From Polycladidibacter stylochi (GTDB lineage Bacteria; Pseudomonadota; Alphaproteobacteria; Rhizobiales; Stappiaceae): a DNA stretch of 64,000 nucleotides. Shown here one piece after another: positions 1 through 64,000 of the stretch. The first letter of the stretch is position 1; the number at the start of each line of letters is the position of its first letter. The stretch lies in NCBI RefSeq assembly GCF_001562055.1, contig NZ_LLWE01000018.1, positions 310,001 through 374,000 on the forward strand, written 5' to 3'. Both the position numbers and the translations under genes were made by a program. The notes below the pieces were generated by a model, which saw only the letters and a list, made by a program, of their open reading frames with translations, was not told the origin of the DNA and ran no database searches.

Positions 1-1
1 C

Positions 2-553
2 GTTGTGGCGATGATGCTGTTTGCTGCGGCAACGCAGGGGTACTTCTTTGCCCGCTCAAAACTATGGGAATCTGCGGCATTGTTGCTGGTAGCGTTTACA
101 CTTTTCCGCCCCGGCTTCTGGCTGGATATGGTCGAGCCGCCCTATGAGCGGTCAACCGGAACGGCAGTTATGCAGATGATTGGTGATGCGCCGCTGAATA
201 CGGAGGTTCGCCTAAATCTGGTGGGGAGTGACTTTGACGATCCCGACAAGGTGACCAAGCGCACGATTACTTTGGATGTCGGTGTTGGTAGCGGCGAGCA
301 GCGTTTGCAGGCCGAAGGGCTGAGTGCCATGGAAGATGGCGATAAAGTAGTGCTTGATGAGCCTTTCCCCGGTACTAAGTTCTCCAAGGAACTCCAGGTC
401 TTTGACTTTTATGGGGATGTACCTGTGACAATTGCGAGCACCGAGGTTCAGGCCGAGCGTATGGCTAAAGAGTGGTTCTACTTACCTGCACTGCTGTTGT
501 TGGCGCTTGTTATTGGTTTGCAGCGGCGGCGGCAAACGCAGCCAGCCTTTTAA
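2..553 (+). CDS. TRAP transporter fused permease, C-terminal part (partial)
   Basis: The gene enters from outside the window: the frame is open from base 2, so its first start-like codon is not the true start. About 183 residues remain: a hydrophobic stretch at the beginning, an exposed region of about 110 residues, and a last membrane helix (LPALLLLALVIGL) with an Arg-rich tail. This matches the DUF3394 extension of fused TRAP permeases, which import organic acids together with a periplasmic binding protein. The UspA gene downstream supports this, because TRAP operons often carry a UspA-like regulator (TeaD). Family assignment is from memory of the DUF3394 pattern; the substrate cannot be told. 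Confidence 0.7.
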   Translation, partial: VVAMMLFAAATQGYFFARSKLWESAALLLVAFTLFRPGFWLDMVEPPYERSTGTAVMQMIGDAPLNTEVRLNLVGSDFDDPDKVTKRTITLDVGVGSGEQRLQAEGLSAMEDGDKVVLDEPFPGTKFSKELQVFDFYGDVPVTIASTEVQAERMAKEWFYLPALLLLALVIGLQRRRQTQPAF

Positions 554-561
554 AACCACAG

Positions 562-594
562 AATACCCGCAGTTTCTTAAGAGCTGCGGGTATT
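562..594 (+). terminator. Hairpin after the TRAP gene
   Basis: A perfect 11-bp stem, AATACCCGCAG (562-572) with CTGCGGGTATT (584-594), closes an 11-base loop 8 bases after the TRAP stop codon. No T-run follows, so it may terminate weakly or only stabilise the transcript end ahead of the UspA gene. Confidence 0.5.
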
Positions 595-770
595 GCACTG
601 TTAGCTTTACAAGATGCAAGCGGAAGTTTTATGGATGCGGTCTTTTAGGCCTATGAAAAATGGCTGCGGCTTCTAAGAATATGCAGAGCAAATAAAACCG
701 TTTAGTATCATCTGGATGAATCACTGGTCGTGGCAATGCAAGTTGACCAAATTAGAGACGGATTAAACGC

Positions 771-1205
771 ATGTATTCCAATATCCTGCTACCTCTAGAT
801 ATTAACGAAGAAAGTTCTTGGAAGCGGGTTCTTCCTGTCGCGCTCGACTTGGCGCAGCACTACAAGGCAAATTTGCATGTGGTTACAGTGCTGCCAGATT
901 ACGGGAAGGCCTTTGTGGGTGGCTTTTTTGCTAAGGAATATGAAACCAAGGCACTTGAAAAAACCCGTGAAGCGCTTGAAGAGCTGCTGGACCGTGAGTT
1001 GCCCGAGGGATCACAAAATGTGCAGGGGCATATTGCACACGGGACGATTTATGAGGAAATCAATAAGGCGGCTGATAAGCTGGACTGTGATTTGATTGTA
1101 CTATCTTCGCACCGGCCTGAGTTGAAAGATTACTTGCTTGGCCCGAATGCCGCGCGTGTTGTGCGCCATGCTCACCAATCTGTTTTTGTGGTGCGTGAAG
1201 ATTAA
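771..1205 (+). CDS. Universal stress protein, UspA family
   Basis: A 144-residue cytoplasmic single-domain Usp protein. The N-terminus MYSNILLPLDI is the first beta strand with its conserved Asp. The C-terminal part carries the nucleotide-loop pattern, here SSHRPELKDYLLGPNAARVV, ending in the typical SVFVV strand. The classical G-2x-G-9x-G(S/T) motif is imperfect because the first Gly is replaced in SSHRPEL, so ATP binding is uncertain. It lies about 220 bp after the TRAP permease gene on the same strand and before a strong terminator. It probably acts as a TRAP-associated regulator or a general stress protein. Confidence 0.85.
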   Translation: MYSNILLPLDINEESSWKRVLPVALDLAQHYKANLHVVTVLPDYGKAFVGGFFAKEYETKALEKTREALEELLDRELPEGSQNVQGHIAHGTIYEEINKAADKLDCDLIVLSSHRPELKDYLLGPNAARVVRHAHQSVFVVRED

Positions 1206-1296
1206 GTATTTTTTTGCGCGGAGAGTATCCTAAATTCATATAGTGTTTGTATGAAATGAATATTCTCTAACAAAATTCAGCAATACAGTTTTTAAC

Positions 1297-1325
1297 GGCC
1301 CCGCTCTTACCAGCGGGGCCTTTTT
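1297..1325 (+). terminator. Intrinsic terminator after uspA
   Basis: A 9-bp GC-rich stem, GGCCCCGCT (1297-1305) with AGCGGGGCC (1312-1320), has a 6-base loop and is followed directly by TTTTT. It ends the TRAP/UspA transcript and also lies just beyond the 3' end of the convergent amidohydrolase gene. Confidence 0.9.
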
Positions 1326-1353
1326 GTATGCCTATGAAATTGCTAGGGAACAC

Positions 1354-2757
1354 TTATTGTAGCTTTTCGCCACTTTCTTCGACCGTTTTTCGTACGATTT
1401 TCGCATAGTCTTGAGCTTCTTGTACGATTTTGGCTTCATCAACGGTTAAGATCTTGCGATCACGCATTAAAATCTTACCTGCCACAATACTGGTACGAAC
1501 ATTGCTCGCATTGGCTGAATAGACGAGTGCAGAATAAGGGTTGTAAATTGGCACCATATTCGGTGCCTTGGTGTCAATAATGATGATATCGGCTTGTTTT
1601 CCTGCTTCCAATGAGCCGATTTTATCTTCCATGTGCAGTGCACGTGCTGCACCAATGGTGGCCATTTCGATAACTTTTATTGGCGGCATGGCGGCGCGAT
1701 CGTTGTTGGCCAGTTTATGTACTTTGGCGACCTGATTGAATTCATCTATTGTGCTCAATGTGTTACCTGACATTGGGCCATCAGTTCCGAGGCCAATACG
1801 TAGCCCTTTGTCGAACATTTCGAGAGCCGGGGATACCCCTTTTGCTGATTTAATGTTGGCACTCATGTTATGTGCAATGCCCACATCATTTGCCTTGAGC
1901 AGGGCTATATCTGCAGCGTCAGCGTGAATTACGTGGGCAGCAACCAGGTGTCTGTTTAATGCGCCGATGTCATTCATATAGGAAATGGGGGACAAGCCGT
2001 TGGAGCGCTCAGCGATTATTTCGTTTTCCCGTTGAGATTCAGCTAGATGGATCAAAACCGGCACATCCAGCTCTTGGGATAGTTTGCTGATTTGTTGCAG
2101 GACTAGCGTGGTATTTGTGTAGGGGGCATGCGGGGCAAACGCAGGGGTAATACGTGGATGATTTTTGTATTCTTCAATAAATTTTAGAGCGTAATCAATG
2201 CCTTCTTGAGCATTCTGTGCATCAGCCACCGGGAATTTAATAATAGTCTCACCCAGAACGGCGCGCATGCCAATTTTATCTACTGTTTTGGCGACTTCAT
2301 CTTCAAAGTAATACATGTCGGCGTAAGTGGTTACACCGCCCTTTAGCATTTCAATATTGCCAAGATTTGCGCCAATGCGAACCATATCACGGGAGACAAG
2401 TTTGCTCTCTAGGGGGAATATGTAGCGATGTAAACGGTCGGGGACATCATCGGCCAGAGAACGGAAAACACTCATAGATACATGGGTGTGAGTGTTGATG
2501 AGCCCGGGCATAACTATATCGCCCTTGGCGTCAATAATTTCTTTCGCGTCATAAGCTTCAAAATCAGAACCGTTACTAACGGATACAATAACGTCCTCGC
2601 TAACTACCACCATACCATTTTCAAGTATGGTTTTTTGCCCATCCATCGTGAGGATAAGTGCATTCTTAATGATCAGATCAACAGGAGTTTGAGCACTAGC
2701 TTGGGCGACCAGCGTGAGAAAGAAACCTATAGAAAAGAGAGACTTTATTGACTTCAT
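1354..2757 (-). CDS. Exported amidohydrolase, MTA/SAH deaminase-like
   Basis: A 467-residue metal-dependent hydrolase of the ATZ/TRZ (cytosine-deaminase-like) branch. Visible motifs are NTHTHVSM (about residues 88-95, metal-binding His), FAPHAPYTN, HLAESQRE (His/Glu), HVIHAD and LGTDGPMSGN (metal-binding Asp). The N-terminus has a lysine-rich start, a hydrophobic core and an ASA-Q cleavage site near residue 22, so the protein is probably periplasmic; most deaminases of this family are cytosolic. I start at the ATG at 2757, with AGG upstream and an intact signal peptide. A GTG at 2784 would add nine charged residues. The natural substrate cannot be told; it could act on an imported purine, pterin or triazine-like compound. 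Confidence 0.8.
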   Translation of the reverse strand: MKSIKSLFSIGFFLTLVAQASAQTPVDLIIKNALILTMDGQKTILENGMVVVSEDVIVSVSNGSDFEAYDAKEIIDAKGDIVMPGLINTHTHVSMSVFRSLADDVPDRLHRYIFPLESKLVSRDMVRIGANLGNIEMLKGGVTTYADMYYFEDEVAKTVDKIGMRAVLGETIIKFPVADAQNAQEGIDYALKFIEEYKNHPRITPAFAPHAPYTNTTLVLQQISKLSQELDVPVLIHLAESQRENEIIAERSNGLSPISYMNDIGALNRHLVAAHVIHADAADIALLKANDVGIAHNMSANIKSAKGVSPALEMFDKGLRIGLGTDGPMSGNTLSTIDEFNQVAKVHKLANNDRAAMPPIKVIEMATIGAARALHMEDKIGSLEAGKQADIIIIDTKAPNMVPIYNPYSALVYSANASNVRTSIVAGKILMRDRKILTVDEAKIVQEAQDYAKIVRKTVEESGEKLQ

Positions 2758-2907
2758 TTTTACTTGCCTGATCTTGATTTTCACGCTGACTAGTAAATGC
2801 TTTTATCAAAATATTCTAGTATATTTTTGAGATTTCAAGAATTTTCACCTTTCAATATTTATAGTTTTATCAATTGTAAATTTACGGATTTTTGTTCTCT
2901 ATTACTG

Positions 2908-3783
2908 TTAAAAATTGGTTCGAGTTTTTTGTCTTGTTAAGGTTCTGTAATTATTGTTAAATTTTGCTCCTGCTGTAATTATGAAAAGAGTAAGCAGGCC
3001 TGGTAATATAGAAATAATAGCTATCCCCGAGGCTACAGGTGTTAATGCCCCACCGCTGATGTGGGAAAACAGTAATGTTGTTAATGTAGTTATTTTCCCC
3101 TGTCCAAGTAAGAAGGTAATCAAAAATAGATTTGTCGATACTAAAAAAGCCATTAAAAAAGAGATCGTAAATATTGGTGTTAGTATAGGTAATGTTACAT
3201 GACGCAAGGTTTGTGCTTTGCTGGCACCTAGCATGCTCGCATGGTCTTCCAGCTCGTTACCGTGAGAATTTAGGGCGGGGATAAGCAAACGAAAAACGTA
3301 GGGGCTAGCGGGAATGCAATGTGCTAGCACTATGACTATGTAAGACCCCTGTAGGTTTGTATGAATTGCTAATATAACCAGAGGTATCCCCAGCGATATT
3401 TCAGGGAGAAAGAGCGGTAAGTTGCTGAAACTATGTGAAAATGCATGCCAGAACTTGCTTGTGCTCTCTCTCTTGGCTGCTATTAAAGCGGCAGGAAAAC
3501 AAATGGCTAGTGTTAGTGCTGATGCAGATAAACCAATCAGCATCGTATTTGCGATGGCCTCGCCTAATTGCGAACTTGGCGATATTAAATAATCCCAGGA
3601 AAGTGGGATTGGAGAAATTTCTCTTTGTTGCCACCACCATTTAGCGGGTAATAAATCTGGCCATTGCCAACGAAAGGCCAGTGAACTGATGATCAATGGA
3701 ATAAACGGCATCAGTATGATGATAGTTATGAACAGTGTCCCAAGTGATGCGAGCCGCTGTGCCGTATTTTTGCTTTGGTACAT
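2908..3783 (-). CDS. ABC transporter permease, YnjC-like half 2
   Basis: A 291-residue inner-membrane permease with about six hydrophobic helices and the BPD_transp_1 signature: the EAA loop reads SMLGASKAQTLRHVTLPIL. It ends the operon ATPase - binding protein - permease - permease and starts 7 bases after the previous permease. The best match I can recall is the YnjBCD system, where YnjC is one fused two-domain permease of about 510 residues; here the halves are separate genes. The coding sequence is AT-rich compared with the recO-era-rnc cluster next door. Substrate unknown. Confidence 0.8.
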   Translation of the reverse strand: MYQSKNTAQRLASLGTLFITIIILMPFIPLIISSLAFRWQWPDLLPAKWWWQQREISPIPLSWDYLISPSSQLGEAIANTMLIGLSASALTLAICFPAALIAAKRESTSKFWHAFSHSFSNLPLFLPEISLGIPLVILAIHTNLQGSYIVIVLAHCIPASPYVFRLLIPALNSHGNELEDHASMLGASKAQTLRHVTLPILTPIFTISFLMAFLVSTNLFLITFLLGQGKITTLTTLLFSHISGGALTPVASGIAIISILPGLLTLFIITAGAKFNNNYRTLTRQKTRTNF

Positions 3784-3790
3784 GTTCCCT

Positions 3791-4663
3791 CTAGTTGCCT
3801 ACTTTTAAAAAGCGCCCGAGGTAAAGGTAGGTATAGGAAAATAGTGCGCTAATTATTGCCATATGAACAATAAGAACCATCGCTTGTATCTGGTAGCTGT
3901 AATCGGGATTTATATAATAATTATAGGCGATTACAGGTAGGGTATAGGGGTATCCTCCCCCTAGTATTAATGGAACCTCGAAGGAAGATATGTTGTAGGC
4001 CATACATAAAACAAGTGCGGATGCTGTGTGTGGCATTACTTGAGGCAGTATAATGCGGTAAAGAATTTGCCATTTATTGGCACCTAAGATCATTGCCATT
4101 TCTTTTTGGTTTGCTGGTATGGCGTTTAGCGCTGCACTGATGACGAGAGTTAAGAAGGGCAGTTGTTTCCAAACGAAAACAAAGATTATGCCCCAGCCGT
4201 AATGGGTATTCAATATTGCTGGGAATTGAGCGGGGTCGTCTATGATGCCAAAGGCAGCGCATAGTCGGGAAAAGATACCCCCTTTGCCGAGCATTATAAT
4301 TGCTAGTGCTATGCCTAAAATATACGGAAGAAATAGCGGCAGACCATTGATTTTGCTAAGTTTGTTTATGAATGGTATGTTTTTGTTGATCGCAATTGCA
4401 AGTAGTATTGCAAATGCTGTTGCCAATAGGGATGAGATTACGGCGTAATAAAGTGTATAAGCCAGTGCCAGCCAAAATGCTGATGAAGCCCAAGTTTGCC
4501 AATATGTTGTAAAATTTGGAAAATTATTGACACCAAACCAGGGAGCATAACCTAAAGATGTTGCCAGAGAGAAGCCTAGCGATAATGTTATGGATCCGCC
4601 AATTAGTAAAGTAAAAGGTAATAAATAGACTAGTTCATTAATTTTGATGCGATTTATTATCAT
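3791..4663 (-). CDS. ABC transporter permease, YnjC-like half 1
   Basis: A 290-residue permease with an N-terminal helix near residues 10-35, several further helices and the cytoplasmic EAA loop MILGANKWQILYRIILPQV, which contacts the ATPase. Its ATG (4663-4661) overlaps the TGA stop of the binding-protein gene by four bases (ATGA), so the two are probably translationally coupled. With the 291-residue permease downstream it should form a heterodimeric channel in the inner membrane. The family is clear; the substrate is not. Confidence 0.8.
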   Translation of the reverse strand: MIINRIKINELVYLLPFTLLIGGSITLSLGFSLATSLGYAPWFGVNNFPNFTTYWQTWASSAFWLALAYTLYYAVISSLLATAFAILLAIAINKNIPFINKLSKINGLPLFLPYILGIALAIIMLGKGGIFSRLCAAFGIIDDPAQFPAILNTHYGWGIIFVFVWKQLPFLTLVISAALNAIPANQKEMAMILGANKWQILYRIILPQVMPHTASALVLCMAYNISSFEVPLILGGGYPYTLPVIAYNYYINPDYSYQIQAMVLIVHMAIISALFSYTYLYLGRFLKVGN

Positions 4664-6051
4664 TTATTTGTAATTGTATTGATATTATTAGACTTGTAGT
4701 ATTTCTCGACTACACTCTCAATAGTTTCGGAGGACTTTTTTTCTATTTTTTCTAACCAAACAGTTTTTATAATATTTACAAGAGAGGCATTCATATCCGG
4801 AGCTGCATTTTCGCTTAATTGCTCGTGAGTTAACCCGTGTAGGGGAGGGGCTGCTTGTTGCAGTATTTCGCGCTCGTTTGTATTCAACATTGCTAAGTCA
4901 ATGCCATTGGGCATAGCTGCTTTTGCAACCATTTTGCTTTGTGCAGCAATCGATGCAAAGTAATTTGCCGCAACTAACGCACTTGCTGGATGTGGGGCGG
5001 TTTTAGGGATGACAAGATAGCTTTTATTTTTAATCATTAACCCTTTGGGGAAAACAAAAATACGTGCTTTTTCAGGATATTGTCCCGTTATAAAGCCATT
5101 GTGCACTGCATAGATGCCAAACTTACAGTTTATATGCACCTCACCGTTTTGGAATAATTGATCCAGTGCAGCTTCGGTTCCCGGGTAGTGAGGGTTACCC
5201 TTTGAGGCTTGTAGAAGAAATGGTTCAATTTCTTGAAGATACGTGAAGGCGGGCTTAATTAAGTCGGCAAACTGCTTGGGCGTATAACTGGTTATAGGTT
5301 TTTGAAAAGGAATTGCGCCTGTGCCTGTGGGATTTTTTGCATAGATAACGGATTGTACAAAAGTATTTCCCAAGTAATGCGGTGGCTTTACGTATGTAAA
5401 TTTTCCGGGGCTGTTTATTAAATACTCTTTTAGCTCAGCAAATGTGTGCGGTGTTTTGCTTTCTGGTAAATATTGTCTGTCGGCCGCACATATAAACTGC
5501 TCACCTGACCAAGGGAGTTCTTGCATATTTGTTGCGGTTCCAAAGTCGTAGAGATTTAAATGGGCCGTGATAGAATCTGACAGCCAATCGTAGTTTTTGG
5601 AGTTGGGTAATTTATCTGCAAATGGGCCCCAAAGAGCATTTTGCTTTTTGAGGGTGTAAAAGTTTTCGCCATTTACCCATAGCAAATCAATAGAGCCTTG
5701 GCCGTAGCTGCGGCCTGCTGCCATTTCTGCCACGATTAAATCAATAGCTTCTTTGGTTGTGCTTAGTCTCCTAGCATTCAGTTTTATGCCTAAAGCCTTA
5801 AGATCATTCGTTACATTTTGATCAATCCATAGGTTGATGGGTATGCTCCCACCCCAATAATAGAAATTAACCTGTTGTTCCTTTTGGGCACTTTCTAGCA
5901 GTTGCTGCCAAGGCAAATTGTGATGCAGAAAATCTTCACGTAGATTTTCGGCGTGGGACCCGCTTTCTTGAGCCTTGCTCTGGCTGGAGATGAAAACAAT
6001 AACTAGCATCAATAGTGCGGATAGATAATAACCTTTGCTATTTGTCGGCAT
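4660..6051 (-). CDS. ABC transporter substrate-binding protein, YnjB-like
   Basis: About 463 residues from the ATG at 6051. The N-terminus MPTNSKGYYLSALLMLVIVF plus SSQSKAQ is a signal peptide, so the protein is periplasmic. Landmarks shared with YnjB are FYYWGGSIPINLWID near the start of the mature protein and DLLWVNGENFYTLK about 75 residues later. A longer reading from 6117 would overlap the ATPase gene by 22 bases and put 22 polar residues before the signal peptide; I reject it, although the Shine-Dalgarno match (AGGA) is some 12 bases from the 6051 ATG. It delivers an unknown ligand to the two downstream permeases. Confidence 0.78.
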   Translation of the reverse strand: MPTNSKGYYLSALLMLVIVFISSQSKAQESGSHAENLREDFLHHNLPWQQLLESAQKEQQVNFYYWGGSIPINLWIDQNVTNDLKALGIKLNARRLSTTKEAIDLIVAEMAAGRSYGQGSIDLLWVNGENFYTLKKQNALWGPFADKLPNSKNYDWLSDSITAHLNLYDFGTATNMQELPWSGEQFICAADRQYLPESKTPHTFAELKEYLINSPGKFTYVKPPHYLGNTFVQSVIYAKNPTGTGAIPFQKPITSYTPKQFADLIKPAFTYLQEIEPFLLQASKGNPHYPGTEAALDQLFQNGEVHINCKFGIYAVHNGFITGQYPEKARIFVFPKGLMIKNKSYLVIPKTAPHPASALVAANYFASIAAQSKMVAKAAMPNGIDLAMLNTNEREILQQAAPPLHGLTHEQLSENAAPDMNASLVNIIKTVWLEKIEKKSSETIESVVEKYYKSNNINTITNK

Positions 6052-6095
6052 CACAGGTCTTAATCCTAACATTCGTGTGGCTTGGCAAGGAGCAT

Positions 6096-7211
6096 CTATT
6101 TCCCAATTATATGCCAAAGGCTGTGGGGTGGTATTGTCAATTCAACCATATCACCTGGCTGCAAATGAGGCGTTGAAAGCGTATCGGCAAATAGTTGCTC
6201 TTCCCCTACTATCATTTGATATCTTGTCAGATTCCCTAGGAACTCCCTAGAGGTAATTTGGGCAATAAAGGTATTACTTGGACTATCATAGTTTGCAGTT
6301 TGAGATTGTCTGGCTTTATCCAAGGGAGCGAGTTTCAGCGCCTCGTACCTAATCATGGCATAATGATTAGGTCGTAAATTTTCGTTTTCTGTGCGTGCTA
6401 TAACGAAGTTTTGTTCTTGCTGGATTGAAGTATTGGTCTGTAGCAGGCCGATTGGTGTTTTCAATATGTTGGCAGATATGCGCGTGCATTCTAAGAAGTT
6501 TGCATTACCCATGAACTTGGCGGCTTGCATCGTTTCTGGGTGATGATAAAGCTGTTGCGGCGTGCTGAATTGAGTCAATTCCCCATTGAATAAAAGAGCA
6601 ATTCTATCAGATAGTTCAATGGCTTCCTGTTGGTCGTGGGTAACTAATACAACAGTTAATTGGTATCTATTGTGCAAATTAGCTATTAAGTTACGAAGCT
6701 CTTGAGAAAGCTGGGCATCTAAAGAAGAAAACGGTTCGTCAAGTAATAGAACTTTCGGTTTGCCTGCAAGCGCTTGTGCAATAGCGACGCGTTGTCTTTG
6801 CCCCCCCGACAATTCATTGGGATACGCTTTCTCAAGGCCGTGTAAATGCAAATCCTCTATGAGGGTGGCTAATAGCTTTTCTTGATACTCTTTTGTTTTA
6901 TGCGCCATTTTGGGGGCAAAACAAATATTCTGCATTACGTTCATATGCGGAAATAAGGTGTAGGATTGGGTTACATAGCCAATCCCCCGATTGCTTGAGC
7001 TAAGGTATTTGCCGGAAACACCGTTAAATAAGATTTCGCCAAAGTCCGGAGTTTCTAAGCCGGCTATCAAGCGAAGAGTTGTCGTTTTTCCGCAACCTGA
7101 TGGTCCGAGTAACGTTACAAATTCACCACTTTCTATGGTTAGTGACAGTCTATTAACAGCGGTCGTTTTTTTAAATGCTCTCGTGGTGTCAAGTAGGCTA
7201 ATCTGGGTCAA
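6096..7211 (-). CDS. ABC transporter ATP-binding protein, PotA/YnjD-like
   Basis: A 371-residue ATPase that powers the YnjBC-like importer. It has Walker A GPSGCGKTT (about residues 36-44), a Q-loop (YVTQSYTLFPHM), signature LSGGQRQRVAIAQAL, Walker B VLLLDEPFSSLDA and the switch His in VTHDQQEA. The last 130 residues form a TOBE-like regulatory tail, longer than in YnjD. It is the first gene of the operon and reads into the binding-protein gene. No promoter is obvious in the 188 AT-rich bases between it and recO. Confidence 0.87.
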   Translation of the reverse strand: MTQISLLDTTRAFKKTTAVNRLSLTIESGEFVTLLGPSGCGKTTTLRLIAGLETPDFGEILFNGVSGKYLSSSNRGIGYVTQSYTLFPHMNVMQNICFAPKMAHKTKEYQEKLLATLIEDLHLHGLEKAYPNELSGGQRQRVAIAQALAGKPKVLLLDEPFSSLDAQLSQELRNLIANLHNRYQLTVVLVTHDQQEAIELSDRIALLFNGELTQFSTPQQLYHHPETMQAAKFMGNANFLECTRISANILKTPIGLLQTNTSIQQEQNFVIARTENENLRPNHYAMIRYEALKLAPLDKARQSQTANYDSPSNTFIAQITSREFLGNLTRYQMIVGEEQLFADTLSTPHLQPGDMVELTIPPHSLWHIIGK

Positions 7212-7399
7212 GTAATTGCACTATTTAGCTATTTTAAAGATGCTATTTGTTTAATGTAGGAACACTGGCAGAACTGTGTCGCTCATAACATGTATATTCC
7301 TATTATATATCATAGGATAAGAATGCGAGTTCGTCTAAATAATAAATGGCATTTTAAATGATTATTATGAGACGATTGTATTTAAATATAAACAATTTT

Positions 7400-8179
7400 T
7401 TAAATAGTGCTAAGTAATGCCTTGATATAGCTATCACGGGCTTGTGGCCAAGTAATTTGTCGGGGCTCAAATATGTATTTGTGAAGAAAATATCCCGTCA
7501 GTTTAAAGCCATTTTGTATATCAGAACTTGTTATCGTTGCTGAATTTTCATTCTTATTATGTGTCGACAGCTCATGCCCTTGTCCATTCCCTTGCCCTTT
7601 TGCGGGTACTAAATGAGGGGGAAGGTGCAGAAGTAAGTGTTCGTAGGGAATTCCGGCTTCCTGGCATACCGCGCGGCCTGATCTGGGTGAGACCCATATG
7701 AGGTTTTCTGTGGTACCGGTCGCCGCGCATAGGGACAGGTCGAGCCCGAAACCCAGTTCCCTCAGGAGTTCCAATTCAAACCGTTGCAAAAGCACTGCGC
7801 CAATTTGGGGCTCTTCCAAATGATCCAAAATAATGTCTACGGCATGATATAGCTGAGGATGTGGGTCTCGCTCGGGTAACAAGCGCAGTAATGCGGTTAG
7901 GGTTTGCAACCCATGTAATGTGAGAGCGAATTGCATTAGGTTTGCTGCGCGTAGCTGGAGGGGCTCAAATGTGAATGAGCCCAGATGTTCTTCCAGTCTG
8001 CCGCGCCATGTGAGTGTCAGGTGATTGCCAGCTTGAAGGGAAGGGTGCTGTTTACGAGAGCGGCCACCACGAACGAGGCCAAGGCAGCGGCCGCGTTCTA
8101 GTGTCATTACCTCTAGTATGAGGTTATTTTCGCCCTGTTTACGCGTTCCAAGAACAATACCTTGCGCATTCCACTGCAT
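7400..8179 (-). CDS. recO: DNA repair protein RecO
   Basis: A 259-residue recombination mediator of the RecFOR pathway, which loads RecA at SSB-coated gaps. The N-terminal OB fold starts MQWNAQGIVLGTRKQGENNLILEVMT; the helical part contains LLQRFELELLRELGFGLDL and the alphaproteobacterial stretch WVSPRSGRAVCQEAG. There is no four-Cys zinc cluster, as is usual for proteobacterial RecO. An insert near residues 200-220 (GKGQGNGQGHELSTHNKN) is low-complexity and looks like a flexible loop. It is the last gene of lepB-rnc-era-recO, 91 bases after era. Confidence 0.93.
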   Translation of the reverse strand: MQWNAQGIVLGTRKQGENNLILEVMTLERGRCLGLVRGGRSRKQHPSLQAGNHLTLTWRGRLEEHLGSFTFEPLQLRAANLMQFALTLHGLQTLTALLRLLPERDPHPQLYHAVDIILDHLEEPQIGAVLLQRFELELLRELGFGLDLSLCAATGTTENLIWVSPRSGRAVCQEAGIPYEHLLLHLPPHLVPAKGQGNGQGHELSTHNKNENSATITSSDIQNGFKLTGYFLHKYIFEPRQITWPQARDSYIKALLSTI

Positions 8180-8270
8180 CGTGTTGTTTGCTCCTGAGCG
8201 TGGGACGCATTCAAGGCAGGGTGCAACGCGTTACTGTTGACGCACACCCTAGCCTTGAGTTGTTTTTGAA

Positions 8271-9200
8271 TTAGAGCGGGAAGTCCAGCCCCATCTGGCG
8301 GTATCGCTCTGGGTCATCGGACCAATTCTCGCGCACTTTAACAAAAACGAAAAGATGAATGGTTTGCTCAAAAGCCTCCATCATTTCTTCCCTTGCCGCC
8401 TTGGATATGGCTTTGATGGTTTGGCCGTTCTTACCTAGAACAATGCTTTTTTGGCTGTCACGCTCTACAAAAATGGTTTGTTCAATGCGTACCGAGCCAT
8501 CGTCCTTTTCCTGCCATTGGTCAGTCTCAACGGTGGATATATAGGGTAGCTCTTCATGTAGTCGTAGATAAAGTTTTTCACGGGTGATTTCTGCTGCCAG
8601 CATACGTAGCGGGACATCGGAGGCTTGATCTTCCGGATACAGCCATGGTCCCTCCGGCATTTTACCTGCAAAGTAGTTCAGGATGTCTTTTGTGCCACTG
8701 CCATTGAGGGCCGAAATCATAAAGGTTTTCTCAAACCTAGTATACTCGTTGGCCTTTTGGGCCAGTTCAAGCAGTTTTTCGCGCTTGGTGATGTCAACCT
8801 TGTTGAGCAACAGCACCTTTGGCAGTTTGATGTTTTGCAGCTCGGTGAGAATGCGCTCTACTGCTTCGGTGATGCCACGGGTTGAGTCAATAAGTACCGC
8901 GATTACATCAGCATCTTTCGCACCGCCCCAAGCACTGTCGACCATGGCGCGGTCCAAGCGGCGGCGCGGCTTAAAGATACCTGGAGTGTCTACAAAAACG
9001 ATCTGGCTTTGTTCTTCAATCGCAACGCCGCGAATGATGTTGCGGGTCGTTTGTACTTTGTGAGTGACGATTGAAACCTTTAAGCCAACCAATTTGTTAA
9101 GAAGTGTTGACTTGCCAGCATTGGGCGCGCCGATGAGGGCAACAAAGCCGGCTTTGGTTGGCAGTTGCGCTGTATAGCTCGCCAATGGGTTCTCTGTCAT
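8271..9200 (-). CDS. era: GTPase Era
   Basis: A 309-residue ribosome-assembly GTPase that binds the 3' end of 16S rRNA. G1 is GAPNAGKS (residues 24-31), G2 is in TTRNIIRG, G3 is DTPG and G4 is NKVD; the KH RNA-binding domain follows (GKNGQTIKAISKAAREEM). The length is normal for the family. It lies between rnc and recO with gaps of about 90 bases on each side, the arrangement usual in Hyphomicrobiales, and is presumably co-transcribed with lepB and rnc. Confidence 0.97.
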   Translation of the reverse strand: MTENPLASYTAQLPTKAGFVALIGAPNAGKSTLLNKLVGLKVSIVTHKVQTTRNIIRGVAIEEQSQIVFVDTPGIFKPRRRLDRAMVDSAWGGAKDADVIAVLIDSTRGITEAVERILTELQNIKLPKVLLLNKVDITKREKLLELAQKANEYTRFEKTFMISALNGSGTKDILNYFAGKMPEGPWLYPEDQASDVPLRMLAAEITREKLYLRLHEELPYISTVETDQWQEKDDGSVRIEQTIFVERDSQKSIVLGKNGQTIKAISKAAREEMMEAFEQTIHLFVFVKVRENWSDDPERYRQMGLDFPL

Positions 9201-9295
9201 TTTATAACTCTTTATTGATCGGCTTGTTTTTGCTGGTGTAAGCCTAATGATAGTTTGTTAATTGTTTTGTCGAGTGTCAAGGAAAGATGCTGAAA

Positions 9296-10012
9296 CTACT
9301 CTTTCCACACTCCTTCGCGCTTTAGAATGGCAGTGGCAGCTGCTTGCTCGGCAGCGCGGCGCGACGTGCCCGAGGCTTCTTCCGGTTCAACAGCTTCCAC
9401 GCATGCTTTTATCACAAATACAGGAGCGTGATCCGGGCCTGTGCGATTGACTATTTCATAACTTGGTGTGGGTTTGCCCTTGGCCTGAGCCCATTCTTGC
9501 AATGTGGTTTTGGCATCGCGTAGGGGGCCTTTGTAGCTTTTCATCATTGCGCTGAAATTGCGATGTATGAAGGCATCTGCTTCAATAAAGCCACTGTCCA
9601 AGTAGATGGCTGCGATTATGCTTTCACACATATCGGCCAGCAAGGCTTCTTTTTTTCTGCCACCGCTGCTGATTTCTGAATCGCCCAAGCGCATATGTGG
9701 GCCTATGGCCAGTGCACGGCTTACCTGTGCGCAGGTCTCGCGTTTAACAAGCTGGTTCAAGCGGCGGGCCAGTTCGCCTTCATCGGCCTTGGGAAACTCA
9801 CGCTCCAGCATGGCGGCAATGGAAAGACCGAGAACGCGATCTCCTAAAAATTCCAAGCGCTGATAGCTGCCGGTATTTGCCTGTGATGGGGTTAGCGCAC
9901 TGGCGTGGGTCAAGGCTTTGGCTAACAGTGTTCTGTCCTTGAATTTATACTCAAGGCGTTCTTCGAGTGCATTATCCGATGCCGGCTTTAAAATTTTTCT
10001 TTTTCTGCTCAT
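9296..10012 (-). CDS. rnc: Ribonuclease III
   Basis: A 238-residue double-strand-specific endoribonuclease that processes rRNA precursors and structured mRNAs. The catalytic signature RLEFLGDRVLGL and the second acidic cluster LLADMCESIIAAIYLDSG are both intact, so Mg-dependent cleavage should be possible. The C-terminal dsRNA-binding domain begins near residue 165 (DAKTTLQEWAQAKGKPTPSY) and ends in the usual RRAAEQAAATAIL helix. It lies downstream of lepB and upstream of era. Confidence 0.97.
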   Translation of the reverse strand: MSRKRKILKPASDNALEERLEYKFKDRTLLAKALTHASALTPSQANTGSYQRLEFLGDRVLGLSIAAMLEREFPKADEGELARRLNQLVKRETCAQVSRALAIGPHMRLGDSEISSGGRKKEALLADMCESIIAAIYLDSGFIEADAFIHRNFSAMMKSYKGPLRDAKTTLQEWAQAKGKPTPSYEIVNRTGPDHAPVFVIKACVEAVEPEEASGTSRRAAEQAAATAILKREGVWKE

Positions 10013-10086
10013 ACTTGTTCTATCGCAAGGCTGGTTATAGGTAAAAGTTTACGAACAATGCCTACAACCAGCTTGTCTTATGTTTG

Positions 10087-10839
10087 TTAAAGGCTGTCGC
10101 CAAAACGTTGCCAGCGTAAACTCCAAGGCCATTTCCAAAACTGCCACGGGGCGCTGCCTTCTTGTACTGAGAAGAAGATAATTTCTGCGCGACCGACAAA
10201 GTTTTTAAGCGGTACAAAGCCGACTTGCTCCATTACGCGGCTGTCCTGCGAGTTATCACGGTTATCACCCATCATAAAGTAGTGACCTTCAGGGACATGA
10301 TAAACGCCTGTGTTATCCAGGGCACCATTCGGGGTGGCATCTAAGGTTTCGTAGCTCACACCATTGGGTAGTGTTTCGACATAGCGCGGGATGCTAATTT
10401 TCGTGCCTCGTGGCGTTGTTTCTACAAAATCGTCAATGCGTTTACGCTCAACCAGCTTGCCATTGATGTAGAGCCGACTGTTTTTTACCTGAATTTCATC
10501 ACCAGGCAGACCGATAACACGCTTGATATAGTCTGTTGAATTATCCGTTGGCAGTTTGAAAACCGCTATGTCACCACGCTTAGGGTTTGAAGACCAAATG
10601 CGCCCTGAGATAGGGGCCAAGCCATAGGGGAAAGAGTACTGCGAATAACCATAGCTATATTTGGAAACAAACAGATAGTCACCAATCAGCAAGGTATCCT
10701 TCATGGAGCCACTAGGTATATTGAAGGGCTGAAACAAAAAAGTACGCACGACAAGGGCTAGCAACAAGGCCTGTGCTATTACCTTTATGGTTTCATAAAG
10801 ACCGCCCTCTTGCTCTTTGCTTTCGTTGGTCACGCTCAT
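10087..10839 (-). CDS. lepB: Signal peptidase I
   Basis: A 250-residue inner-membrane protease that removes signal peptides from exported proteins. One membrane helix (about residues 18-37) precedes the catalytic Ser45 in NIPSGSMKDTL; the general base is Lys106 in TDYIKRVIGLPGDE. Box E, MGDNRDNSQDSR, is complete. It has a single membrane anchor rather than the two of the E. coli enzyme, which is usual for alphaproteobacteria. It is the first gene of lepB-rnc-era-recO, and the 330-base gap before it is where a promoter would have to be. Confidence 0.97.
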   Translation of the reverse strand: MSVTNESKEQEGGLYETIKVIAQALLLALVVRTFLFQPFNIPSGSMKDTLLIGDYLFVSKYSYGYSQYSFPYGLAPISGRIWSSNPKRGDIAVFKLPTDNSTDYIKRVIGLPGDEIQVKNSRLYINGKLVERKRIDDFVETTPRGTKISIPRYVETLPNGVSYETLDATPNGALDNTGVYHVPEGHYFMMGDNRDNSQDSRVMEQVGFVPLKNFVGRAEIIFFSVQEGSAPWQFWKWPWSLRWQRFGDSL

Positions 10840-11169
10840 ATTGTTCCCTTAATAAAAATAGGTTGGCCGGAAACTGTGGGTTTGGGCCGCGCTGTAATAT
10901 GGCACTTTGCTTCATTTGTCATCGTTAATGAAGTCAATCAGGTACATGTAACCATAGTTGGCTATAGTTCAAGGGATCAATGCCAGTTTGACCCTTGCTA
11001 GGAGAATTGATTCACCACTTATGACAGTACCTTGCAATCTCTTAATGGTTTGCTTTAGTCAGTGCAATCCATAGGTTTTGAATTTGTCCGACCTGTGTTT
11101 ACAAGTGTGCTCGGTCAATGGATGAGTGAATTGCCTATTTTAGGAAATACAATAGTTAGGCGCTTATAG
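10840..11169. other. Non-coding gap between lepB and acpS
   Basis: These 330 bases contain no plausible gene on either strand. They separate acpS from lepB on the minus strand and should hold the promoter for lepB-rnc-era-recO. I see no strong hairpin, repeat or recognisable riboswitch. Confidence 0.5.
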
Positions 11170-11589
11170 CTACTCTTGTGGGTTCGGCCATGATTGTGGG
11201 CAGGCGGAAATGACCACAAATGCTTGAGCATAGGGAAAGTCGTCGGTTATTGTGAGGTCTATTTGGGCGCGAAAGCCCTCCGGTGTCATGGCTTGCAAGC
11301 GTTGGGCGGCCTTGCCTGTTAAGTTGAGCGTTGGTTTGCCTGAGGGTAAGTTTTTAACGCCCATTTCTTTCCACGCGGTGCCCATAGAAAGCCCTGTTCC
11401 TAAAGCTTTTGCGCAGGCTTCTTTGGCAGCGAAACGCTTGGCGTATGAGGCCGCTCGATTTTTGCGCTTGTCCGATTTATCCTGTTCAATTGTTGTGAAA
11501 ACGCGATTTTCAAAGCGGCCGGGGAAGCGCTCGAGAGTTTTTTCAATACGCCGGATATCACATAAATCAGTTCCAGTCCCTAATATCAT
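11170..11589 (-). CDS. acpS: Holo-[acyl-carrier-protein] synthase
   Basis: A 139-residue enzyme that transfers 4'-phosphopantetheine from CoA to the serine of ACP, needed for all fatty-acid synthesis. The conserved start [16 protein letters not shown] supplies the first metal-binding Asp, and [15 protein letters not shown] supplies the second metal ligand and the CoA-binding lysine. The length is slightly above the family norm because of a polar C-terminal tail. It sits between the DUF2062 and lepB genes, as in other Hyphomicrobiales. Confidence 0.95.
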
Positions 11590-11633
11590 TTTGATGCCTT
11601 TTTGCTGCGCGATAACAAAAATGATTATGTTGG

Positions 11634-12239
11634 TTAACTATCTTGATTGCTCTTTTTGCTTTGGTGATATACTTGAAAGCGGTGGTAGCGGTTTTTTTGA
11701 TAGGTTCTTACGGCCGCTTTAATAGGGAAGTAAAAGCACAGCCCTACAGCGAGAGCCAGCGGTAAGCTGCCAACCAGCATGGGTAGGAGTGTATCCATGG
11801 ATTTGGTCAGCATAAGTGTGATTTTGTCTAAGAGACCGAGGTGATGGCTCGCGGCCATATGCGCCTTATGGATTGCTTTTAGGTTGGGTGTTGCCGTTGC
11901 TTCTTGCTGTAATAAAAAACTTCCAAACTGGTAGGTTGTCGCCCAGATGAACGGGAAAGTTAGCGGATTGCCAACAGAAGTACCAAGCGCAGCGGCAAGC
12001 ATGTTGCCGCGAATGATGTAAGCAAGAATGAAACTTAAGATAAAGTGAAAACCGACAAACGGGGTCATGGAAGCTGCTGCCCCGCAAGCAAAGCCGATTG
12101 CCACAGTATGTGGACTAGCCGAAAGCCTTAGCACGCGTTTACTGAAATATTTTGCTGAACGGCGCCAGCTATGCCTTGGCCAAACGGCGACTCGCAAGCG
12201 TTGTAAACGTGTGGGTTTGGTACGGCGTTTAAAAAGCAT
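11634..12239 (-). CDS. DUF2062 membrane protein
   Basis: 201 residues with a basic N-terminus ([14 protein letters not shown]), two or three membrane segments in the first half, including [19 protein letters not shown], and the family hallmark [14 protein letters not shown] near residue 95. A further helix ([18 protein letters not shown]) precedes a polar tail. Its function is unknown; it is carried between the (p)ppGpp synthetase gene and acpS across Hyphomicrobiales. The gap to acpS is 44 bases, so it is probably part of the same transcript. Confidence 0.85.
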
Positions 12240-12434
12240 TCTGGTGCTCTTACTCTCTTTAAAGCCAGGCTTTCGTTGAAGCCTTTGGTTGGCTTGGTAT
12301 GGTCTTATACCATCAGTTTAGCTATTGACATTTGAATAGCGGTTATACTGCAATTACGGCATTAGCAAGCTGAAATACTGATTTATTTACCTAATAGCTT
12401 TAATAGGTTGTTGATGCTACCAGAGATTGCGAAT

Positions 12435-12468
12435 GATGAAGTCCCAATTTGTTTGTTGGAACTTCATC
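12435..12468 (-). terminator. Hairpin after rsh
   Basis: A 13-bp stem (12435-12447 with 12456-12468, one G-U pair when read as minus-strand RNA) with an 8-base loop begins 7 bases after the rsh stop codon. It has no T-run on the minus strand, so it could terminate weakly or protect the 3' end of the rsh mRNA. Confidence 0.5.
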
Positions 12469-12475
12469 GTAGCAG

Positions 12476-14707
12476 TTAGCCGTTAATACGGCGTGCATCG
12501 GAAACATTCGTCCGTGCTCTTAGTTGCTTTAATATTTGATTGAGGTGTTTTAAATCCCATACTTCCAAATCAATTTGCATTTCATGGAAGTCGCTAGCTT
12601 TACGTAGCATGCGGATATTATCGATATTGCCGTTTAGATCGCCGATAATACGGGTAATTGTTGCCAAGGAGCCGGGCTCGTTAACCGCATAAACGGCAAT
12701 TTGAGCAGGGAAGCGCTCGGGGTTTTCCGAGTCGAGCTCCCATCGTACGTCAAGCCATCTATCCGGTTGGTCGTCAAACTCCTTGAGGTCAGGAGATTGG
12801 ATCGGGTAAATTGTAATGCCGATACCTGGGGTTAGGATGCCGACTATGCGATCGCCTGGGACTGCGCCGCCATTGGGCGCAAAGCGTACCGGTAGTGCGC
12901 CCGACATACCACGAATAGGTAGGGCGTTGGTTGTGCCATCTTCTTGCAGTGTCTCGGGTATTTTAAATTTGACGGAGGAATTTTGCTCCATATCGAACCA
13001 CCCTTCGGCAGCATTGCCGGTTGGTAGTGCCTGTTTGGTGCGTTCGGCTGCAGCCTCTGCATTACAATCGGGGTGAACGGTTTCTAAAACGCTTCGGCTG
13101 CTGAGCTCGCCTTGGCCAACACTGACTAAAAGATCGAGCAGGGAGCTCTTACCCAGTGTTTGCAGGTAGGCTTCCAGATCTTCTAATTGCAACTCTTGTC
13201 CTGCGCGTTCAAAGGCACGTTCTAATATGTGCTTGCCTAGATCGCCATATTGCTGGCGGGCAGAGGCACGGGTGGCGCGGCGTATTGCGGCGCGGGCCTT
13301 GCCTGTGACGGCGATGTTTTCCCAAGCCGGGGGCGGCGTTTGCGCTTTTGAGCGCACGACCTCAACCTCATCACCATTGGCAAGTACTGTGACAAGTGAA
13401 GATATTCGGCCATTTACTTTACAACCAACGCATGTATTGCCAATGTCAGTATGCACCGCATAGGCAAAGTCGATTGGGGTTGCGCCGCGTGGCAAGGCGA
13501 TTAACCGGCCTTTCGGGGTGAAGCAAAATACCTGGTCATGGAAGAGCTCGAGCTTGGTGTGCTCTAAAAACTCCTCGGGTGTATCGCCTTGTGACAGCAT
13601 GTCGATTGTTGTGCGCAGCCAGCCGTAAGCCCTTGATTCTGCTGTTAGGTGAGAGATATCTCTCCCGCCCGTTACACCATCCTTGTAAAGCGCATGGGCT
13701 GCAATGCCGTTTTCGGCAATACGATGCATGGTGTGGGTGCGAATTTGTAGCTCTACGCGCTGGCGCTTTGGACCAACGACGGTGGTGTGTATTGAGCGAT
13801 AGTCGTTTTGTTTCGGGGTAGATATGTAATCTTTAAATCGACCGGGGACACTAGGCCATGCGGTATGAATGACACCAAGAACGCGATAGCATGCTTCGAC
13901 AGTAGAGACGATTACCCGAAAGCCATAGATATCTGAGAGCTGTTCAAAGCCAAGGGACTTTTGTTCCATTTTTCGGAAAATGGAGTAGGCGCGCTTTTCG
14001 CGGCCACTCACTTTTGCTGTGATGCCGCGCTCTGCTAGTCTTTGGGTGAGGTCGGCCTCAATATCTGCGATCAGGCCTTCGTTTTTATCATGTAGTTGAC
14101 TAAGGCGCTCTTTAATTGTTTGACAAGCTTCGGGGTAAAGGGTTTGGAAAGAGATATCTTCCAGCTCATCACGGATGTCTTGCATACCCATTCGACCCGC
14201 GAGTGGTGCATAGATCTCCATCGTTTCTTCGGCTATTCGCGCTCGCTTGTCTTCGCGCATGTGGTGTAGGGTGCGCATATTGTGCAGCCTGTCTGCCAGT
14301 TTTACCAGTAGAACGCGCACATCGTCAGCGATGGCCAGCAATAGTTTGCGGAAGTTCTCGGCTTGTTTGGCTTTGCGCGAGACGAGGTCAAGGCGGGAGA
14401 TTTTGGTCAAGCCTTCGACCAGTTTGCCGATTTCCTCGCCGAATAGTGTATCAATTTCGGCACGGGTGGCGTCGGTGTCTTCAATGGTATCGTGAAGAAG
14501 TGCAACCGCAATTGTCGCGTCGTCTAATTTTAAATCTGTTAGGATAGCTGCAACTTCAAGCGGGTGGGAAAAGTAGGGGTCGCCGGAAGCTCTAAATTGC
14601 GAACCATGCTTTTGCATGGCATAAACATATGCTTTGTTGAGTAGTGCTTCGTCAGCTTCAGGGTTGTACCTTGTTACTCTTTCAACTAGCTCATACTGAC
14701 GCATCAT
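12476..14707 (-). CDS. rsh: Bifunctional (p)ppGpp synthetase/hydrolase, Rsh
   Basis: A 743-residue RelA/SpoT-family protein that sets the alarmone level of the stringent response. The HD hydrolase domain keeps its metal residues (HPLEVAAIL, then LLHDTIEDT near residues 70-78), so hydrolysis should work. The synthetase domain has YGFRVIV and GRFKDYISTPKQNDYRSIHT (about residues 270-305). TGS follows (TPKGRLIALPRGATPIDFAYAVH), and a C-terminal ACT domain begins after FPAQIAVYAV. The full domain set marks the single long Rsh of alphaproteobacteria. It lies 89 bases after rpoZ, the usual order. Confidence 0.96.
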   Translation of the reverse strand: MMRQYELVERVTRYNPEADEALLNKAYVYAMQKHGSQFRASGDPYFSHPLEVAAILTDLKLDDATIAVALLHDTIEDTDATRAEIDTLFGEEIGKLVEGLTKISRLDLVSRKAKQAENFRKLLLAIADDVRVLLVKLADRLHNMRTLHHMREDKRARIAEETMEIYAPLAGRMGMQDIRDELEDISFQTLYPEACQTIKERLSQLHDKNEGLIADIEADLTQRLAERGITAKVSGREKRAYSIFRKMEQKSLGFEQLSDIYGFRVIVSTVEACYRVLGVIHTAWPSVPGRFKDYISTPKQNDYRSIHTTVVGPKRQRVELQIRTHTMHRIAENGIAAHALYKDGVTGGRDISHLTAESRAYGWLRTTIDMLSQGDTPEEFLEHTKLELFHDQVFCFTPKGRLIALPRGATPIDFAYAVHTDIGNTCVGCKVNGRISSLVTVLANGDEVEVVRSKAQTPPPAWENIAVTGKARAAIRRATRASARQQYGDLGKHILERAFERAGQELQLEDLEAYLQTLGKSSLLDLLVSVGQGELSSRSVLETVHPDCNAEAAAERTKQALPTGNAAEGWFDMEQNSSVKFKIPETLQEDGTTNALPIRGMSGALPVRFAPNGGAVPGDRIVGILTPGIGITIYPIQSPDLKEFDDQPDRWLDVRWELDSENPERFPAQIAVYAVNEPGSLATITRIIGDLNGNIDNIRMLRKASDFHEMQIDLEVWDLKHLNQILKQLRARTNVSDARRING

Positions 14708-14796
14708 GGTGGTGGCCGATCAATTTTAGTTTAAATCAATAGGCACCGGCCAAATGGGGCGCCGACAAGGCCGGCGCCGGCAATTATCTGTCAGAC

Positions 14797-15192
14797 TTAA
14801 TAATCGTCTGTACGTTCAGGTGGTACCAGACCTTCGAGCCCTTTGAGCAAGTCTTCTTCGCTCATCGTATCGAATTCAACCTGACTGTCATCAACGCTAT
14901 TAATTTCTACAGCGCGACGGTCTGTCGGAATCATTGGGGCTGTTTCTGGTTCTGGCTCATCCACTTCTACGTATTTTTGTAGGGAGTGGATCAGATCTTC
15001 TTTCAAGTCTTCCGGAGAAATTCGTTCATCTGCGATCTCACGCAGTGAGCATACCGGGTTCTTGTCATTATCGCGGTCGATGGTCAACGGCGAACCGCTA
15101 GAAATCATCCGGGCGCGATGGCTGGCAAGCAATACCAGTTCGAACCGGTTTTCGACCTTGTCGATGCAATCTTCGACGGTCACGCGCGCCAT
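14797..15192 (-). CDS. rpoZ: RNA polymerase omega subunit
   Basis: 131 residues. The N-terminal half is the omega fold ([30 protein letters not shown]), which helps assemble beta' into RNA polymerase and in other bacteria forms part of a (p)ppGpp site; this fits the rsh gene next door. The C-terminal half is acidic ([20 protein letters not shown]). GGAG lies 7 bases before the ATG at 15192 and only one base before an ATG at 15198, which decides the start at 15192. It heads the leftward core cluster. Confidence 0.95.
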
Positions 15193-15857
15193 AGACATAC
15201 TCCATAGTTTGATGGGAATTTAGTCAGACACAATTATAGTGCTTTACAAAGAAGATCAAGTGGCAAGTTATGGCTTGTTGAATATTTTCCAAATGATACA
15301 CTTCATTTGAGTAGCTTTCAAAAGACAATAAGGAGTAATTAACTAGTTTTGCCAAAGAACGTAGAGGTAATTTTGATTCTCTTGCACCAGTGATATCTTA
15401 AGAGCGATCTGGTAATTATCTTCAAATTGTACCAACTAGTAAAAAACGTCGATTTGTCTGTAACATTTGGATTATCGTTTAATCAGAGGGAATTCGTAGG
15501 GTAAAACCAGAGGTTTGTTTGGCAATTTTATTAGTGATAGCATAAAAAACTATGAGTTATTTATCTGTTCCTGTTAATTTTACAGGAGAGTGACTGTCAA
15601 TTTTTTTCAGCTTGTTTTAAATTCGTCAATCTGAATCGGGACGCATTGGCCTTTTTTTAACGGGTCTTGCGTAAATAAGGAAGGGTAAGCCAGTGCTATG
15701 GCCGGATGTCTCGTCCGCTTCCGATAAAAAAGGTGTAACAAGGCTTATTGCTAAGGTATACTCGTATTATTCTGGGTGATTTTACACTTAACGATACGGA
15801 TACCCTATAACGAGTTTGTGACAGAAAATACTGTGCATTGGAAAGGCTAAAAACAAT
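15193..15857. other. Long non-coding region between rpoZ and the NYN gene
   Basis: 665 AT-rich bases between two divergent genes, the longest gap in the window. It should contain promoters for both sides. A small stem CCTGT/ACAGG near 15579-15595 and T-runs near 15600 and 15652 are visible, but no tRNA, known riboswitch or credible small ORF. A regulatory RNA is possible but unproven. Confidence 0.4.
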
Positions 15858-16445
15858 ATGTTCGATCCCAGAGAAAAAATTGCTTTATTCATTGATGGGG
15901 CCAATCTTTATTCAACAGCTAAAGCAATTGGCTTCGATATTGATTACAAAAGGCTTTTGAAAGAGTTTCAATCAAAAGGCTATCTGTTACGCGCTTACTA
16001 TTATACTGCACTTGTTGAGGAGCAAGAGTACTCTTCGATTAGACCACTAATCGATTGGCTTGATTATAATGGTTATAAAGTTGTAACGAAACCGGTGAAG
16101 GAATTTGTCGATTCTACCGGGCGGCGCAAAATTAAAGGCAATATGGACATTGAGTTGGCCGTTGATGCCATGCAGTTGGTTGATCAGGTTGATCACGTGG
16201 TCCTCTTCTCAGGCGATGGTGACTTCCGTTCGCTGGTTGAGGCGTTACAGCGACGTGGGCGCAAGGTTTCGGTTGTTTCCACATTGCAAACGCAGCCGCC
16301 GATGATTGCCGATGATCTGCGCCGTCAAGCGGACCACTTTATCGAGCTCAGCACTCTTATGCAGCGCGTTGGTCGTGATCCTAATGAGCGCCCACAGCGT
16401 ATGATGGAAGATGACCCTGAAGGATTGATGGACGAAGATTACTAG
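15858..16445 (+). CDS. NYN-domain protein, LabA/DUF88 family, putative RNase
   Basis: A 195-residue protein of the PIN-like NYN nuclease group. The acidic metal-site residues are all present: Asp13 in FIDGAN, Asp97 in KGNMDIELAVDAM, and Asp120 and Asp122 in FSGDGDF. The fold ends near residue 170 and a polar acidic tail (MMEDDPEGLMDEDY) follows. By family analogy it may cleave RNA in a Mg-dependent way; no substrate is known. It stands divergently to rpoZ-rsh, a neighbourhood I recall as conserved in Hyphomicrobiales. A terminator follows closely. Confidence 0.85.
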   Translation: MFDPREKIALFIDGANLYSTAKAIGFDIDYKRLLKEFQSKGYLLRAYYYTALVEEQEYSSIRPLIDWLDYNGYKVVTKPVKEFVDSTGRRKIKGNMDIELAVDAMQLVDQVDHVVLFSGDGDFRSLVEALQRRGRKVSVVSTLQTQPPMIADDLRRQADHFIELSTLMQRVGRDPNERPQRMMEDDPEGLMDEDY

Positions 16446-16503
16446 TAGATAAATTACCCTATAAAAAAGCAGTTTAATGCTTTCAGGGGAATGAGTTTTG
16501 CAG

Positions 16504-16530
16504 GGGTGATCTACTGGGTCACCCTTTTTT
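16504..16530 (+). terminator. Intrinsic terminator after the NYN gene
   Basis: An 8-bp stem with one G-U pair, GGGTGATC (16504-16511) with GGTCACCC (16517-16524), a 5-base loop and a run of six T at 16525-16530. It lies 59 bases after the NYN stop codon. Confidence 0.85.
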
Positions 16531-16580
16531 CGTGGGACAACAAAACTCCGCCTTGCTGGTATTATTATGCGCTTTACTTT

Positions 16581-16650
16581 TGTATTTGAAGGTATTTGAA
16601 GGTATTTGAAGGTATTTGAAGGTATTTGAAGGTATTTGAAGGTATTTGAG
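16581..16650. repeat. Seven-copy 10-bp tandem repeat
   Basis: Unit GGTATTTGAA is repeated head to tail from 16581 to 16650. The five inner copies are identical; the first (TG at its 5' end) and the last (G at its 3' end) each differ by one base. The array ends two bases beyond the stop codon of the minus-strand bpt gene and lies downstream of the NYN terminator, between two convergent genes. It is a candidate variable-number repeat; no function is evident. Confidence 0.97.
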
Positions 16651-16652
16651 AT

Positions 16653-17471
16653 CTATAGCTTTTTGTGTTGTGTGGCTAATAGTTCCATAGCTGAATTGGG
16701 AATGGCTCTTTTGTTGCTTGTAGTTTTTTCTTTTTGCGGCTTTGGTACGACTTGGGACACTTTGTGCCAGCCTTGAGGGCCTAAATGTTCTTGTGGTTGA
16801 AAGCGTTCTTTATATGTCATCTTCGGAGAGTTTTTGACCCAATACCCTAGATAGAGGTAGGGAAGATTTAAGCTTGCGGCGCGTTGAATATGATCGAGTA
16901 TTAAATAGGTGCCGATGCTTGATGGTTTAATATGTGGGTCATAGAAGGAATAAACCATAGATAGACCATCAGTTAGACGGTCCGTAAGAGCTACGGCACT
17001 CAAATCTTCGCTTCCAATATAACGATATTCAATGACTGCGGTTTCGACGTGAGTATCTTCTACCATCATCGAATAATCGTGTAGTGACATGTTCTGCATG
17101 CCGCCATCGTCGTGACGTTCATTCAAATAGGACTGGAAAAGCTCATATTGTCTTGCAGAGGGAATAGGTGGTAACTCTTCCCCAATTAGGCTTTTATGGG
17201 CTTTCCACTGTCGCTTGAGTGACTTTGTCCAAATAAACTCATCAACGCATACGCGAACAGATATGCAGGCACTGCATTTTTCACAGGCAGGGCGATATGC
17301 GATGTTTTGTGATCGGCGAAATCCGCCTTGCGTAAGCAAATCATTTAAAGCAGAAGCCTTTGGGCCGACCAAATGAGTGAAGACCTTACGCTCTTTCAGT
17401 CCGGCAATATACGGGCACTCGGCAGGTGCTGTGAGATAAAAATGGGGGTTATCATAGGTTTGCTTTGTCAT
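16653..17471 (-). CDS. bpt: Aspartate/glutamate leucyltransferase
   Basis: A 272-residue leucyl-tRNA-protein transferase that adds Leu to proteins with N-terminal Asp or Glu, marking them for ClpS/ClpAP (N-degron pathway). The N-terminal ATE region shows [19 protein letters not shown] and [12 protein letters not shown] with clustered cysteines. The C-terminal GNAT-like half has [20 protein letters not shown] and [22 protein letters not shown]. The length and the GYWV motif fit the bacterial Bpt branch. It is convergent with the NYN gene and starts 38 bases after the SLC13 carrier gene. Confidence 0.93.
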
Positions 17472-17509
17472 GGGTCATCCTATGCCGGCAAGATCACCTT
17501 GAATAGAGC

Positions 17510-19342
17510 CTATAGATTATAATAGAGCGGTGCAACTATTGAGAATGTTAGCCATATGATTATGACCAGTGGTGTACCTGCTATTATAAAGTCTGAGAAC
17601 TTATAGTGCCCTGGCCCCATTACAATTAAATTGGTCTGGTAACCAATTGGTGTGGCAAAGGAACAGTTGGCTGCAAATATAAGTGCCACGATGAAGGGTT
17701 CTACCGGTACGCCCAAGCGGTGCGCCATATCGATGGCGATAGGAGTGAAGATAACAGCAGTGGCGTTGTTCGAAAGCAAGTTGGTTAGAATGGCAACAAT
17801 GACGAACATGATCGACAATACTACGGCTGGTGAATAACCATCGGAGAGTGCAACAAGTGATTTAGCGATATGCGCAGCACCTCCTGTTGCCTGTAGAGCC
17901 ATAGAGGACGCAATAGAGGTACCTATAAGCATGAATATGCGGCTATCTATGGAGCGCAAAGCTTGGCGGATATTCAGACAACCACAAGCAATCATAGCAA
18001 AACAAGCCGTGGTGCTTGCAACGACAATAGGCAGCATACCGCTTACGACACTTGCAATCATAATAGAGAAAATTGCCAATGCTCGGCGGGCATAACGGCG
18101 TTGCGGTACTTCTTTTGCTGACCAATCCATCAGCAGCACATCTCGATTGCCTCGAAGGCGATCAATTTCTTTTTGATTGCCGCCAATAAGTAATACGTCT
18201 CCCGATTCCATGCGAATATCGGTCATAGGCATACGTGGCATACGTGAGCGGCGTTGTAGGCCGGTTATGACGCAACCAGTGTCAGCGTGGAAACCGGCTT
18301 GCGCTATGGTACGCCCTATCAGTCGAGAACCGGGTGCAACGACAGCTTCGGCAAGAATAAGCGCACCTTGTGGGCTGGCTGGCTCTGCATCACTTGTCAG
18401 GCTTTCGTTGGAATCTGCTGGTAGCAATGGGTTGCGGCTGGCAATTGCATTGGTGAGTGTTTTGCGTGTCGCGGCGACGATGACTGTATCGCCAGGGCTT
18501 AATTCTACATTCTCGAAAGGGGGCAAAAGCGGGCGTTCGCCACGTTGTATGAGGCGTACTGTCATGTCTTTGAGGTTGGGAAATAACCCGGCAACCGGCT
18601 TTGAGCCAACCAACGGGTGACCATAGACGATGGGAATTTGGGCAATGAATTGTTTGCCGCTATTACCGGTAAATTCTTCAGCCATTGTTTTTCGTGGCTT
18701 GAGCAAATAGGGCATAATGAACAAAACATAGAGTGCGCCAACGGAAATAACGATTAGTCCAATAGAGGTTAAGCTGAAGAACTGAAGGTTAACTTCGCCT
18801 GTTGCGTTGGCTATGTTTGTCACGAGCAGGTTTGTCGAAGAGCCGATCATTGTTGTCATGCCGCCGAGAATCGTTATGAACGATAGTGGCATCAGAACCC
18901 GGGCTGACGACTTGCCATGTGCTGCGGCAATAGCGCTAAGAATTGGGAGAGCCATTACAACAACTGGTGTATTGTTCAAAAAAGCGCTTAAGGCAGCAAT
19001 TATGAGCAGGAGGGGTGCGCCAGCCATCCAAGGATAGCTTTTTGTTGTTTTTAAAATATGGTTGGCGGGTTTTTCCAGTGCATCGGTCTGGAATAGGCCT
19101 TGGCCAACAATTAATAGAGCAATTACAGTGACAAGGGCAGGATTAGCAAAGCCGCTCAACAAACTTTGTGGTAAGAGCGTTATCCCGTTTAATAATAGCG
19201 GGAAAGCTAATGAAATGAGCATTAAGGCCACTAGCGAGCCCAACGCAATAATCTCTATTGCGAACTTTTCAGAGGCATAGAGAATAATGGTTGTACCAAT
19301 AACAAAGAAAACCAAGAGCATTGGTAGGTCGGCTAATAACAT
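17510..19342 (-). CDS. SLC13/DASS-type carrier with two TrkA-C domains
   Basis: A 610-residue inner-membrane carrier. The first half has about six membrane segments, including FLNNTPVVVMALPI, a DASS-type SNT-like motif. Two cytoplasmic RCK_C (TrkA-C) domains sit mid-protein, roughly residues 235-300 (VELSPGDTVIVAA) and 330-395 (RMESGDVLLIGG). The second membrane half carries NNATAVIFTPIAI and TPIGYQTNLIV. This architecture is annotated as sodium-coupled dicarboxylate or sulfate transport; the ligand of the TrkA-C domains and the substrate are unknown. It is not clearly an operon partner of bpt, although the gap is only 38 bases. Confidence 0.87.
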   Translation of the reverse strand: MLLADLPMLLVFFVIGTTIILYASEKFAIEIIALGSLVALMLISLAFPLLLNGITLLPQSLLSGFANPALVTVIALLIVGQGLFQTDALEKPANHILKTTKSYPWMAGAPLLLIIAALSAFLNNTPVVVMALPILSAIAAAHGKSSARVLMPLSFITILGGMTTMIGSSTNLLVTNIANATGEVNLQFFSLTSIGLIVISVGALYVLFIMPYLLKPRKTMAEEFTGNSGKQFIAQIPIVYGHPLVGSKPVAGLFPNLKDMTVRLIQRGERPLLPPFENVELSPGDTVIVAATRKTLTNAIASRNPLLPADSNESLTSDAEPASPQGALILAEAVVAPGSRLIGRTIAQAGFHADTGCVITGLQRRSRMPRMPMTDIRMESGDVLLIGGNQKEIDRLRGNRDVLLMDWSAKEVPQRRYARRALAIFSIMIASVVSGMLPIVVASTTACFAMIACGCLNIRQALRSIDSRIFMLIGTSIASSMALQATGGAAHIAKSLVALSDGYSPAVVLSIMFVIVAILTNLLSNNATAVIFTPIAIDMAHRLGVPVEPFIVALIFAANCSFATPIGYQTNLIVMGPGHYKFSDFIIAGTPLVIIIWLTFSIVAPLYYNL

Positions 19343-19493
19343 AGTGCTGTATGGCTCCTTGATGTAACCTTGTTTAGAAACGTCGTAGTTACTACATAGC
19401 CTATTAACAAGGCTTGCGTCATCCTATCAAGGTTGCATCAGGGGTGCAGCTTGGTCATATATCCACCAAACACTTTTGAATTATGCAAAATAA

Positions 19494-20006
19494 TTATTGT
19501 GGCGCATTAATAATCACGGTGCCAAGCAAAATATCGTGCAATAAGCGTTTTTTATTGCTGAACAGTGAAATGAGAAGCACAAACGGCGTGATAATTACCA
19601 CTGAGCAATAAAAGAGGATAACGTGAAAACCCGCTAAAACCGGATAGGGCTTTGTACCGGAAAGGGTTCGCATTTGTAGGCCCATTGCGCGCATGCCTGG
19701 CGTTGCTGCATTGGGGCCGCCTAGTGTGAGGCTACAATAAAACAATGCAATAACTTGCCAGAGAATGCCGTAGAGTAAAAAGCCAAGGCCCAGAGTGAGG
19801 ATGCCGACGAAAAAAAGTGGTATGGAAAGTACCACGTAAAGCAAGGAAATGGCTATAAAGTCGAGGCAGAAAGCGAAAACACGTTTTTTGCGCACGTCTT
19901 TCAAAAGCGTTTGCATGTAAAGATCTTCTCCGCCTGAATTACTTGAGAATTCCTCGCGAAACCTTTGTTCTTGGGAGTTGGTATTGGAAACGGGATATTG
20001 GGTCAT
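19494..20006 (-). CDS. RDD family membrane protein
   Basis: 170 residues with a polar N-terminus of about 35 residues and then three or four membrane helices. The family signature is VFAFCLDFIAISLLYVVL (Arg/Asp-type first helix) and GGPNAATPGMRAMGLQMRTLSG. The function of RDD proteins is unsettled; ion transport and membrane-envelope roles have been proposed. It is isolated on both sides by more than 150 bases. In other Hyphomicrobiales an RDD gene lies between bpt and hemB, and the same order holds here apart from the carrier and the threonine dehydratase genes. Confidence 0.87.
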   Translation of the reverse strand: MTQYPVSNTNSQEQRFREEFSSNSGGEDLYMQTLLKDVRKKRVFAFCLDFIAISLLYVVLSIPLFFVGILTLGLGFLLYGILWQVIALFYCSLTLGGPNAATPGMRAMGLQMRTLSGTKPYPVLAGFHVILFYCSVVIITPFVLLISLFSNKKRLLHDILLGTVIINAPQ

Positions 20007-20175
20007 ACGAATGGCTTTCGAAAAACAAGTTCGATTAAAAGTTGGTTTATAAGTCTTTTGGCCTATTCATCATATTAGATCGCTTTGACGTATTTCAAGG
20101 GCTTTCAGGGCTTGAAATACGCAAGTATGCGTTTAGTGCGACAATAATAGTTGCGGCTAGTAGCTGGTATTTGCG

Positions 20176-20210
20176 ATTAGCAATTAGCAATTAGCAATTA
20201 GCAATTAGCA
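20176..20210. repeat. Five-copy 7-bp tandem repeat
   Basis: Five perfect copies of ATTAGCA run from 20176 to 20210, 16 bases downstream of the stop codon of the minus-strand threonine dehydratase gene and upstream of the RDD gene's 5' region. It resembles the 10-bp array at 16581 in being a short perfect tandem repeat beside a gene end. Slipped-strand length variation is likely; any effect on expression is unknown. Confidence 0.95.
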
Positions 20211-20225
20211 ATGTAATTACCTTGT

Positions 20226-21461
20226 CTAAGGGCGATGTTCGCCTTCTCCCTTGCCAATTCGCATTACATTTATGCCATGTGCTTCCAGATCCTTGATGAT
20301 TTGCTCGGCATGTTCTGCGCCACGTGTCTCAATTGTTACGTCCAATGTTGCCCCTTTCGCGGGCACATCTAAAAACATCCGTTGATGCGAAACCTCCAAA
20401 ATATTACCACCCAACTTACCGATAATGTTGGAAATATCGGCCAATAGACCAGGCCGGTCAGGGATTATGCAGCGGATTGACATAATATTGCCGGAACGGA
20501 TGAGTTCTCGCAGCATGATGGAGGTCAGTAAACGCGGGTCAATATTGCCACCGCAGACCACCAGCCCAACAGTTTTACCGGCAAAGCGCTCGGGTTGGGA
20601 CATCATGGCTGCAAGGCCCGCAGCTCCTGCACCTTCTGCCACTGTTTTTTGCAGGGTGAGGTAAGTGTTGATGGCTTTTTCAATTGCGGTTTCACTTACC
20701 AAAATGATGTCGTCAACAGTGTCTTTTGCGACTTGGCGGGTGAGGGTGCCGACTTCTTTAACGGCGATGCCTTCGGCAAGGGTGGTTCCACCCGCTGGTC
20801 GGTGATCTTGTTGTACCACGTTCCACATGGAAGGGTAGAGCTCGGCCTCGACGCCTATAATTTCGATTGTCGGCTTGATTGCTTTGGCCGCAGTTGCCAT
20901 GCCAGCAATCATACCGCCACCGCCAATGGGTATAATCAGCGTGTCGAGCTGTGGCACTTCTTCAAGCATTTCAATGGCGATGGTGCCTTGCCCTGCCATT
21001 ACCCACGGATCATCAAAGGGGTGGACCCATGTGTAACCATGCAGGTTAGACAGCCTATTGGCTTCTTCACGCGCATCGTCAACAGTTTCGCCAGCGAGCA
21101 CCACCGAAGCGCCAAAAGCGCTGGTGGCCGCAACCTTAACATGCGGGGTATCACAGGGCATGACAATGGTGGCTGGTATGCCAAGGCGAGTGGCATGTAG
21201 GGCAACCGCCTGCGCATGATTACCTGCTGACATGGCAATGACACCACGCTTGCGTTCTTCATCGGTGAGCGCAAGCAGTTTGTTTAAGGCACCGCGCTCT
21301 TTAAACGCGCCGGTGGCCTGCATGTTTTCGTATTTTACATAGATGGAAGCATCGAGAAGCGCACTTAAGCGTGCGCTTTTTATGAAGGGGGTATGTTCGA
21401 CCTGGCCTTTTAGCTGGGTATGAGCGTTTTTGATGTGTTGGTAGGTGATGATTTTAGTCAT
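20226..21461 (-). CDS. ilvA: Threonine ammonia-lyase with ACT domain
   Basis: A 411-residue PLP enzyme that converts threonine to 2-oxobutanoate and ammonia, the first step toward isoleucine or a catabolic route. The PLP lysine is in ATGAFKERGALNK (about residues 52-64), the phosphate loop is IPIGGGGMIAG, and the cofactor-ring region is LVVCGGNID. A single ACT-like regulatory domain fills about residues 330-405 (IRCIIPDRPGLLADISNIIG). The length and single ACT domain match the short TdcB/IlvA form rather than the 500-residue biosynthetic IlvA, so catabolic versus biosynthetic use is undecided. It lies 28 bases after hemB. Confidence 0.9.
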   Translation of the reverse strand: MTKIITYQHIKNAHTQLKGQVEHTPFIKSARLSALLDASIYVKYENMQATGAFKERGALNKLLALTDEERKRGVIAMSAGNHAQAVALHATRLGIPATIVMPCDTPHVKVAATSAFGASVVLAGETVDDAREEANRLSNLHGYTWVHPFDDPWVMAGQGTIAIEMLEEVPQLDTLIIPIGGGGMIAGMATAAKAIKPTIEIIGVEAELYPSMWNVVQQDHRPAGGTTLAEGIAVKEVGTLTRQVAKDTVDDIILVSETAIEKAINTYLTLQKTVAEGAGAAGLAAMMSQPERFAGKTVGLVVCGGNIDPRLLTSIMLRELIRSGNIMSIRCIIPDRPGLLADISNIIGKLGGNILEVSHQRMFLDVPAKGATLDVTIETRGAEHAEQIIKDLEAHGINVMRIGKGEGEHRP

Positions 21462-21489
21462 GTTTGTTTACGCTACCCAGCTTTTGGGG

Positions 21490-22880
<1,391 letters not shown>

Positions 22881-24020
22881 GTGTTGGATTTATATCTAAG
22901 TGAAGAACAACGTGCATTTGTGGAAATGGCAACGAGCTTTTCCAAGGACCAGTTAGAGCCTTTTGCGGCTCAATGGGATGAAATGTCAACTTTTCCGGTT
23001 GAGACATTGAAGGAGGCTGCAGGCTTGGGTCTTGCCGGCCTATATGCTTCAAGCGATTTTGGTGGCTCGGAGCTCGGGCGCTTGGACGGCGTGTTGTTGT
23101 TTGAGGCTTTATCGCAAGGATGTACATCGACGGCAGCGTTTTTATCCATTCACAATATGGTGGCTGGGATGTTGGAAAAGTTTGCCAGCGATGCGTTGAA
23201 GGGGCGCTTCCTGCCAGATATTTGTCGTATGGAGAAAGTTGCCAGCTATTGTTTGACCGAGCCAAACTCTGGGTCTGATGCTGCTTCGCTCCGCACCAAA
23301 GCGGTACGTGATGGTGATCATTATATACTCAATGGCTCCAAGGCCTTTATTTCTGGTGGTGGTGTTTCGGATATTTATGTTTGTATGGTGCGCACGGGCG
23401 GAGGGGGGCCCCAGGGGATTTCCTGCCTCGTTGTTGAGAAGGGAAGTGAAGGGTTAAGTTTTGGCGCGAATGAGCACAAAATGGGCTGGCGTTCACAACC
23501 AACTGCACAAGTGAATTTTGAGAATTGTCGCGTTCCTGTTGCTAACCTCGTTGGTGAGGAGGGGCAAGGCTTTAAAATCGCCATGGCTGGCCTTGATGGT
23601 GGGCGTTTGAATATTGGTGCCTGCTCGATTGGCGCAGCACAAGCATGTTTGGACCGTGCTTTGGTGTATATGGATGAGCGGCAACAATTTGGGCGCAAGC
23701 TCTCGCAGTTCCAGGCGCTGCAATTCAAAGTGGCTGATATGGCGACTGAGCTAGAGGCTGCGCGTCAGCTGCTTTATAAGGCTGCTTTTTTGTTGGACCA
23801 GAAAGACCCGGAAGCAACGAAATTTGCTGCCATGGCCAAACGTTTTGCCACTGATACCGGCTTTAAAGTGGTGAATGAGGCACTGCAAATACACGGAGGT
23901 TATGGATACTTGAAAGACTACCCGCTTGAGCGGTATTTGCGCGATGTGCGCGTGCATCAGATTCTTGAAGGAACCAATGAAATAATGCGGTTAATCATCT
24001 CACGCGAGTTAATGAATTGA
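22881..24020 (+). CDS. Acyl-CoA dehydrogenase, isobutyryl-CoA type
   Basis: A 379-residue FAD flavoenzyme. The signatures are YCLTEPNSGSDAASL, QFGRKLSQFQALQFKVADM and LQIHGGYGYLKDYPLERYLRDV; the catalytic base is the Glu in ILEGTNEIMRLI, placed as in short/branched-chain enzymes. The two neighbours downstream (3-hydroxyisobutyryl-CoA hydrolase and 3-hydroxyisobutyrate dehydrogenase) point to isobutyryl-CoA to methacrylyl-CoA in valine breakdown. The start is GTG at 22881 or TTG at 22884; GGAG at 22873-22876 fits either. Function is inferred from context; the family assignment is solid. Confidence 0.9.
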   Translation: MLDLYLSEEQRAFVEMATSFSKDQLEPFAAQWDEMSTFPVETLKEAAGLGLAGLYASSDFGGSELGRLDGVLLFEALSQGCTSTAAFLSIHNMVAGMLEKFASDALKGRFLPDICRMEKVASYCLTEPNSGSDAASLRTKAVRDGDHYILNGSKAFISGGGVSDIYVCMVRTGGGGPQGISCLVVEKGSEGLSFGANEHKMGWRSQPTAQVNFENCRVPVANLVGEEGQGFKIAMAGLDGGRLNIGACSIGAAQACLDRALVYMDERQQFGRKLSQFQALQFKVADMATELEAARQLLYKAAFLLDQKDPEATKFAAMAKRFATDTGFKVVNEALQIHGGYGYLKDYPLERYLRDVRVHQILEGTNEIMRLIISRELMN

Positions 24021-24091
24021 TGTGAGCCATGTTCAGGCTGGATGTTTGGTTTTAAGGTGCAGTATGATTTATTCGGTTATGAGGAATTTTT

Positions 24092-25183
24092 ATGGGTATT
24101 GGTGAAGACAGTCATGTTTTGTCTGAGGTGCGCGGTCACGCTGGTGTGATTACTCTGAACAGAGTTAAAGCGCTCAATGCTCTTTCATCTGATATGGTTT
24201 GCAAGATTACGGATGTTTTATTGGCATGGCGTGAAAATCCTGTAATCAAGCATGTTGTTATAAAAAGTTCGAGTGAAAAAGCGTTTTGTGCTGGAGGAGA
24301 TATTCGCCAGCTTTATGATGATGGGCCGGAAAAAGCTGCAGACAGTATTCGCTTTTTTGCAAGTGAATACCGACTAAACCATTTAATGGGCACGTTCGAG
24401 AAGCCTATTGTTGCATTGATCGATGGTATTTTCATGGGTGGCGGCGTTGGTATCTCTGTCCATGGTCGTTATCGTGTTGGTAGTGAGCGTTTGTTGTTCT
24501 CGATGCCAGAAACCGCAATTGGCTTCTTTCCAGATGTTGGCGGCAGCTACTTCTTGCCGCGCCTGCCTTCCAAAATTGGCTATTATTGCGGTTTGACCGC
24601 TGGGCGGATGCGACTTGGTGATTGCTATGAGGCTGGTTTGGTAACGCACAAGATCAGTTCGCAAAATTTCGAGGCTCTTTTGAATGCCCTGTGCGAAAAT
24701 GAGGATGTGGCAAGGGTGCTTGATGATTATCACGATGTGGAGTTGGGCAGTGTTGGAGCGGTTTGGCAGCAGCGCGAAAAAATTGAAAACTGGTTTTCTG
24801 CCCAAAGTTTGCCACAGGCTCTTGAACTGATTCAGATTGATTGTGATGCCGGGGATGAATTTGCACAAAAAACAATTGATGAGTTGCAATTGCGCTCACC
24901 TACCAGCTTGCTGGTAACTTTTGAGCAAATCAAACGCGGCAAAGAGCTTTCTTTGCAAGAGTGCCTGGCAATGGAATACGGCATGGTTTGGCAGGTTCTC
25001 CAATCCCATGATTTTTATGAGGGTATACGGGCTGTGCTCGTAGATAAGGACCAAAAGCCAAAGTGGCAACCAGCAACGTTCGCAGGTGTGACGCGTGAAC
25101 TCGTTGAAAAGTATTTCAGCGAAAATGACCAGAAGAAGATTGACTTCTATTCGAGTTATGCGGGTTCCCCTCTTCCCCAGTAA
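24092..25183 (+). CDS. 3-hydroxyisobutyryl-CoA hydrolase (enoyl-CoA hydratase family)
   Basis: A 363-residue crotonase-fold protein. It has the oxyanion motif AFCAGGDIRQLYDDG (about residues 67-81), FMGGGVGISVHGRYRV, and the HIBCH-specific SMPETAIGFFPDVGGSYFL with catalytic Glu and Asp. The long C-terminal extension after residue 270 is normal for HIBCH and absent from simple enoyl-CoA hydratases. It releases CoA from 3-hydroxyisobutyryl-CoA in valine catabolism. The gene follows the acyl-CoA dehydrogenase by 71 bases, probably in one transcript. Confidence 0.9.
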   Translation: MGIGEDSHVLSEVRGHAGVITLNRVKALNALSSDMVCKITDVLLAWRENPVIKHVVIKSSSEKAFCAGGDIRQLYDDGPEKAADSIRFFASEYRLNHLMGTFEKPIVALIDGIFMGGGVGISVHGRYRVGSERLLFSMPETAIGFFPDVGGSYFLPRLPSKIGYYCGLTAGRMRLGDCYEAGLVTHKISSQNFEALLNALCENEDVARVLDDYHDVELGSVGAVWQQREKIENWFSAQSLPQALELIQIDCDAGDEFAQKTIDELQLRSPTSLLVTFEQIKRGKELSLQECLAMEYGMVWQVLQSHDFYEGIRAVLVDKDQKPKWQPATFAGVTRELVEKYFSENDQKKIDFYSSYAGSPLPQ

Positions 25184-25561
25184 GGCATACGCCGTGAGGT
25201 TATGTTGAATTTGCAAGACAATTGGTAGCTTTAGCGATAAGGCGGCGGTGCATTGCGTTTTTTGCACATGCCGCTTTACCCGCCTTTACTGCATGGCTTT
25301 TAGAGCTCTATGTAAAAGCTTAGAAGTATTTTAAATGCTAATCGTTGCTCTTGCAGGTTTTTCCGATTAGCTGTCATCGTTTTCCTGACTTGCTTGATGT
25401 TGCTTTTGGCATTTGAACCACTGTTGATTGTGGAGTTAGGGCGTTGAGCACTTGCGCGTTTGCGACAAGTGTTTAGTAACAGTGATAGACTTTTTTACAC
25501 ACTAATTGATCTGACTACCCTACTAGGGATTTGTGCTAGTAGAACTTACCGGAGATTACCC
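25184..25561. other. Gap between the HIBCH and DUF6163 genes
   Basis: 378 bases without a convincing gene. The frame that continues upstream of the DUF6163 start (25460-25561) is rejected because the SD-supported ATG lies at 25562. An imperfect GC-rich inverted repeat near 25241-25275 could end the upstream transcript, but it is bulged and not convincing. Confidence 0.4.
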
Positions 25562-25969
25562 ATGATGATGAATGCAGCTAATGAATTGACAGAGCGAGGC
25601 CGTATTTGTCAACGCTGGATGCATGGGTACTTACGGGTCATGTCTGTTATTGTTATGTTTATGGGGCTTTACTACTGGATGCAGATAGTTGGTGTTATCA
25701 ACTATAATGGCTTCAGTTTTATTGAATTGTCGATGCCCCTTAAAACAACGATCATATGTTTTGCTGTGCTCGACCTTGTTGTTTCTACAGGACTATGGTT
25801 GCTGACAAGCTGGGGAGCTGCCATGTGGCTGTTTCGTTCGCTTGCCCAGGTTGTCATGCATACTGTGCTTTCATCGGTCTATGGTCGCAGCATGATTGAA
25901 GTGATATTCTACATGAGTGCAATCGCGATTTATCTCGTCCTGCTTTACCTTGCTGAACGTGAGGGATAG
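25562..25969 (+). CDS. DUF6163 family membrane protein
   Basis: 135 residues from the ATG at 25562, chosen because GGAG lies 7 bases before it; an upstream start at 25460 would add 34 residues unlike a membrane-protein N-terminus. Four hydrophobic segments are visible: about residues 18-40, 50-72, 78-97 and 108-128, with short polar ends. I recognise it as the small membrane protein often found next to ldtR in Hyphomicrobiales; no activity is known. Here mmsB stands between it and ldtR. Confidence 0.75.
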   Translation: MMMNAANELTERGRICQRWMHGYLRVMSVIVMFMGLYYWMQIVGVINYNGFSFIELSMPLKTTIICFAVLDLVVSTGLWLLTSWGAAMWLFRSLAQVVMHTVLSSVYGRSMIEVIFYMSAIAIYLVLLYLAEREG

Positions 25970-26095
25970 GACAGCTTGCCTTGTTCCTTTTGTTTTAAAG
26001 TCTATTGATCGACAAGTTTCACGCGAGGCTTGTGCGTTAGTAATGTACGTTGAAAGACGTGCTTCTAACGTTTGATCTCATTATGGGAGGAAGTT

Positions 26096-27010
26096 ATGGG
26101 CACGCAAACGAAGAAAATTTGTTTCATTGGTCTTGGCAATATGGGACTGCCAATGGCCCAAAATTTATTAAAAGCCGGTCATAGCGTAACGGGTTATGAT
26201 TTAAGCGAGGAGGCTAGGTCGCAGTTTATGCAAGCTGGTGGTGGTATAGCTGATAGTGTTGGTGCTGCTTTAAATGGTGCCGATACTGTGGTTACTATGC
26301 TACCTAAAGGCGAGCATGTGAAAAATATCTATTTAGGTGAGAATGGTGTTTTAAGTTCTGTTGATTCGGGCAGTTTATTGATTGATTCTTCAACCATTGA
26401 TGTGGCAACAAGCCGGTATGTGGCAGATAAAGCCAATGCCGCTGGCATGAAAATGGTGGATGCTCCGGTTTCGGGGGGCGTGGTAGGCGCAACTCAAGGA
26501 ACCTTGACATTTATGGTTGGAGGAGAGGACGAGAATTACCGCCTTGCACTTCCACTATTGGAGGTAATGGGTAAGTCTATTGTGCATGCCGGTAAAGCTG
26601 GTGCTGGACAGGCGGCGAAAATATGTAACAATATGCTTCTTGGTATATCGATGGTCGGTACATGCGAAGCTTTTGTGCTTGCTGATAAACTGGGTTTGGC
26701 TGCGGATAAGTTATTTGAGGTTGCCTCAACGTCCTCTGGGCAGTGTTGGTCTTTAACCTCTTATTGTCCTGTACCGGGCCTTGTGCCTTCTTCACCCGCC
26801 AATAATGACTATAAACCAGGGTTTGCTGCGGCTATGATGTTAAAGGATCTGCTGCTTGCAAATGAAGCAGCCGAGCAATGTCAAGCGGTGAACCATATGG
26901 GCCAAAGAGCCAGCGAACTTTATAAGGAATTCTGTAAAGAGGGAGGGGAGACCCTTGACTTTTCCGGTATAATGCAGTTTTTGCTCAACCAAAGGTTAGT
27001 AGAGGTTTAA
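26096..27010 (+). CDS. mmsB: 3-hydroxyisobutyrate dehydrogenase
   Basis: A 304-residue NAD-dependent beta-hydroxyacid dehydrogenase. It has a Rossmann start CFIGLGNMGLPMAQNLLKAGH, the substrate-binding signature DAPVSGGVVGATQGTLTFMVGG and the catalytic lysine in GAGQAAKICNNMLLG. It oxidises 3-hydroxyisobutyrate to methylmalonate semialdehyde, the step after the hydrolase encoded at 24092. GGGAGG five bases before the ATG at 26096 fixes the start against an earlier frame opening at 26072. No mmsA is seen in the window. Confidence 0.93.
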   Translation: MGTQTKKICFIGLGNMGLPMAQNLLKAGHSVTGYDLSEEARSQFMQAGGGIADSVGAALNGADTVVTMLPKGEHVKNIYLGENGVLSSVDSGSLLIDSSTIDVATSRYVADKANAAGMKMVDAPVSGGVVGATQGTLTFMVGGEDENYRLALPLLEVMGKSIVHAGKAGAGQAAKICNNMLLGISMVGTCEAFVLADKLGLAADKLFEVASTSSGQCWSLTSYCPVPGLVPSSPANNDYKPGFAAAMMLKDLLLANEAAEQCQAVNHMGQRASELYKEFCKEGGETLDFSGIMQFLLNQRLVEV

Positions 27011-27155
27011 CGGGTAAGCACAAAGGTATCTCATTGCATTTAGAGAAAATTAACAATGTCTCTTAAGTGCTTTTTAGCAGCAGTGAGATAAATTTGCCTC
27101 AACTGCGGAATAAAAATAGCCATTGCAAAACGACATGGACATGAGGCGCAACCAG

Positions 27156-27668
27156 ATGAATAACACGAACAGGGCAGTCGAGGTTCTGGCGCAAGATGAA
27201 GAGAGCGCAGGTCTTAAGGCTTCTTACTTGGAAGCTTTAACGTTGATCGAGCGACTTCATCGGCGTTTGCTTGACGTCATTAAAGATGAATTTGACCGGA
27301 TGGGTCGGTCTGATGTGAACAGTGTTCAAGCACTTTTACTGTTCAACATCGGCGATGCGGAACTGACAGCAGGTGAGCTTCGTACACGTGGTTACTATTT
27401 AGGTTCCAATGTTTCTTATAATCTTAAGAAACTGGTAGAAACCGGATATATCAATCATGAACGTTCTCAGATGGACCGTCGTTCCGTTCGTGTGAGTTTG
27501 ACCGAAAAAGGTCGCGAAATTGCGCAGATTGTTGACGAACTTTATGGACGTCATATTTTGTCTGTTGAGCAGGTTGGCGAACTTGGTGCTGAGCATCTTC
27601 AGGAGCTAAATCGCTCTCTTAGACGTCTAGAGCGTTTCTGGACTGATCAGATTCTCTATCGCCTCTAA
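27156..27668 (+). CDS. ldtR: MarR-family transcriptional regulator LdtR
   Basis: A winged-helix regulator of about 170 residues. The HTH region runs from LLLFNIGDAELTAGELRTRGYYLGSNVSYNLKKLVETGYI and the wing is MDRRSVRVSLTEKGREI; the helical ends make the dimer. It closely resembles LdtR of Liberibacter/Sinorhizobium, which controls the L,D-transpeptidase gene ldtP and osmotic tolerance, and ldtP is the next gene here. The start is uncertain: ATG 27156 (GAGG 9 bases upstream), ATG 27135/27141 or TTG 27123. A clean terminator follows, so ldtP has its own promoter. Confidence 0.85.
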   Translation: MNNTNRAVEVLAQDEESAGLKASYLEALTLIERLHRRLLDVIKDEFDRMGRSDVNSVQALLLFNIGDAELTAGELRTRGYYLGSNVSYNLKKLVETGYINHERSQMDRRSVRVSLTEKGREIAQIVDELYGRHILSVEQVGELGAEHLQELNRSLRRLERFWTDQILYRL

Positions 27669-27680
27669 GTCGTTAGATAT

Positions 27681-27706
27681 AAGGGTGCTCTAGGGCACCC
27701 TTTTTT
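27681..27706 (+). terminator. Intrinsic terminator after ldtR
   Basis: An 8-bp stem, AAGGGTGC (27681-27688) with GCACCCTT (27695-27702), a 6-base loop and a run of T through 27706. It begins 12 bases after the ldtR stop codon. Confidence 0.9.
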
Positions 27707-27973
27707 ATTGTAAAATTTGTTCTAATGCTTGCTTCTATGAAGAATTGTTATTGAGTTTTTTAAGAATATAGAGCTTTGCTTTGGATTGTTGTTGGTTTTT
27801 GCGCAAATTCATGTATGACCATTAAACAGCCATAATCGAATGGATTAACCTAAATTTCACAGTTGGCACGGTTTTACACTTTTCGAGGTGTGATGCTTGT
27901 ATCTCTCATTTCCTTGAGGGTTACAAAATTGCGAAACGCTGCAAGAGGGCAGTGACGATACTAGGAGATATTG
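27707..27973 (+). promoter_or_regulatory. ldtP upstream region
   Basis: 267 bases between the ldtR terminator and ldtP. The ldtP promoter must lie here. An interrupted inverted repeat ACAC-8-GTGT at about 27874-27889 is a possible regulator site; by analogy with Liberibacter the expected regulator is LdtR. AGGAG (27963-27967) is the ribosome-binding site of ldtP. Confidence 0.35.
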
Positions 27974-29392
27974 GTGGGTAAATTTGCATGGAATTTGAAG
28001 TACAGGGCTTTAACTGCCGCAATTTTTGCCCCTGTATTTGCTTTTGGTGTTCAAAGTAGCTTTGCGCAGGTTAAGCTGACAACCAGCAATGAGTACCAAC
28101 AAGGGCAAGCCAGGCAGCCTATTAACCCTAATGCCACTCTACCCTCAGGGTATGTATCTCCCTCAATGCCGATTAATCACGATAATCCCCTTAGCGCGAA
28201 TGCTGGTGCTGAAATGGCGTTGCAAGGTGCGTTCGTTGAAGGTGCTGAATGGGAAGATGGTTTCGATAGCTCTGCGATAACGCTTGGCAGTTATGATCGA
28301 ACAACGCCTTTTATTAGCTCTGATAGTATACCGGCGATGGGCAGGGCTATTGCTAAGTACGAGCGTATCGTTGCTTCAGGTGGTTGGCAGCGCGTGCCGC
28401 AAGTCACAAAGTCTTTGCGTGTTGGTATGAGCCATGACACTGTCAAAGCGCTGCGGCAAAGACTTATGGTCTCTGGTGACTTGGCTGCAGGTGCGCCCAT
28501 TACAAGTATATTTGACAGTTATGTCGATGGTGCAGTTCGCCGCTTTCAGTTACGTTATGGGCTGGTGGCAGACGGAGTTGTGGGCAAGAGTACGATTGAA
28601 GCGATGAATGTGCCAGCAACTTTTCGACTTAACCAGCTGCGTGTGAACTTGCCGCGAATACAAGAGTTGCAGGCGAAGCTTGAAAATAAGTATGTGATGG
28701 TAAATATTCCAGCCGCACGTACCGAGGTTGTCGAAAATGGTCATGTTCATTCTAGACACACAGCCGTTGTTGGTAAAAAAGATAGGCAAACGCCGATACT
28801 GGATAGTGCAATTTTCGAGGTGAATTTTAATCCGTACTGGACAGTACCGTTGAGTATTATCCGTAGGGATTTGATACCACGTATGCAAAAGGATCCAACA
28901 TATCTTGCAAAAAACCGAATTCGGATTTTTGATTGGCATGGCAAAGAATTGCAGTGGCAAGATATTGACTGGACGACCGACGAGGCAACCCAATACCGCT
29001 TTACGCAAGAACCTGGTGATGGCAATTCCCTCGGGCATGTGCGGATAAATTTCCATAATACGCATCAAGTGTATTTACATGATACTCCTGAGCAATCTTT
29101 ATTCGGTAGTGGGTACCGGTTCCACTCTTCAGGGTGTGTGCGGGTGCAGAACGTACGCGAATTCGTATCTTGGTTGACAGCAACAACAACCAAGGATTGG
29201 AGTCGTTCACGGGTGGATGCCACTATTCGCAGTGGTGAGCGTCTTGATGTTAAGTTGAAGACGCGTATTCCCTTGCACATGGTTTATGTGACAGCTTGGT
29301 CGCATGGTGATGGTCTGGTGCGTTTCCGGGATGATATTTATGGTCGTGATGGTGCATTCGCATCTCCGGTAGCTGGTGGCCAGCTCCAGTGA
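27974..29392 (+). CDS. ldtP: L,D-transpeptidase LdtP
   Basis: A 472-residue periplasmic peptidoglycan cross-linking enzyme. The signal peptide covers about residues 1-31 (Ala-rich, ending SSFA-Q), a peptidoglycan-binding-1 domain runs from VTKSLRVGMSHDTVKALRQRL to VADGVVGKSTIEAM, and the YkuD catalytic domain follows. The nucleophile is Cys388 in FHSSGCVRVQN. Of the TTG at 27971 and the GTG at 27974, the GTG sits 6 bases after AGGAG and is preferred. Its stop overlaps the next gene by four bases (GTGA). Confidence 0.93.
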   Translation: MGKFAWNLKYRALTAAIFAPVFAFGVQSSFAQVKLTTSNEYQQGQARQPINPNATLPSGYVSPSMPINHDNPLSANAGAEMALQGAFVEGAEWEDGFDSSAITLGSYDRTTPFISSDSIPAMGRAIAKYERIVASGGWQRVPQVTKSLRVGMSHDTVKALRQRLMVSGDLAAGAPITSIFDSYVDGAVRRFQLRYGLVADGVVGKSTIEAMNVPATFRLNQLRVNLPRIQELQAKLENKYVMVNIPAARTEVVENGHVHSRHTAVVGKKDRQTPILDSAIFEVNFNPYWTVPLSIIRRDLIPRMQKDPTYLAKNRIRIFDWHGKELQWQDIDWTTDEATQYRFTQEPGDGNSLGHVRINFHNTHQVYLHDTPEQSLFGSGYRFHSSGCVRVQNVREFVSWLTATTTKDWSRSRVDATIRSGERLDVKLKTRIPLHMVYVTAWSHGDGLVRFRDDIYGRDGAFASPVAGGQLQ

Positions 29393-29574
29393 GCCCATCA
29401 CAAACCAGGGAAGTTTTCTTTGAGGTGCGCCAATATGGGGCGCTCCTCAAGGTTAGTGCAATTTGCTCACAAAGTGGCACTGAGGTTTTTGTGAGTGGAC
29501 CAAAATCGGCGTCCTTAGCCTATTTGAAGAACTTGGCATACAATAAGCTACTATTGGAATTAAAGGCGCGGTGA
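29389..29574 (+). CDS. Small conserved-type protein, DUF6898-like
   Basis: A 61-residue protein whose GTG start overlaps the ldtP stop (GTGA), so translation is probably coupled. The sequence FFEVRQYGALLKVSAICSQSGTEVFVSGPKSASLAYLKNLAYNKL reads as two or three beta strands followed by a helix. It resembles the short alphaproteobacterial DUF6898 proteins as I remember them; function unknown. It has no signal peptide or membrane helix, so it should be cytosolic, although its partner gene encodes a periplasmic enzyme. Confidence 0.65.
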   Translation: MSPSQTREVFFEVRQYGALLKVSAICSQSGTEVFVSGPKSASLAYLKNLAYNKLLLELKAR

Positions 29575-29887
29575 GTCTTTGGGATTTGCGTGAATACTCT
29601 TATATCGTTTTGGTTAACTTCTTTTAAAATAAGCTGATTTTGCTGCTTTGAGCGTTTTTGCAAATATCGACGATTGTTGAGATAAATTTCGCTGTGCATA
29701 GAATTGGCAATTAGTCTTATTTGTTGCTCTTGTGCGTCTGTAAGCACTTGTTTCAGCATTATATAGCTTGGGTTTATCTTTCGCTTATGTTAATTGCAAT
29801 TGCTCTTGGTTGATCGCTGTTGCCAGATTGTATTGCCTCAATGATTGCAAACACAATCGGCACAGATAATTATAATGAGGCCCGCCT
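29575..29887. other. Gap before glyA
   Basis: 313 bases that should hold the glyA promoter. I recognise no riboswitch. A minus-strand reading frame of 79 codons (29759-29520) begins here without a ribosome-binding site and runs into the upstream gene; I do not accept it as a gene. Confidence 0.4.
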
Positions 29888-31201
29888 ATGACTGTTACGG
29901 ATAGCACTCGTGTGTCCCCTCTCTACCCCGACTTTTTTAGTGGCTCACTTGCCGAAGGTGATCCTGATATCCTTCAGGCCATTAATAGTGAGCTTTCGCG
30001 TCAACAAAATGAAATCGAGTTGATTGCGTCGGAAAACATTGTATCGCGCGCTGTTTTAGAAGCGCAGGGCTCGGTTTTAACGAACAAGTATGCTGAGGGT
30101 TATCCTGGACGCCGCTACTATGGTGGCTGTGAATACGTTGATGTGGTTGAAAACCTTGCTATTGAGCGGGCAAAGAAGCTGTTTGATTGTGGGTTTGCGA
30201 ATGTGCAGCCAAATTCTGGTTCGCAAGCAAACCAGTCGGTGCTGATGGCTCTGGCAAAACCCGGGGATACAATTTTAGGCATGAGCTTGGATGCGGGTGG
30301 TCACCTGACACATGGTGCCAAGCCAAATCTATCCGGTAAATGGTTTAATGCGGTTCAATACGGTATTGATACGGATACCGGATATATTGATATGGAAGAT
30401 GTGGCAAAGCTAGCCCGCGAGCATCAACCGAAAATAATTGTTGCAGGCGGCTCGGCATATTCACGTCGGATCGACTTTGCTGCATTTCGAAAAGTGGCTG
30501 ATGAAGTTGGGGCATATTTGTGGGTTGATATGGCTCACTTTGCCGGACTTGTTGCCGGTGGTGCACACCCAAGCCCGTTTCCTCATGCGCATGTAGCGAC
30601 TTCGACCACACACAAAACATTGCGTGGCCCTCGTGGCGGGCTTGTTTTGACCAATGACGAAGCTATTGCGAAGAAAATTAATTCCGCAATCTTCCCAGGT
30701 CTGCAAGGTGGACCTTTGATGCATGTGATTGCTGCCAAGGCAGTTGCTTTTGGTGAAGCTCTGCGCCCCGAGTTTAAAACCTATGCTGAGACCGTTATCA
30801 AAAATGCACAGGTTCTTGCTGAGGTTCTAGTTGAAGGTGGTGCCGACATTGTTTCCGGTGGTACAGATACACACTTGTTACTTGTTGATTTGCGCCCAAT
30901 GAACTTAACAGGTAAAGCTGCTGAGAAAGCACTCGGCCGGGCGAATATAACCTGTAATAAAAATGGTGTGCCGTTAGACCCGCAAAAGCCAACGATTACC
31001 TCTGGCATACGTCTTGGAACACCTGCAGGCACGACACGCGGATTTGGACCTGAAGAGTTCCGTGAAGTTGGTCGCTTAATTACAGAAGTTCTCGAAGGTC
31101 TGCGTAAATCCAACAGCGAAGAAGGTGATGCAGCTGTGGAGGCAGCCGTTAAGGAGAAGGTCTTGAAATTAACAGCTCGCTTCCCGATCTATGAAGGCTA
31201 A
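29888..31201 (+). CDS. glyA: Serine hydroxymethyltransferase
   Basis: A 437-residue PLP enzyme that interconverts serine and glycine with tetrahydrofolate, the main one-carbon source. It has the conserved N-terminal [29 protein letters not shown], and the PLP lysine Lys243 in [14 protein letters not shown]. The length is slightly above that of E. coli GlyA, with a short Ala/Glu-rich C-terminal end. The following nrdR-ribD-ribE-ribH-nusB order is common in alphaproteobacteria. A hairpin follows 9 bases after the stop. Confidence 0.97.
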
Positions 31202-31209
31202 GGGTTATT

Positions 31210-31246
31210 ACAGGTTTTTCATCTTTACTGGGAGTAAACCTGTTTA
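31210..31246 (+). terminator. Probable terminator after glyA
   Basis: An 8-bp stem, ACAGGTTT (31210-31217) with AAACCTGT (31236-31243), with an 18-base loop and a short T-run. The long loop weakens the case. Confidence 0.5.
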
Positions 31247-31353
31247 ACACATTGTTTTCTACTAGTTCTTTGTCGTAAGGCTAGAATTGGAAATATGCAT
31301 ATTAAAATGGCCAGGGGTAACTTTGGCCATTTTGTAGTAACAGGAGACGCTCG

Positions 31354-31839
31354 ATGCGCTGTCCCTATTGTGGTGGTGAAGATACTCAGGTTAAGGATTC
31401 TCGTCCGACAGAGGATAATAGCTCCATACGTCGGCGCCGTGTATGCCAGACTTGCGGAGGCCGGTTTACTACGTTTGAGCGTGTCCAATTGCGTGAGTTG
31501 ACGGTTATTAAAAAAAGTGGTCGACGCGTTCCCTTTGATCGGGAAAAGCTCATGCGCTCCGTTTTGATTGCTACACGTAAGCGGCCTGTGGAGCCCGATC
31601 GTATCGAGCGCATGGTTTCGGGCCTTGTGCGCCAGTTAGAAAGCTCTGGTGAAAGTGATGTGATGGCCGAGGATATTGGACATCTTGTCATGGAAGGCCT
31701 TAAGACGCTTGACGATGTGGCTTATGTGCGATTTGCTTCTGTTTATAAGAATTTCCGGGAAGCTAAAGACTTCGAGGCTTTACTCGATGAACTAAGTGAT
31801 GGTGAGGAGGATCCACTGTTGCTCACGCCGCGCAATTAG
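31354..31839 (+). CDS. nrdR: Transcriptional repressor NrdR
   Basis: 161 residues. The zinc ribbon has Cys3, Cys6, Cys31 and Cys34 (MRCPYCGG and VCQTCGGRF), followed by an ATP-cone domain with [18 protein letters not shown], which binds dATP/ATP. It represses ribonucleotide reductase genes at NrdR boxes; no such gene is in the window. It stands upstream of ribD, a widely conserved arrangement. The last residues are acidic (LSDGEEDP). Confidence 0.97.
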
Positions 31840-31887
31840 GTTTTTTTATCTTCTCCTTCTCTTGTGTGTTCCATTCAGGTGAGTTCG

Positions 31888-33024
31888 ATGCTTATTCCTT
31901 TCGCGAGCCGTACCCAAGAAGAACTTGATAGACTCTATATGGGAGTTGCTATCGGGTATTCACGACGTGCTCTCGGGCGGACATGGCCCAATCCTTCTGT
32001 CGGGGCGGTTCTTGTTCGCTTTGATAAGGGGCATAATGGGGGGCAAATTGTTGGTCGTGGGGTTACGCAGCCGGTTGGCGGGGCGCATGCGGAAGTTGTG
32101 GCGTTGCAAGAGGCCGGTGCCTTGGCAAAAGGTGCAACAGCTTACGTTACTTTAGAGCCTTGCTCGCATACGGGACGAACAGGCCCTTGCTCTAAGGCAT
32201 TGATCGAAGCAGGGGTACGCCGCGTTGTTTATGCTGTCACTGACCCAAATCCTTTGGTGTGCGGTTGTGGGCATCGGCAGTTGGCGGCGGCAAATGTTGA
32301 GGTTAGTCAAGGTGTGTTGCAATCAATGGCTCGGCAGCCTTTAGCCGGTTACCTAAGTCTGGTGGAAAAGCAGCGACCGTATATTATGCTAAAAATGGCT
32401 GTGTCGGAAGATGGCTATATTGGTCGAAAGGGTAGCGGGCAAATTCGAATAACCGGGCATACCAGTCGCCAAATGGTGCACAGTATGCGTGGGCAGGTTG
32501 ATGCTATTGCGGTTGGTATCGGCACTGTTTTGGAAGACGATCCTAACTTACAAAACAGATTACCGGGGTGCTTGGAGCGCTCTCCTGTAGCCGTTGTTTT
32601 TGATGCGAAAGCGCGCTTGCCACTTGACAGTCAATTAGCGCGTAGAGCCAAGTCCTCGCCTGTTTGGTTGTTGGTGGGGGCTGGCATTGCTTCGCAGCAA
32701 TATGATGAGCTTGAAGCAATGGGGGTTCGCCTATTGCCGGTAGCTCTAGATAGCAATGGGAAAATAGACTTGCCTCAAGCGTTAAAAGAGCTTGGAAGGC
32801 AGGGTATTACAAAGCTGATGTTAGAGGGCGGCGCTCAGCTTGCTGCGGCCTTTTTGCAAGATAGCTTGATTGATGAAGCGCTCATCTTTAAAGGTGCGCA
32901 AAAACTTGATAATGGTTTGTTGCCGTTCGGTTCTTTTGGTCTCGAAAAGCTCCATTCATCGATGAATGGAAAATTTTTACAAGCCTGTGACGCAGACGAA
33001 TTATGGCATTACACTAAGTTTTAG
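31888..33024 (+). CDS. ribD: Bifunctional riboflavin biosynthesis protein RibD
   Basis: A 378-residue two-domain enzyme. The N-terminal deaminase has the zinc motifs HAEVVALQEAG and TLEPCSHTGRTGPCSKALIEAG; the C-terminal reductase (from about residue 150, PYIMLKMAVSEDGYI) reduces the ribosyl group with NADPH. Together they perform the second and third steps from GTP. The ATG at 31888 has AGGTGA a few bases upstream; the GTG at 31864 would add eight residues. No FMN riboswitch is recognisable in front of it. ribE starts 11 bases after its stop. Confidence 0.94.
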   Translation: MLIPFASRTQEELDRLYMGVAIGYSRRALGRTWPNPSVGAVLVRFDKGHNGGQIVGRGVTQPVGGAHAEVVALQEAGALAKGATAYVTLEPCSHTGRTGPCSKALIEAGVRRVVYAVTDPNPLVCGCGHRQLAAANVEVSQGVLQSMARQPLAGYLSLVEKQRPYIMLKMAVSEDGYIGRKGSGQIRITGHTSRQMVHSMRGQVDAIAVGIGTVLEDDPNLQNRLPGCLERSPVAVVFDAKARLPLDSQLARRAKSSPVWLLVGAGIASQQYDELEAMGVRLLPVALDSNGKIDLPQALKELGRQGITKLMLEGGAQLAAAFLQDSLIDEALIFKGAQKLDNGLLPFGSFGLEKLHSSMNGKFLQACDADELWHYTKF

Positions 33025-33035
33025 GAGCAAGAGAC

Positions 33036-33644
33036 GTGTTTACTGGTATCGTTACGGATGTGGGCAGGTTGGTTGTCGTTGAGAAAATAGACGCCGGACT
33101 GCGTTCTCGGATTGCATGTTCTTATGAGCCTGAAACGATTGATATCGGTGCATCTATTGCATGTTCAGGTGTTTGTCATACGGTTGTTGCACGTGGACGT
33201 GATGGCGAACAGGCGTGGTTCGAGGTGGAAAGCGCGGCCGAGACATTGCGATTGACAACCGTTGCTGGCTGGAAGGTCGGCGATATGGTCAATCTTGAAC
33301 GCTCGCTTGCCTTAGGAGCTGAGCTTGGTGGACACTTGGTACAAGGCCACGTGGATGGGCGCGCCAAAATAATTCGCCGCGAAGAACATCCTGATAGTGT
33401 CTATCTTCAATTCTCGTGTGCGCCTGAGTTCGCAAAATTCATTCCCAAAAAAGGCTCGGTTGCGCTGGATGGTACGTCGTTGACGGTGAACGAGGCTGAC
33501 GGTAACACGTTTTCTGTATTTCTTATTCCGCACACACTTTCGGTGACCACTTGGGGGCAGCGCCTTGAAGGTGATGAGGTGAACTTGGAAGTCGATATGA
33601 TGGCTCGCTATGTGGCGCGGCTGGCTGAGTTTAACCAAGAGTGA
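33036..33644 (+). CDS. ribE: Riboflavin synthase, alpha chain
   Basis: A 202-residue enzyme that dismutates two 6,7-dimethyl-8-ribityllumazine molecules into riboflavin. It starts at GTG (MFTGIVTDVG) with AGGAG just upstream, overlapping the ribD stop region. Two lumazine-binding barrels are visible: the first contains GVCHTVVARG and LGGHLVQGHVDG, the second KKGSVALDGTSLTVNEADG and IPHTLSVTTWG. The length is normal. It belongs with ribD and ribH. Confidence 0.96.
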   Translation: MFTGIVTDVGRLVVVEKIDAGLRSRIACSYEPETIDIGASIACSGVCHTVVARGRDGEQAWFEVESAAETLRLTTVAGWKVGDMVNLERSLALGAELGGHLVQGHVDGRAKIIRREEHPDSVYLQFSCAPEFAKFIPKKGSVALDGTSLTVNEADGNTFSVFLIPHTLSVTTWGQRLEGDEVNLEVDMMARYVARLAEFNQE

Positions 33645-33852
33645 TTTTTTGAGGCTTATGGGGCCAGTTGGTGCAAAGAATTTATGTTTTTGCCGATTGT
33701 TTTTAACGCATCGGTGAGAATATGGCTGGACAATTTGTTTTTTGCATGGTTCCTGAGTGTAATGTCCTGTAAACACAGGCCCCCGGCATATGTTGGGATT
33801 GGTAATAGAGCCGTTGTTCGCTAACGGGGTTCTTAAGTGGTGAGTGGTAGTG

Positions 33853-34302
33853 ATGACAGCAGTTCCAAATATCCTAGTGATTGAAGCGCGATTTTATGAA
33901 GATCTAGCCGATGCCCTTTACGAAGGTGCCGAAGAGGTTTTGGAGCGTGCTGGTGCAAGAATTTCTCGCGTGAGTGTACCTGGTGTCCTTGAAATTCCCG
34001 CTGCTTTATCCATGGCGCTAGCTGGAGTTGAGATGGGCAGCGCCGATTATGATGGTTTTGTGTTACTTGGTGTGGTTATTCGCGGAGAAACAACGCATTA
34101 CGATATTGTTTCAAATGAGTCTGCTCGCGCTATTATGGACCTTGTGGTTGATGCCGCTCTTCCCGTTGGCAATGGTATACAAACGGTAGAAAATAGCGAA
34201 CAAGCATGGGCAAGAGCCAGTGTTGAACAAAAGAATAAAGGCGGTGGTGCAGCTGAAGCTTGCTTGGCAATGATAAAGCTACGCGACCGTTTTGGGATTT
34301 AA
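33853..34302 (+). CDS. ribH: 6,7-dimethyl-8-ribityllumazine synthase
   Basis: A 149-residue enzyme that makes lumazine from the ribityl pyrimidine and dihydroxybutanone phosphate. The start is ATG 33853; GTG codons at 33844 and 33850 are alternatives. Motifs: LVIEARFYEDLADALYEGA, SVPGVLEIPAAL, and the catalytic His in GVVIRGETTHYDIVSNESAR. Icosahedral or decameric assembly is usual for the family. A 208-base gap to ribE is unusually wide for this operon and could carry a second promoter. nusB starts 6 bases after its stop. Confidence 0.95.
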   Translation: MTAVPNILVIEARFYEDLADALYEGAEEVLERAGARISRVSVPGVLEIPAALSMALAGVEMGSADYDGFVLLGVVIRGETTHYDIVSNESARAIMDLVVDAALPVGNGIQTVENSEQAWARASVEQKNKGGGAAEACLAMIKLRDRFGI

Positions 34303-34308
34303 TTAGGA

Positions 34309-34803
34309 ATGACGAGCGAACAAGGTAATAGCAAGAAAGAAGTGCGGCCTGTGAACAAGCGCGGGGCTGCGCGCCTTGCTGCGGTACAGGCTATCTATCA
34401 ACTTGAAGTTTCCGAAGCACGTGTGAACGATGTTTTGAGCGAATATGAAGTTTTTCGCCTCGGACAAGAGGTCGACGGTGAGTTGTATCGTGAAGCCGAT
34501 GCAGGTTGGTTTCGTGACCTGGTCCAGATTGTATTCGAAGAGCAGCGGAAAATTGACCCAGCACTTCATAAAATGCTTTCTCAGGACTGGCCACTTAAAC
34601 GCGTTGATACAACTTTAAGAGCCATACTAAGGGTTGGCATGGGCGAACTGTTGCGTAAAAAAGATGTGCCGGCAAAGGTTATTATCAATGAATATATTGA
34701 GATAACAAAAGCCTTTTACGAGCAAGAGGAACCCAAGCTTGTGAATGGTATTATGAACCGGTTGGCGCGTGATTTAAGGCCTGAGGAATTTACTTCCGAG
34801 TAA
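34309..34803 (+). CDS. nusB: Transcription antitermination factor NusB
   Basis: A 164-residue all-helical RNA-binding protein that joins NusE (S10) at boxA in rRNA antitermination. Helices seen are ARLAAVQAIYQLEV near the start, RVDTTLRAILRVGMGELL, and KVIINEYIEITKAFYEQEEPKLVNGIMNRLA at the end, the family's most conserved stretch. The N-terminal extension (EQGNSKKEVRPVNKRG) is basic and typical of Hyphomicrobiales. The ribH-nusB pairing is widespread. Confidence 0.95.
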   Translation: MTSEQGNSKKEVRPVNKRGAARLAAVQAIYQLEVSEARVNDVLSEYEVFRLGQEVDGELYREADAGWFRDLVQIVFEEQRKIDPALHKMLSQDWPLKRVDTTLRAILRVGMGELLRKKDVPAKVIINEYIEITKAFYEQEEPKLVNGIMNRLARDLRPEEFTSE

Positions 34804-34891
34804 GTTGATTAAAGGTTTTAGTTTGTACCCCAAAAGCAAGGCTTGGCATTGCATGATTGCAAGCTGGCAAAGAAACGGGTCATAGGTATCC

Positions 34892-35899
34892 ATGGCGGCG
34901 TTAGGCGAATTTTCGTTTATAAAGAAATACCTGGCGCCGCTGGCGCAAAGTACAGGTGCAGCCGGACTTGAAGACGATGCGGCAACATTGTCTCCACGTA
35001 ATGGCTATGATCTTGTCATTAGTAAGGATATGCTGGCCTCGCAAGTACACTTCTTTGCTGATGACGCACCCGAAGATATTGCGGCAAAAGTACTTCGGGT
35101 TAATGTTTCTGATATTATTGCCAAGGGGGCAAAACCTCTTGGCTATTTTATGGGGCTTGGGCTCCCCGTTACAGCTGATGATGCGTTCATGGGGCGTTTT
35201 GTTGATGGGCTGAAGCGGGATATGTTACGCTACGGGCTTGATTTGCTCGGGGGTGACACCATTAAAACCGGCACTGGTCAACTGGTTATTTCTATCAGTA
35301 TGTTTGGGGAGGTGCCGACGGGCAGAGTTGTTCGCCGAACGACAGCGCAAGCCGGGGCTCTTCTGTATGTAACTGGTAATATTGGCGATTCAGCACTGGG
35401 GTTGTGTTTACGCCGCGATGATAATGCCCGCGCTCAATGGCAAGTTGATAAAAGTGATATTGATTATCTTCTTGGCCGGTATTTAAGGCCAGAGCCTCGC
35501 ATTGAAGCGCATGAAATCATCAGAGAATATGCACTGGCTTCAATGGATATTTCCGATGGTCTGGTTGCTGATCTTGGTCACATGTGCCAAACATCTGAGG
35601 TTGGTGCACAAGTAGAACTGAGCAGGATTCCACTTTCTCATGCGGGGCAACGCGTTGTAAAACTGTGCCCTGATGCGGTTGAAACCGTTGTTACTGGCGG
35701 TGATGACTATGAGGTACTTATGGCGGTTTTGCCAGAGAATGCTAGCGAGTTTGAAACCGCTATGCGCCAGTGCGGGGTACGGGTTACGCAAATCGGCAAA
35801 TTTGTCGAAAGTAAAGTAACTTTTGGCTCATGTGAGCCTGTATTCTACGATAACCAGCAGGTTGTTACTTTTTCCAAGCGTGGATATGCCCACTTCTAG
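34892..35899 (+). CDS. thiL: Thiamine-monophosphate kinase
   Basis: A 335-residue ATP-dependent kinase that makes thiamine diphosphate from thiamine phosphate. Conserved points are LEDDAATL (Mg/ATP-binding Asp), NVSDIIAKGAKPLGY, GGDTIKTGTGQLVISI, MDISDGLVADLGHMC and VTGGDDYEVL near the C-terminus. The length is typical. It follows nusB by 88 bases, as in other Hyphomicrobiales, and precedes an MFS transporter. No TPP riboswitch is visible, which fits an enzyme needed constitutively. Confidence 0.95.
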   Translation: MAALGEFSFIKKYLAPLAQSTGAAGLEDDAATLSPRNGYDLVISKDMLASQVHFFADDAPEDIAAKVLRVNVSDIIAKGAKPLGYFMGLGLPVTADDAFMGRFVDGLKRDMLRYGLDLLGGDTIKTGTGQLVISISMFGEVPTGRVVRRTTAQAGALLYVTGNIGDSALGLCLRRDDNARAQWQVDKSDIDYLLGRYLRPEPRIEAHEIIREYALASMDISDGLVADLGHMCQTSEVGAQVELSRIPLSHAGQRVVKLCPDAVETVVTGGDDYEVLMAVLPENASEFETAMRQCGVRVTQIGKFVESKVTFGSCEPVFYDNQQVVTFSKRGYAHF

Positions 35900-36145
35900 G
35901 GCTAGAGGCGAAACGGCCATCAAGCTGCGGATACCATATTGGGGTGATATAAGTTAACCTGACATTCTTTGTTCGGAAGAGGGATTAACTTTTACCTGAA
36001 TCGAAGAAACTATGGTTGATAAGACTGTTTTCTAAAATGCATTGTTAAAACAGTGGGTAAATCCACATAGATGATAGGGTTCGATACATTAGATCTTGCT
36101 TATTAATAGCGCTTCTTTAGTGAAGAACTAAATAAGGAGCGTAGC

Positions 36146-37372
36146 ATGAGCGTGCAGACAAGTAATGTAAATGAAACACCCGTGTTTGATGACGATCTAG
36201 CAAGCTACAACGCTAGGATTCTTGCTTTTGCGCAGGCTTTCGGCTCTTCCGCTACAACAATAATTTATAGCACCACGACAATTCTGGCAGCGAGTTTGCT
36301 CGGCGGCGATATGACGTATGCAACGTTGCCGGTGACTGCGCTTGTTTTCGGAACAATGCTTGGCAGTCTGCTTGCTGGGCAAATTATGCGGCGCTACGGG
36401 CGTCGCTTTGGTTTTTTGCTAAGCAATTTTACCGGAATTTTGTTCTCTTTGCTTGCAAGTTACGCTGCCTATCAGGGTAGTTTTACGCTTTTGTGCCTTT
36501 CGACATTTGGAAACGGGGTTGTGGCAGCATTTTTGCAACAAGGGCGGTTTGCGGCAACAGACACTGCTTCGCCTGCGTTTCGGCCCAAGGCGGTTTCATG
36601 GGTTCTTACAGGTGGTATTGTTGCGGCTATACTGGGGCCACAAACAGTTATTTTTACCAAGGATTTATATACGCCGTTTTTATTCATGGCCACTTATATG
36701 GTGCAGGCCGGGTTGCAATTTTGTGCGCTTATAGCTGTGGGTTTTTTACGTTTACCCAAGCGGCAAAAGGTGACTATTGATAGGGACCAAAAACGTCATT
36801 GGTCAGAAATTTTCTCGCAAAGGCCTTTAATCATTGCGGTGCTCTGCGGTGCAACCAGTTACAGCCTAATGAATTTGCTAATGACTTCGGCACCCCTAGC
36901 TATGGTGGGTTGTGGTTTTAGTGAGTCGGAGGCGGCCCTTGGCATACAGTGGCATGTGTTGGCAATGTATTTGCCGAGTTTCTTTAGTGGCAGCATTATT
37001 TCGCGCTTTGGCTCTACGCGTGTTATTGCCGCAGGGTTTATTGTGACCGGTCTTTCTGCAATTGTTGGCATGAGTGGCGATGGATTGGCGCACTTCTGGA
37101 TATCGCTGATACTACTTGGTCTAGGCTGGAATTTTTCTTATGTTGGCGCAACAACTTTACTGACAACAACTTATAGAAATAATGAAGCGAATAGTGTTCA
37201 GTCAATAAATGACTTTGTGATCTTTAGTTCTATGGCGGTATCGTCGTTTTCCTCAGGAAAACTACTTTCAGTTTATGGCTGGGATATGGTCAATCAGATA
37301 AGTTTACTTTTGGTGATTGTCGTACTTGTTCTTCTTCTATCTCTTAGGGTTAGAGCTGTAACCTCTAGTTAA
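36146..37372 (+). CDS. MFS transporter
   Basis: A 408-residue 12-helix secondary transporter. Helix 2-3 motif A is GQIMRRYGRRFGF (about residues 79-91), and a charged central loop (LRLPKRQKVTIDRDQKRHW, about residues 202-220) separates the two halves. An excellent ribosome-binding site, AAGGAG, lies 6 bases before the ATG. MFS genes of this type between thiL and hppA are common in Hyphomicrobiales; the substrate is unknown, with drug efflux or nutrient import both possible. Confidence 0.85.
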   Translation: MSVQTSNVNETPVFDDDLASYNARILAFAQAFGSSATTIIYSTTTILAASLLGGDMTYATLPVTALVFGTMLGSLLAGQIMRRYGRRFGFLLSNFTGILFSLLASYAAYQGSFTLLCLSTFGNGVVAAFLQQGRFAATDTASPAFRPKAVSWVLTGGIVAAILGPQTVIFTKDLYTPFLFMATYMVQAGLQFCALIAVGFLRLPKRQKVTIDRDQKRHWSEIFSQRPLIIAVLCGATSYSLMNLLMTSAPLAMVGCGFSESEAALGIQWHVLAMYLPSFFSGSIISRFGSTRVIAAGFIVTGLSAIVGMSGDGLAHFWISLILLGLGWNFSYVGATTLLTTTYRNNEANSVQSINDFVIFSSMAVSSFSSGKLLSVYGWDMVNQISLLLVIVVLVLLLSLRVRAVTSS

Positions 37373-37552
37373 TTGTGAAGTGCGTCAGTGTGCAGCGGCA
37401 CTTATCAACCTACGTGTTATCTAGGACTACCTCTGAAAACAATCTTGACGGATAGTGCCAGCCATATACCGTCTCCCCATACGTGCTTCAACTAGAGGCG
37501 GTACTTTAGTCTCTGCAATCTTTCGTTGCAGATCAATCCTAGGGGAGGATTC

Positions 37553-39682
37553 ATGACTGAACTATTCATTACCATAGGTTGTGGGGTCTTGTCAGTTCTC
37601 TATGGCATTTGGGCAATTCGTAGCGTTATGGCAGCCGATGCCGGTAACGCACGCATGCAAGAAATTGCAGGTGCTATTCAAGAGGGTGCGCAAGCTTACC
37701 TTTCTCGCCAATATACAAGTATCGCCTTGGTTGGCGTTGTCATTTTTGCAGTGGTTGCGTATTTGCTTTCCATTACTGTGGCTATTGGCTTTGCCATTGG
37801 GGCAATACTATCAGGCGCTGCGGGCTTCATTGGTATGTTGGTTTCTGTGCGTGCAAATGTGCGTACAGCCCAAGCTTCCAGCCAAAGCTTAGGTGCAGGC
37901 TTAAGTGTTGCTTTTCGCTCTGGTGCTGTTACCGGTATGTTCGTTGCCGGCCTAGCACTCTTGGGTGTTGCGGTTTACTTTTACATTCTTACAGGCCCTA
38001 TGGGGCATGCCTGGACATCGCGTAGCGTGATTGATGCGTTGGTCGCGCTTGGCTTTGGTGCTTCGCTCATATCCATTTTTGCGCGCTTAGGCGGCGGTAT
38101 CTTTACTAAGGGTGCTGACGTTGGTGGTGACCTTGTTGGTAAAGTGGAAGCCGGTATTCCTGAGGATGATCCGCGTAACCCTGCAACAATTGCTGATAAC
38201 GTTGGTGATAACGTTGGTGACTGCGCGGGTATGGCAGCTGATTTGTTCGAAACCTACGCGGTAACATTGGTTGCAACGATGGTTTTGGCAGCAATTTACT
38301 TTGCCGGTTCTGAGGCCTTGCAATCGGCCATGCTGTATCCTTTGGTTATCTGTGGTATTTGTGGCGTTGCTTCTATTGCCGGTACGTTCTTCGTGCGCTT
38401 GGGACAGTCCAATTCCATCATGGGTGCGCTGTACAAAGGATTTATCGCGGCTGCGGTGATCTCGGCGGTGGCGCTGTATCCAATTACCACTTGGGTATTT
38501 GGTGGTATGGACACACAGCTAACCATGAGTAATGGCATTAGCTTCCCTGCTATGTCCTTGTTCTTGAGTGGTATTACCGGTCTTGTGGTTACGGGTCTTA
38601 TTATCTGGATCACAGAATTTTACACCGGTACCGGCTATCGTCCTGTTCGCTCTATTGCGAAAGCATCTGAAACTGGCCATGGTACCAATGTGATCCAAGG
38701 TCTTGCGGTTTCCATGGAAGCAACAGCTTTACCAGCAATTGTGATTATTGCCGGTATTATTGTTACTTTCCAGCTTGCTGGCCTGTTCGGTATCGCGATT
38801 GCTGTGACAACAATGCTTGCTTTGGCCGGTATGGTTGTGGCGCTGGACGCTTTTGGTCCGGTGACTGATAATGCAGGCGGCATTGCCGAAATGGCCGAAC
38901 TGCCAGCGGATGTGCGTAAAACAACCGATGCTTTGGATGCCGTGGGCAACACCACAAAAGCGGTTACTAAAGGTTATGCAATCGGTTCTGCCGGTCTGGG
39001 TGCTTTGGTGCTGTTTACTGCTTACACTGAAGACCTGAAGTTCTTCATGGCAAATGGCGATCAGTTCGCCTACTTTAAAGATATTGATCCAACTGCTTTG
39101 GACTTCTCTTTGTCCAACCCTTATGTGGTTGTTGGTTTATTCTTTGGTGGTCTGCTGCCATTCCTGTTTGGTGGTATTACCATGACAGCCGTGGGCCGGG
39201 CAGCCGGTGCAGTTGTTGAGGAAGTGCGTCAGCAGTTCAAAGAAAAACCCGGTATCATGAAAGGTACTGAACGTCCTGATTACGGCCGTGCCGTTGATAT
39301 GCTGACAAAAGCTGCAATCAAGGAAATGATTATTCCTTCATTGTTGCCTGTGCTTTCACCGGTCTTTTGTTACTGGGTGATTAATATGATTGCCGGTAAA
39401 GCGAATGCGTTTGCCGCACTTGGGGCGATGTTACTGGGTGTTATCATTACCGGTTTGTTCGTTGCGCTTTCTATGACCGCTGGTGGTGGTGCATGGGATA
39501 ACGCCAAAAAGCATATCGAGGATGGTAATCATGGCGGTAAAGGCTCTGAGGCCCATAAAGCAGCTGTAACAGGTGATACGGTTGGCGATCCATACAAGGA
39601 TACTTCAGGCCCTGCAGTTAACCCGATGATCAAGATCACGAACATTGTGGCGCTTTTGATCCTGGCCGTTTTGGCTCACTAG
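37553..39682 (+). CDS. hppA: K+-independent membrane-bound H+-pyrophosphatase
   Basis: A 709-residue, about 16-helix proton pump driven by pyrophosphate hydrolysis. Pyrophosphate/metal motifs are [44 protein letters not shown] (about residues 180-225). The signature [10 protein letters not shown] has Lys and, three residues on, Thr where potassium-dependent enzymes have Ala and Gly, so the potassium-independent class is indicated. The start at 37553 has GGGGAGG four bases upstream. The long 5' spacer contains no confident promoter. Confidence 0.96.
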
Positions 39683-39710
39683 TTCATCTGCTCGTATTCA
39701 ACAAATAATT

Positions 39711-39748
39711 AGGGGCCCATCTTGTTTGCAAGGTGGGCCCCTAGTTTT
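39711..39748 (+). terminator. Strong terminator after hppA
   Basis: A 14-bp stem, AGGGGCCCATCTTG (39711-39724) with CAAGGTGGGCCCCT (39729-39742), one G-U pair, loop TTTG, followed by AGTTTTGT. It lies between the convergent hppA and bamE genes and chiefly serves hppA, as the minus-strand side lacks a T-run. Confidence 0.92.
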
Positions 39749-39781
39749 GTCTGGAAGCTATAATTCGTGATTACGCTACAG

Positions 39782-40219
39782 TTATAGACCCAATGACGGG
39801 TTGCGCGCACCACGGAGAATTTGGGTTAAGAAGCCATAGTCTTCACCGCCTGTGCGGGTCTTTTTGTTGAGGTAGTCAACAAGTTTACCGTCTTCTAGGC
39901 CGTAGTTACCCATTGATTTCACATAGCCATCGTCATCAAGGTAAATAGCAACGACGCGCTGATCGACGATTTCCGGGCTTAAAAATGCCACGGTTTCTGT
40001 TTTTTGAGAAATATAATAGTATGCCTCACCGTTGAGGTTGGAAGTTGTTGAGGGCGTGCCCAACAGTAATTCCACCTGCTCGCGGCTTGAGCCTACCTGG
40101 ATTTCTTGTAGAGCATCTGGCGAGACTTGCTGGCCGTGTACCAGCGTTTGCGTGAAGCAGCCGCTTAGCGGCAAAGACAAACAAACAAGAAGCGCTGTAC
40201 GTTGCGCGAAATTCAACAT
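39782..40219 (-). CDS. bamE: Outer membrane assembly lipoprotein BamE/SmpA
   Basis: A 145-residue lipoprotein of the Bam complex, which inserts beta-barrel proteins. The signal peptide ends in lipobox LSGC with lipidated Cys21. The BamE core has QVGSSREQVELLLGTPST and AYYYISQK, then a variable C-terminal tail of about 45 residues. The start at 40219 is preceded by AGGGTG; a longer reading to 40294 would place 25 extra residues before the signal peptide. It is divergent from the ubiquinol-cytochrome c chaperone gene. Confidence 0.92.
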   Translation of the reverse strand: MLNFAQRTALLVCLSLPLSGCFTQTLVHGQQVSPDALQEIQVGSSREQVELLLGTPSTTSNLNGEAYYYISQKTETVAFLSPEIVDQRVVAIYLDDDGYVKSMGNYGLEDGKLVDYLNKKTRTGGEDYGFLTQILRGARNPSLGL

Positions 40220-40356
40220 GCGATACACCCTGTTGACTTGCAAAAAGAGCAAAAATCTATCATTCAAGCGAACTAAATTCGCATTAATCAACATGCCTAA
40301 CGTGTCAATGGCAAGTTGGCAACCACTGTGAGAAATAACCTGTCCAGGAGGGCGTT

Positions 40357-40902
40357 ATGGTATTTGGTTTTTTTAAAAAAAAGCAGAGAGATGGTGTCTA
40401 TTCCTTGTATAAAACCATCGTCCAGCAAGCGCGTCAGCCCATGTTTTATACTGAGGGCGGCGTTTCTGATAGTATTTCTGGTCGGTTTGAACTAATTGTT
40501 TTACATAGTTTTTTAGTCCTGAAGCGCTTGGATGGAGAAGGCGCGGCGGCCAAGGAAGTTTCTCAAGGGGTATTTGATTTATTTTTTGAAGATATGGATC
40601 AGAGCATGCGCGAGCAGGGAATTGGTGATGAAGGGGTGCGACGCCGCATTCGTAAAATGAGCGAATCATTTTATGGCCGTTCGGTTGCTTATGCCGAGGC
40701 AATGAAGAGCGAGGTAAACGATGAGTTGGTTCGCGCTCTTTGTAAAAATATCTACGATTCTCAAGAAAAGCATAGAAAGGCATCGCAACTGGCCTTATAT
40801 GTTCGCAAATCCTACGGCTACTTGGAAAAACAGGATCTGGGTGCGTTGTTGGTAGGCCATGTTGATTGGCTGCAAGAGTTGCCAGTTGTGGAAGGTGCTT
40901 AA
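40357..40902 (+). CDS. Ubiquinol-cytochrome c chaperone family protein
   Basis: A 181-residue protein of the CBP3/UQCC1 family, which assists cytochrome b assembly into the bc1 complex. Identifiable stretches are YSLYKTIVQQARQPMFY, DSISGRFELIVLHSFLVLKRL and the C-terminal DLGALLVGHVDWLQ. A good RBS (GGAGGG) lies five bases before the ATG. In alphaproteobacteria it stands next to bamE and the DUF177 gene, exactly as here. Confidence 0.92.
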   Translation: MVFGFFKKKQRDGVYSLYKTIVQQARQPMFYTEGGVSDSISGRFELIVLHSFLVLKRLDGEGAAAKEVSQGVFDLFFEDMDQSMREQGIGDEGVRRRIRKMSESFYGRSVAYAEAMKSEVNDELVRALCKNIYDSQEKHRKASQLALYVRKSYGYLEKQDLGALLVGHVDWLQELPVVEGA

Positions 40903-40903
40903 A

Positions 40904-41479
40904 ATGAGTGTTATTGACTATCCAATTGTTCACATGGTGGAAGTGACCCGCCTTGGAAACAAGAAACATCATATTAAGCTGGAACTTAGTAGCGAACAGT
41001 GTCAGCAGGTGGCTAAAGCCTATGACTTAATCGAGGTTAAGCAGCTCGAAGCGCAACTGGAGCTGCGTACATGGCGTAAAAACGGGGTTGCAATATCCGG
41101 GGTGATTGATGCGGAAGTGATCCAACAGTGTATCATCAGCCTGGAACCTGTTCGCGAGGTCGTACACGATAGCTTTGAGCGGACCTTTTTGCCAGAGGAA
41201 GAGCGCGGCACCAAGCGGAAAAATGAGGATAGCCTTGAACTCTTGGTCGATATGGAGGAAAAGGACCCTCCTGAAACCTTTAGCGGTTCTTCACTTGATG
41301 TTGGGGCTGTTATTTGTGAGCACTTTGCCCTAGCGTTAAACAATTTTCCTCGTGCCGCTGGTGTCGAAATGGATGAAAAGTTTGCACCACAGCCCATTGA
41401 CGAAGAGGCTGAAGTGAGAGAAAAGCAACAGGCTTCACCTTTTGCAGCATTAAAAAAATTGCGTGAGAGTGAACACTAA
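40904..41479 (+). CDS. DUF177 (YceD-like) protein
   Basis: A 191-residue YceD-family protein, start ATG 40904 one base after the CBP3-family stop codon. The family core includes AQLELRTWRKNGVAISGVIDAEVIQQCIISLEPVREVVHDSFERTF with the second cysteine of a CxxC-like pair absent; the acidic C-terminal end is SPFAALKKLRESE. YceD of E. coli binds 23S rRNA/ribosome and is tied to rpmF-plsX; here plsX follows but rpmF does not. The role is unclear but probably ribosome- or fatty-acid-related. Confidence 0.87.
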   Translation: MSVIDYPIVHMVEVTRLGNKKHHIKLELSSEQCQQVAKAYDLIEVKQLEAQLELRTWRKNGVAISGVIDAEVIQQCIISLEPVREVVHDSFERTFLPEEERGTKRKNEDSLELLVDMEEKDPPETFSGSSLDVGAVICEHFALALNNFPRAAGVEMDEKFAPQPIDEEAEVREKQQASPFAALKKLRESEH

Positions 41480-41668
41480 CGCATAACAAAACGGGCAGTT
41501 GTTGAAGCAATAACGAACAACAAATTGCGTAAGTGCGCTGAAGCTCACATGTTTGCCTATTTAGGGCTTTGACATGTAAAAGTGGTAGGTTTGTTGGTAT
41601 GAGCAGGCAAACCTTAAAAGCGTTGTGCCATTATCGTGGCCAAAAACAGTAGGATTTGGACTTTATCA

Positions 41669-42715
41669 ATGTCGAGCAAAGTAAGAATTTCATTGGATGT
41701 GATGGGGGGGGATAATGGTGCCGATACCGTATTACCCGGTGCCGAGCTGATACTTGAGCGCTGCCCTGACATTCACTTTTGTTTGTTTGGCGATCAAAAA
41801 GTTATCGAGCCTCTAATGGCCCAATACCCCAAACTGAAAGCCTCGAGTTCTTTTGAACACTGCGATGTTTCAATAACAATGGACGAAAAGCCGAGTCAGG
41901 CCCTGAGAAAAGGCCGTGGCAAGTCGTCGATGTGGCAGGCCATTGCAGCGGTGAAGAACGGTGATGCAGATGTGGCTGTTTCTGCAGGTAATACGGGTGC
42001 TTTGATGGCTATGTCGAAGTTTTGCTTGCGGACAATGGCGGGGATTGAGCGCCCCGCAATCGCTGCTATGTGGCCGACCATGCGGGGCGAGTCTATTGTG
42101 CTTGATGTGGGTGCTACTGTGGGCGCGGATGCGCAACAGCTTATTGATTTTGCAATACTTGGCGGTGCCATGGCGCGTTCTATTCAAGGTGTTGAGCGCC
42201 CGAGTGTCGGACTTTTGAATATTGGTGTTGAAGAAGTGAAAGGCGTTGAAGAAGTGCGTACTGCAGGACGGATGCTGCGCGAACTTTCGCCTACGAACAT
42301 GACTTATGCCGGGTTTGTTGAAGGCGACGACATTGGTAAAGGCACCGTTGATGTTGTGGTGACTGAAGGGTTTGCCGGTAATATTGCGCTTAAAACTGCC
42401 GAGGGTACAGCCAAGCAGCTGGCCAGCTATTTGCGGGCTGCCATGAGTAGAACTATTATGGCGAAAATTGGCTATTTATTTGCACGGGGAGCCTTTGAGA
42501 GGTTGCGTGCGAAGATGGATCCGCGCAAAGTCAATGGTGGTGTGTTTTTGGGGCTCAATGGTATTGTCATAAAAAGCCATGGCGGCACAGATGCTGAAGG
42601 TTTTGCCGCTGCTGTTGAGCTTGCCTATGACATGGCAAAAAATAATCTTATTAAAAAAATCTCCGATGATCTGGGTGACTATCATCGTGGTCGTCTTGCT
42701 GAACGTGATGCGTAA
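41669..42715 (+). CDS. plsX: Phosphate acyltransferase PlsX
   Basis: A 348-residue enzyme that makes acyl phosphate from acyl-ACP for phospholipid synthesis. The N-terminus is [59 protein letters not shown] and [26 protein letters not shown] follow. The ATG at 41669 gives the usual [14 protein letters not shown] start. An earlier GTG at 41636 is less likely. fabH follows after a gap of 15 bases, the classical plsX-fabH pair. Confidence 0.96.
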
Positions 42716-42730
42716 TTGGAAGGTATAATT

Positions 42731-43708
42731 GTGAAATCTCTTCGCTCTGTTGTTCTTGGATGCGGTAGTTACCTGCCTGAAAAAACTATAACCAACCATG
42801 ACCTTGAAAAAATGGTGGATACCACTGATGAGTGGATTGTACAGCGCTCCGGTATACGAGAACGACACGTTGCAGCCGAGGGTGAATATACTTCAGACCT
42901 GGCGACAAAGGCAGCTCAAGCTGCTTTGGTTCATGCGGGCCTTGAAGCCAGTGATATAGATTTAATTGTTCTTGCGACGGCAACGCCAGATCATACCTTC
43001 CCGGCGACTGCGGTTGAGGTCCAACGTAAGCTTGGCATCACCCATGGCTTTGCTTTTGACATACAAGCCGTTTGCTCGGGCTTTGTTTATGCCATGACTA
43101 CAGCCGATGCTTATTTGCGTGGCGGAATGGCAAAGCGGGCACTGGTTATTGGCGCTGAAACATTTTCACGCATTCTGGATTGGAGTGATCGGACCACTTG
43201 TGTGCTGTTTGGTGATGGTGCCGGAGCCGTTATTTTGGAAGCGCAAGAAGGAGATGCAGCCGAGTGCGGACGCGGTGTGGTGTCCTGTCAATTACGCTCA
43301 GACGGGAATCACAAGGAAAAACTGTATGTTGATGGTGGCCCATCTACCACACAAACCACAGGTCATTTGCGTATGCAGGGCAAAGAAGTGTTTAAACATG
43401 CTGTGGGTATGGTGACAGATGTAATTCAGGCTTGTTTTGATGAAACTGGTACAACCGCTGAGGATTTAAACTGGTTTGTACCGCACCAAGCGAATAAACG
43501 TATTATTGATGCTTCTGCTAAAAAACTAGGCATCAGTCCAGAAAAGGTAATACAAACAGTAGCTTATCATGGTAATACATCTGCGGGCTCAATTCCGTTG
43601 GCTTTGGACAGTCTAGTTAAGTCGGGCCGTGTGAAAGAAGGCGATTTGATGATGCTCGAGGCCATGGGAGGTGGCTTTACATGGGGCGCTGTGATGCTGC
43701 GGTGGTGA
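42731..43708 (+). CDS. fabH: 3-oxoacyl-ACP synthase III (KAS III)
   Basis: A 325-residue thiolase-fold enzyme that condenses acetyl-CoA with malonyl-ACP to start fatty-acid synthesis. The catalytic triad is Cys115 (IQAVCSGF), His252 ([10 protein letters not shown]) and Asn282 (AYHGNTSAG). The start is GTG 42731 with GGAAGG seven bases upstream. It lies between plsX and ihfA; a weak hairpin with a six-T run follows at once. Confidence 0.97.
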
Positions 43709-43735
43709 ACCCTACGTAAAATAAGGGTGTTTTTT
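43709..43735 (+). terminator. Possible terminator after fabH
   Basis: A short stem, ACCCT (43709-43713) with AGGGT (43724-43728), then a run of T at 43730-43735. The stem is only five base pairs, so termination would be partial. Confidence 0.4.
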
Positions 43736-43833
43736 GTAATGTGCTGTTGACCGCAGGCATTTAACTTTATACCGTATCCCTTTGAGAATTATCTATATTC
43801 CTAAAGGCTTGGTTCTTGGATTAGGAGGGTTCT

Positions 43834-44148
43834 ATGAGTGGTCATACGGTGACCCGCGCTGACTTGTGCGAGGCAGTTTATCAAAAAGTGGGCTTGTCTC
43901 GCTCAGAATCTGCAGACTTGGTTGAGCAGGTGTTGGGAGAAATATCTGCAAGCCTGGAGCAGGGTAATACAGTCAAGCTATCCTCTTTTGGATCGTTTGT
44001 TGTACGCTCAAAGGGGGAGCGTATTGGGCGTAACCCAAAAACCGGTGAGGAGGTTCCTATTTCTCCACGGCGGGTAATGGTGTTCAAACCCAGCAATGTT
44101 TTAAAGCAACGCATTAATGATGCATTACTCGAAAATGTTGACGCTTAA
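43834..44148 (+). CDS. ihfA: Integration host factor, alpha subunit
   Basis: A 104-residue DNA-bending HU/IHF-family protein. DNA-contact stretch [24 protein letters not shown] and the C-terminal helix [17 protein letters not shown] are typical of IhfA. It usually pairs with IhfB encoded elsewhere. AGGAGG lies upstream of the ATG. In alphaproteobacteria it is followed by a MerR-family gene, as here. Confidence 0.95.
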
Positions 44149-44190
44149 TAAGCTGTTTTAGTTTTTTAACGGCACCATGCATTCTTTGAT

Positions 44191-44212
44191 TTGGCCCGGT
44201 TAGCCGGGCCAA
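44191..44212 (+). terminator. Hairpin between ihfA and merR
   Basis: A perfect 9-bp stem, TTGGCCCGG (44191-44199) with CCGGGCCAA (44204-44212), loop TTAG, 18 bases before the next gene's TTG start. It has no T-run on either strand, so it may act as an attenuator or as an obstacle to translation of the next gene rather than as a full terminator. Confidence 0.6.
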
Positions 44213-44230
44213 AACTACAGGGCTATTGTT

Positions 44231-44845
44231 TTGTCTAAAACCGCTGATGCATTTCGAACAATTAGTGAAGTGGCAACAGAACTGGATTTGCCACAACACG
44301 TGTTGCGGTTTTGGGAAACGCGTTTTAGCCAAATCTCACCCATGAAACGCGGTGGAGGGCGAAGGTATTATCGCCCGGAAGATGTCATGTTGTTGCGTGG
44401 CATTCGCTATTTGCTCTATGGCAAAGGCTATACCATCAAAGGTGTTCAGAAAATTTTGCAGGAACAAGGCATACGCTTTGTTATGGATGTTTGGCGTGAA
44501 GCTGTAACAACTCCAGTTGGTAACCTGGATAGTCTGGATGTGGCGCAAGAAGAGAGTGACGCTTATGAAACAAGCGAGCTCAATACTCAAAACGATTTGT
44601 TTGAGTTAGACCGCCGTGCTGCAAAAGAAGTACCCGTGAAGCTACCTGAAGGCGTTCTTTCGGATGTGGAAGAGTTACCTGCCAATGAACCAGCAAGCCC
44701 TTCTACAGGGATATTTAGCCGCTTTCGCGGGCAAGAGCGAGCAGAAACAGGCGGCGTTGTGCTGACAAAAGATGATGTGAGCCGTTTGCAAGCCGTTATG
44801 ACTGATTTGCTTGAATGTAAGCGTTTGTTGGATCGCGCTGAATAA
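44231..44845 (+). CDS. MerR family transcriptional regulator
   Basis: A 204-residue regulator with an N-terminal winged helix typical of the MerR family ([28 protein letters not shown], then [30 protein letters not shown]). The remainder is polar and low in conservation, without an obvious metal or ligand site. The start is TTG 44231, consistent with [15 protein letters not shown]. It stands next to ihfA, as in many alphaproteobacteria, and is convergent with the sugar ABC operon (11 bases between). Confidence 0.87.
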
Positions 44846-44856
44846 AATCCGTTTTG

Positions 44857-45942
44857 TTATTCATGCGCGGTATTTGCAAAGAAGTGCAGGTTTTTGTGTG
44901 CAATAGCTAGCTCAATTGGTTGTTGTGATTGTAACTGGCTTTGTTGTAAGTCTGTCGCTGTTATGATTTGCCCATCTACACGTACTTTCAGATAGTTCTG
45001 CGCTCCAGTGGGCTCGATATGATCCAAAACACCTTTTACTTGAATGTCCTCTGACATGGCCGGACGTAAATGTAGATGCTCGGGGCGCATTCCGATAAGG
45101 ATATCGTTTTGGGTGGAGGCATCAAAATGTGTGTTGCTCTTGGGTACAGGAGCTGGAAGTTTTGTTCCATCTTTTAAAATAATTGCTGTTTTGTGATCAT
45201 CCTCCCATTTTCCATTTAAGAAATTCATAGAGGGAGAGCCAATAAACCCGGCAACAAATGGATTTACCGGCGTGTTGTACAGCTGTTGCGGCGTCCCAAT
45301 TTGTTGAATAACGCCATCATTTAAAATGACAATCCGATCTGCCAGCGTCATAGCCTCAACCTGATCGTGAGTAACGTAAATTGAGGTTGTTTTGATTGCT
45401 TTGTGCAGTTTTTTTATTTCGTCGCGCATTTGCACACGCAGCTTTGCATCCAAATTTGACAGGGGTTCATCAAACAAGAACAGATTTGGATTACGTACTA
45501 TGGCCCGGCCCATGGCAACGCGTTGCCTTTGCCCACCTGATAATTGCGAGGGTTTTCTTTCCAACAGCTCTTCCAGATCCAAAATGGCCGCTGTTTGTGT
45601 TACACGTTGGCGAATTTCTTGCCGCGGTATTTTGGATATTTTGAGATTAAAGCCAATGTTTTCAAAGACAGTCATGTGCGGATAAAGGGCATATGATTGG
45701 AAAACCATGGCAACTTTACGCTCACGCGGGGAGAGCTCGTTAACCCATTGTCCATCGAGTAAAACGTCACCAGAAGTTGGCTCGTCCAGGCCAGCAATGA
45801 TGCGTAGCAAAGTGGATTTGCCACAGCCAGATGGGCCAATTAGAGCGATAAACTCTCCCTCCGGTACCATTAGGTTCAAACCTTCTAGCACTTTGGTCTG
45901 ATTAAATGATTTGCTTAGGTTACTGAGTTGTAATGAAGCCAT
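44857..45942 (-). CDS. Sugar ABC transporter ATP-binding protein, UgpC/MalK type
   Basis: A 361-residue ATPase of CUT1 sugar importers. Walker A GPSGCGKST (about residues 36-44), signature LSGGQRQRVAMGRA, Walker B LFLFDEPLSNLDAKLR and switch His VTHDQVEAM are complete. The C-terminal TOBE domain (from about residue 235, FINGKWEDD region) is short and ends in an HKNLHFF stretch. It is the last gene of a five-gene LacI-controlled operon and drives the two permeases before it. Substrate unknown. Confidence 0.9.
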   Translation of the reverse strand: MASLQLSNLSKSFNQTKVLEGLNLMVPEGEFIALIGPSGCGKSTLLRIIAGLDEPTSGDVLLDGQWVNELSPRERKVAMVFQSYALYPHMTVFENIGFNLKISKIPRQEIRQRVTQTAAILDLEELLERKPSQLSGGQRQRVAMGRAIVRNPNLFLFDEPLSNLDAKLRVQMRDEIKKLHKAIKTTSIYVTHDQVEAMTLADRIVILNDGVIQQIGTPQQLYNTPVNPFVAGFIGSPSMNFLNGKWEDDHKTAIILKDGTKLPAPVPKSNTHFDASTQNDILIGMRPEHLHLRPAMSEDIQVKGVLDHIEPTGAQNYLKVRVDGQIITATDLQQSQLQSQQPIELAIAHKNLHFFANTAHE

Positions 45943-45965
45943 GAAATGTTCTCCAATAGCTATTG

Positions 45966-46823
45966 CTATCCTTTAACTGCACCGGCCGTAAGCCCTGCCA
46001 TGATTTGTTTTGAGAAGAATAAAAAGGCGATGAGGAGGGGAAGCATTGATAAGAAAGTACCCAACATAACTGCTCCCCAAGGAGAATCGCCGAGCGATTG
46101 GACCGAGCGTAATGCGAGAGTGAGTACAAATTTATCAGGCGAGGATAAAACGATAAGGGGTGATAGGAAGTTATTCCATAGGCCAATAAACATCACAATT
46201 CCAAGTGTGGCGAGTACCGGCTTAATGAGGGGTAAGACTATGACTAGAAAGATTCGCAAATGCGATGCCCCATCAACTTTTGCTGCATCTAGCAAGTCTT
46301 TTGAAATAGCTGTCACCATGTATTGACGCACCAGAAAAATGCCGAATGCATTTGCGATGGCAGGAAACCACAGTGCAAAGTGAGTATCGAGAATGCCCAG
46401 GAACTGGACTGTTAAAAAGAAAGGGATGAGCAATAGGGCCGGGGGCACCATCATGGAAGCGATCATGAGTGTGAAAATGATATTTTTACCGCGAAATTCA
46501 AAAGCAAAAAAACCATAGGCGCATAGTGAGCAGAAGAAGACTGCACCAATGGTGCCCATTACGGATATAAAGAGCGAGTTCCAGAGTACCAACCAAAAAG
46601 GCATGATCTCTAAGAGCTTGTAATAGTTATCAATAAAGTTGTCGCCGATATAAAAAGGTGGCGGAGATGAGAAAATCTCAGACCTGGTGTGGGTGCCCAT
46701 GAGTGCGACCCAAACAAAGGGAAAGATAGTGATTACTATGCCAAAAGCAAGGAAGTTGAGCTTTGCCAGCCTTGCCAGTGTTTGTGTTTTGGGAGTGTGT
46801 GCGGAGCGCTTTACATTTTGCAT
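45966..46823 (-). CDS. Sugar ABC permease, MalG type
   Basis: A 285-residue permease with about six helices and the EAA loop AAKVDGASHLRIFLVIVLPLIKP. The ATG (46823-46821) overlaps the TAA of the upstream permease by one base (TAATG), so they should be translationally coupled. A longer reading to 46946 lies inside the upstream gene and is rejected. It pairs with the MalF-type permease to form the inner-membrane channel. Confidence 0.9.
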   Translation of the reverse strand: MQNVKRSAHTPKTQTLARLAKLNFLAFGIVITIFPFVWVALMGTHTRSEIFSSPPPFYIGDNFIDNYYKLLEIMPFWLVLWNSLFISVMGTIGAVFFCSLCAYGFFAFEFRGKNIIFTLMIASMMVPPALLLIPFFLTVQFLGILDTHFALWFPAIANAFGIFLVRQYMVTAISKDLLDAAKVDGASHLRIFLVIVLPLIKPVLATLGIVMFIGLWNNFLSPLIVLSSPDKFVLTLALRSVQSLGDSPWGAVMLGTFLSMLPLLIAFLFFSKQIMAGLTAGAVKG

Positions 46824-47890
46824 TACCGGTGCCCTTCCATGCCTTGCTTGCCATTGAAAAAGAAGTGAATGGCAGTTGCCAGTGCAATGAGCAGGAAAAG
46901 AATCCAGGATATTGCCGAGGCACTTCCCATTTCCAGCCATTCCCATCCCACCAAGTATAAGTAGTAGGTTGTTGTTAGGCCTGATTGAGCAATACCGCCG
47001 CTATCGCCAGTGGTAAGAATAAACGGTTCCTCGAATAGCTGTAGGTTGCCAATAATGGTGAGTGTGAGTGCGAAGAAAATAAATGGGCGTATCATCGGTA
47101 AGGCGATGTGCCAAAAGAGCTGGAAGCGGTTACAGCCATCAACTTTTGCCGCGTCATAGAGCTGATTTGGTACAGTCATAAAGCCTGCAGAGTAAACAAG
47201 GATGTTGAAGCCTGTATATTTCCAAATCACGACAGCTGAGATAGCCGGCTTGAGTAGATCAGATCGTGTGAGCCATTGTATGGGCATTGCATCGGGTGCC
47301 CATGAGAACAGCCAGCCAATAATGGGTACTTGCGCCAGCCCCACCAGGATTTGATTAAGTATGCCCGTATTGGCCGAATAAATACTGTAAAAAATCATCG
47401 AAACGGCAACAGTGGATGTAATGAAAGGAATAAACAAAGTGGCCGAAATAATGTGGCGTAGCATCGGACGTAAGGTGGCAACCAATATATAGGCCGTGGG
47501 TATTGCCAGAATATGTTGAGGCACACCTGAAACAATGGCGAGCCAGAGCGTGTTGTAGAGTGACTTCCAGAACCAAGGATCATCCAGTGCGGTGATGTAG
47601 TTTTGAAGGCCAACAAATTGCATCGAGCTGAGGCCGGTTACGGGGTTCCATTCTTGAAAAGACAGGTGAATGGAAAAGAGCACAGGAAAAAGAGTAAATG
47701 TACAAAAAACTATTATAAATGGTGAAATGAAGAGCCAAGGCGTTATTGCCCTTACGAGGCGGTGCCATTTATTTTTCTTATGTCTTTTTATTTGCTCAGG
47801 CTTTATGGGGACTGTGTTTACCAGCCTATCAAGACTATTCGACCTATTGGAAGCAGGGGGAGGTGAGATTGATGGCGTATCGGATGACAT
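46823..47890 (-). CDS. Sugar ABC permease, MalF/UgpA type
   Basis: A 355-residue permease. A charged cytoplasmic N-terminus of about 40 residues (IKPEQIKRHKKNKWHR) precedes six helices; the EAA loop is AAKVDGCNRFQLFWHIALPMIRP. The start is the ATG at 47890, giving MSSDTPSIS; the TTG at 47923 is the alternative. It stands 91 bases after the binding-protein gene, where a stem-loop sits in the transcript. Partner of the MalG-type permease. Confidence 0.88.
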   Translation of the reverse strand: MSSDTPSISPPPASNRSNSLDRLVNTVPIKPEQIKRHKKNKWHRLVRAITPWLFISPFIIVFCTFTLFPVLFSIHLSFQEWNPVTGLSSMQFVGLQNYITALDDPWFWKSLYNTLWLAIVSGVPQHILAIPTAYILVATLRPMLRHIISATLFIPFITSTVAVSMIFYSIYSANTGILNQILVGLAQVPIIGWLFSWAPDAMPIQWLTRSDLLKPAISAVVIWKYTGFNILVYSAGFMTVPNQLYDAAKVDGCNRFQLFWHIALPMIRPFIFFALTLTIIGNLQLFEEPFILTTGDSGGIAQSGLTTTYYLYLVGWEWLEMGSASAISWILFLLIALATAIHFFFNGKQGMEGHR

Positions 47891-47949
47891 TGTTTTGCCC
47901 GCAAGTACTACTTGAATGTTCAACTAAAAAGCACTGATATTGTTAGAGG

Positions 47950-47972
47950 AAGGGCGCAATCAAGGCGCCCTT
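47950..47972 (-). terminator. Stem-loop behind the sugar binding-protein gene
   Basis: An 8-bp GC-rich stem, AAGGGCGC (47950-47957) with GCGCCCTT (47965-47972), 7-base loop, 9 bases downstream of the binding-protein stop in the minus-strand mRNA. No T-run follows. Such stem-loops typically stabilise the binding-protein mRNA relative to the downstream permease genes. Confidence 0.65.
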
Positions 47973-47981
47973 ACCATTGCA

Positions 47982-49217
47982 CTATTTAACGCGTCGCTTG
48001 ATCATGCGTTCCGCGTCTTTCAAAGCGCTTTCAATATCTTTGCCGTCATTAAGTACTTCTCGTAGAGCGCCATTTAGAACAACATCGGCAGCGATTAAGT
48101 CTCCTTTCATTGGGGCTACAGCCGGAACGCGTTGTGCCACATGGGCAAATAATAATCGGCCCTTTTGCCCACCTAGAAATTCAAGTGGTTGCTCGAATAT
48201 GGGATCGCTGTAGGTCTGCGTCAGGACTGGAAAGGCTCCAATATTGGTAAGAGCTGCTATTTGGGTTTGCTTGTTAGTTGTTAGGAACTTGATGAATTCC
48301 CATGCTTCCTGTTTGTTTTTCGATTGTTTTGGAATTGCCAGGAAAGAGCCGCCCCAAGAGCCGTAGATGCCGTCTGGCAAATTTGAAACACCCCATAAAC
48401 CAGCGGTATCCGGAGCCATCCAGTTTTGTAGGTGGCCGAGCAGCCATGCACCAGAAAGCTGAGTTGCCACGCTGCCATCTTTAAACGCATCATACCATTC
48501 GTTTGACCATGAACCGATTTGTGCATCTAGTCCTTCGTCGCGAATTGTCTTTGCTAGTTTGAATGCGTTTACAAAGCGGGGGGAGCGGATGAGCGAGTTG
48601 CCATTTTGGTCAAAATACAGACCTTCTCCTTCTTTGACGGTCGTGCGAATGATAATGTTGGCGACATCGAAAGCATCGGCTATGAGGTGGATGTTCTTTT
48701 TCTTCAGCTGGCGGCCATACTCAATATAGCTATCCCAGTCTTTAATGACCTCATCGATATTTGCGTCAACTGCTGCTAGGCTATCGCGGCGATAATACAT
48801 AACCCCCGGTCCTATATCGATCGGTATGCCGTACTGATTGCCGTCTGTACCTTTGCCCTGAGACCAAGCATAGCTGACGAATAGATCCTTGAACTGTTCT
48901 GCGCCATATTGAGGGGCTGATAAGTTTTCAAATCCACCTGAATTGATAAACGAGCCGATATATTCGATATCCACTGCAACGATATCGCCTGCACCTGCAC
49001 CTGTTGCCAGGTTTGTTGTTAAGCGCTTGTGGTGATCGCCATGATTGTTCATCTGGTAAGAAACTTTGCTGTCTTTGTTATTCGCTTCAAATACCGGAAT
49101 GACTTTATCCAGGTGGCTATCAAGATCGGGAAAGCCATCAAAACGCAATTCGCCAGATTGTGCCGTGAATGCAAACATGGTTGCTATGGAAATTCCAAGA
49201 ATAAGCTGCTTGTACAT
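47982..49217 (-). CDS. Sugar ABC transporter substrate-binding protein, CUT1 family
   Basis: A 411-residue periplasmic protein with a signal peptide of about 22 residues (MYKQLILGISIATMFAFTAQSG). Recognisable stretches are the mature N-terminus ELRFDGFPDLDSHLDKVIPVFE, SWSNEWYDAFKDGSVATQLSGAW and YGSWGGSFLAIPKQSKNKQEAWEFIKFL, the last a family-1 SBP motif. The start at 49217 is fixed by GGAGG five bases before it, not by the longer frame from 49271. No glycosidase is linked, so the sugar is unknown; cellobiose-type sugars are one guess. Confidence 0.88.
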   Translation of the reverse strand: MYKQLILGISIATMFAFTAQSGELRFDGFPDLDSHLDKVIPVFEANNKDSKVSYQMNNHGDHHKRLTTNLATGAGAGDIVAVDIEYIGSFINSGGFENLSAPQYGAEQFKDLFVSYAWSQGKGTDGNQYGIPIDIGPGVMYYRRDSLAAVDANIDEVIKDWDSYIEYGRQLKKKNIHLIADAFDVANIIIRTTVKEGEGLYFDQNGNSLIRSPRFVNAFKLAKTIRDEGLDAQIGSWSNEWYDAFKDGSVATQLSGAWLLGHLQNWMAPDTAGLWGVSNLPDGIYGSWGGSFLAIPKQSKNKQEAWEFIKFLTTNKQTQIAALTNIGAFPVLTQTYSDPIFEQPLEFLGGQKGRLLFAHVAQRVPAVAPMKGDLIAADVVLNGALREVLNDGKDIESALKDAERMIKRRVK

Positions 49218-49229
49218 ATTTCCTCCAGG

Positions 49230-49243
49230 TTTGAGCGCTTTAC
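49230..49243. promoter_or_regulatory. Weak second operator-like site
   Basis: TTTGAGCGCTTTAC has the AGCGCT core of the operator at 50332 and matches 9 of its 14 central positions. It lies between lacI and the binding-protein gene and overlaps the lacI stop codon. It may be chance or a secondary LacI site. Confidence 0.3.
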
Positions 49244-50250
49244 TCCCTATTGATATCTTTGACGGAATCACGCTCTTTTACCGTCGCAGTGAACAGTTTG
49301 GACCCTTGAAAGATCTCTGGCTTGTTTTTTAAAAGGGACAGGGCCAGCAGGCCTGATGCTCTGCCAATTTCTGCCAATGGTTGCTCTATAGTTGTAAGTC
49401 CCGGGGTCAAATGGCTTGCTATGACTGCGTCGTCGAACCCGAGTATGGAAATTTGACTTGGTATGGCAATGCCATGCTCACGGCACGCTTTATATGCGCC
49501 GGCGGCCATTTCATCGTTATGGAAGAAAATAGCTGTAAAATGTTTTTGTTGTTTTAGTAGGCGACAAAGGCTGTCGTAACCGCCCTGAACTGTGAAATCG
49601 CTTTCAATAATACAGTCCTTATCGATTGTAATCGCGTGTTCTTTTAGCGTGCTTATGAAGCCGTTAGTGCGTGACACGCTTTCGTGATAGGATTTAGGGC
49701 CAGTAACCATGGCAAAACTTGTATGGCCTTTTTGTAAAAGGTAGCTTGCCGCAAGTTGGCCTGCACTTTTATTATCTAGGTAGATAGATTCGTTTTCGCA
49801 GGCCTGCACTTTGCGGTTCATAAAGACGATGGGACGTGCTTTATTCTGGTATTGAGCTAATTCGATATCTGTTAGTTTATTGGTATGTATTACCAAGGCA
49901 TCGCACTGGCGATCGATTAAGGATAGCAGTGCCTGGTTTTCTCCTTCAGCTGTTTCGCGGCTGGATTCGGCCAGTGTTTTGTAGCCGTACTCTACAAGTG
50001 CTTCTTCTACGCCGTCTAACATGAACCCGTAATATGTTGATGAAAAGCGGTTTACGATGACACCTATGGTTTTTGAGGTTTTGCTTGCCAGCCCTCGCGC
50101 GTATTGATTTGGTCGATACCCCAGTTTCTCGATTGCTTTTTCAACAACTTGGCGCGTGTTCCTATCAACTTTGTGCGGTTGATTGAGCACCCTGGAAACT
50201 GTGGCAGTGGAAACGCCAGCTACTTTAGAGACTGTGGCAAGAGTTACCAA
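49240..50250 (-). CDS. LacI family transcriptional regulator
   Basis: 336 residues. The HTH (TLATVSKVAGVSTATVSRVLNQPHKVDRNTRQVVEKAI, about residues 3-40) and hinge (GYRPNQYARGLASKTSKTIGVIVN) are complete, followed by a periplasmic-binding-protein-like ligand domain. The only in-frame start is TTG 50250 (an in-frame stop lies upstream) without a good RBS near it, which suggests low expression. It heads the sugar ABC operon, 22 bases before the binding-protein gene, and probably represses it through the palindrome at 50332. Confidence 0.92.
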   Translation of the reverse strand: MVTLATVSKVAGVSTATVSRVLNQPHKVDRNTRQVVEKAIEKLGYRPNQYARGLASKTSKTIGVIVNRFSSTYYGFMLDGVEEALVEYGYKTLAESSRETAEGENQALLSLIDRQCDALVIHTNKLTDIELAQYQNKARPIVFMNRKVQACENESIYLDNKSAGQLAASYLLQKGHTSFAMVTGPKSYHESVSRTNGFISTLKEHAITIDKDCIIESDFTVQGGYDSLCRLLKQQKHFTAIFFHNDEMAAGAYKACREHGIAIPSQISILGFDDAVIASHLTPGLTTIEQPLAEIGRASGLLALSLLKNKPEIFQGSKLFTATVKERDSVKDINRE

Positions 50251-50331
50251 TGTTGTATTATGGGCTCAATGCCCCTCCCTTTGTTTGCCGTAGTTAGCTA
50301 GCATAGTGAATAGTATTTGTTAGAGTGATAT

Positions 50332-50347
50332 ATGTAAGCGCTTACAT
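50332..50347. promoter_or_regulatory. LacI-family operator, perfect palindrome
   Basis: ATGTAAGCGCTTACAT is a perfect 16-bp palindrome with the central CG and AAGCGCTT core expected of LacI-family operators. It lies 82 bases upstream of the lacI start and so probably serves the lacI-sugar transporter promoter, giving autoregulation. Confidence 0.85.
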
Positions 50348-50703
50348 CAAGTTATCATAAAGTATAAATATAAAATTTATTATTAGTCATTTTTCATGTA
50401 CTGAAAGTGACAGTGGTTTATTTTAGAAATTCTATGTTTGTAAAATAAATTAGTATATTTGGTGCAATATTATTTGATAATAGAAAATAATAATGGTTCT
50501 TATTACATGGTAATATTAGAAATGGGTTATGTAAGTGAATCAATTTATGTTTGAAATGATTTCTTGGCTCAAGCAGCCACTTGTTTCATAGGTGCTGATT
50601 AAGAGAACTAAATGTAGCTGTTTTGCAATATAATTGCGAATTTATACTTAGTATCAGTGTGTTAAAGCAGTGATCATTTTGACACATATGTGACTTCATG
50701 AAT

Positions 50704-50732
50704 TTGTAATTAATCCGTTATTGTATTGTTAC
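50704..50732 (+). promoter_or_regulatory. Pho-box-like triple repeat before phnC
   Basis: Three 7-mers at an 11-bp period: TTGTAAT (50704), CCGTTAT (50715) and TTGTTAC (50726), each with 4-base spacers. The first two match the PhoB consensus CTGTCAT at 5 of 7 positions each. The array ends 46 bases before the phnC start, so phosphate-starvation activation by PhoB is the likely reading. Confidence 0.65.
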
Positions 50733-50778
50733 ACAATGTAGCGATTAGCGAAGCAACAGATAACGCTATGAGGCCTAC

Positions 50779-51624
50779 GTGATACAGTTTGAAACGGTCA
50801 GAAAAGAATTTGGTTCCCATGTTGCCGTAAGGGGGGCCAGCTTTGAAGTCGATAAACCACAGATGATTGGAATAATTGGTCGTTCCGGGGCAGGTAAATC
50901 TACCTTATTACGGATGATAAACCGATTGACGCCGGCAACATCTGGCCGCTTACTGGTTGACGGGGTTGATGTGCTTCGTTTGAAAGGTGCCGCACAACGG
51001 CGTTGGCAACGTGATTGTGCTATGATTTTTCAGCAATTTAATCTTGTGCCACGTTTAGATGTGCTCACCAACGTGATGCTTGGCCGTTTGAATATGCACA
51101 GTACCATAGCGAGTGTTTTGAAACTCTTCTCGCGTGATGAACGGGTTGAAGCACTCTTGAATCTTGAGCGTCTTGGTATTGCTGAAACAGCTATGAAACG
51201 GGCGGAAAATCTTTCTGGTGGTCAACAGCAGCGCGTGGCTATTGCACGGGCATTGATGCAAAAGCCTAAAATACTTCTTGCTGATGAGCCAATTGCCTCT
51301 TTGGACCCGATGAATGCACAGGTGGTTATGGATGCCCTGCGTTCGATTAACGAGCAGGATAACCTAACTGTTATTTGTAATTTGCATACGCTCGATACTG
51401 CGCGCAACTACTGTGACCGCGTTATTGGAATGCGTGATGGCGAGATCGTTTTTGATGGTGACCCTGAAGCGCTTTCAACGGCTGTAGCCCGAGACATCTA
51501 CGGGGCTGATGAAAGCTTTGACGAGGCGACGACAAAGACTTCGCTTGTCGGCAACGAGACTGCTGCTGCAAGTGTGACTGAGCAAGCCGGTGTTATGCCA
51601 CTGGCAACTGCGGTATCCGCTTAA
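50779..51624 (+). CDS. phnC: Phosphonate ABC transporter ATP-binding protein
   Basis: A 281-residue ATPase. Walker A is GRSGAGKST (about residues 36-44), signature [15 protein letters not shown], Walker [14 protein letters not shown]; the H-loop His is in CNLHTLDTA. The C-terminal 35 residues are an extra Ala/Thr/Glu-rich tail. The start is GTG 50779 with AGG upstream. First gene of the phn transport operon; AT-rich Pho-box-like repeats lie upstream. Confidence 0.93.
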
Positions 51625-51666
51625 AAAGCGGAATTTATTGCTTCAATAGTATCTATGGAGATTAAA

Positions 51667-52596
51667 ATGAAAGTACTTGCTAAGCTCGCTGCTGCGGCAG
51701 CTATTACGGTATCTGTATTTGCTGTAAATACAGCATTTGCGGAAGAAAAAATTACTGAATTTCGCATTGGTATTCTAGGTGGTGAGAACGCACAGGACCG
51801 TTTGCGTGCGAACCAGTGTCTCGCTGACCGCTTTGAAAAGTTGCTCGGTGTGCCAGTGACTTTGTATCCTGCTGCCGATTATGCTGGTACAATTGAGGGC
51901 TTGAAGGGCGGTACTTTGGATTATGCCGAGCTTGGCGCTTCCGGTTATGCCGCGATTTATCTGGCAGATCCTAAAGCTGTTGAGCCAATTGTGACAACAA
52001 AGCAAATTGATGGTGCAACCGGTTACTATTCTGTGATGGTTGCGCGGGCGGATTCAGGTATCGAAACCTTTGATGACTTGAAAGGCAAGCGCATTGGTTT
52101 TGCTGATCCTAACTCCACCTCCGGTTACCTGATCCCATCTGTTGCTTTCGATGATATGGGCCTGAACACAAAAGAATATTTTGCCTCAACTCAATTCTCA
52201 GGTGGTCATGAGCAAAACGTTCTGGCTGTTCTTAATGGCGATGTTGACGCTGGTGTGACCTGGGCCTCAGGTGTTGGCGAGTGGGAAGATGGTTATACTT
52301 CTGGCAACCTGCGCAAAATGGTTGACAAAGGTATGGTTGACATGAGTGACCTGGTGCAAGTTTGGCAGTCACCACTTATCCCAAATGGCCCGATGGTTGT
52401 GCGTGCATCTTTGCCACAAGAGGTGAAAGCTAAGATCAAGGCATCACTGAAAGAAATGGTCAAGGACGATCCAAAGTGCTTCTACTCAGCTCAGGCGGGT
52501 GAATACGCTGACTATATTGATGTGGACCACAGCTTCTACAAGACAATTGTTGAGGCGCGTCGCCGTAAAATCGAAGCCAAGAAAAAAGGCAACTAA
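51667..52596 (+). CDS. phnD: Phosphonate ABC transporter substrate-binding protein
   Basis: A 309-residue periplasmic protein. The signal peptide (MKVLAKLAAAAAITVSVFAVNTAFA) is cleaved near residue 25. Family stretches: FRIGILGGENAQDRL, DYAELGASGYAAIY, and the conserved FADPNSTSGYLIPS that contacts the phosphonate. The start is ATG 51667, six bases after GGAG. It binds phosphonates or phosphate esters; specificity cannot be told. A stem-loop follows it within the operon. Confidence 0.94.
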   Translation: MKVLAKLAAAAAITVSVFAVNTAFAEEKITEFRIGILGGENAQDRLRANQCLADRFEKLLGVPVTLYPAADYAGTIEGLKGGTLDYAELGASGYAAIYLADPKAVEPIVTTKQIDGATGYYSVMVARADSGIETFDDLKGKRIGFADPNSTSGYLIPSVAFDDMGLNTKEYFASTQFSGGHEQNVLAVLNGDVDAGVTWASGVGEWEDGYTSGNLRKMVDKGMVDMSDLVQVWQSPLIPNGPMVVRASLPQEVKAKIKASLKEMVKDDPKCFYSAQAGEYADYIDVDHSFYKTIVEARRRKIEAKKKGN

Positions 52597-52612
52597 TTAT
52601 TAAAAAAGCGGG

Positions 52613-52640
52613 GCGCAGCATCAATGGTGCTGCGCTTTTT
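52613..52640 (+). terminator. Intra-operon terminator-like stem-loop after phnD
   Basis: An 8-bp stem, GCGCAGCA (52613-52620) with TGCTGCGC (52628-52635), a 7-base loop and TTTTT (52636-52640). It is a full intrinsic-terminator shape lying inside the operon between phnD and phnE, and would lower permease expression relative to the binding protein. Confidence 0.8.
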
Positions 52641-52680
52641 GTATTTTTAATATGTGCCCAATAATAATCAGGAGAAATTC

Positions 52681-53556
52681 GTGGCAGCTCTTCATTCCCT
52701 GGCCGCAAATCCTAAACTGGCGCAGCTGGAGCAAAATTTTCAACGTTTATCACGTCAGCGCGCGCTCTATACCTTCATACTTATTGCTGTCGTCTTACTT
52801 TCAATCTCTGGTGGTTTGGTTGTGGCGGCGGATGCCAATTCCGGTAGCTTTTTTTCCGGGCTTTCAAGGTTCTTTGATTATCCTGTGGAGCTGGTTCGCG
52901 GCGCTTATGATGCCGGGCTTTGGCGGCTGTTCTCCTTATGTTGGCACTACCTGCCGTATTTGATTGAAACAATCAACATTGCGTTACTGGCAACACTCAT
53001 TGCTTTCTTTTTGGGAGGAGCGCTGTCGTTTTTGGCTAGCCGCAACTTGGTCAGTCAACGGATACTGGTGTTTTGTATGCGCCGCGTTATGGACGTGACA
53101 CGTGCGTTTCCTGAAATGGTTATTGCGTTGCTATTGGTGCTGATTATTGGGCCTTCGCCTGTAGCGGCGGTCATGGCTGTTTGTTTTCACAGTATCGGGG
53201 CATTGGCAAAACAGTTTTCCGAAACCAATGAAAATGCGGATATGCGGGCCGTTGAAGGTATTGCCTCAGTGGGGGGGAATTGGCTGCAGCAAATGCGCTA
53301 CGGGATTTTGCCACAAGTATTACCGAACTTCTTTTCCTATTGTTTGCTTCGGCTCGAGGTCAACGTTCGTGCTTCGGCAATTCTTGGCTTTGTGGGAGCA
53401 GGTGGCCTTGGGGCTGAGCTAAAAATGGTTGTCGACTGGAATTACGGGGCGGATATTTTGGTGATTATTTTTATGCTGGTCACGGCAATTAGTCTCATCG
53501 ATTACATATCTGCTGCTGTGCGGCGCACGTTCATTGGCGATGCGGCAACCCTATAG
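52681..53556 (+). CDS. phnE: Phosphonate ABC transporter permease, PhnE type (first)
   Basis: A 291-residue permease with about six hydrophobic segments. The EAA loop is MRYGILPQVLPNFF region (VGGNWLQQMRYGILPQVLP), and GFVGAGGLGAELKM is the typical PhnE C-terminal motif. The start is GTG 52681, six bases after GGAG at 52671; an upstream GTG at 52654 is less likely. It forms a channel pair with the second PhnE. Confidence 0.92.
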   Translation: MAALHSLAANPKLAQLEQNFQRLSRQRALYTFILIAVVLLSISGGLVVAADANSGSFFSGLSRFFDYPVELVRGAYDAGLWRLFSLCWHYLPYLIETINIALLATLIAFFLGGALSFLASRNLVSQRILVFCMRRVMDVTRAFPEMVIALLLVLIIGPSPVAAVMAVCFHSIGALAKQFSETNENADMRAVEGIASVGGNWLQQMRYGILPQVLPNFFSYCLLRLEVNVRASAILGFVGAGGLGAELKMVVDWNYGADILVIIFMLVTAISLIDYISAAVRRTFIGDAATL

Positions 53557-53564
53557 GCTTAACA

Positions 53565-54914
53565 ATGACACATGTACATATGCTTGAAATGAACGCGATT
53601 GCGCGAAAATACCCGGATGTGGTGGACCGTCCGCTGCTGAAAAAACTGGTAGCACCAATTGTTACGCTTTTGATTTTGGCCTATCTGGCTGTTTGCTATG
53701 TGAGCTTTGACATTCATAGCGTGGCAAAGCGCGTGCGTTTTGATATTGCCAGTTTGTACTTGCTCGATTCTTATGCGCATAAGATTCACGTCAGCTATCG
53801 CTTTAAAAAGCCGGAAGCGGGTTTTGTTGTTTCCCTAGAGGGTAATCGGAATACGGTTTACTCTGAAAACCCTGATTGGGTTCAAAGTAGTGGTGCCAAT
53901 GCTTCGATTGATTTAGGGCGTGATGGTTTTGTGCGTGTTAAAGATGGTATCGTTAGCTATCGACACCCAGATTATGCGCAGGATTTTCAGGTTAAAACGG
54001 GACAAGGTGCACCTACCTACACAGGGCGTGAGACACCAGAGTGGTTGCGGGTGAGTGCGACGCAGGTTGATGCAAGGCCAAGCCTTTACAGCCGCATCCG
54101 TGTTACCAAATCTCGGATTGAGATACAGCGTTACTTTGCGGGCTGGGAGAACTTCTGGTTTGATTTTGATAGCCCTTTAAATGGTAAAAGCTTTGGCGAA
54201 GTGGTTAGCTTGGCGTTTTCTGCGCAGCGTCTGGATCCGCAGCAGTCCAACATTTCGCTTATTTTCTCTGAGTTTTGGTATAATGAAGAGTGGTTGCATG
54301 GTGACATTGCCTATGCGCTATTGCAAACATTGGTCATGGCTGTGGTGGGTACGTTGATTGCGGGTATTTTGGCTTTGCCAATGGCGTTTGCAGCCGCGCG
54401 TAATGTGAACCGCAACAGGGTGAGCCGATTTGGATTGCGACGTTTGTTCGATTTCCTGCGCGGTGTTGATAATCTGATTTGGTCTTTGATTTTTATACGC
54501 GCTTTCGGTCTTGGACCGCTTTCAGGAACGTTTGCGATTTTCTTCACCGATACGGGTACATTTGGAAAGCTGTTTTCCGAGGCGATCGAAAATGCCGATA
54601 AAAAGCAGGCCGAAGGTGTGCAGGCGACAGGGGCATCACCAGTTCAGAAATATCGCTTTGGCGTGTTTCCGCAGATCCTACCACTGTTTATTTCGCAGAT
54701 GCTGTATTATTTGGAGTCCAATACACGTTCGGCAACGGTGATTGGAGCTTTGGGAGCTGGTGGCATTGGTTTGAAGCTGCTTGAAACCATGCGAACACGG
54801 CAGGATTGGGAAAATACGACCTACATCATTGCACTGGTCATCATTCTTGTAATTTTGATCGATAACCTTTCAAGTTGGTTACGTGCCAAGCTAATAGGCG
54901 GGGATAGTCATTAG
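53565..54914 (+). CDS. phnE: Phosphonate ABC transporter permease with long N-terminal domain (second PhnE)
   Basis: A 449-residue protein. A membrane helix at about residues 28-50 is followed by a large polar region of about 200 residues (to about 235) before the permease core, whose EAA loop is VQKYRFGVFPQILPLF and end motif is GALGAGGIGLKLLETM. The extra domain is seen in the second PhnE of several rhizobia. It follows the first phnE by 8 bases. No C-P lyase or phosphonatase gene is present in the window. Confidence 0.92.
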   Translation: MTHVHMLEMNAIARKYPDVVDRPLLKKLVAPIVTLLILAYLAVCYVSFDIHSVAKRVRFDIASLYLLDSYAHKIHVSYRFKKPEAGFVVSLEGNRNTVYSENPDWVQSSGANASIDLGRDGFVRVKDGIVSYRHPDYAQDFQVKTGQGAPTYTGRETPEWLRVSATQVDARPSLYSRIRVTKSRIEIQRYFAGWENFWFDFDSPLNGKSFGEVVSLAFSAQRLDPQQSNISLIFSEFWYNEEWLHGDIAYALLQTLVMAVVGTLIAGILALPMAFAAARNVNRNRVSRFGLRRLFDFLRGVDNLIWSLIFIRAFGLGPLSGTFAIFFTDTGTFGKLFSEAIENADKKQAEGVQATGASPVQKYRFGVFPQILPLFISQMLYYLESNTRSATVIGALGAGGIGLKLLETMRTRQDWENTTYIIALVIILVILIDNLSSWLRAKLIGGDSH

Positions 54915-54980
54915 CGTCTTATTGAGGTGTTTTACTCCCTACTAATTGGGCATTGGCCCTGTTTATTGAGAACTCCTAGG

Positions 54981-55014
54981 ATGACCCATAATTTATATTG
55001 TGGGTCATTTTTAT
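54981..55014 (+). terminator. Terminator after the phn operon
   Basis: A 12-bp stem, ATGACCCATAAT (54981-54992) with ATTGTGGGTCAT (54997-55008), one G-U pair, loop TTAT, followed by T-rich TTTTTATTT. It ends phnC-D-E-E; a GTG at 55000 that would extend the next gene lies inside this stem and is therefore rejected as a start. Confidence 0.9.
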
Positions 55015-55026
55015 TTGGGGGGTACT

Positions 55027-55473
55027 ATGGTTATTGCCGGCATTCATCCTGAGGGTTCTCGTATTTGGTCACTGTATCAAGAGGGCGATTTTATTGACGG
55101 TTACTCTGTTGAAAGTTGTTCATCTGTACGAACAGCAATGGAAGACGGGCTACAATTTGGTTGGTTGCCGAATATGCTTATGAGAATGCGTAATATTATC
55201 GTTAAACCATTTGGAATTCACAGATCAAACGAAGCGGTCAGTGATAAACAGCAAATTCGCTTTCCAGTGGCTTTTGAAAATGAACAAGAAATACTGCTTG
55301 GTTTTGACGACAAGCATTTGAACTTTCGTATTTCTATTTTTAAGGATCAAGGCCGTATGTATATGGCAACGTGGGTTCATTGCCATAACGCCTTGGGGCG
55401 GGTTTATTTAAACTGCGTCATGCCGGTGCATAAAGTTTTAAGTCGGCAAGCTGTTGGTCGGATGGCAAGTTAG
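55027..55473 (+). CDS. DUF2867 family protein
   Basis: A 148-residue protein. LPNMLMRMRNIIVKPFGI (about residues 48-65), EILLGFDDKHLNFRISIFKD and ATWVHCHNALGRVYLNCVMPVHKVL are the DUF2867 landmarks. It has no signal peptide and is probably cytosolic. Function unknown; DUF2867 domains also occur fused to NAD(P)-binding proteins. The start is ATG 55027 with GGGGGG a few bases upstream. It is convergent with the HAD phosphatase gene, 8 bases apart with no terminator between. Confidence 0.8.
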   Translation: MVIAGIHPEGSRIWSLYQEGDFIDGYSVESCSSVRTAMEDGLQFGWLPNMLMRMRNIIVKPFGIHRSNEAVSDKQQIRFPVAFENEQEILLGFDDKHLNFRISIFKDQGRMYMATWVHCHNALGRVYLNCVMPVHKVLSRQAVGRMAS

Positions 55474-55481
55474 CGTCTTAC

Positions 55482-56459
55482 CTATTTAGTGAATATGGTG
55501 CGCCATTCTTTTTTCATATCAATGATTGTCCAACCGTTCTTTTTTGCATCTAGCATCACTTTATCGGTGTGCGAGTGGTAGGCGGTTTCCCGTTTATCGT
55601 CTGTGTGGCTCACCAGTAACGCAAGGCCGCCATTTGCGTGCGTGTATTGCAACATTTGGAGATCACCATTGGAATTGCCGGCAGCGATAGCCGGGGCATG
55701 GCCAAACAGTTGATTAATTAAGCGGGCTTTTGCGCTCCAGTTGTTGATGGACTGGATGCGATAGGTGCGGGTAATGGTGGCACCACTCTCGCTCATGGTA
55801 AAATCACGATGTACGCTGGAGCCAAAAACGTTTTGCGGGGGGATGCCATACAGCTCTTGCGAGAACAGTTTTAGAAAGTCGCCTTCATCAGCGGTAAAGA
55901 TGTAGACTTGGAATTGGTTGTCTTTCAGATAGGTGATCAATTCGCGCATGGGCGCGTAGGTGAGCTGGGATAGGGGGCGCTTGAACTTGGGGTGTTGCCA
56001 GCCCTTGGCCCATTTGCGCATCCAACTGGCATAGTCGTTTGTTGTAATTCCAGCAAAGGGAACAGCCATCAATTGGCCAGCAAGGGAATCTAGCCCTTGA
56101 TTTTCATAGAGGGCTTTGAAGTAGTCCAGTTTTTTGCTGGCAATTGCTGCGTAGGGCTGTTGCTTGGTGAGCAAGGGGGCTTGTTTCATTTGCGCTTTCA
56201 TGCGTTCGAAAATGGCAAGAACATGGATATAGAGCGGTTTTTCGGTCCATAATGTGCCATCGTTATCGAGTGTCGCAATACGGCGTTCTTTGGGGAGGTA
56301 TGATTTACTATTCGGGTCGGTAAGTGCCTCAACATGCGCGATAATTGCAGCTTTTGCCTTGGTATCATTCCATGATGGAAGTGGACTGGCTTGCAAGTGG
56401 ATAGGGAACAAGAAGAAAGCCAGAAGGATTGTTGGCATAATCACATTTTTGCTTAGCAT
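55482..56459 (-). CDS. Periplasmic HAD-superfamily phosphatase
   Basis: A 325-residue protein with a signal peptide (MLSKNVIMPTILLAFFLFPIHLQA) and HAD motif I at DNDGT (Asp65 and Asp67). VYIFTADEGDFLK is motif II (Thr/Ser), and AIAAGNSNGDLQML is the Asp-containing motif IV. Its export suggests a phosphomonoesterase that releases phosphate in the periplasm, which would suit the adjacent phn operon, but no substrate is known. GAGG lies shortly before the ATG. Confidence 0.82.
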   Translation of the reverse strand: MLSKNVIMPTILLAFFLFPIHLQASPLPSWNDTKAKAAIIAHVEALTDPNSKSYLPKERRIATLDNDGTLWTEKPLYIHVLAIFERMKAQMKQAPLLTKQQPYAAIASKKLDYFKALYENQGLDSLAGQLMAVPFAGITTNDYASWMRKWAKGWQHPKFKRPLSQLTYAPMRELITYLKDNQFQVYIFTADEGDFLKLFSQELYGIPPQNVFGSSVHRDFTMSESGATITRTYRIQSINNWSAKARLINQLFGHAPAIAAGNSNGDLQMLQYTHANGGLALLVSHTDDKRETAYHSHTDKVMLDAKKNGWTIIDMKKEWRTIFTK

Positions 56460-56887
56460 TTTTAAACCTCGGCGTATGATGAGTGCATTTGGCTTTATCT
56501 TGAGTAATCTGAATACCTATAGTCTTAATGCATTCTTTTTTTGAGGTTGAGATGGCTGGGTTTTAGTTATGCATTTGCCCAATTAGTTATTTTAGTAATA
56601 AAATCATGTATCTAATATAAATAACTATGTATTATTTATGGGTAATAAGTTTACATTAAATACATTATTAGGGTTATTGGTCGGAGGATTATGTCTGGCC
56701 ACAATAATCCTAATATTTTATTTGAGTAATATTGCAGTGATATGCATTTTTAACAATGAGTAATAAAACAATATCTAGCAAATTGAGTGTATTTGCCTAG
56801 TGATCGTATTTGTTGGTTTTCTAAGTGTTCATTTTACTTAGTTGACAAATAGCCGATGAAGCTGGGCTTTTCTTGGAGGTCGGCTAG
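56460..56887. other. AT-rich region before the porin gene
   Basis: 428 bases, strongly AT-rich, between the divergent HAD phosphatase and porin genes. A TTGACA (56842-56847) without a good -10 partner is the only promoter-like element I see. A GGAGG is positioned just before the porin ATG. Confidence 0.4.
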
Positions 56888-58111
56888 ATGAGAATTCGTG
56901 ATTATATTGTTTTATTTCCTGCTGTTGCATTACTTTCGAGTGTTGATAGTGGGGCGGCTGATTTGGCGTCGAATACTGAACCGTTGCTTCCTGACTTGGT
57001 GGAGCCGGTCGAGTATGTTCGCGTTTGCGATAGTTATGGTGCTGGTTACTTTTTTATTCCGGGTACAGATACCTGTTTGCGGATCAGTGGCCGGGTCCGC
57101 GCGGAAGTACAGATTGAGGACTTTGGCAGCCGCCCAAGCAATTGGTCGGGTGTAAGTGACCAAGAGCCAACTGGGCGGCTTGAAAATGGTGTTAACTTTC
57201 GTGCTCGCGCTTCACTGAGCATGGATGCACGCACAGAAACTGAATTTGGCTTATTGCGTTCCTACATGGAATGGGAAGCAATTAGTGATAGCGATGATGC
57301 GGGGCTGGATGACAATACACTCTTGCGAATGAATAAAGGTTATGTGCAGTTCTACGGTTTTACTGTGGGGCGCGCGCGTTCTGTGTTTGATTATTTTACG
57401 GGTGCAACTTTCGGCTCTATTAAGCGCAACTGGTCTGATCGTGACACCAATGTAGCTGCCTTCACAGCTATGATGAGCAATGGCGTGAGTGTTTCATTTT
57501 CACTGGAAGACAGAAGTCTACGTGATAATGGGGTGTTTGTGAGTGGAGGTACGCAAGGTCTTGCAGGAAATAAGCTGCCCGATGGCGTTGCGGCACTGAG
57601 AATTGATCAAGCCTGGGGGAGTGCGCAAGCTTCAGCTGCGATTAAGCAGGTGAGGGCCTTGGACAGTCAGGCAGATGGTGCCACAGGCTTTGCACTTGGT
57701 GCTGGCGTTATCTTCAATATTCCGTTTTGGGGTGAGGGCGATGCAGCCGCTTTGCAGGTGCAATATGCCCAAGGAGCGCTTGACTACATTGGGTTTAATG
57801 ATGTTTTTGATGCCACTTATGATGATGGCAAAACAAAGCTCTCACGAGGAATTTCGGTTTCCGGTGGCTTGACGCACTACTTTTCACCGGCATGGCGTTG
57901 GGATGTGGATAGCTCTTATGCGCGAGTTGAGGTGGCAAAAGCAGCTCCTCAACAGGATTTTCAGCGTCTCGCCATGGATATGGACATTGTTTACATGCCT
58001 GTTAATGGCGTTGAGATGGGAGTTGATTTTGGCTTTGCCAATATGTGGCAACGGCATGAAAAAAATAGAAATGAGGCGACCGCGTTATTCCGGGTACAAC
58101 GGGACTTTTAA
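56888..58111 (+). CDS. Porin, alphaproteobacterial (Porin_2) type
   Basis: A 407-residue outer-membrane beta-barrel that forms trimeric diffusion pores. The signal peptide is about 23 residues (MRIRDYIVLFPAVALLSSVDSGA). The family signature is a Cys pair in VRVCDSYGAGYFFIPGTDTCLRISGRVRAE, the N-terminal cell of the Porin_2 fold. It ends in Phe (VQRDF), the usual Bam recognition signal, consistent with the bamE gene in this window. A strong terminator follows. Confidence 0.9.
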   Translation: MRIRDYIVLFPAVALLSSVDSGAADLASNTEPLLPDLVEPVEYVRVCDSYGAGYFFIPGTDTCLRISGRVRAEVQIEDFGSRPSNWSGVSDQEPTGRLENGVNFRARASLSMDARTETEFGLLRSYMEWEAISDSDDAGLDDNTLLRMNKGYVQFYGFTVGRARSVFDYFTGATFGSIKRNWSDRDTNVAAFTAMMSNGVSVSFSLEDRSLRDNGVFVSGGTQGLAGNKLPDGVAALRIDQAWGSAQASAAIKQVRALDSQADGATGFALGAGVIFNIPFWGEGDAAALQVQYAQGALDYIGFNDVFDATYDDGKTKLSRGISVSGGLTHYFSPAWRWDVDSSYARVEVAKAAPQQDFQRLAMDMDIVYMPVNGVEMGVDFGFANMWQRHEKNRNEATALFRVQRDF

Positions 58112-58145
58112 TGTTTTGCGTAGCTTACCCCTTTATCCGGCCTCT

Positions 58146-58171
58146 TGGCCGACCTATTGGTCGGCCATTTT
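58146..58171 (+). terminator. Terminator after the porin gene
   Basis: A 9-bp stem, TGGCCGACC (58146-58154) with GGTCGGCCA (58159-58167), loop TATT, followed by TTTT. It separates the convergent porin and slt genes. Confidence 0.88.
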
Positions 58172-58222
58172 GCCCGTAAGCAAATGAAGCCTTCTCCTCT
58201 GCTGGGAGGCATGACTTTGCGT

Positions 58223-60493
58223 TTATCCACGGGTTAAGTCATTAATAATCGCTAATTTTTGATTGTCGAGTTTATAGCGATACACTTGAATGCTTTCTAA
58301 AACCCGCTGAACGTAGTTTCTGGTTTCTCCATAGGGAATTTTTTCGACCCAGTTGATTGGGTCAACCTGCGGGTTCCTAGGGTCTCCAAAGCGATTAATC
58401 CATTCGTATGCTTTGGTTTTACCTGCATTGTAGGCTGCAAATGCTAATATGTACGAGCCGTTAAACTCATCGATTAACTCATGCAGCAGAGCTGCACCTA
58501 AGGTGGCATTATAGGCTGGATCTTGTGTCAACTTTTGGCGGCTATAACGTAAACCAAGTTTTTTTGCCGTTGCTTTTGCTGTGCTCGGCATGAGCTGCAT
58601 GTACCCAAGAGCGCCGACACGCGATTTTGCTGCGGGATTAAAGGCACTCTCTTTCCTTGATATGGCATAGATAACCGGTAATTCAACATGCGAGATGTTG
58701 GCCACAGAGCGTGGCAGCTTGACAAGGGGAAATGCAAGCGTTGCCATTTTAGGGCTTTCAATTGCTGTTAGTTTCCCTGCCATCAGTGCCCATTGCGGCA
58801 TTTGATTTGCCATTGCCAGGTTCGTTAATAGGGCAAGTTGCCCCGGGGTTTTTAATGATTTTGCCAAGGAAGCGTACAGCCGTACTGTTGAATTGTGCAT
58901 ATCTGCGGCTTTTAAGCGGTATATGGCTTTTACAATTTCATTATTATTAAAGCTGCTGGCATCCTCTGGGCTAATAGAAATTGTATTTGGAAGTGATAAA
59001 GCGGTGCGGCCAAGTTTTGCTTGTGCGAGTTGGCCGTAATAGGTCGTTTGATATACGGCTGAGCGGGTATAAGATTGAATAGCTTTTTGTGTTTGGCCGA
59101 GCTTTTCGGCACATCTGCCTAGCCAGTAATGCGCTTTGGATAACGAGACAGGCATTTGCGCAAGTTGGGTTATTTTCGTAAAGTGAATTGTTGCCGTTTT
59201 GGCGTCATTCAGGCCTGTTAAAGCATACCAGCCTGCGTGAAATTCTGCTTCAACCTGACTACTTTTAGAGGTTGCCTGATGAACGGCTGCTATGGCGTAT
59301 GCACCGCGATAGTTGCCTTCCTCTGCTAAGTGCCTGGAGATAACGCGCCGCTGGACCCACCATTCGTCTGGTGCGGTATTGCGTTCTTGTTCGGCGGATA
59401 ATGCCTCTAGCCATTTAGCAGCTGTTGGGTAGTCTTCAGCTTCGCGGGCTGCTTTCACCATGCTATAAATATAGGGTGCTAAGTAATGATCGGCATTGGG
59501 TAGTGCTTTTAGCTTGTTATGTGCAGATTTTTGCCCGCTTAATGCACTGGTTGTGGCTATTAGTAGGTTTTCTTGCTGTTTGGTAAGGTAAGGGAAAAGT
59601 GCTTTTGCTTGCGTGAAATAACCTGTCATGATGAGCATGACCGCACGGCGGTAGTGGTCTTGCGCATTTAACAAAGAGCCAGATGCCTTCAAGAGGCTAC
59701 TCTGTGTCTCCAGATCAAGGGTTTGTGTGAACCATATTTTTTGCAATATGGTGTAGGCAGCGTTGCTATTTCCTATTTTTAGATAGGATTTTGCAAGCAG
59801 GAGTTTGCCTGTTACAGTTTCTGGTCTTGTACGGCCAAATGCGGCAACGACTTGCCTTGGTGGAAGGTTGGCTGCGGCTAAAGAAGCTTCTCCCTTTGCC
59901 CGCATAAGCTTTGGTGTTGGCCAGCTCGGGTGTTTTGCGGCAAATTCGGCGATAAAACGGGGGGGAAGTTTATCTCCGGCGTATGCGATAAGCCACCAGT
60001 CAGCGATTTTTATATCTAATGTATCTGTTAGTTGACTGCGGTAAAAGAAGGCACGTGCAAGGTCTTTTGATTGTGCGGATTTTATAAGGTTTGAAAGTGC
60101 AAGTTCGTTACTGTGGGCTTGAGCTTGTGCCAATCCATTTTGAAAGGTTTGGCTAATGATTGCGGCTTGGTTTTGGGTTGTCTGTGGCTGCTTTGCATTG
60201 TGTGCGGCTTGCAACCCTAAAGCGCTAAGAGGCGAGTTACTTTTTTGTAAGTTGTTCGTTGACGGTGCATACTTATTGGGTTCGGTTGGTTTGCGCTGCG
60301 GTACAGCAGCACTTGTGATGTCTTTCTCGTGAATTGTGTGTGCAGCGCTAACGTTTCTCATAACCGGCTTTTTCTGGGGTAATTGACTATCAAATCCAAA
60401 ATTTTTTACGTTTAGTGCGTTCGCTTGAACAATGCCTGCGAGCATAAACGCAGCAGAGGCATAAAAGAAACCGGGTTTTCGATTGCGTTGCAT
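58223..60493 (-). CDS. slt: Soluble lytic murein transglycosylase
   Basis: A 756-residue periplasmic enzyme that cleaves peptidoglycan to 1,6-anhydromuropeptides. The signal peptide (about residues 1-26) is followed by a Gln/Ala/Pro-rich region of about 110 residues, a long helical superhelix of about 450 residues, and the C-terminal SLT domain with catalytic Glu in ISRKESAFNP, GYMQLMPSTA, and AFAAYNAGKTKA. The Slt70-like size and order are normal. It is divergent from dapA; in Hyphomicrobiales slt-dapA-smpB is a familiar neighbourhood. Confidence 0.93.
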   Translation of the reverse strand: MQRNRKPGFFYASAAFMLAGIVQANALNVKNFGFDSQLPQKKPVMRNVSAAHTIHEKDITSAAVPQRKPTEPNKYAPSTNNLQKSNSPLSALGLQAAHNAKQPQTTQNQAAIISQTFQNGLAQAQAHSNELALSNLIKSAQSKDLARAFFYRSQLTDTLDIKIADWWLIAYAGDKLPPRFIAEFAAKHPSWPTPKLMRAKGEASLAAANLPPRQVVAAFGRTRPETVTGKLLLAKSYLKIGNSNAAYTILQKIWFTQTLDLETQSSLLKASGSLLNAQDHYRRAVMLIMTGYFTQAKALFPYLTKQQENLLIATTSALSGQKSAHNKLKALPNADHYLAPYIYSMVKAAREAEDYPTAAKWLEALSAEQERNTAPDEWWVQRRVISRHLAEEGNYRGAYAIAAVHQATSKSSQVEAEFHAGWYALTGLNDAKTATIHFTKITQLAQMPVSLSKAHYWLGRCAEKLGQTQKAIQSYTRSAVYQTTYYGQLAQAKLGRTALSLPNTISISPEDASSFNNNEIVKAIYRLKAADMHNSTVRLYASLAKSLKTPGQLALLTNLAMANQMPQWALMAGKLTAIESPKMATLAFPLVKLPRSVANISHVELPVIYAISRKESAFNPAAKSRVGALGYMQLMPSTAKATAKKLGLRYSRQKLTQDPAYNATLGAALLHELIDEFNGSYILAFAAYNAGKTKAYEWINRFGDPRNPQVDPINWVEKIPYGETRNYVQRVLESIQVYRYKLDNQKLAIINDLTRG

Positions 60494-60868
60494 TTAAATA
60501 CTATCCGTTCTCTCAACCCAGAAACATGCTTGTTGGGGGCGCGATAAAGCTTGCAGACAAGTTTGCCTGGCTACTTTGAGTTCGCGTTGTGATGCAAAGA
60601 CTGCCTTGTCATGGTAAATTTAGTTTTAAAATCTCTCACATCTTGCACTGTAAGTATCCTTTAATATCTATGGCTATGAAAGCTTCCTAAGCTATTCAAC
60701 ATAGGATATTGGCGGAAATAAGAGATAAAAAAACAGGGAATTGACGGGTAATCCTCTCTTATTAGCATTGCCCCATTTATACTTGGGCACTAATGTGGCC
60801 TGCGCAATATCTGAATCTATTTGATGTCGACATATGTTTACGTCTGCAATACCTACGAGGAACCTGTT
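60494..60868. other. Divergent region between slt and dapA
   Basis: 375 bases holding the slt and dapA promoters. I find no strong palindrome or riboswitch. GAGG at 60857-60860 is the dapA ribosome-binding site. Confidence 0.4.
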
Positions 60869-61747
60869 ATGTTTAGAGGATCAATCCCAGCACTCGTCAC
60901 TCCATTTAAGGATGGCGCAGTGGATGAGAAAACCTTCCAGGAATTCGTGGATTGGCAGATAAAACAGGGCTCACATGCCCTTGTACCGGTTGGTACAACT
61001 GGTGAAAGCCCCACACTTTCGCATGATGAACATAAGCGTGTGATTGAAATGGCGGTTGAAGTTTCTGCTGGCCGGGTACCGGTTATTGCTGGTGCCGGGT
61101 CTAATAATACTGTGGAAGCAATTGACTTTTGCCAGCATGCGCAAAAAGTTGGTGCCAATGGGCTTTTAATTGTGACCCCTTATTATAACAAGCCCAATCA
61201 AGCGGGCTTACGGGCGCATTTTAGCCGTTTGGCACAATCTACGGATCTGCCCATATTGATTTATAATATTCCTGGACGCTCGGTTATCGACATGTCTAGT
61301 GAAACGATGGCTGCTTTGTTTGCTGAGCACAAGAATATTATTGGTGTGAAAGATGCGACGGCCAACATGGCACGTGTGAGCGAGCAGCGCCATTTGTGTG
61401 GCAATGATTTTCTTCAACTCTCGGGTGAGGACATTACTGCGCTTGGGTTTATGGCTCATGGGGGGCATGGCTGTATTTCTGTTACGGCGAATATTGCGCC
61501 TGCTTTATGTAGCCAGTTCCAAGAGGCATGTTTGGCAGGTGATTTTGCTGGGGCGCTTGCCATACAAGATAAGTTGGCGCCATTGCATAGCGCATTGTTC
61601 ATTGAGCCCAATCCGACAGGTGCAAAATATGCTTTGTCGCTACTTGGGAAAATGGAAAATTCCTTACGTTTGCCTTTGTTGCCGGTTTCGGAGGCGACAG
61701 AGGTTGCTATTCGTAAAGCAATGGTGCATGCAGGTCTGATTGACTAA
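60869..61747 (+). CDS. dapA: 4-hydroxy-tetrahydrodipicolinate synthase
   Basis: A 292-residue enzyme that condenses pyruvate and aspartate semialdehyde in the lysine/diaminopimelate pathway. It has [26 protein letters not shown], and the Schiff-base lysine in [10 protein letters not shown]. Tyr residues [12 protein letters not shown] complete the active site. The start is ATG 60869 with GAGG eight bases upstream; an earlier ATG at 60821 would add 16 residues not found in the family. smpB follows after a hairpin. Confidence 0.96.
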
Positions 61748-61754
61748 ACAAAAT

Positions 61755-61780
61755 GTGCCGATGCATAGAAGCATCGGCAC
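61755..61780 (+). terminator. Hairpin between dapA and smpB
   Basis: A perfect 10-bp stem, GTGCCGATGC (61755-61764) with GCATCGGCAC (61771-61780), loop ATAGAA, 8 bases after the dapA stop. No strong T-run follows, so read-through into smpB is possible. Confidence 0.65.
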
Positions 61781-61808
61781 GTTAATTATGAGAACGATAG
61801 GGTGACGC

Positions 61809-62285
61809 ATGGCTGCCAAAAAAGGTAGCGCTCCGGGGCGCAAAATTGTTAGCGATAATCGCAAGGCGCGCTTCAACTACGAAATTGAAGAGGTTTTTGA
61901 AGCCGGTATCGAGTTGAAAGGTACCGAGGTTAAGTCACTTCGAACCGGTAAAAGTAATATAGCTGAGTCTTATGCTGCCGAGCATAAAGGCGAGCTCATG
62001 GTGTATAATATTTATATTCCGGAATATACTCAGGGCAACCGGTTCAATCATGAGCCGCGTCGGCCACGTCGGTTGCTATTGCATAAACGGCAAATCAACA
62101 AGCTTGCCGGTGCCGTGCAAAAAGATGGCAAAACAATTGTTCCTTTAAAAATATATTTCAATGAAGATGGCCGCGCAAAAATGGAAATAGCCCTAGCGCG
62201 TGGTAAAAAGTTACACGACAAGCGGCAAACAGAAAAGTCGCGCGACTGGAACCGTGAAAAACAAAGAATACTTAAAAACGGCTAG
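61809..62285 (+). CDS. smpB: SsrA-binding protein SmpB
   Basis: A 158-residue RNA-binding protein for trans-translation: it delivers tmRNA to stalled ribosomes. [41 protein letters not shown] is the conserved N-terminal core, and the basic C-terminal tail [23 protein letters not shown] completes the family. The length is normal. No tmRNA gene (ssrA) is visible in the window. It lies 61 bases after dapA. Confidence 0.97.
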
Positions 62286-62330
62286 TTCTTCGTAACTATT
62301 AAGAGGCAGCCACAAGCTTTCGGGGGAATT

Positions 62331-62867
62331 ATGAAAATCTGCGTGGCCTCACAAAACCCTGTAAAAATTGCCGCTGCTCGTGAGGCTTTTGAAAAAGTCT
62401 TTCCTGAAAGCGTGTGTGACGTGGTTGCGCTTGCAGCGCCATCAGGGGTACCCGACCAGCCTTTGGGAGACAATGAGACACTGTTAGGTGCACAAAACCG
62501 CGCTGACTATGCGCAAGGTGAAGCGCAAGACTGTGACTTCTGGGTGTCTCTTGAGGGGGGTATCGATGTTGTCGGTGAGCAGTACTTTACTTTTGCCTGG
62601 TTTGTTATTCAAGCTGCGGATGGCCGCATATCGCGCACCCGTTCGATGACGCTTCCGCTACCGGGTAAGGTCATGCAACTTGTGCGAGAGGGTATTGAGT
62701 TGGGTTATGCTTTCGATCAGTTATATGAGCTTAAGAATTCTAAGCATAGTGATGGTGCTTTTGGTATAATCACAGAGGGTTTGCATACCCGTAAATCAGT
62801 ATATTTTGATAGTTTGTGCTGTGCTCTCATGCCATTCAAGAATACGGTTTTTCAAGAAAACATATAA
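62331..62867 (+). CDS. Inosine/xanthosine triphosphatase, YjjX family
   Basis: A 178-residue NTP pyrophosphohydrolase-type house-cleaning enzyme (DUF84/NTPase_I-T). Stretches: MKICVASQNPVKIAAAREAF, VPDQPLGDNETLLGAQNRA, FWVSLEGGID, and KNSKHSDGAFGIITEG. It is expected to remove deaminated nucleotides such as ITP/XTP from the pool, limiting mutation. The family resemblance is good; the exact substrate is inferred. A gap of 231 bases follows before the chemoreceptor. Confidence 0.85.
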   Translation: MKICVASQNPVKIAAAREAFEKVFPESVCDVVALAAPSGVPDQPLGDNETLLGAQNRADYAQGEAQDCDFWVSLEGGIDVVGEQYFTFAWFVIQAADGRISRTRSMTLPLPGKVMQLVREGIELGYAFDQLYELKNSKHSDGAFGIITEGLHTRKSVYFDSLCCALMPFKNTVFQENI

Positions 62868-63098
62868 ATTTTTGAATGAGATTCTAAAGAATTATATATA
62901 TCTTTCAGCTTTCCTATGGATTAAAATAAGACCCTGCAGTGGCTTTATGTGTGAATGGACAAATTGCATAAAATGCTGTTTAAAATTGTATTTAAATTTA
63001 AAGCGATAATTCTACTCAAGGTTGCGTACGTATATACATCTACGTAAATTGGTAGAGTACAAGTGATTCGCTCTACCAGAGATGGATAGAGGTGTCTT

Positions 63099-64000
63099 AT
63101 GAGAAATTATTGGGCAAAAAAATCTTTAGTTTTTAAAGTGGGCGTAAGTGCTAGTTTTGCAATTGTCTTAGCTCTAGGGTTATTGGGCGTTATAGTAAAG
63201 TGGCTTTTGTTCCAGTCACTTAAAGAAGATGTTATCGCGCAACAAAATTTTACGCTACGTATAGCGGCAAAGCAACTTGCTTTTAACTACCCGCAAGCTC
63301 AAGTAAAAATTGACAGTCATGGTGATATCGAGCGCATTGTCCTTCCACAGCTACCTGTTTTTGATAATCATGAGTTCATTGATGGAATTGGACAGTTAAC
63401 TGGCGAAACCGCAACGGTTTTTGCATGGGATTCAAAGACGCAGGACTTTTGGCGCAAAACCACAAACATTACAAAGGAAAATGGTAGCCGCGCAATTGGT
63501 ACCCAGCTTGGTCAGAATGGGAAGGTGTATCCAGTTGTCACAAAAGGAGAAACGTTCCTAGGCGAGGCGGTGATTTTAGGGATTCCTTATTACACGCGCT
63601 ATCAACCAATTTTTGATGAGCAGAATAATGTTATCGGAATATTGTATGTCGGCGTACAAAAGGCGCGTGTTGAGGCTGCAACTTATAGTGTTATTCAAGG
63701 TTTGTTAATATCGGAAGTGGCTTTGGCATTGTTGCTAACTTTGTTTGCCGCACTGGGTGCTCGGCATTTGCTTCGGCCAATTACAGAAATGACGCAGTGT
63801 TTACGACTGCTGGCGAAAAATCAGCAAGACCTTCATATACCATATATGAATCGATTTGATGAAATCGGACGAATGGCGAAAGCTATCGTTGTATTGGATC
63901 AAAATAATAATGAGCGCTTAGCCTTACAGAAACAAAAAGAAAAAGAGCAAAGCGAAAAAGAAATAAGGCATAAAAAAAGAGAAGAACTGCTGATGCAGTT
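63099..64000 (+). CDS. Methyl-accepting chemotaxis protein, N-terminal part (partial)
   Basis: Translated from ATG 63099 (preceded by an AGAGGTG-like RBS), the frame stays open to the window's end: 300 codons, no stop. It begins MRNYWAKKSLVFKVG, with a membrane helix about residues 12-38, a periplasmic sensor of about 155 residues containing KGETFLGEAVILGIPYYTRYQPIFDEQNNVIGILYVGV (a Cache_3/Cache_2-type pattern), a second helix near residue 205-225, HAMP (RPITEMTQCLRLL), and a charged coiled coil. The signalling domain lies beyond the window. Confidence 0.82.
   Translation, partial: MRNYWAKKSLVFKVGVSASFAIVLALGLLGVIVKWLLFQSLKEDVIAQQNFTLRIAAKQLAFNYPQAQVKIDSHGDIERIVLPQLPVFDNHEFIDGIGQLTGETATVFAWDSKTQDFWRKTTNITKENGSRAIGTQLGQNGKVYPVVTKGETFLGEAVILGIPYYTRYQPIFDEQNNVIGILYVGVQKARVEAATYSVIQGLLISEVALALLLTLFAALGARHLLRPITEMTQCLRLLAKNQQDLHIPYMNRFDEIGRMAKAIVVLDQNNNERLALQKQKEKEQSEKEIRHKKREELLMQ

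Follow-up and report, generated by a model that had tools for sequence, protein, structure and literature searches.

The window, the whole 64,000-nucleotide stretch of DNA analysed here, carries a run of genes in the order hemB (divergent), acyl-CoA dehydrogenase, HIBCH, DUF6163, mmsB, ldtR, ldtP, DUF6898, glyA, nrdR, and ribD. The features considered below, with their profile scores, are as follows.

21493..22671, minus strand: hemB (5-aminolevulinate dehydratase); open frame, stop to stop; Pfam ALAD, 456 bits
22881..24020, plus strand: acyl-CoA dehydrogenase, probably acting on isobutyryl-CoA; matched by NCBIfam models of this enzyme family, all below cut-off
24092..25183, plus strand: HIBCH (3-hydroxyisobutyryl-CoA hydrolase); NF004127, 392 bits (cut-off 274); PF16113, 401 bits
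25562..25969, plus strand: DUF6163, located between HIBCH and mmsB; helical membrane protein; PF19660, 49.1 bits (cut-off 27)
26096..27010, plus strand: mmsB (3-hydroxyisobutyrate dehydrogenase); TIGR01692 HIBADH, 407 bits (equivalog cut-off 291.6)
27123..27668, plus strand: ldtR, MarR-family regulator; NF047395, 283.3 bits (equivalog cut-off 250)
27681..27702, plus strand: terminator-like hairpin with T tail 3' of ldtR; 9-pair stem
27820..27836, plus strand: conserved block between ldtR and ldtP, candidate operator for LdtR
27971..29392, plus strand: ldtP, L,D-transpeptidase with peptidoglycan-binding domain; YkuD, 81.6 bits; PG_binding_1, 47 bits
29389..29574, plus strand: DUF6898 protein, 61 aa, GTG start; PF21839, 63.1 bits (cut-off 27)
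29888..31201, plus strand: glyA (serine hydroxymethyltransferase), conserved downstream neighbour; PF00464, 564 bits

The first-pass annotation had reported DUF6163, mmsB, ldtR, ldtP, and a 61-codon ORF joined to ldtP by a GTGA overlap; all were found where it had put them, on the plus strand, and the family profile scores confirmed an LdtR-LdtP locus with DUF6163. Isobutyryl-CoA is probably the substrate of the acyl-CoA dehydrogenase, judging from the neighbouring genes. No tRNA genes were found in the window, and a near-mode plasmid search with positions 25400-29700 gave no match.

The LdtR-LdtP pair and its spacer

LdtR passes the equivalog cut-off of NF047395, with a match beginning at residue 20; its start as listed is TTG, and ATG codons at 27135, 27141, or 27156 are possible alternatives. 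The same cut-off was exceeded in 13 of 190 genomes sampled from the class, some of these from the order itself, and LdtR homologues outside the order mostly fell below it. A search of solved structures with LdtR returned distant MarR proteins only (best E 5.6e-6). LdtP matched both YkuD (PF03734) and PG_binding_1 (PF01471) over their cut-offs, and scored 221 bits against NCBIfam PRK10594, under the cut-off of 425. It carries the SxGC-type cysteine motif of the YkuD catalytic domain, read as YRFHSSGCVRV, and its N-terminus resembles a signal peptide, so that LdtP reads as an exported protein.

In 'Candidatus Liberibacter asiaticus' and Sinorhizobium, LdtR is reported to activate ldtP (PMC3999280). 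The present locus resembles the system of 'Ca. L. asiaticus' and Sinorhizobium meliloti in that an LdtR equivalog precedes ldtP, both genes share one strand, and ldtP has its own spacer. It differs in that hemB, which in Liberibacter lies divergently and directly upstream of ldtR, is here found beyond the valine genes and DUF6163, which stand between hemB and ldtR, and in that DUF6898 is located between ldtP and glyA. By analogy with these organisms (PMC3999280), LdtR would activate ldtP from the spacer.

Within the spacer, ldtR is parted from ldtP and DUF6898 by the terminator-like hairpin. Inspection by eye revealed a hairpin and T run after ldtR in 12 of 12 loci of the genus. Across positions 22500-33500, terminator-like sites numbered 16 (13.1 in shuffled sequence) and promoter-like sites 11 (14.2 in shuffled sequence); since these counts lie near the shuffled expectation, the terminator assignment rests on the position of the hairpin and its recurrence in the genus. 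The block at 27820..27836 was present with at most one mismatch in all 12 ldtR-ldtP spacers of the genus. With the same tolerance it occurred nowhere else in the corresponding 16-kb loci; the pattern had been derived from the very genus sequences that were then scanned. We infer that it is a candidate LdtR operator.

Valine genes and DUF6163 upstream of ldtR

The cluster shares with known valine-breakdown blocks the acyl-CoA dehydrogenase, HIBCH, and mmsB in the same order, followed here by ldtR; it departs from them in having DUF6163 between HIBCH and mmsB. The arrangement HIBCH-DUF6163-mmsB-ldtR was found in 12 of 12 genus loci. Of 61 ldtR-bearing loci examined from outside the order, 35 had HIBCH, mmsB, or both of these valine genes within 5 kb upstream of ldtR (mmsB in 27), and 26 had neither; DUF6163 was upstream of ldtR in none. 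These distributions do not support the earlier view of mmsB as a gene embedded in an LdtR module: mmsB was rejected as the insertion on the gene order seen outside the order, and it is DUF6163 that looks like a newcomer, put in between HIBCH and mmsB. An LdtR tree of 117 rows required 3 changes for DUF6163, 7 for ldtP, and 25 for the valine linkage; it is a quick tree with many weak branches, and given both points, calling the linkage "ancestral" is an argument from distribution and not a proof.

The DUF6163 protein matched its Pfam family over residues 22-129. Here it is parted from ldtR by mmsB. Listings allowed both genes to be read on one contig in 87 genomes of the order, and in 54 of these the gap between DUF6163 and ldtR was at most 700 nt. 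The AlphaFold2 (AF2) model was of high confidence (pLDDT 96.6), and fold searches with it gave no significant match, the best row being TMEM35A (Z 9.7, 10% identity), a helical membrane bundle, and the best Foldseek hit having an E of 1.3.

We also considered whether LdtR, whose gene ends the valine block, had an older task in valine or branched acyl-CoA metabolism, with ldtP joining its regulon later, a reading that we regard as rather unlikely. Among 39 ldtR-centred loci of the class with at least 1.5 kb of upstream sequence, valine genes lay upstream in 27 and divergent hemB in 26, and ldtP stood downstream in none. The pocket positions R37, L61, N65, and Y82 (our own mapping) were invariant or nearly so both inside and outside the order, and the second-best NCBIfam model for LdtR was FabT, at 40.4 bits and thus under its cut-off of 200. 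However, gene adjacency does not amount to regulation, the spacer block did not recur ahead of the valine genes in any of the 12 loci of the genus, and work on Liberibacter reports a wide LdtR regulon (PMC5481520). In the literature searched, no paper came up on DUF6898 or DUF6163, and none joining ldtR with hydroxyisobutyrate.

The DUF6898 gene and its predicted fold

The match of the 61-codon ORF to PF21839 was nearly full-length (profile positions 2-53 of 56), and its score indicates a real gene rather than a chance ORF; in the genome scan the window's member was among the lowest-scoring of the order sample, at 62 bits compared with up to 95. The family was detected in 100 of 199 order genomes, in 87 of 190 class genomes, and in 14 of 299 genomes of a phylum sample, all 14 belonging to the organism's own class. 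Conservation of the small protein in relatives, one half of the check set by the first-pass annotation, is thus borne out, and the protein looks cytosolic, no signal peptide being found by reading and a hydropathy scan.

The GTG at 29389-29391, the sole start codon found in frame upstream of the DUF6898 domain, overlaps the ldtP TGA at 29390-29392. The protein would be translated from the ldtP messenger, probably via reinitiation at the GTGA. The overlap itself, the other half of that check, is not kept across relatives: 4 nt were shared in 2 of 49 adjacent ldtP-DUF6898 pairs of the order and in 1 of 12 of the genus. In 16 of the 49, no more than 40 nt separated the ldtP stop from the nearest DUF6898 start.

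The AF2 model (pLDDT 91.8) predicts a beta-beta-beta-alpha arrangement, and DUF6898 is probably a small soluble protein of this type. The top structural rows were Rv1738 (Z 7.2, rmsd 1.8, 60 aligned), the double-stranded RNA-binding domain (dsRBD) of RNase III (Z 6.4, rmsd 1.8, 53 aligned), and several HPF/protein Y entries (Z 5.2-5.3), which would suit a small protein that binds RNA or ribosomes through a dsRBD/HPF-like core. That function seems very unlikely, however: all Z values were below 8, Foldseek gave no significant structural match (best E 0.061), and the likeness may reflect merely a common arrangement. Furthermore, dsRBDs usually carry lysines at the helix start, and none were seen there in the DUF6898 alignments. 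Seven rows, all weak (best E 0.065), came from a profile search of solved structures; several were HPr-like.

Neighbours of DUF6898 and readings of the locus

Within the order, the labelled gene closest to DUF6898 on its upstream side was ldtP in 49 of 61 loci and a hemA family gene in 8; outside the order, ldtP held this place in 0 of 40 loci and the hemA family in 13. Downstream, glyA was the nearest labelled gene within 1500 nt in 52 of the 61 order loci. Among named loci carrying DUF6898, ldtP was nearest upstream in 23 of 25, a set from which known repeats were taken out but in which L216 repeats L140.

The earlier proposal, in which the 61-residue protein acts in the cytosol as a partner or regulator of LdtP or of wall synthesis and is coupled to ldtP via GTGA, draws on these order and named loci, and we now judge it highly improbable. 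Of 20 order loci picked for the absence of DUF6898, 18 kept ldtP, the 4-nt overlap is rare, and LdtP reads as exported whereas DUF6898 looks cytosolic. Since ldtP adjacency was confined, in these samples, to one order, this reading was dropped as the leading one. The frequency of the pairing within the order, together with its often short spacing, may still point to a newer functional tie between ldtP and DUF6898.

DUF6898 seems, from its gene neighbourhoods, to be an older neighbour of hemA than of ldtP. With the independent model TIGR01821, hemA was found within 500 nt upstream of DUF6898 in 20 of 87 class genomes, and nine of 24 hemA-DUF6898 pairs had a candidate DUF6898 start overlapping the stop of hemA, by 4 nt in four of these. 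The arrangement ldtP-hemA-DUF6898 occurred in six loci, two in the order (L111 and L122) and four outside it (L071, L073, L078, and L152); loss of hemA from such a locus would explain the present ldtP-DUF6898 adjacency. In this scheme hemA would have left the locus and DUF6898 would have come to stand behind ldtP, the direction of change being inferred, and the ldtP link would be limited to the order.

A rather unlikely function for DUF6898 is to regulate 5-aminolevulinate synthase (HemA), or the supply of 5-aminolevulinate, either as an accessory factor or by feedback. DUF6898 would then bind a tetrapyrrole, HemA, or the hemA messenger, and would retain this role where hemA has moved away. 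Six of the 20 genomes with the hemA-DUF6898 pair lacked LdtR at E<=1e-20, so the pair holds without LdtR. The start overlaps, the position of hemB at the opposite end of the locus, and the confinement of the phylum-sample hits to one class are in keeping with such a role, as is glyA, GlyA supplying glycine to the 5-aminolevulinate pathway. Yet 15 of the 87 genomes with DUF6898 had no hemA over the cut-off, DUF6898 was missing from 71 of the 143 genomes whose hemA exceeded the cut-off, and hemA lay farther than 500 nt from DUF6898 in 67 of the 87. In the present genome the two genes do not adjoin, hemA being on another contig (G000:C6:21090-22289, the window being on C23), and neither structure nor sequence of DUF6898 shows a sign of haem or ligand binding.

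Overall, we think it fairly probable that the locus is an ordinary LdtR-LdtP pair in an old class-wide neighbourhood of hemB, valine breakdown, ldtR, ldtP, DUF6898, glyA, nrdR, and ribD, with DUF6898 as a passenger and not a wall-specific partner. Its place behind ldtP alone should not assign DUF6898 to the cell wall. DUF6898 is already a named Pfam family, and what remains, and is testable, is the placement of LdtR and DUF6898 among valine, haem, and glycine genes across the class. The recurrence of this neighbourhood suggests valine or acyl-CoA intermediates as candidates for the LdtR ligand, and HemA as a candidate for DUF6898. A broader, improbable interpretation is that the class-wide block of hemB, valine breakdown, ldtR, hemA, DUF6898, and glyA unites the makers of both 5-aminolevulinate synthase substrates (glycine from GlyA, succinyl-CoA from valine), DUF6898 being an overlooked HemA regulator or partner and LdtR an old sensor of a valine or acyl-CoA intermediate that was co-opted at a later stage, within the order, as an activator of LdtP. 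If true, haem and branched-chain metabolism would be linked to wall crosslinking via LdtR.

Gene content and family distribution

Family scans assigned the plus-strand genes of the locus, in order, to acyl-CoA dehydrogenase, 3-hydroxyisobutyryl-CoA hydrolase (HIBCH), DUF6163, 3-hydroxyisobutyrate dehydrogenase (mmsB), the MarR-family regulator LdtR, the L,D-transpeptidase gene ldtP, DUF6898 (the 61-residue protein; 63.1 bits, cut-off 27) and glyA. These scans and a sequence check placed the genes and the GTGA overlap as in the first-pass annotation. The features discussed below are:

20229-21467, minus strand, beyond hemB: PLP enzyme with an ACT domain, presumably of the threonine dehydratase type
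21493-22671, divergent from the plus-strand genes: hemB (family scan)
27681-27702, 3' of ldtR: terminator-like hairpin (computed)
27820-27836, ldtR-ldtP spacer: conserved block, kept in 12/12 genus spacers
27971-29392, plus strand: ldtP
29389-29574, plus strand: DUF6898

DUF6898 was matched in 100/199 order genomes, 87/190 class genomes and 14/299 genomes of the phylum sample, every one of the last inside the class, and in 0/14 control genomes in each of the three scans. It was single-copy in the order and class scans, except in G290, a genome whose two matches lie on separate contigs. DUF6163 was found in 105/199 order genomes, 93 of them over the cut-off. LdtR at E ≤ 1e-3 was matched in 190/199 order genomes, 153 of which passed the equivalog cut-off, and in 122/190 class genomes, 13 of which passed it, counts that at this loose limit take in other MarR proteins, since 8 of 14 control genomes also matched, none over the cut-off. 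At E ≤ 1e-20 (101 genomes), LdtR co-occurred with DUF6898 above chance in the class sample (both, 62; DUF6898 only, 25; LdtR only, 39; neither, 64; Fisher p = 5e-6, uncorrected for kinship).

Loci centred on DUF6898 were taken from 11 genus mates. Of the remaining genomes with a match, 49 of 99 in the order contributed a locus, mostly the better-scoring ones, as did 40 of 86 in the class, the best-scoring. Those centred on ldtR came from 20 order genomes without DUF6898 and, in the class, from 40 further genomes among the better-scoring LdtR matches not already covered. Weak homologues are under-represented as a result of this sampling. Gene labels came from profiles for 14 families, made from window sequences and those of relatives, and genes beyond these families carry no label.

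Gene order around ldtR

The first-pass annotation had described mmsB as a gene embedded in an LdtR module. The order HIBCH-DUF6163-mmsB-ldtR was present in 12/12 genus loci, the window counted, and in 21/39 other order loci holding both DUF6898 and ldtR. Outside the order, ldtR was present in 61 of the 80 loci examined, and within 5 kb upstream of it we found HIBCH-mmsB-ldtR in 26, mmsB-ldtR in 1, HIBCH-ldtR in 8 and neither valine gene in 26. Thus a valine gene preceded ldtR in 35/61 of these loci and DUF6163 in 0/61, which argues against mmsB being the insert. In a second count, 58 loci had enough upstream sequence, and in 20 of them mmsB and ldtR were no more than 300 nt apart. The gap between DUF6163 and the best ldtR, readable on one contig in 87 order genomes, was ≤700 nt in 54, 1055-1622 nt in 29 and of other length in 4. 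A quick-method tree of LdtR (117 rows; 49 of its 110 inner branches were weak) required 3 changes for DUF6163, 7 for ldtP and 25 for the valine linkage. From the locus counts, the gap listing and these tree changes, mmsB-ldtR looks like the older adjacency and DUF6163 like the later arrival. DUF6163 directly adjoins ldtR in Rhizobium, Mesorhizobium and Brucella loci, which is compatible with loss of mmsB, and the 25 valine-linkage changes mean repeated loss, repeated gain being less likely.

The benzbromarone pocket of LdtR is described in PMC4658428, and we mapped its positions using the paired tyrosines and the remark that T43 is often isoleucine. As mapped, R37, N65, L61 and Y82 showed no or almost no variation across 70 LdtR sequences from the order and 61 from the class, and T43 was I, V or L in the same set; F64, Y81 and Y131 were more variable, with F the usual residue at Y131 outside the order. 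A pocket common to LdtR inside and outside the order is no more than compatible with a common ligand.

The ldtP-DUF6898 junction

The GTG at 29389 overlaps the ldtP stop TGA (29390-29392) and is the sole start codon found ahead of the DUF6898 domain in that frame. Among the 61 order loci (the window, its genus mates and 49 others), ldtP was adjacent to DUF6898 (<450 nt between the ldtP stop and the domain) in 49, farther away in 6 and lacking in 6. The nearest DUF6898 start in adjacent pairs lay from -3 to +218 nt relative to the ldtP stop; the 4-nt overlap was present in 2 of the 49, the window and L128, and in 1 of the 12 genus loci, the candidate starts in the other 11 lying 38 to 168 nt downstream. 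In a set of 30 named loci carrying DUF6898, ldtP was adjacent in 26, at least four of which (L191, L192, L200 and L216) duplicate loci of the first set; these 26 included two candidates for the 4-nt overlap (L208, L241) and two with another overlapping or abutting start (L210, L211). The overlap is recurrent in scattered lineages but not conserved. The proposal that the 61-residue protein is a coupled wall partner of LdtP is unlikely. Of the module as first described, the association of LdtR, ldtP and DUF6163 is supported; mmsB as an insert and GTGA coupling to a wall partner are not.

A hydropathy scan (19-residue window, threshold 1.6) gave three segments over threshold in DUF6163 and none in LdtP, and a maximum of 0.93 in the 61-residue protein. 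The LdtP N-terminus, LVGKFAWNLKYRALTAAIFAPVFAFGVQSSFAQV, reads by eye as a signal peptide, a call that comes from this reading rather than from computation, as no LdtP segment passed the threshold.

The hairpin behind ldtR was followed by a T run in 12/12 genus loci (by eye), so ldtP-DUF6898 is probably a transcription unit of its own. The block at 27820-27836 had no other occurrence at ≤1 mismatch within the 12 genus loci; at ≤2 mismatches the whole window held 4 matches, against 1.48 expected. An LdtR site is mapped in Liberibacter (PMC3999280); the block upstream of ldtP is alike in place, but its letters do not clearly match that site, which makes it a candidate LdtR site only.

DUF6898 and hemA

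The upstream neighbour of DUF6898 was taken as the nearest labelled gene within 700 nt.

Upstream neighbours of DUF6898
61 order loci: ldtP 49; PLP enzyme of the hemA cluster 8; none 4
40 class loci: hemA-cluster PLP enzyme 13; reverse-strand acyl-CoA dehydrogenase 10; ldtR 3; reverse-strand hemB 1; ldtP 0; none 13
8 further loci (ldtR-centred set): hemA-cluster enzyme 3; ldtR 2; none 3

One hemA-cluster member is 5-aminolevulinate synthase, HemA (648 bits, cut-off 338.55), the others being named through clustering alone. Independently, a TIGR01821 scan (over cut-off in 1/14 control genomes, a Caulobacter) found hemA upstream of DUF6898, at no more than 500 nt, in 20/87 class genomes, 6 of which lacked LdtR at E ≤ 1e-20. 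Two counts speak against a strict role for DUF6898 with HemA: 15 of the 87 DUF6898 genomes in the class sample had no hemA over the cut-off, and DUF6898 was missing from 71 of the 143 class genomes that had one. The order ldtP-hemA-DUF6898 occurred both inside the order (L111, L122) and outside it (L071, L073, L078, L152); the simplest account is that hemA departed from the ldtP-DUF6898 interval in most of the order. In P. stylochi, hemA sits on a different contig from the window (TIGR01821 scan). Of the whole locus, it is the recurring association of LdtR and DUF6898 with valine, haem and glycine genes that merits testing.

DUF6898 is predicted to fold as beta-beta-beta-alpha (pLDDT 91.8, pTM 0.76). 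Its top structural rows, Rv1738 (Z 7.2, rmsd 1.8, 60 aligned), dsRBDs (Z ~6.4) and HPF (Z ~5.3), may reflect a common arrangement, and a Foldseek search gave no significant match (best E 0.061). DUF6163 is predicted to be a helical membrane bundle (pLDDT 96.6), and its best row, TMEM35A (Z 9.7), is under the level of note for such bundles.

Two loci (L147, L250) read ldtP-DUF6898-hemA family-glyA, with DUF6898 ahead of hemA, as if the genes had been swapped or hemA relocated. A Ros/MucR-family regulator was the nearest labelled gene downstream of DUF6898 in 10/40 class loci; outside the order it lies convergent, before glyA or rpiB, in L071, L072, L073, L078, L152, L155 and L163. In several class loci (L081, L088, L159, L168), DUF6898 has ABC transporter genes for branched-chain amino acids as neighbours (families F17 and F30).
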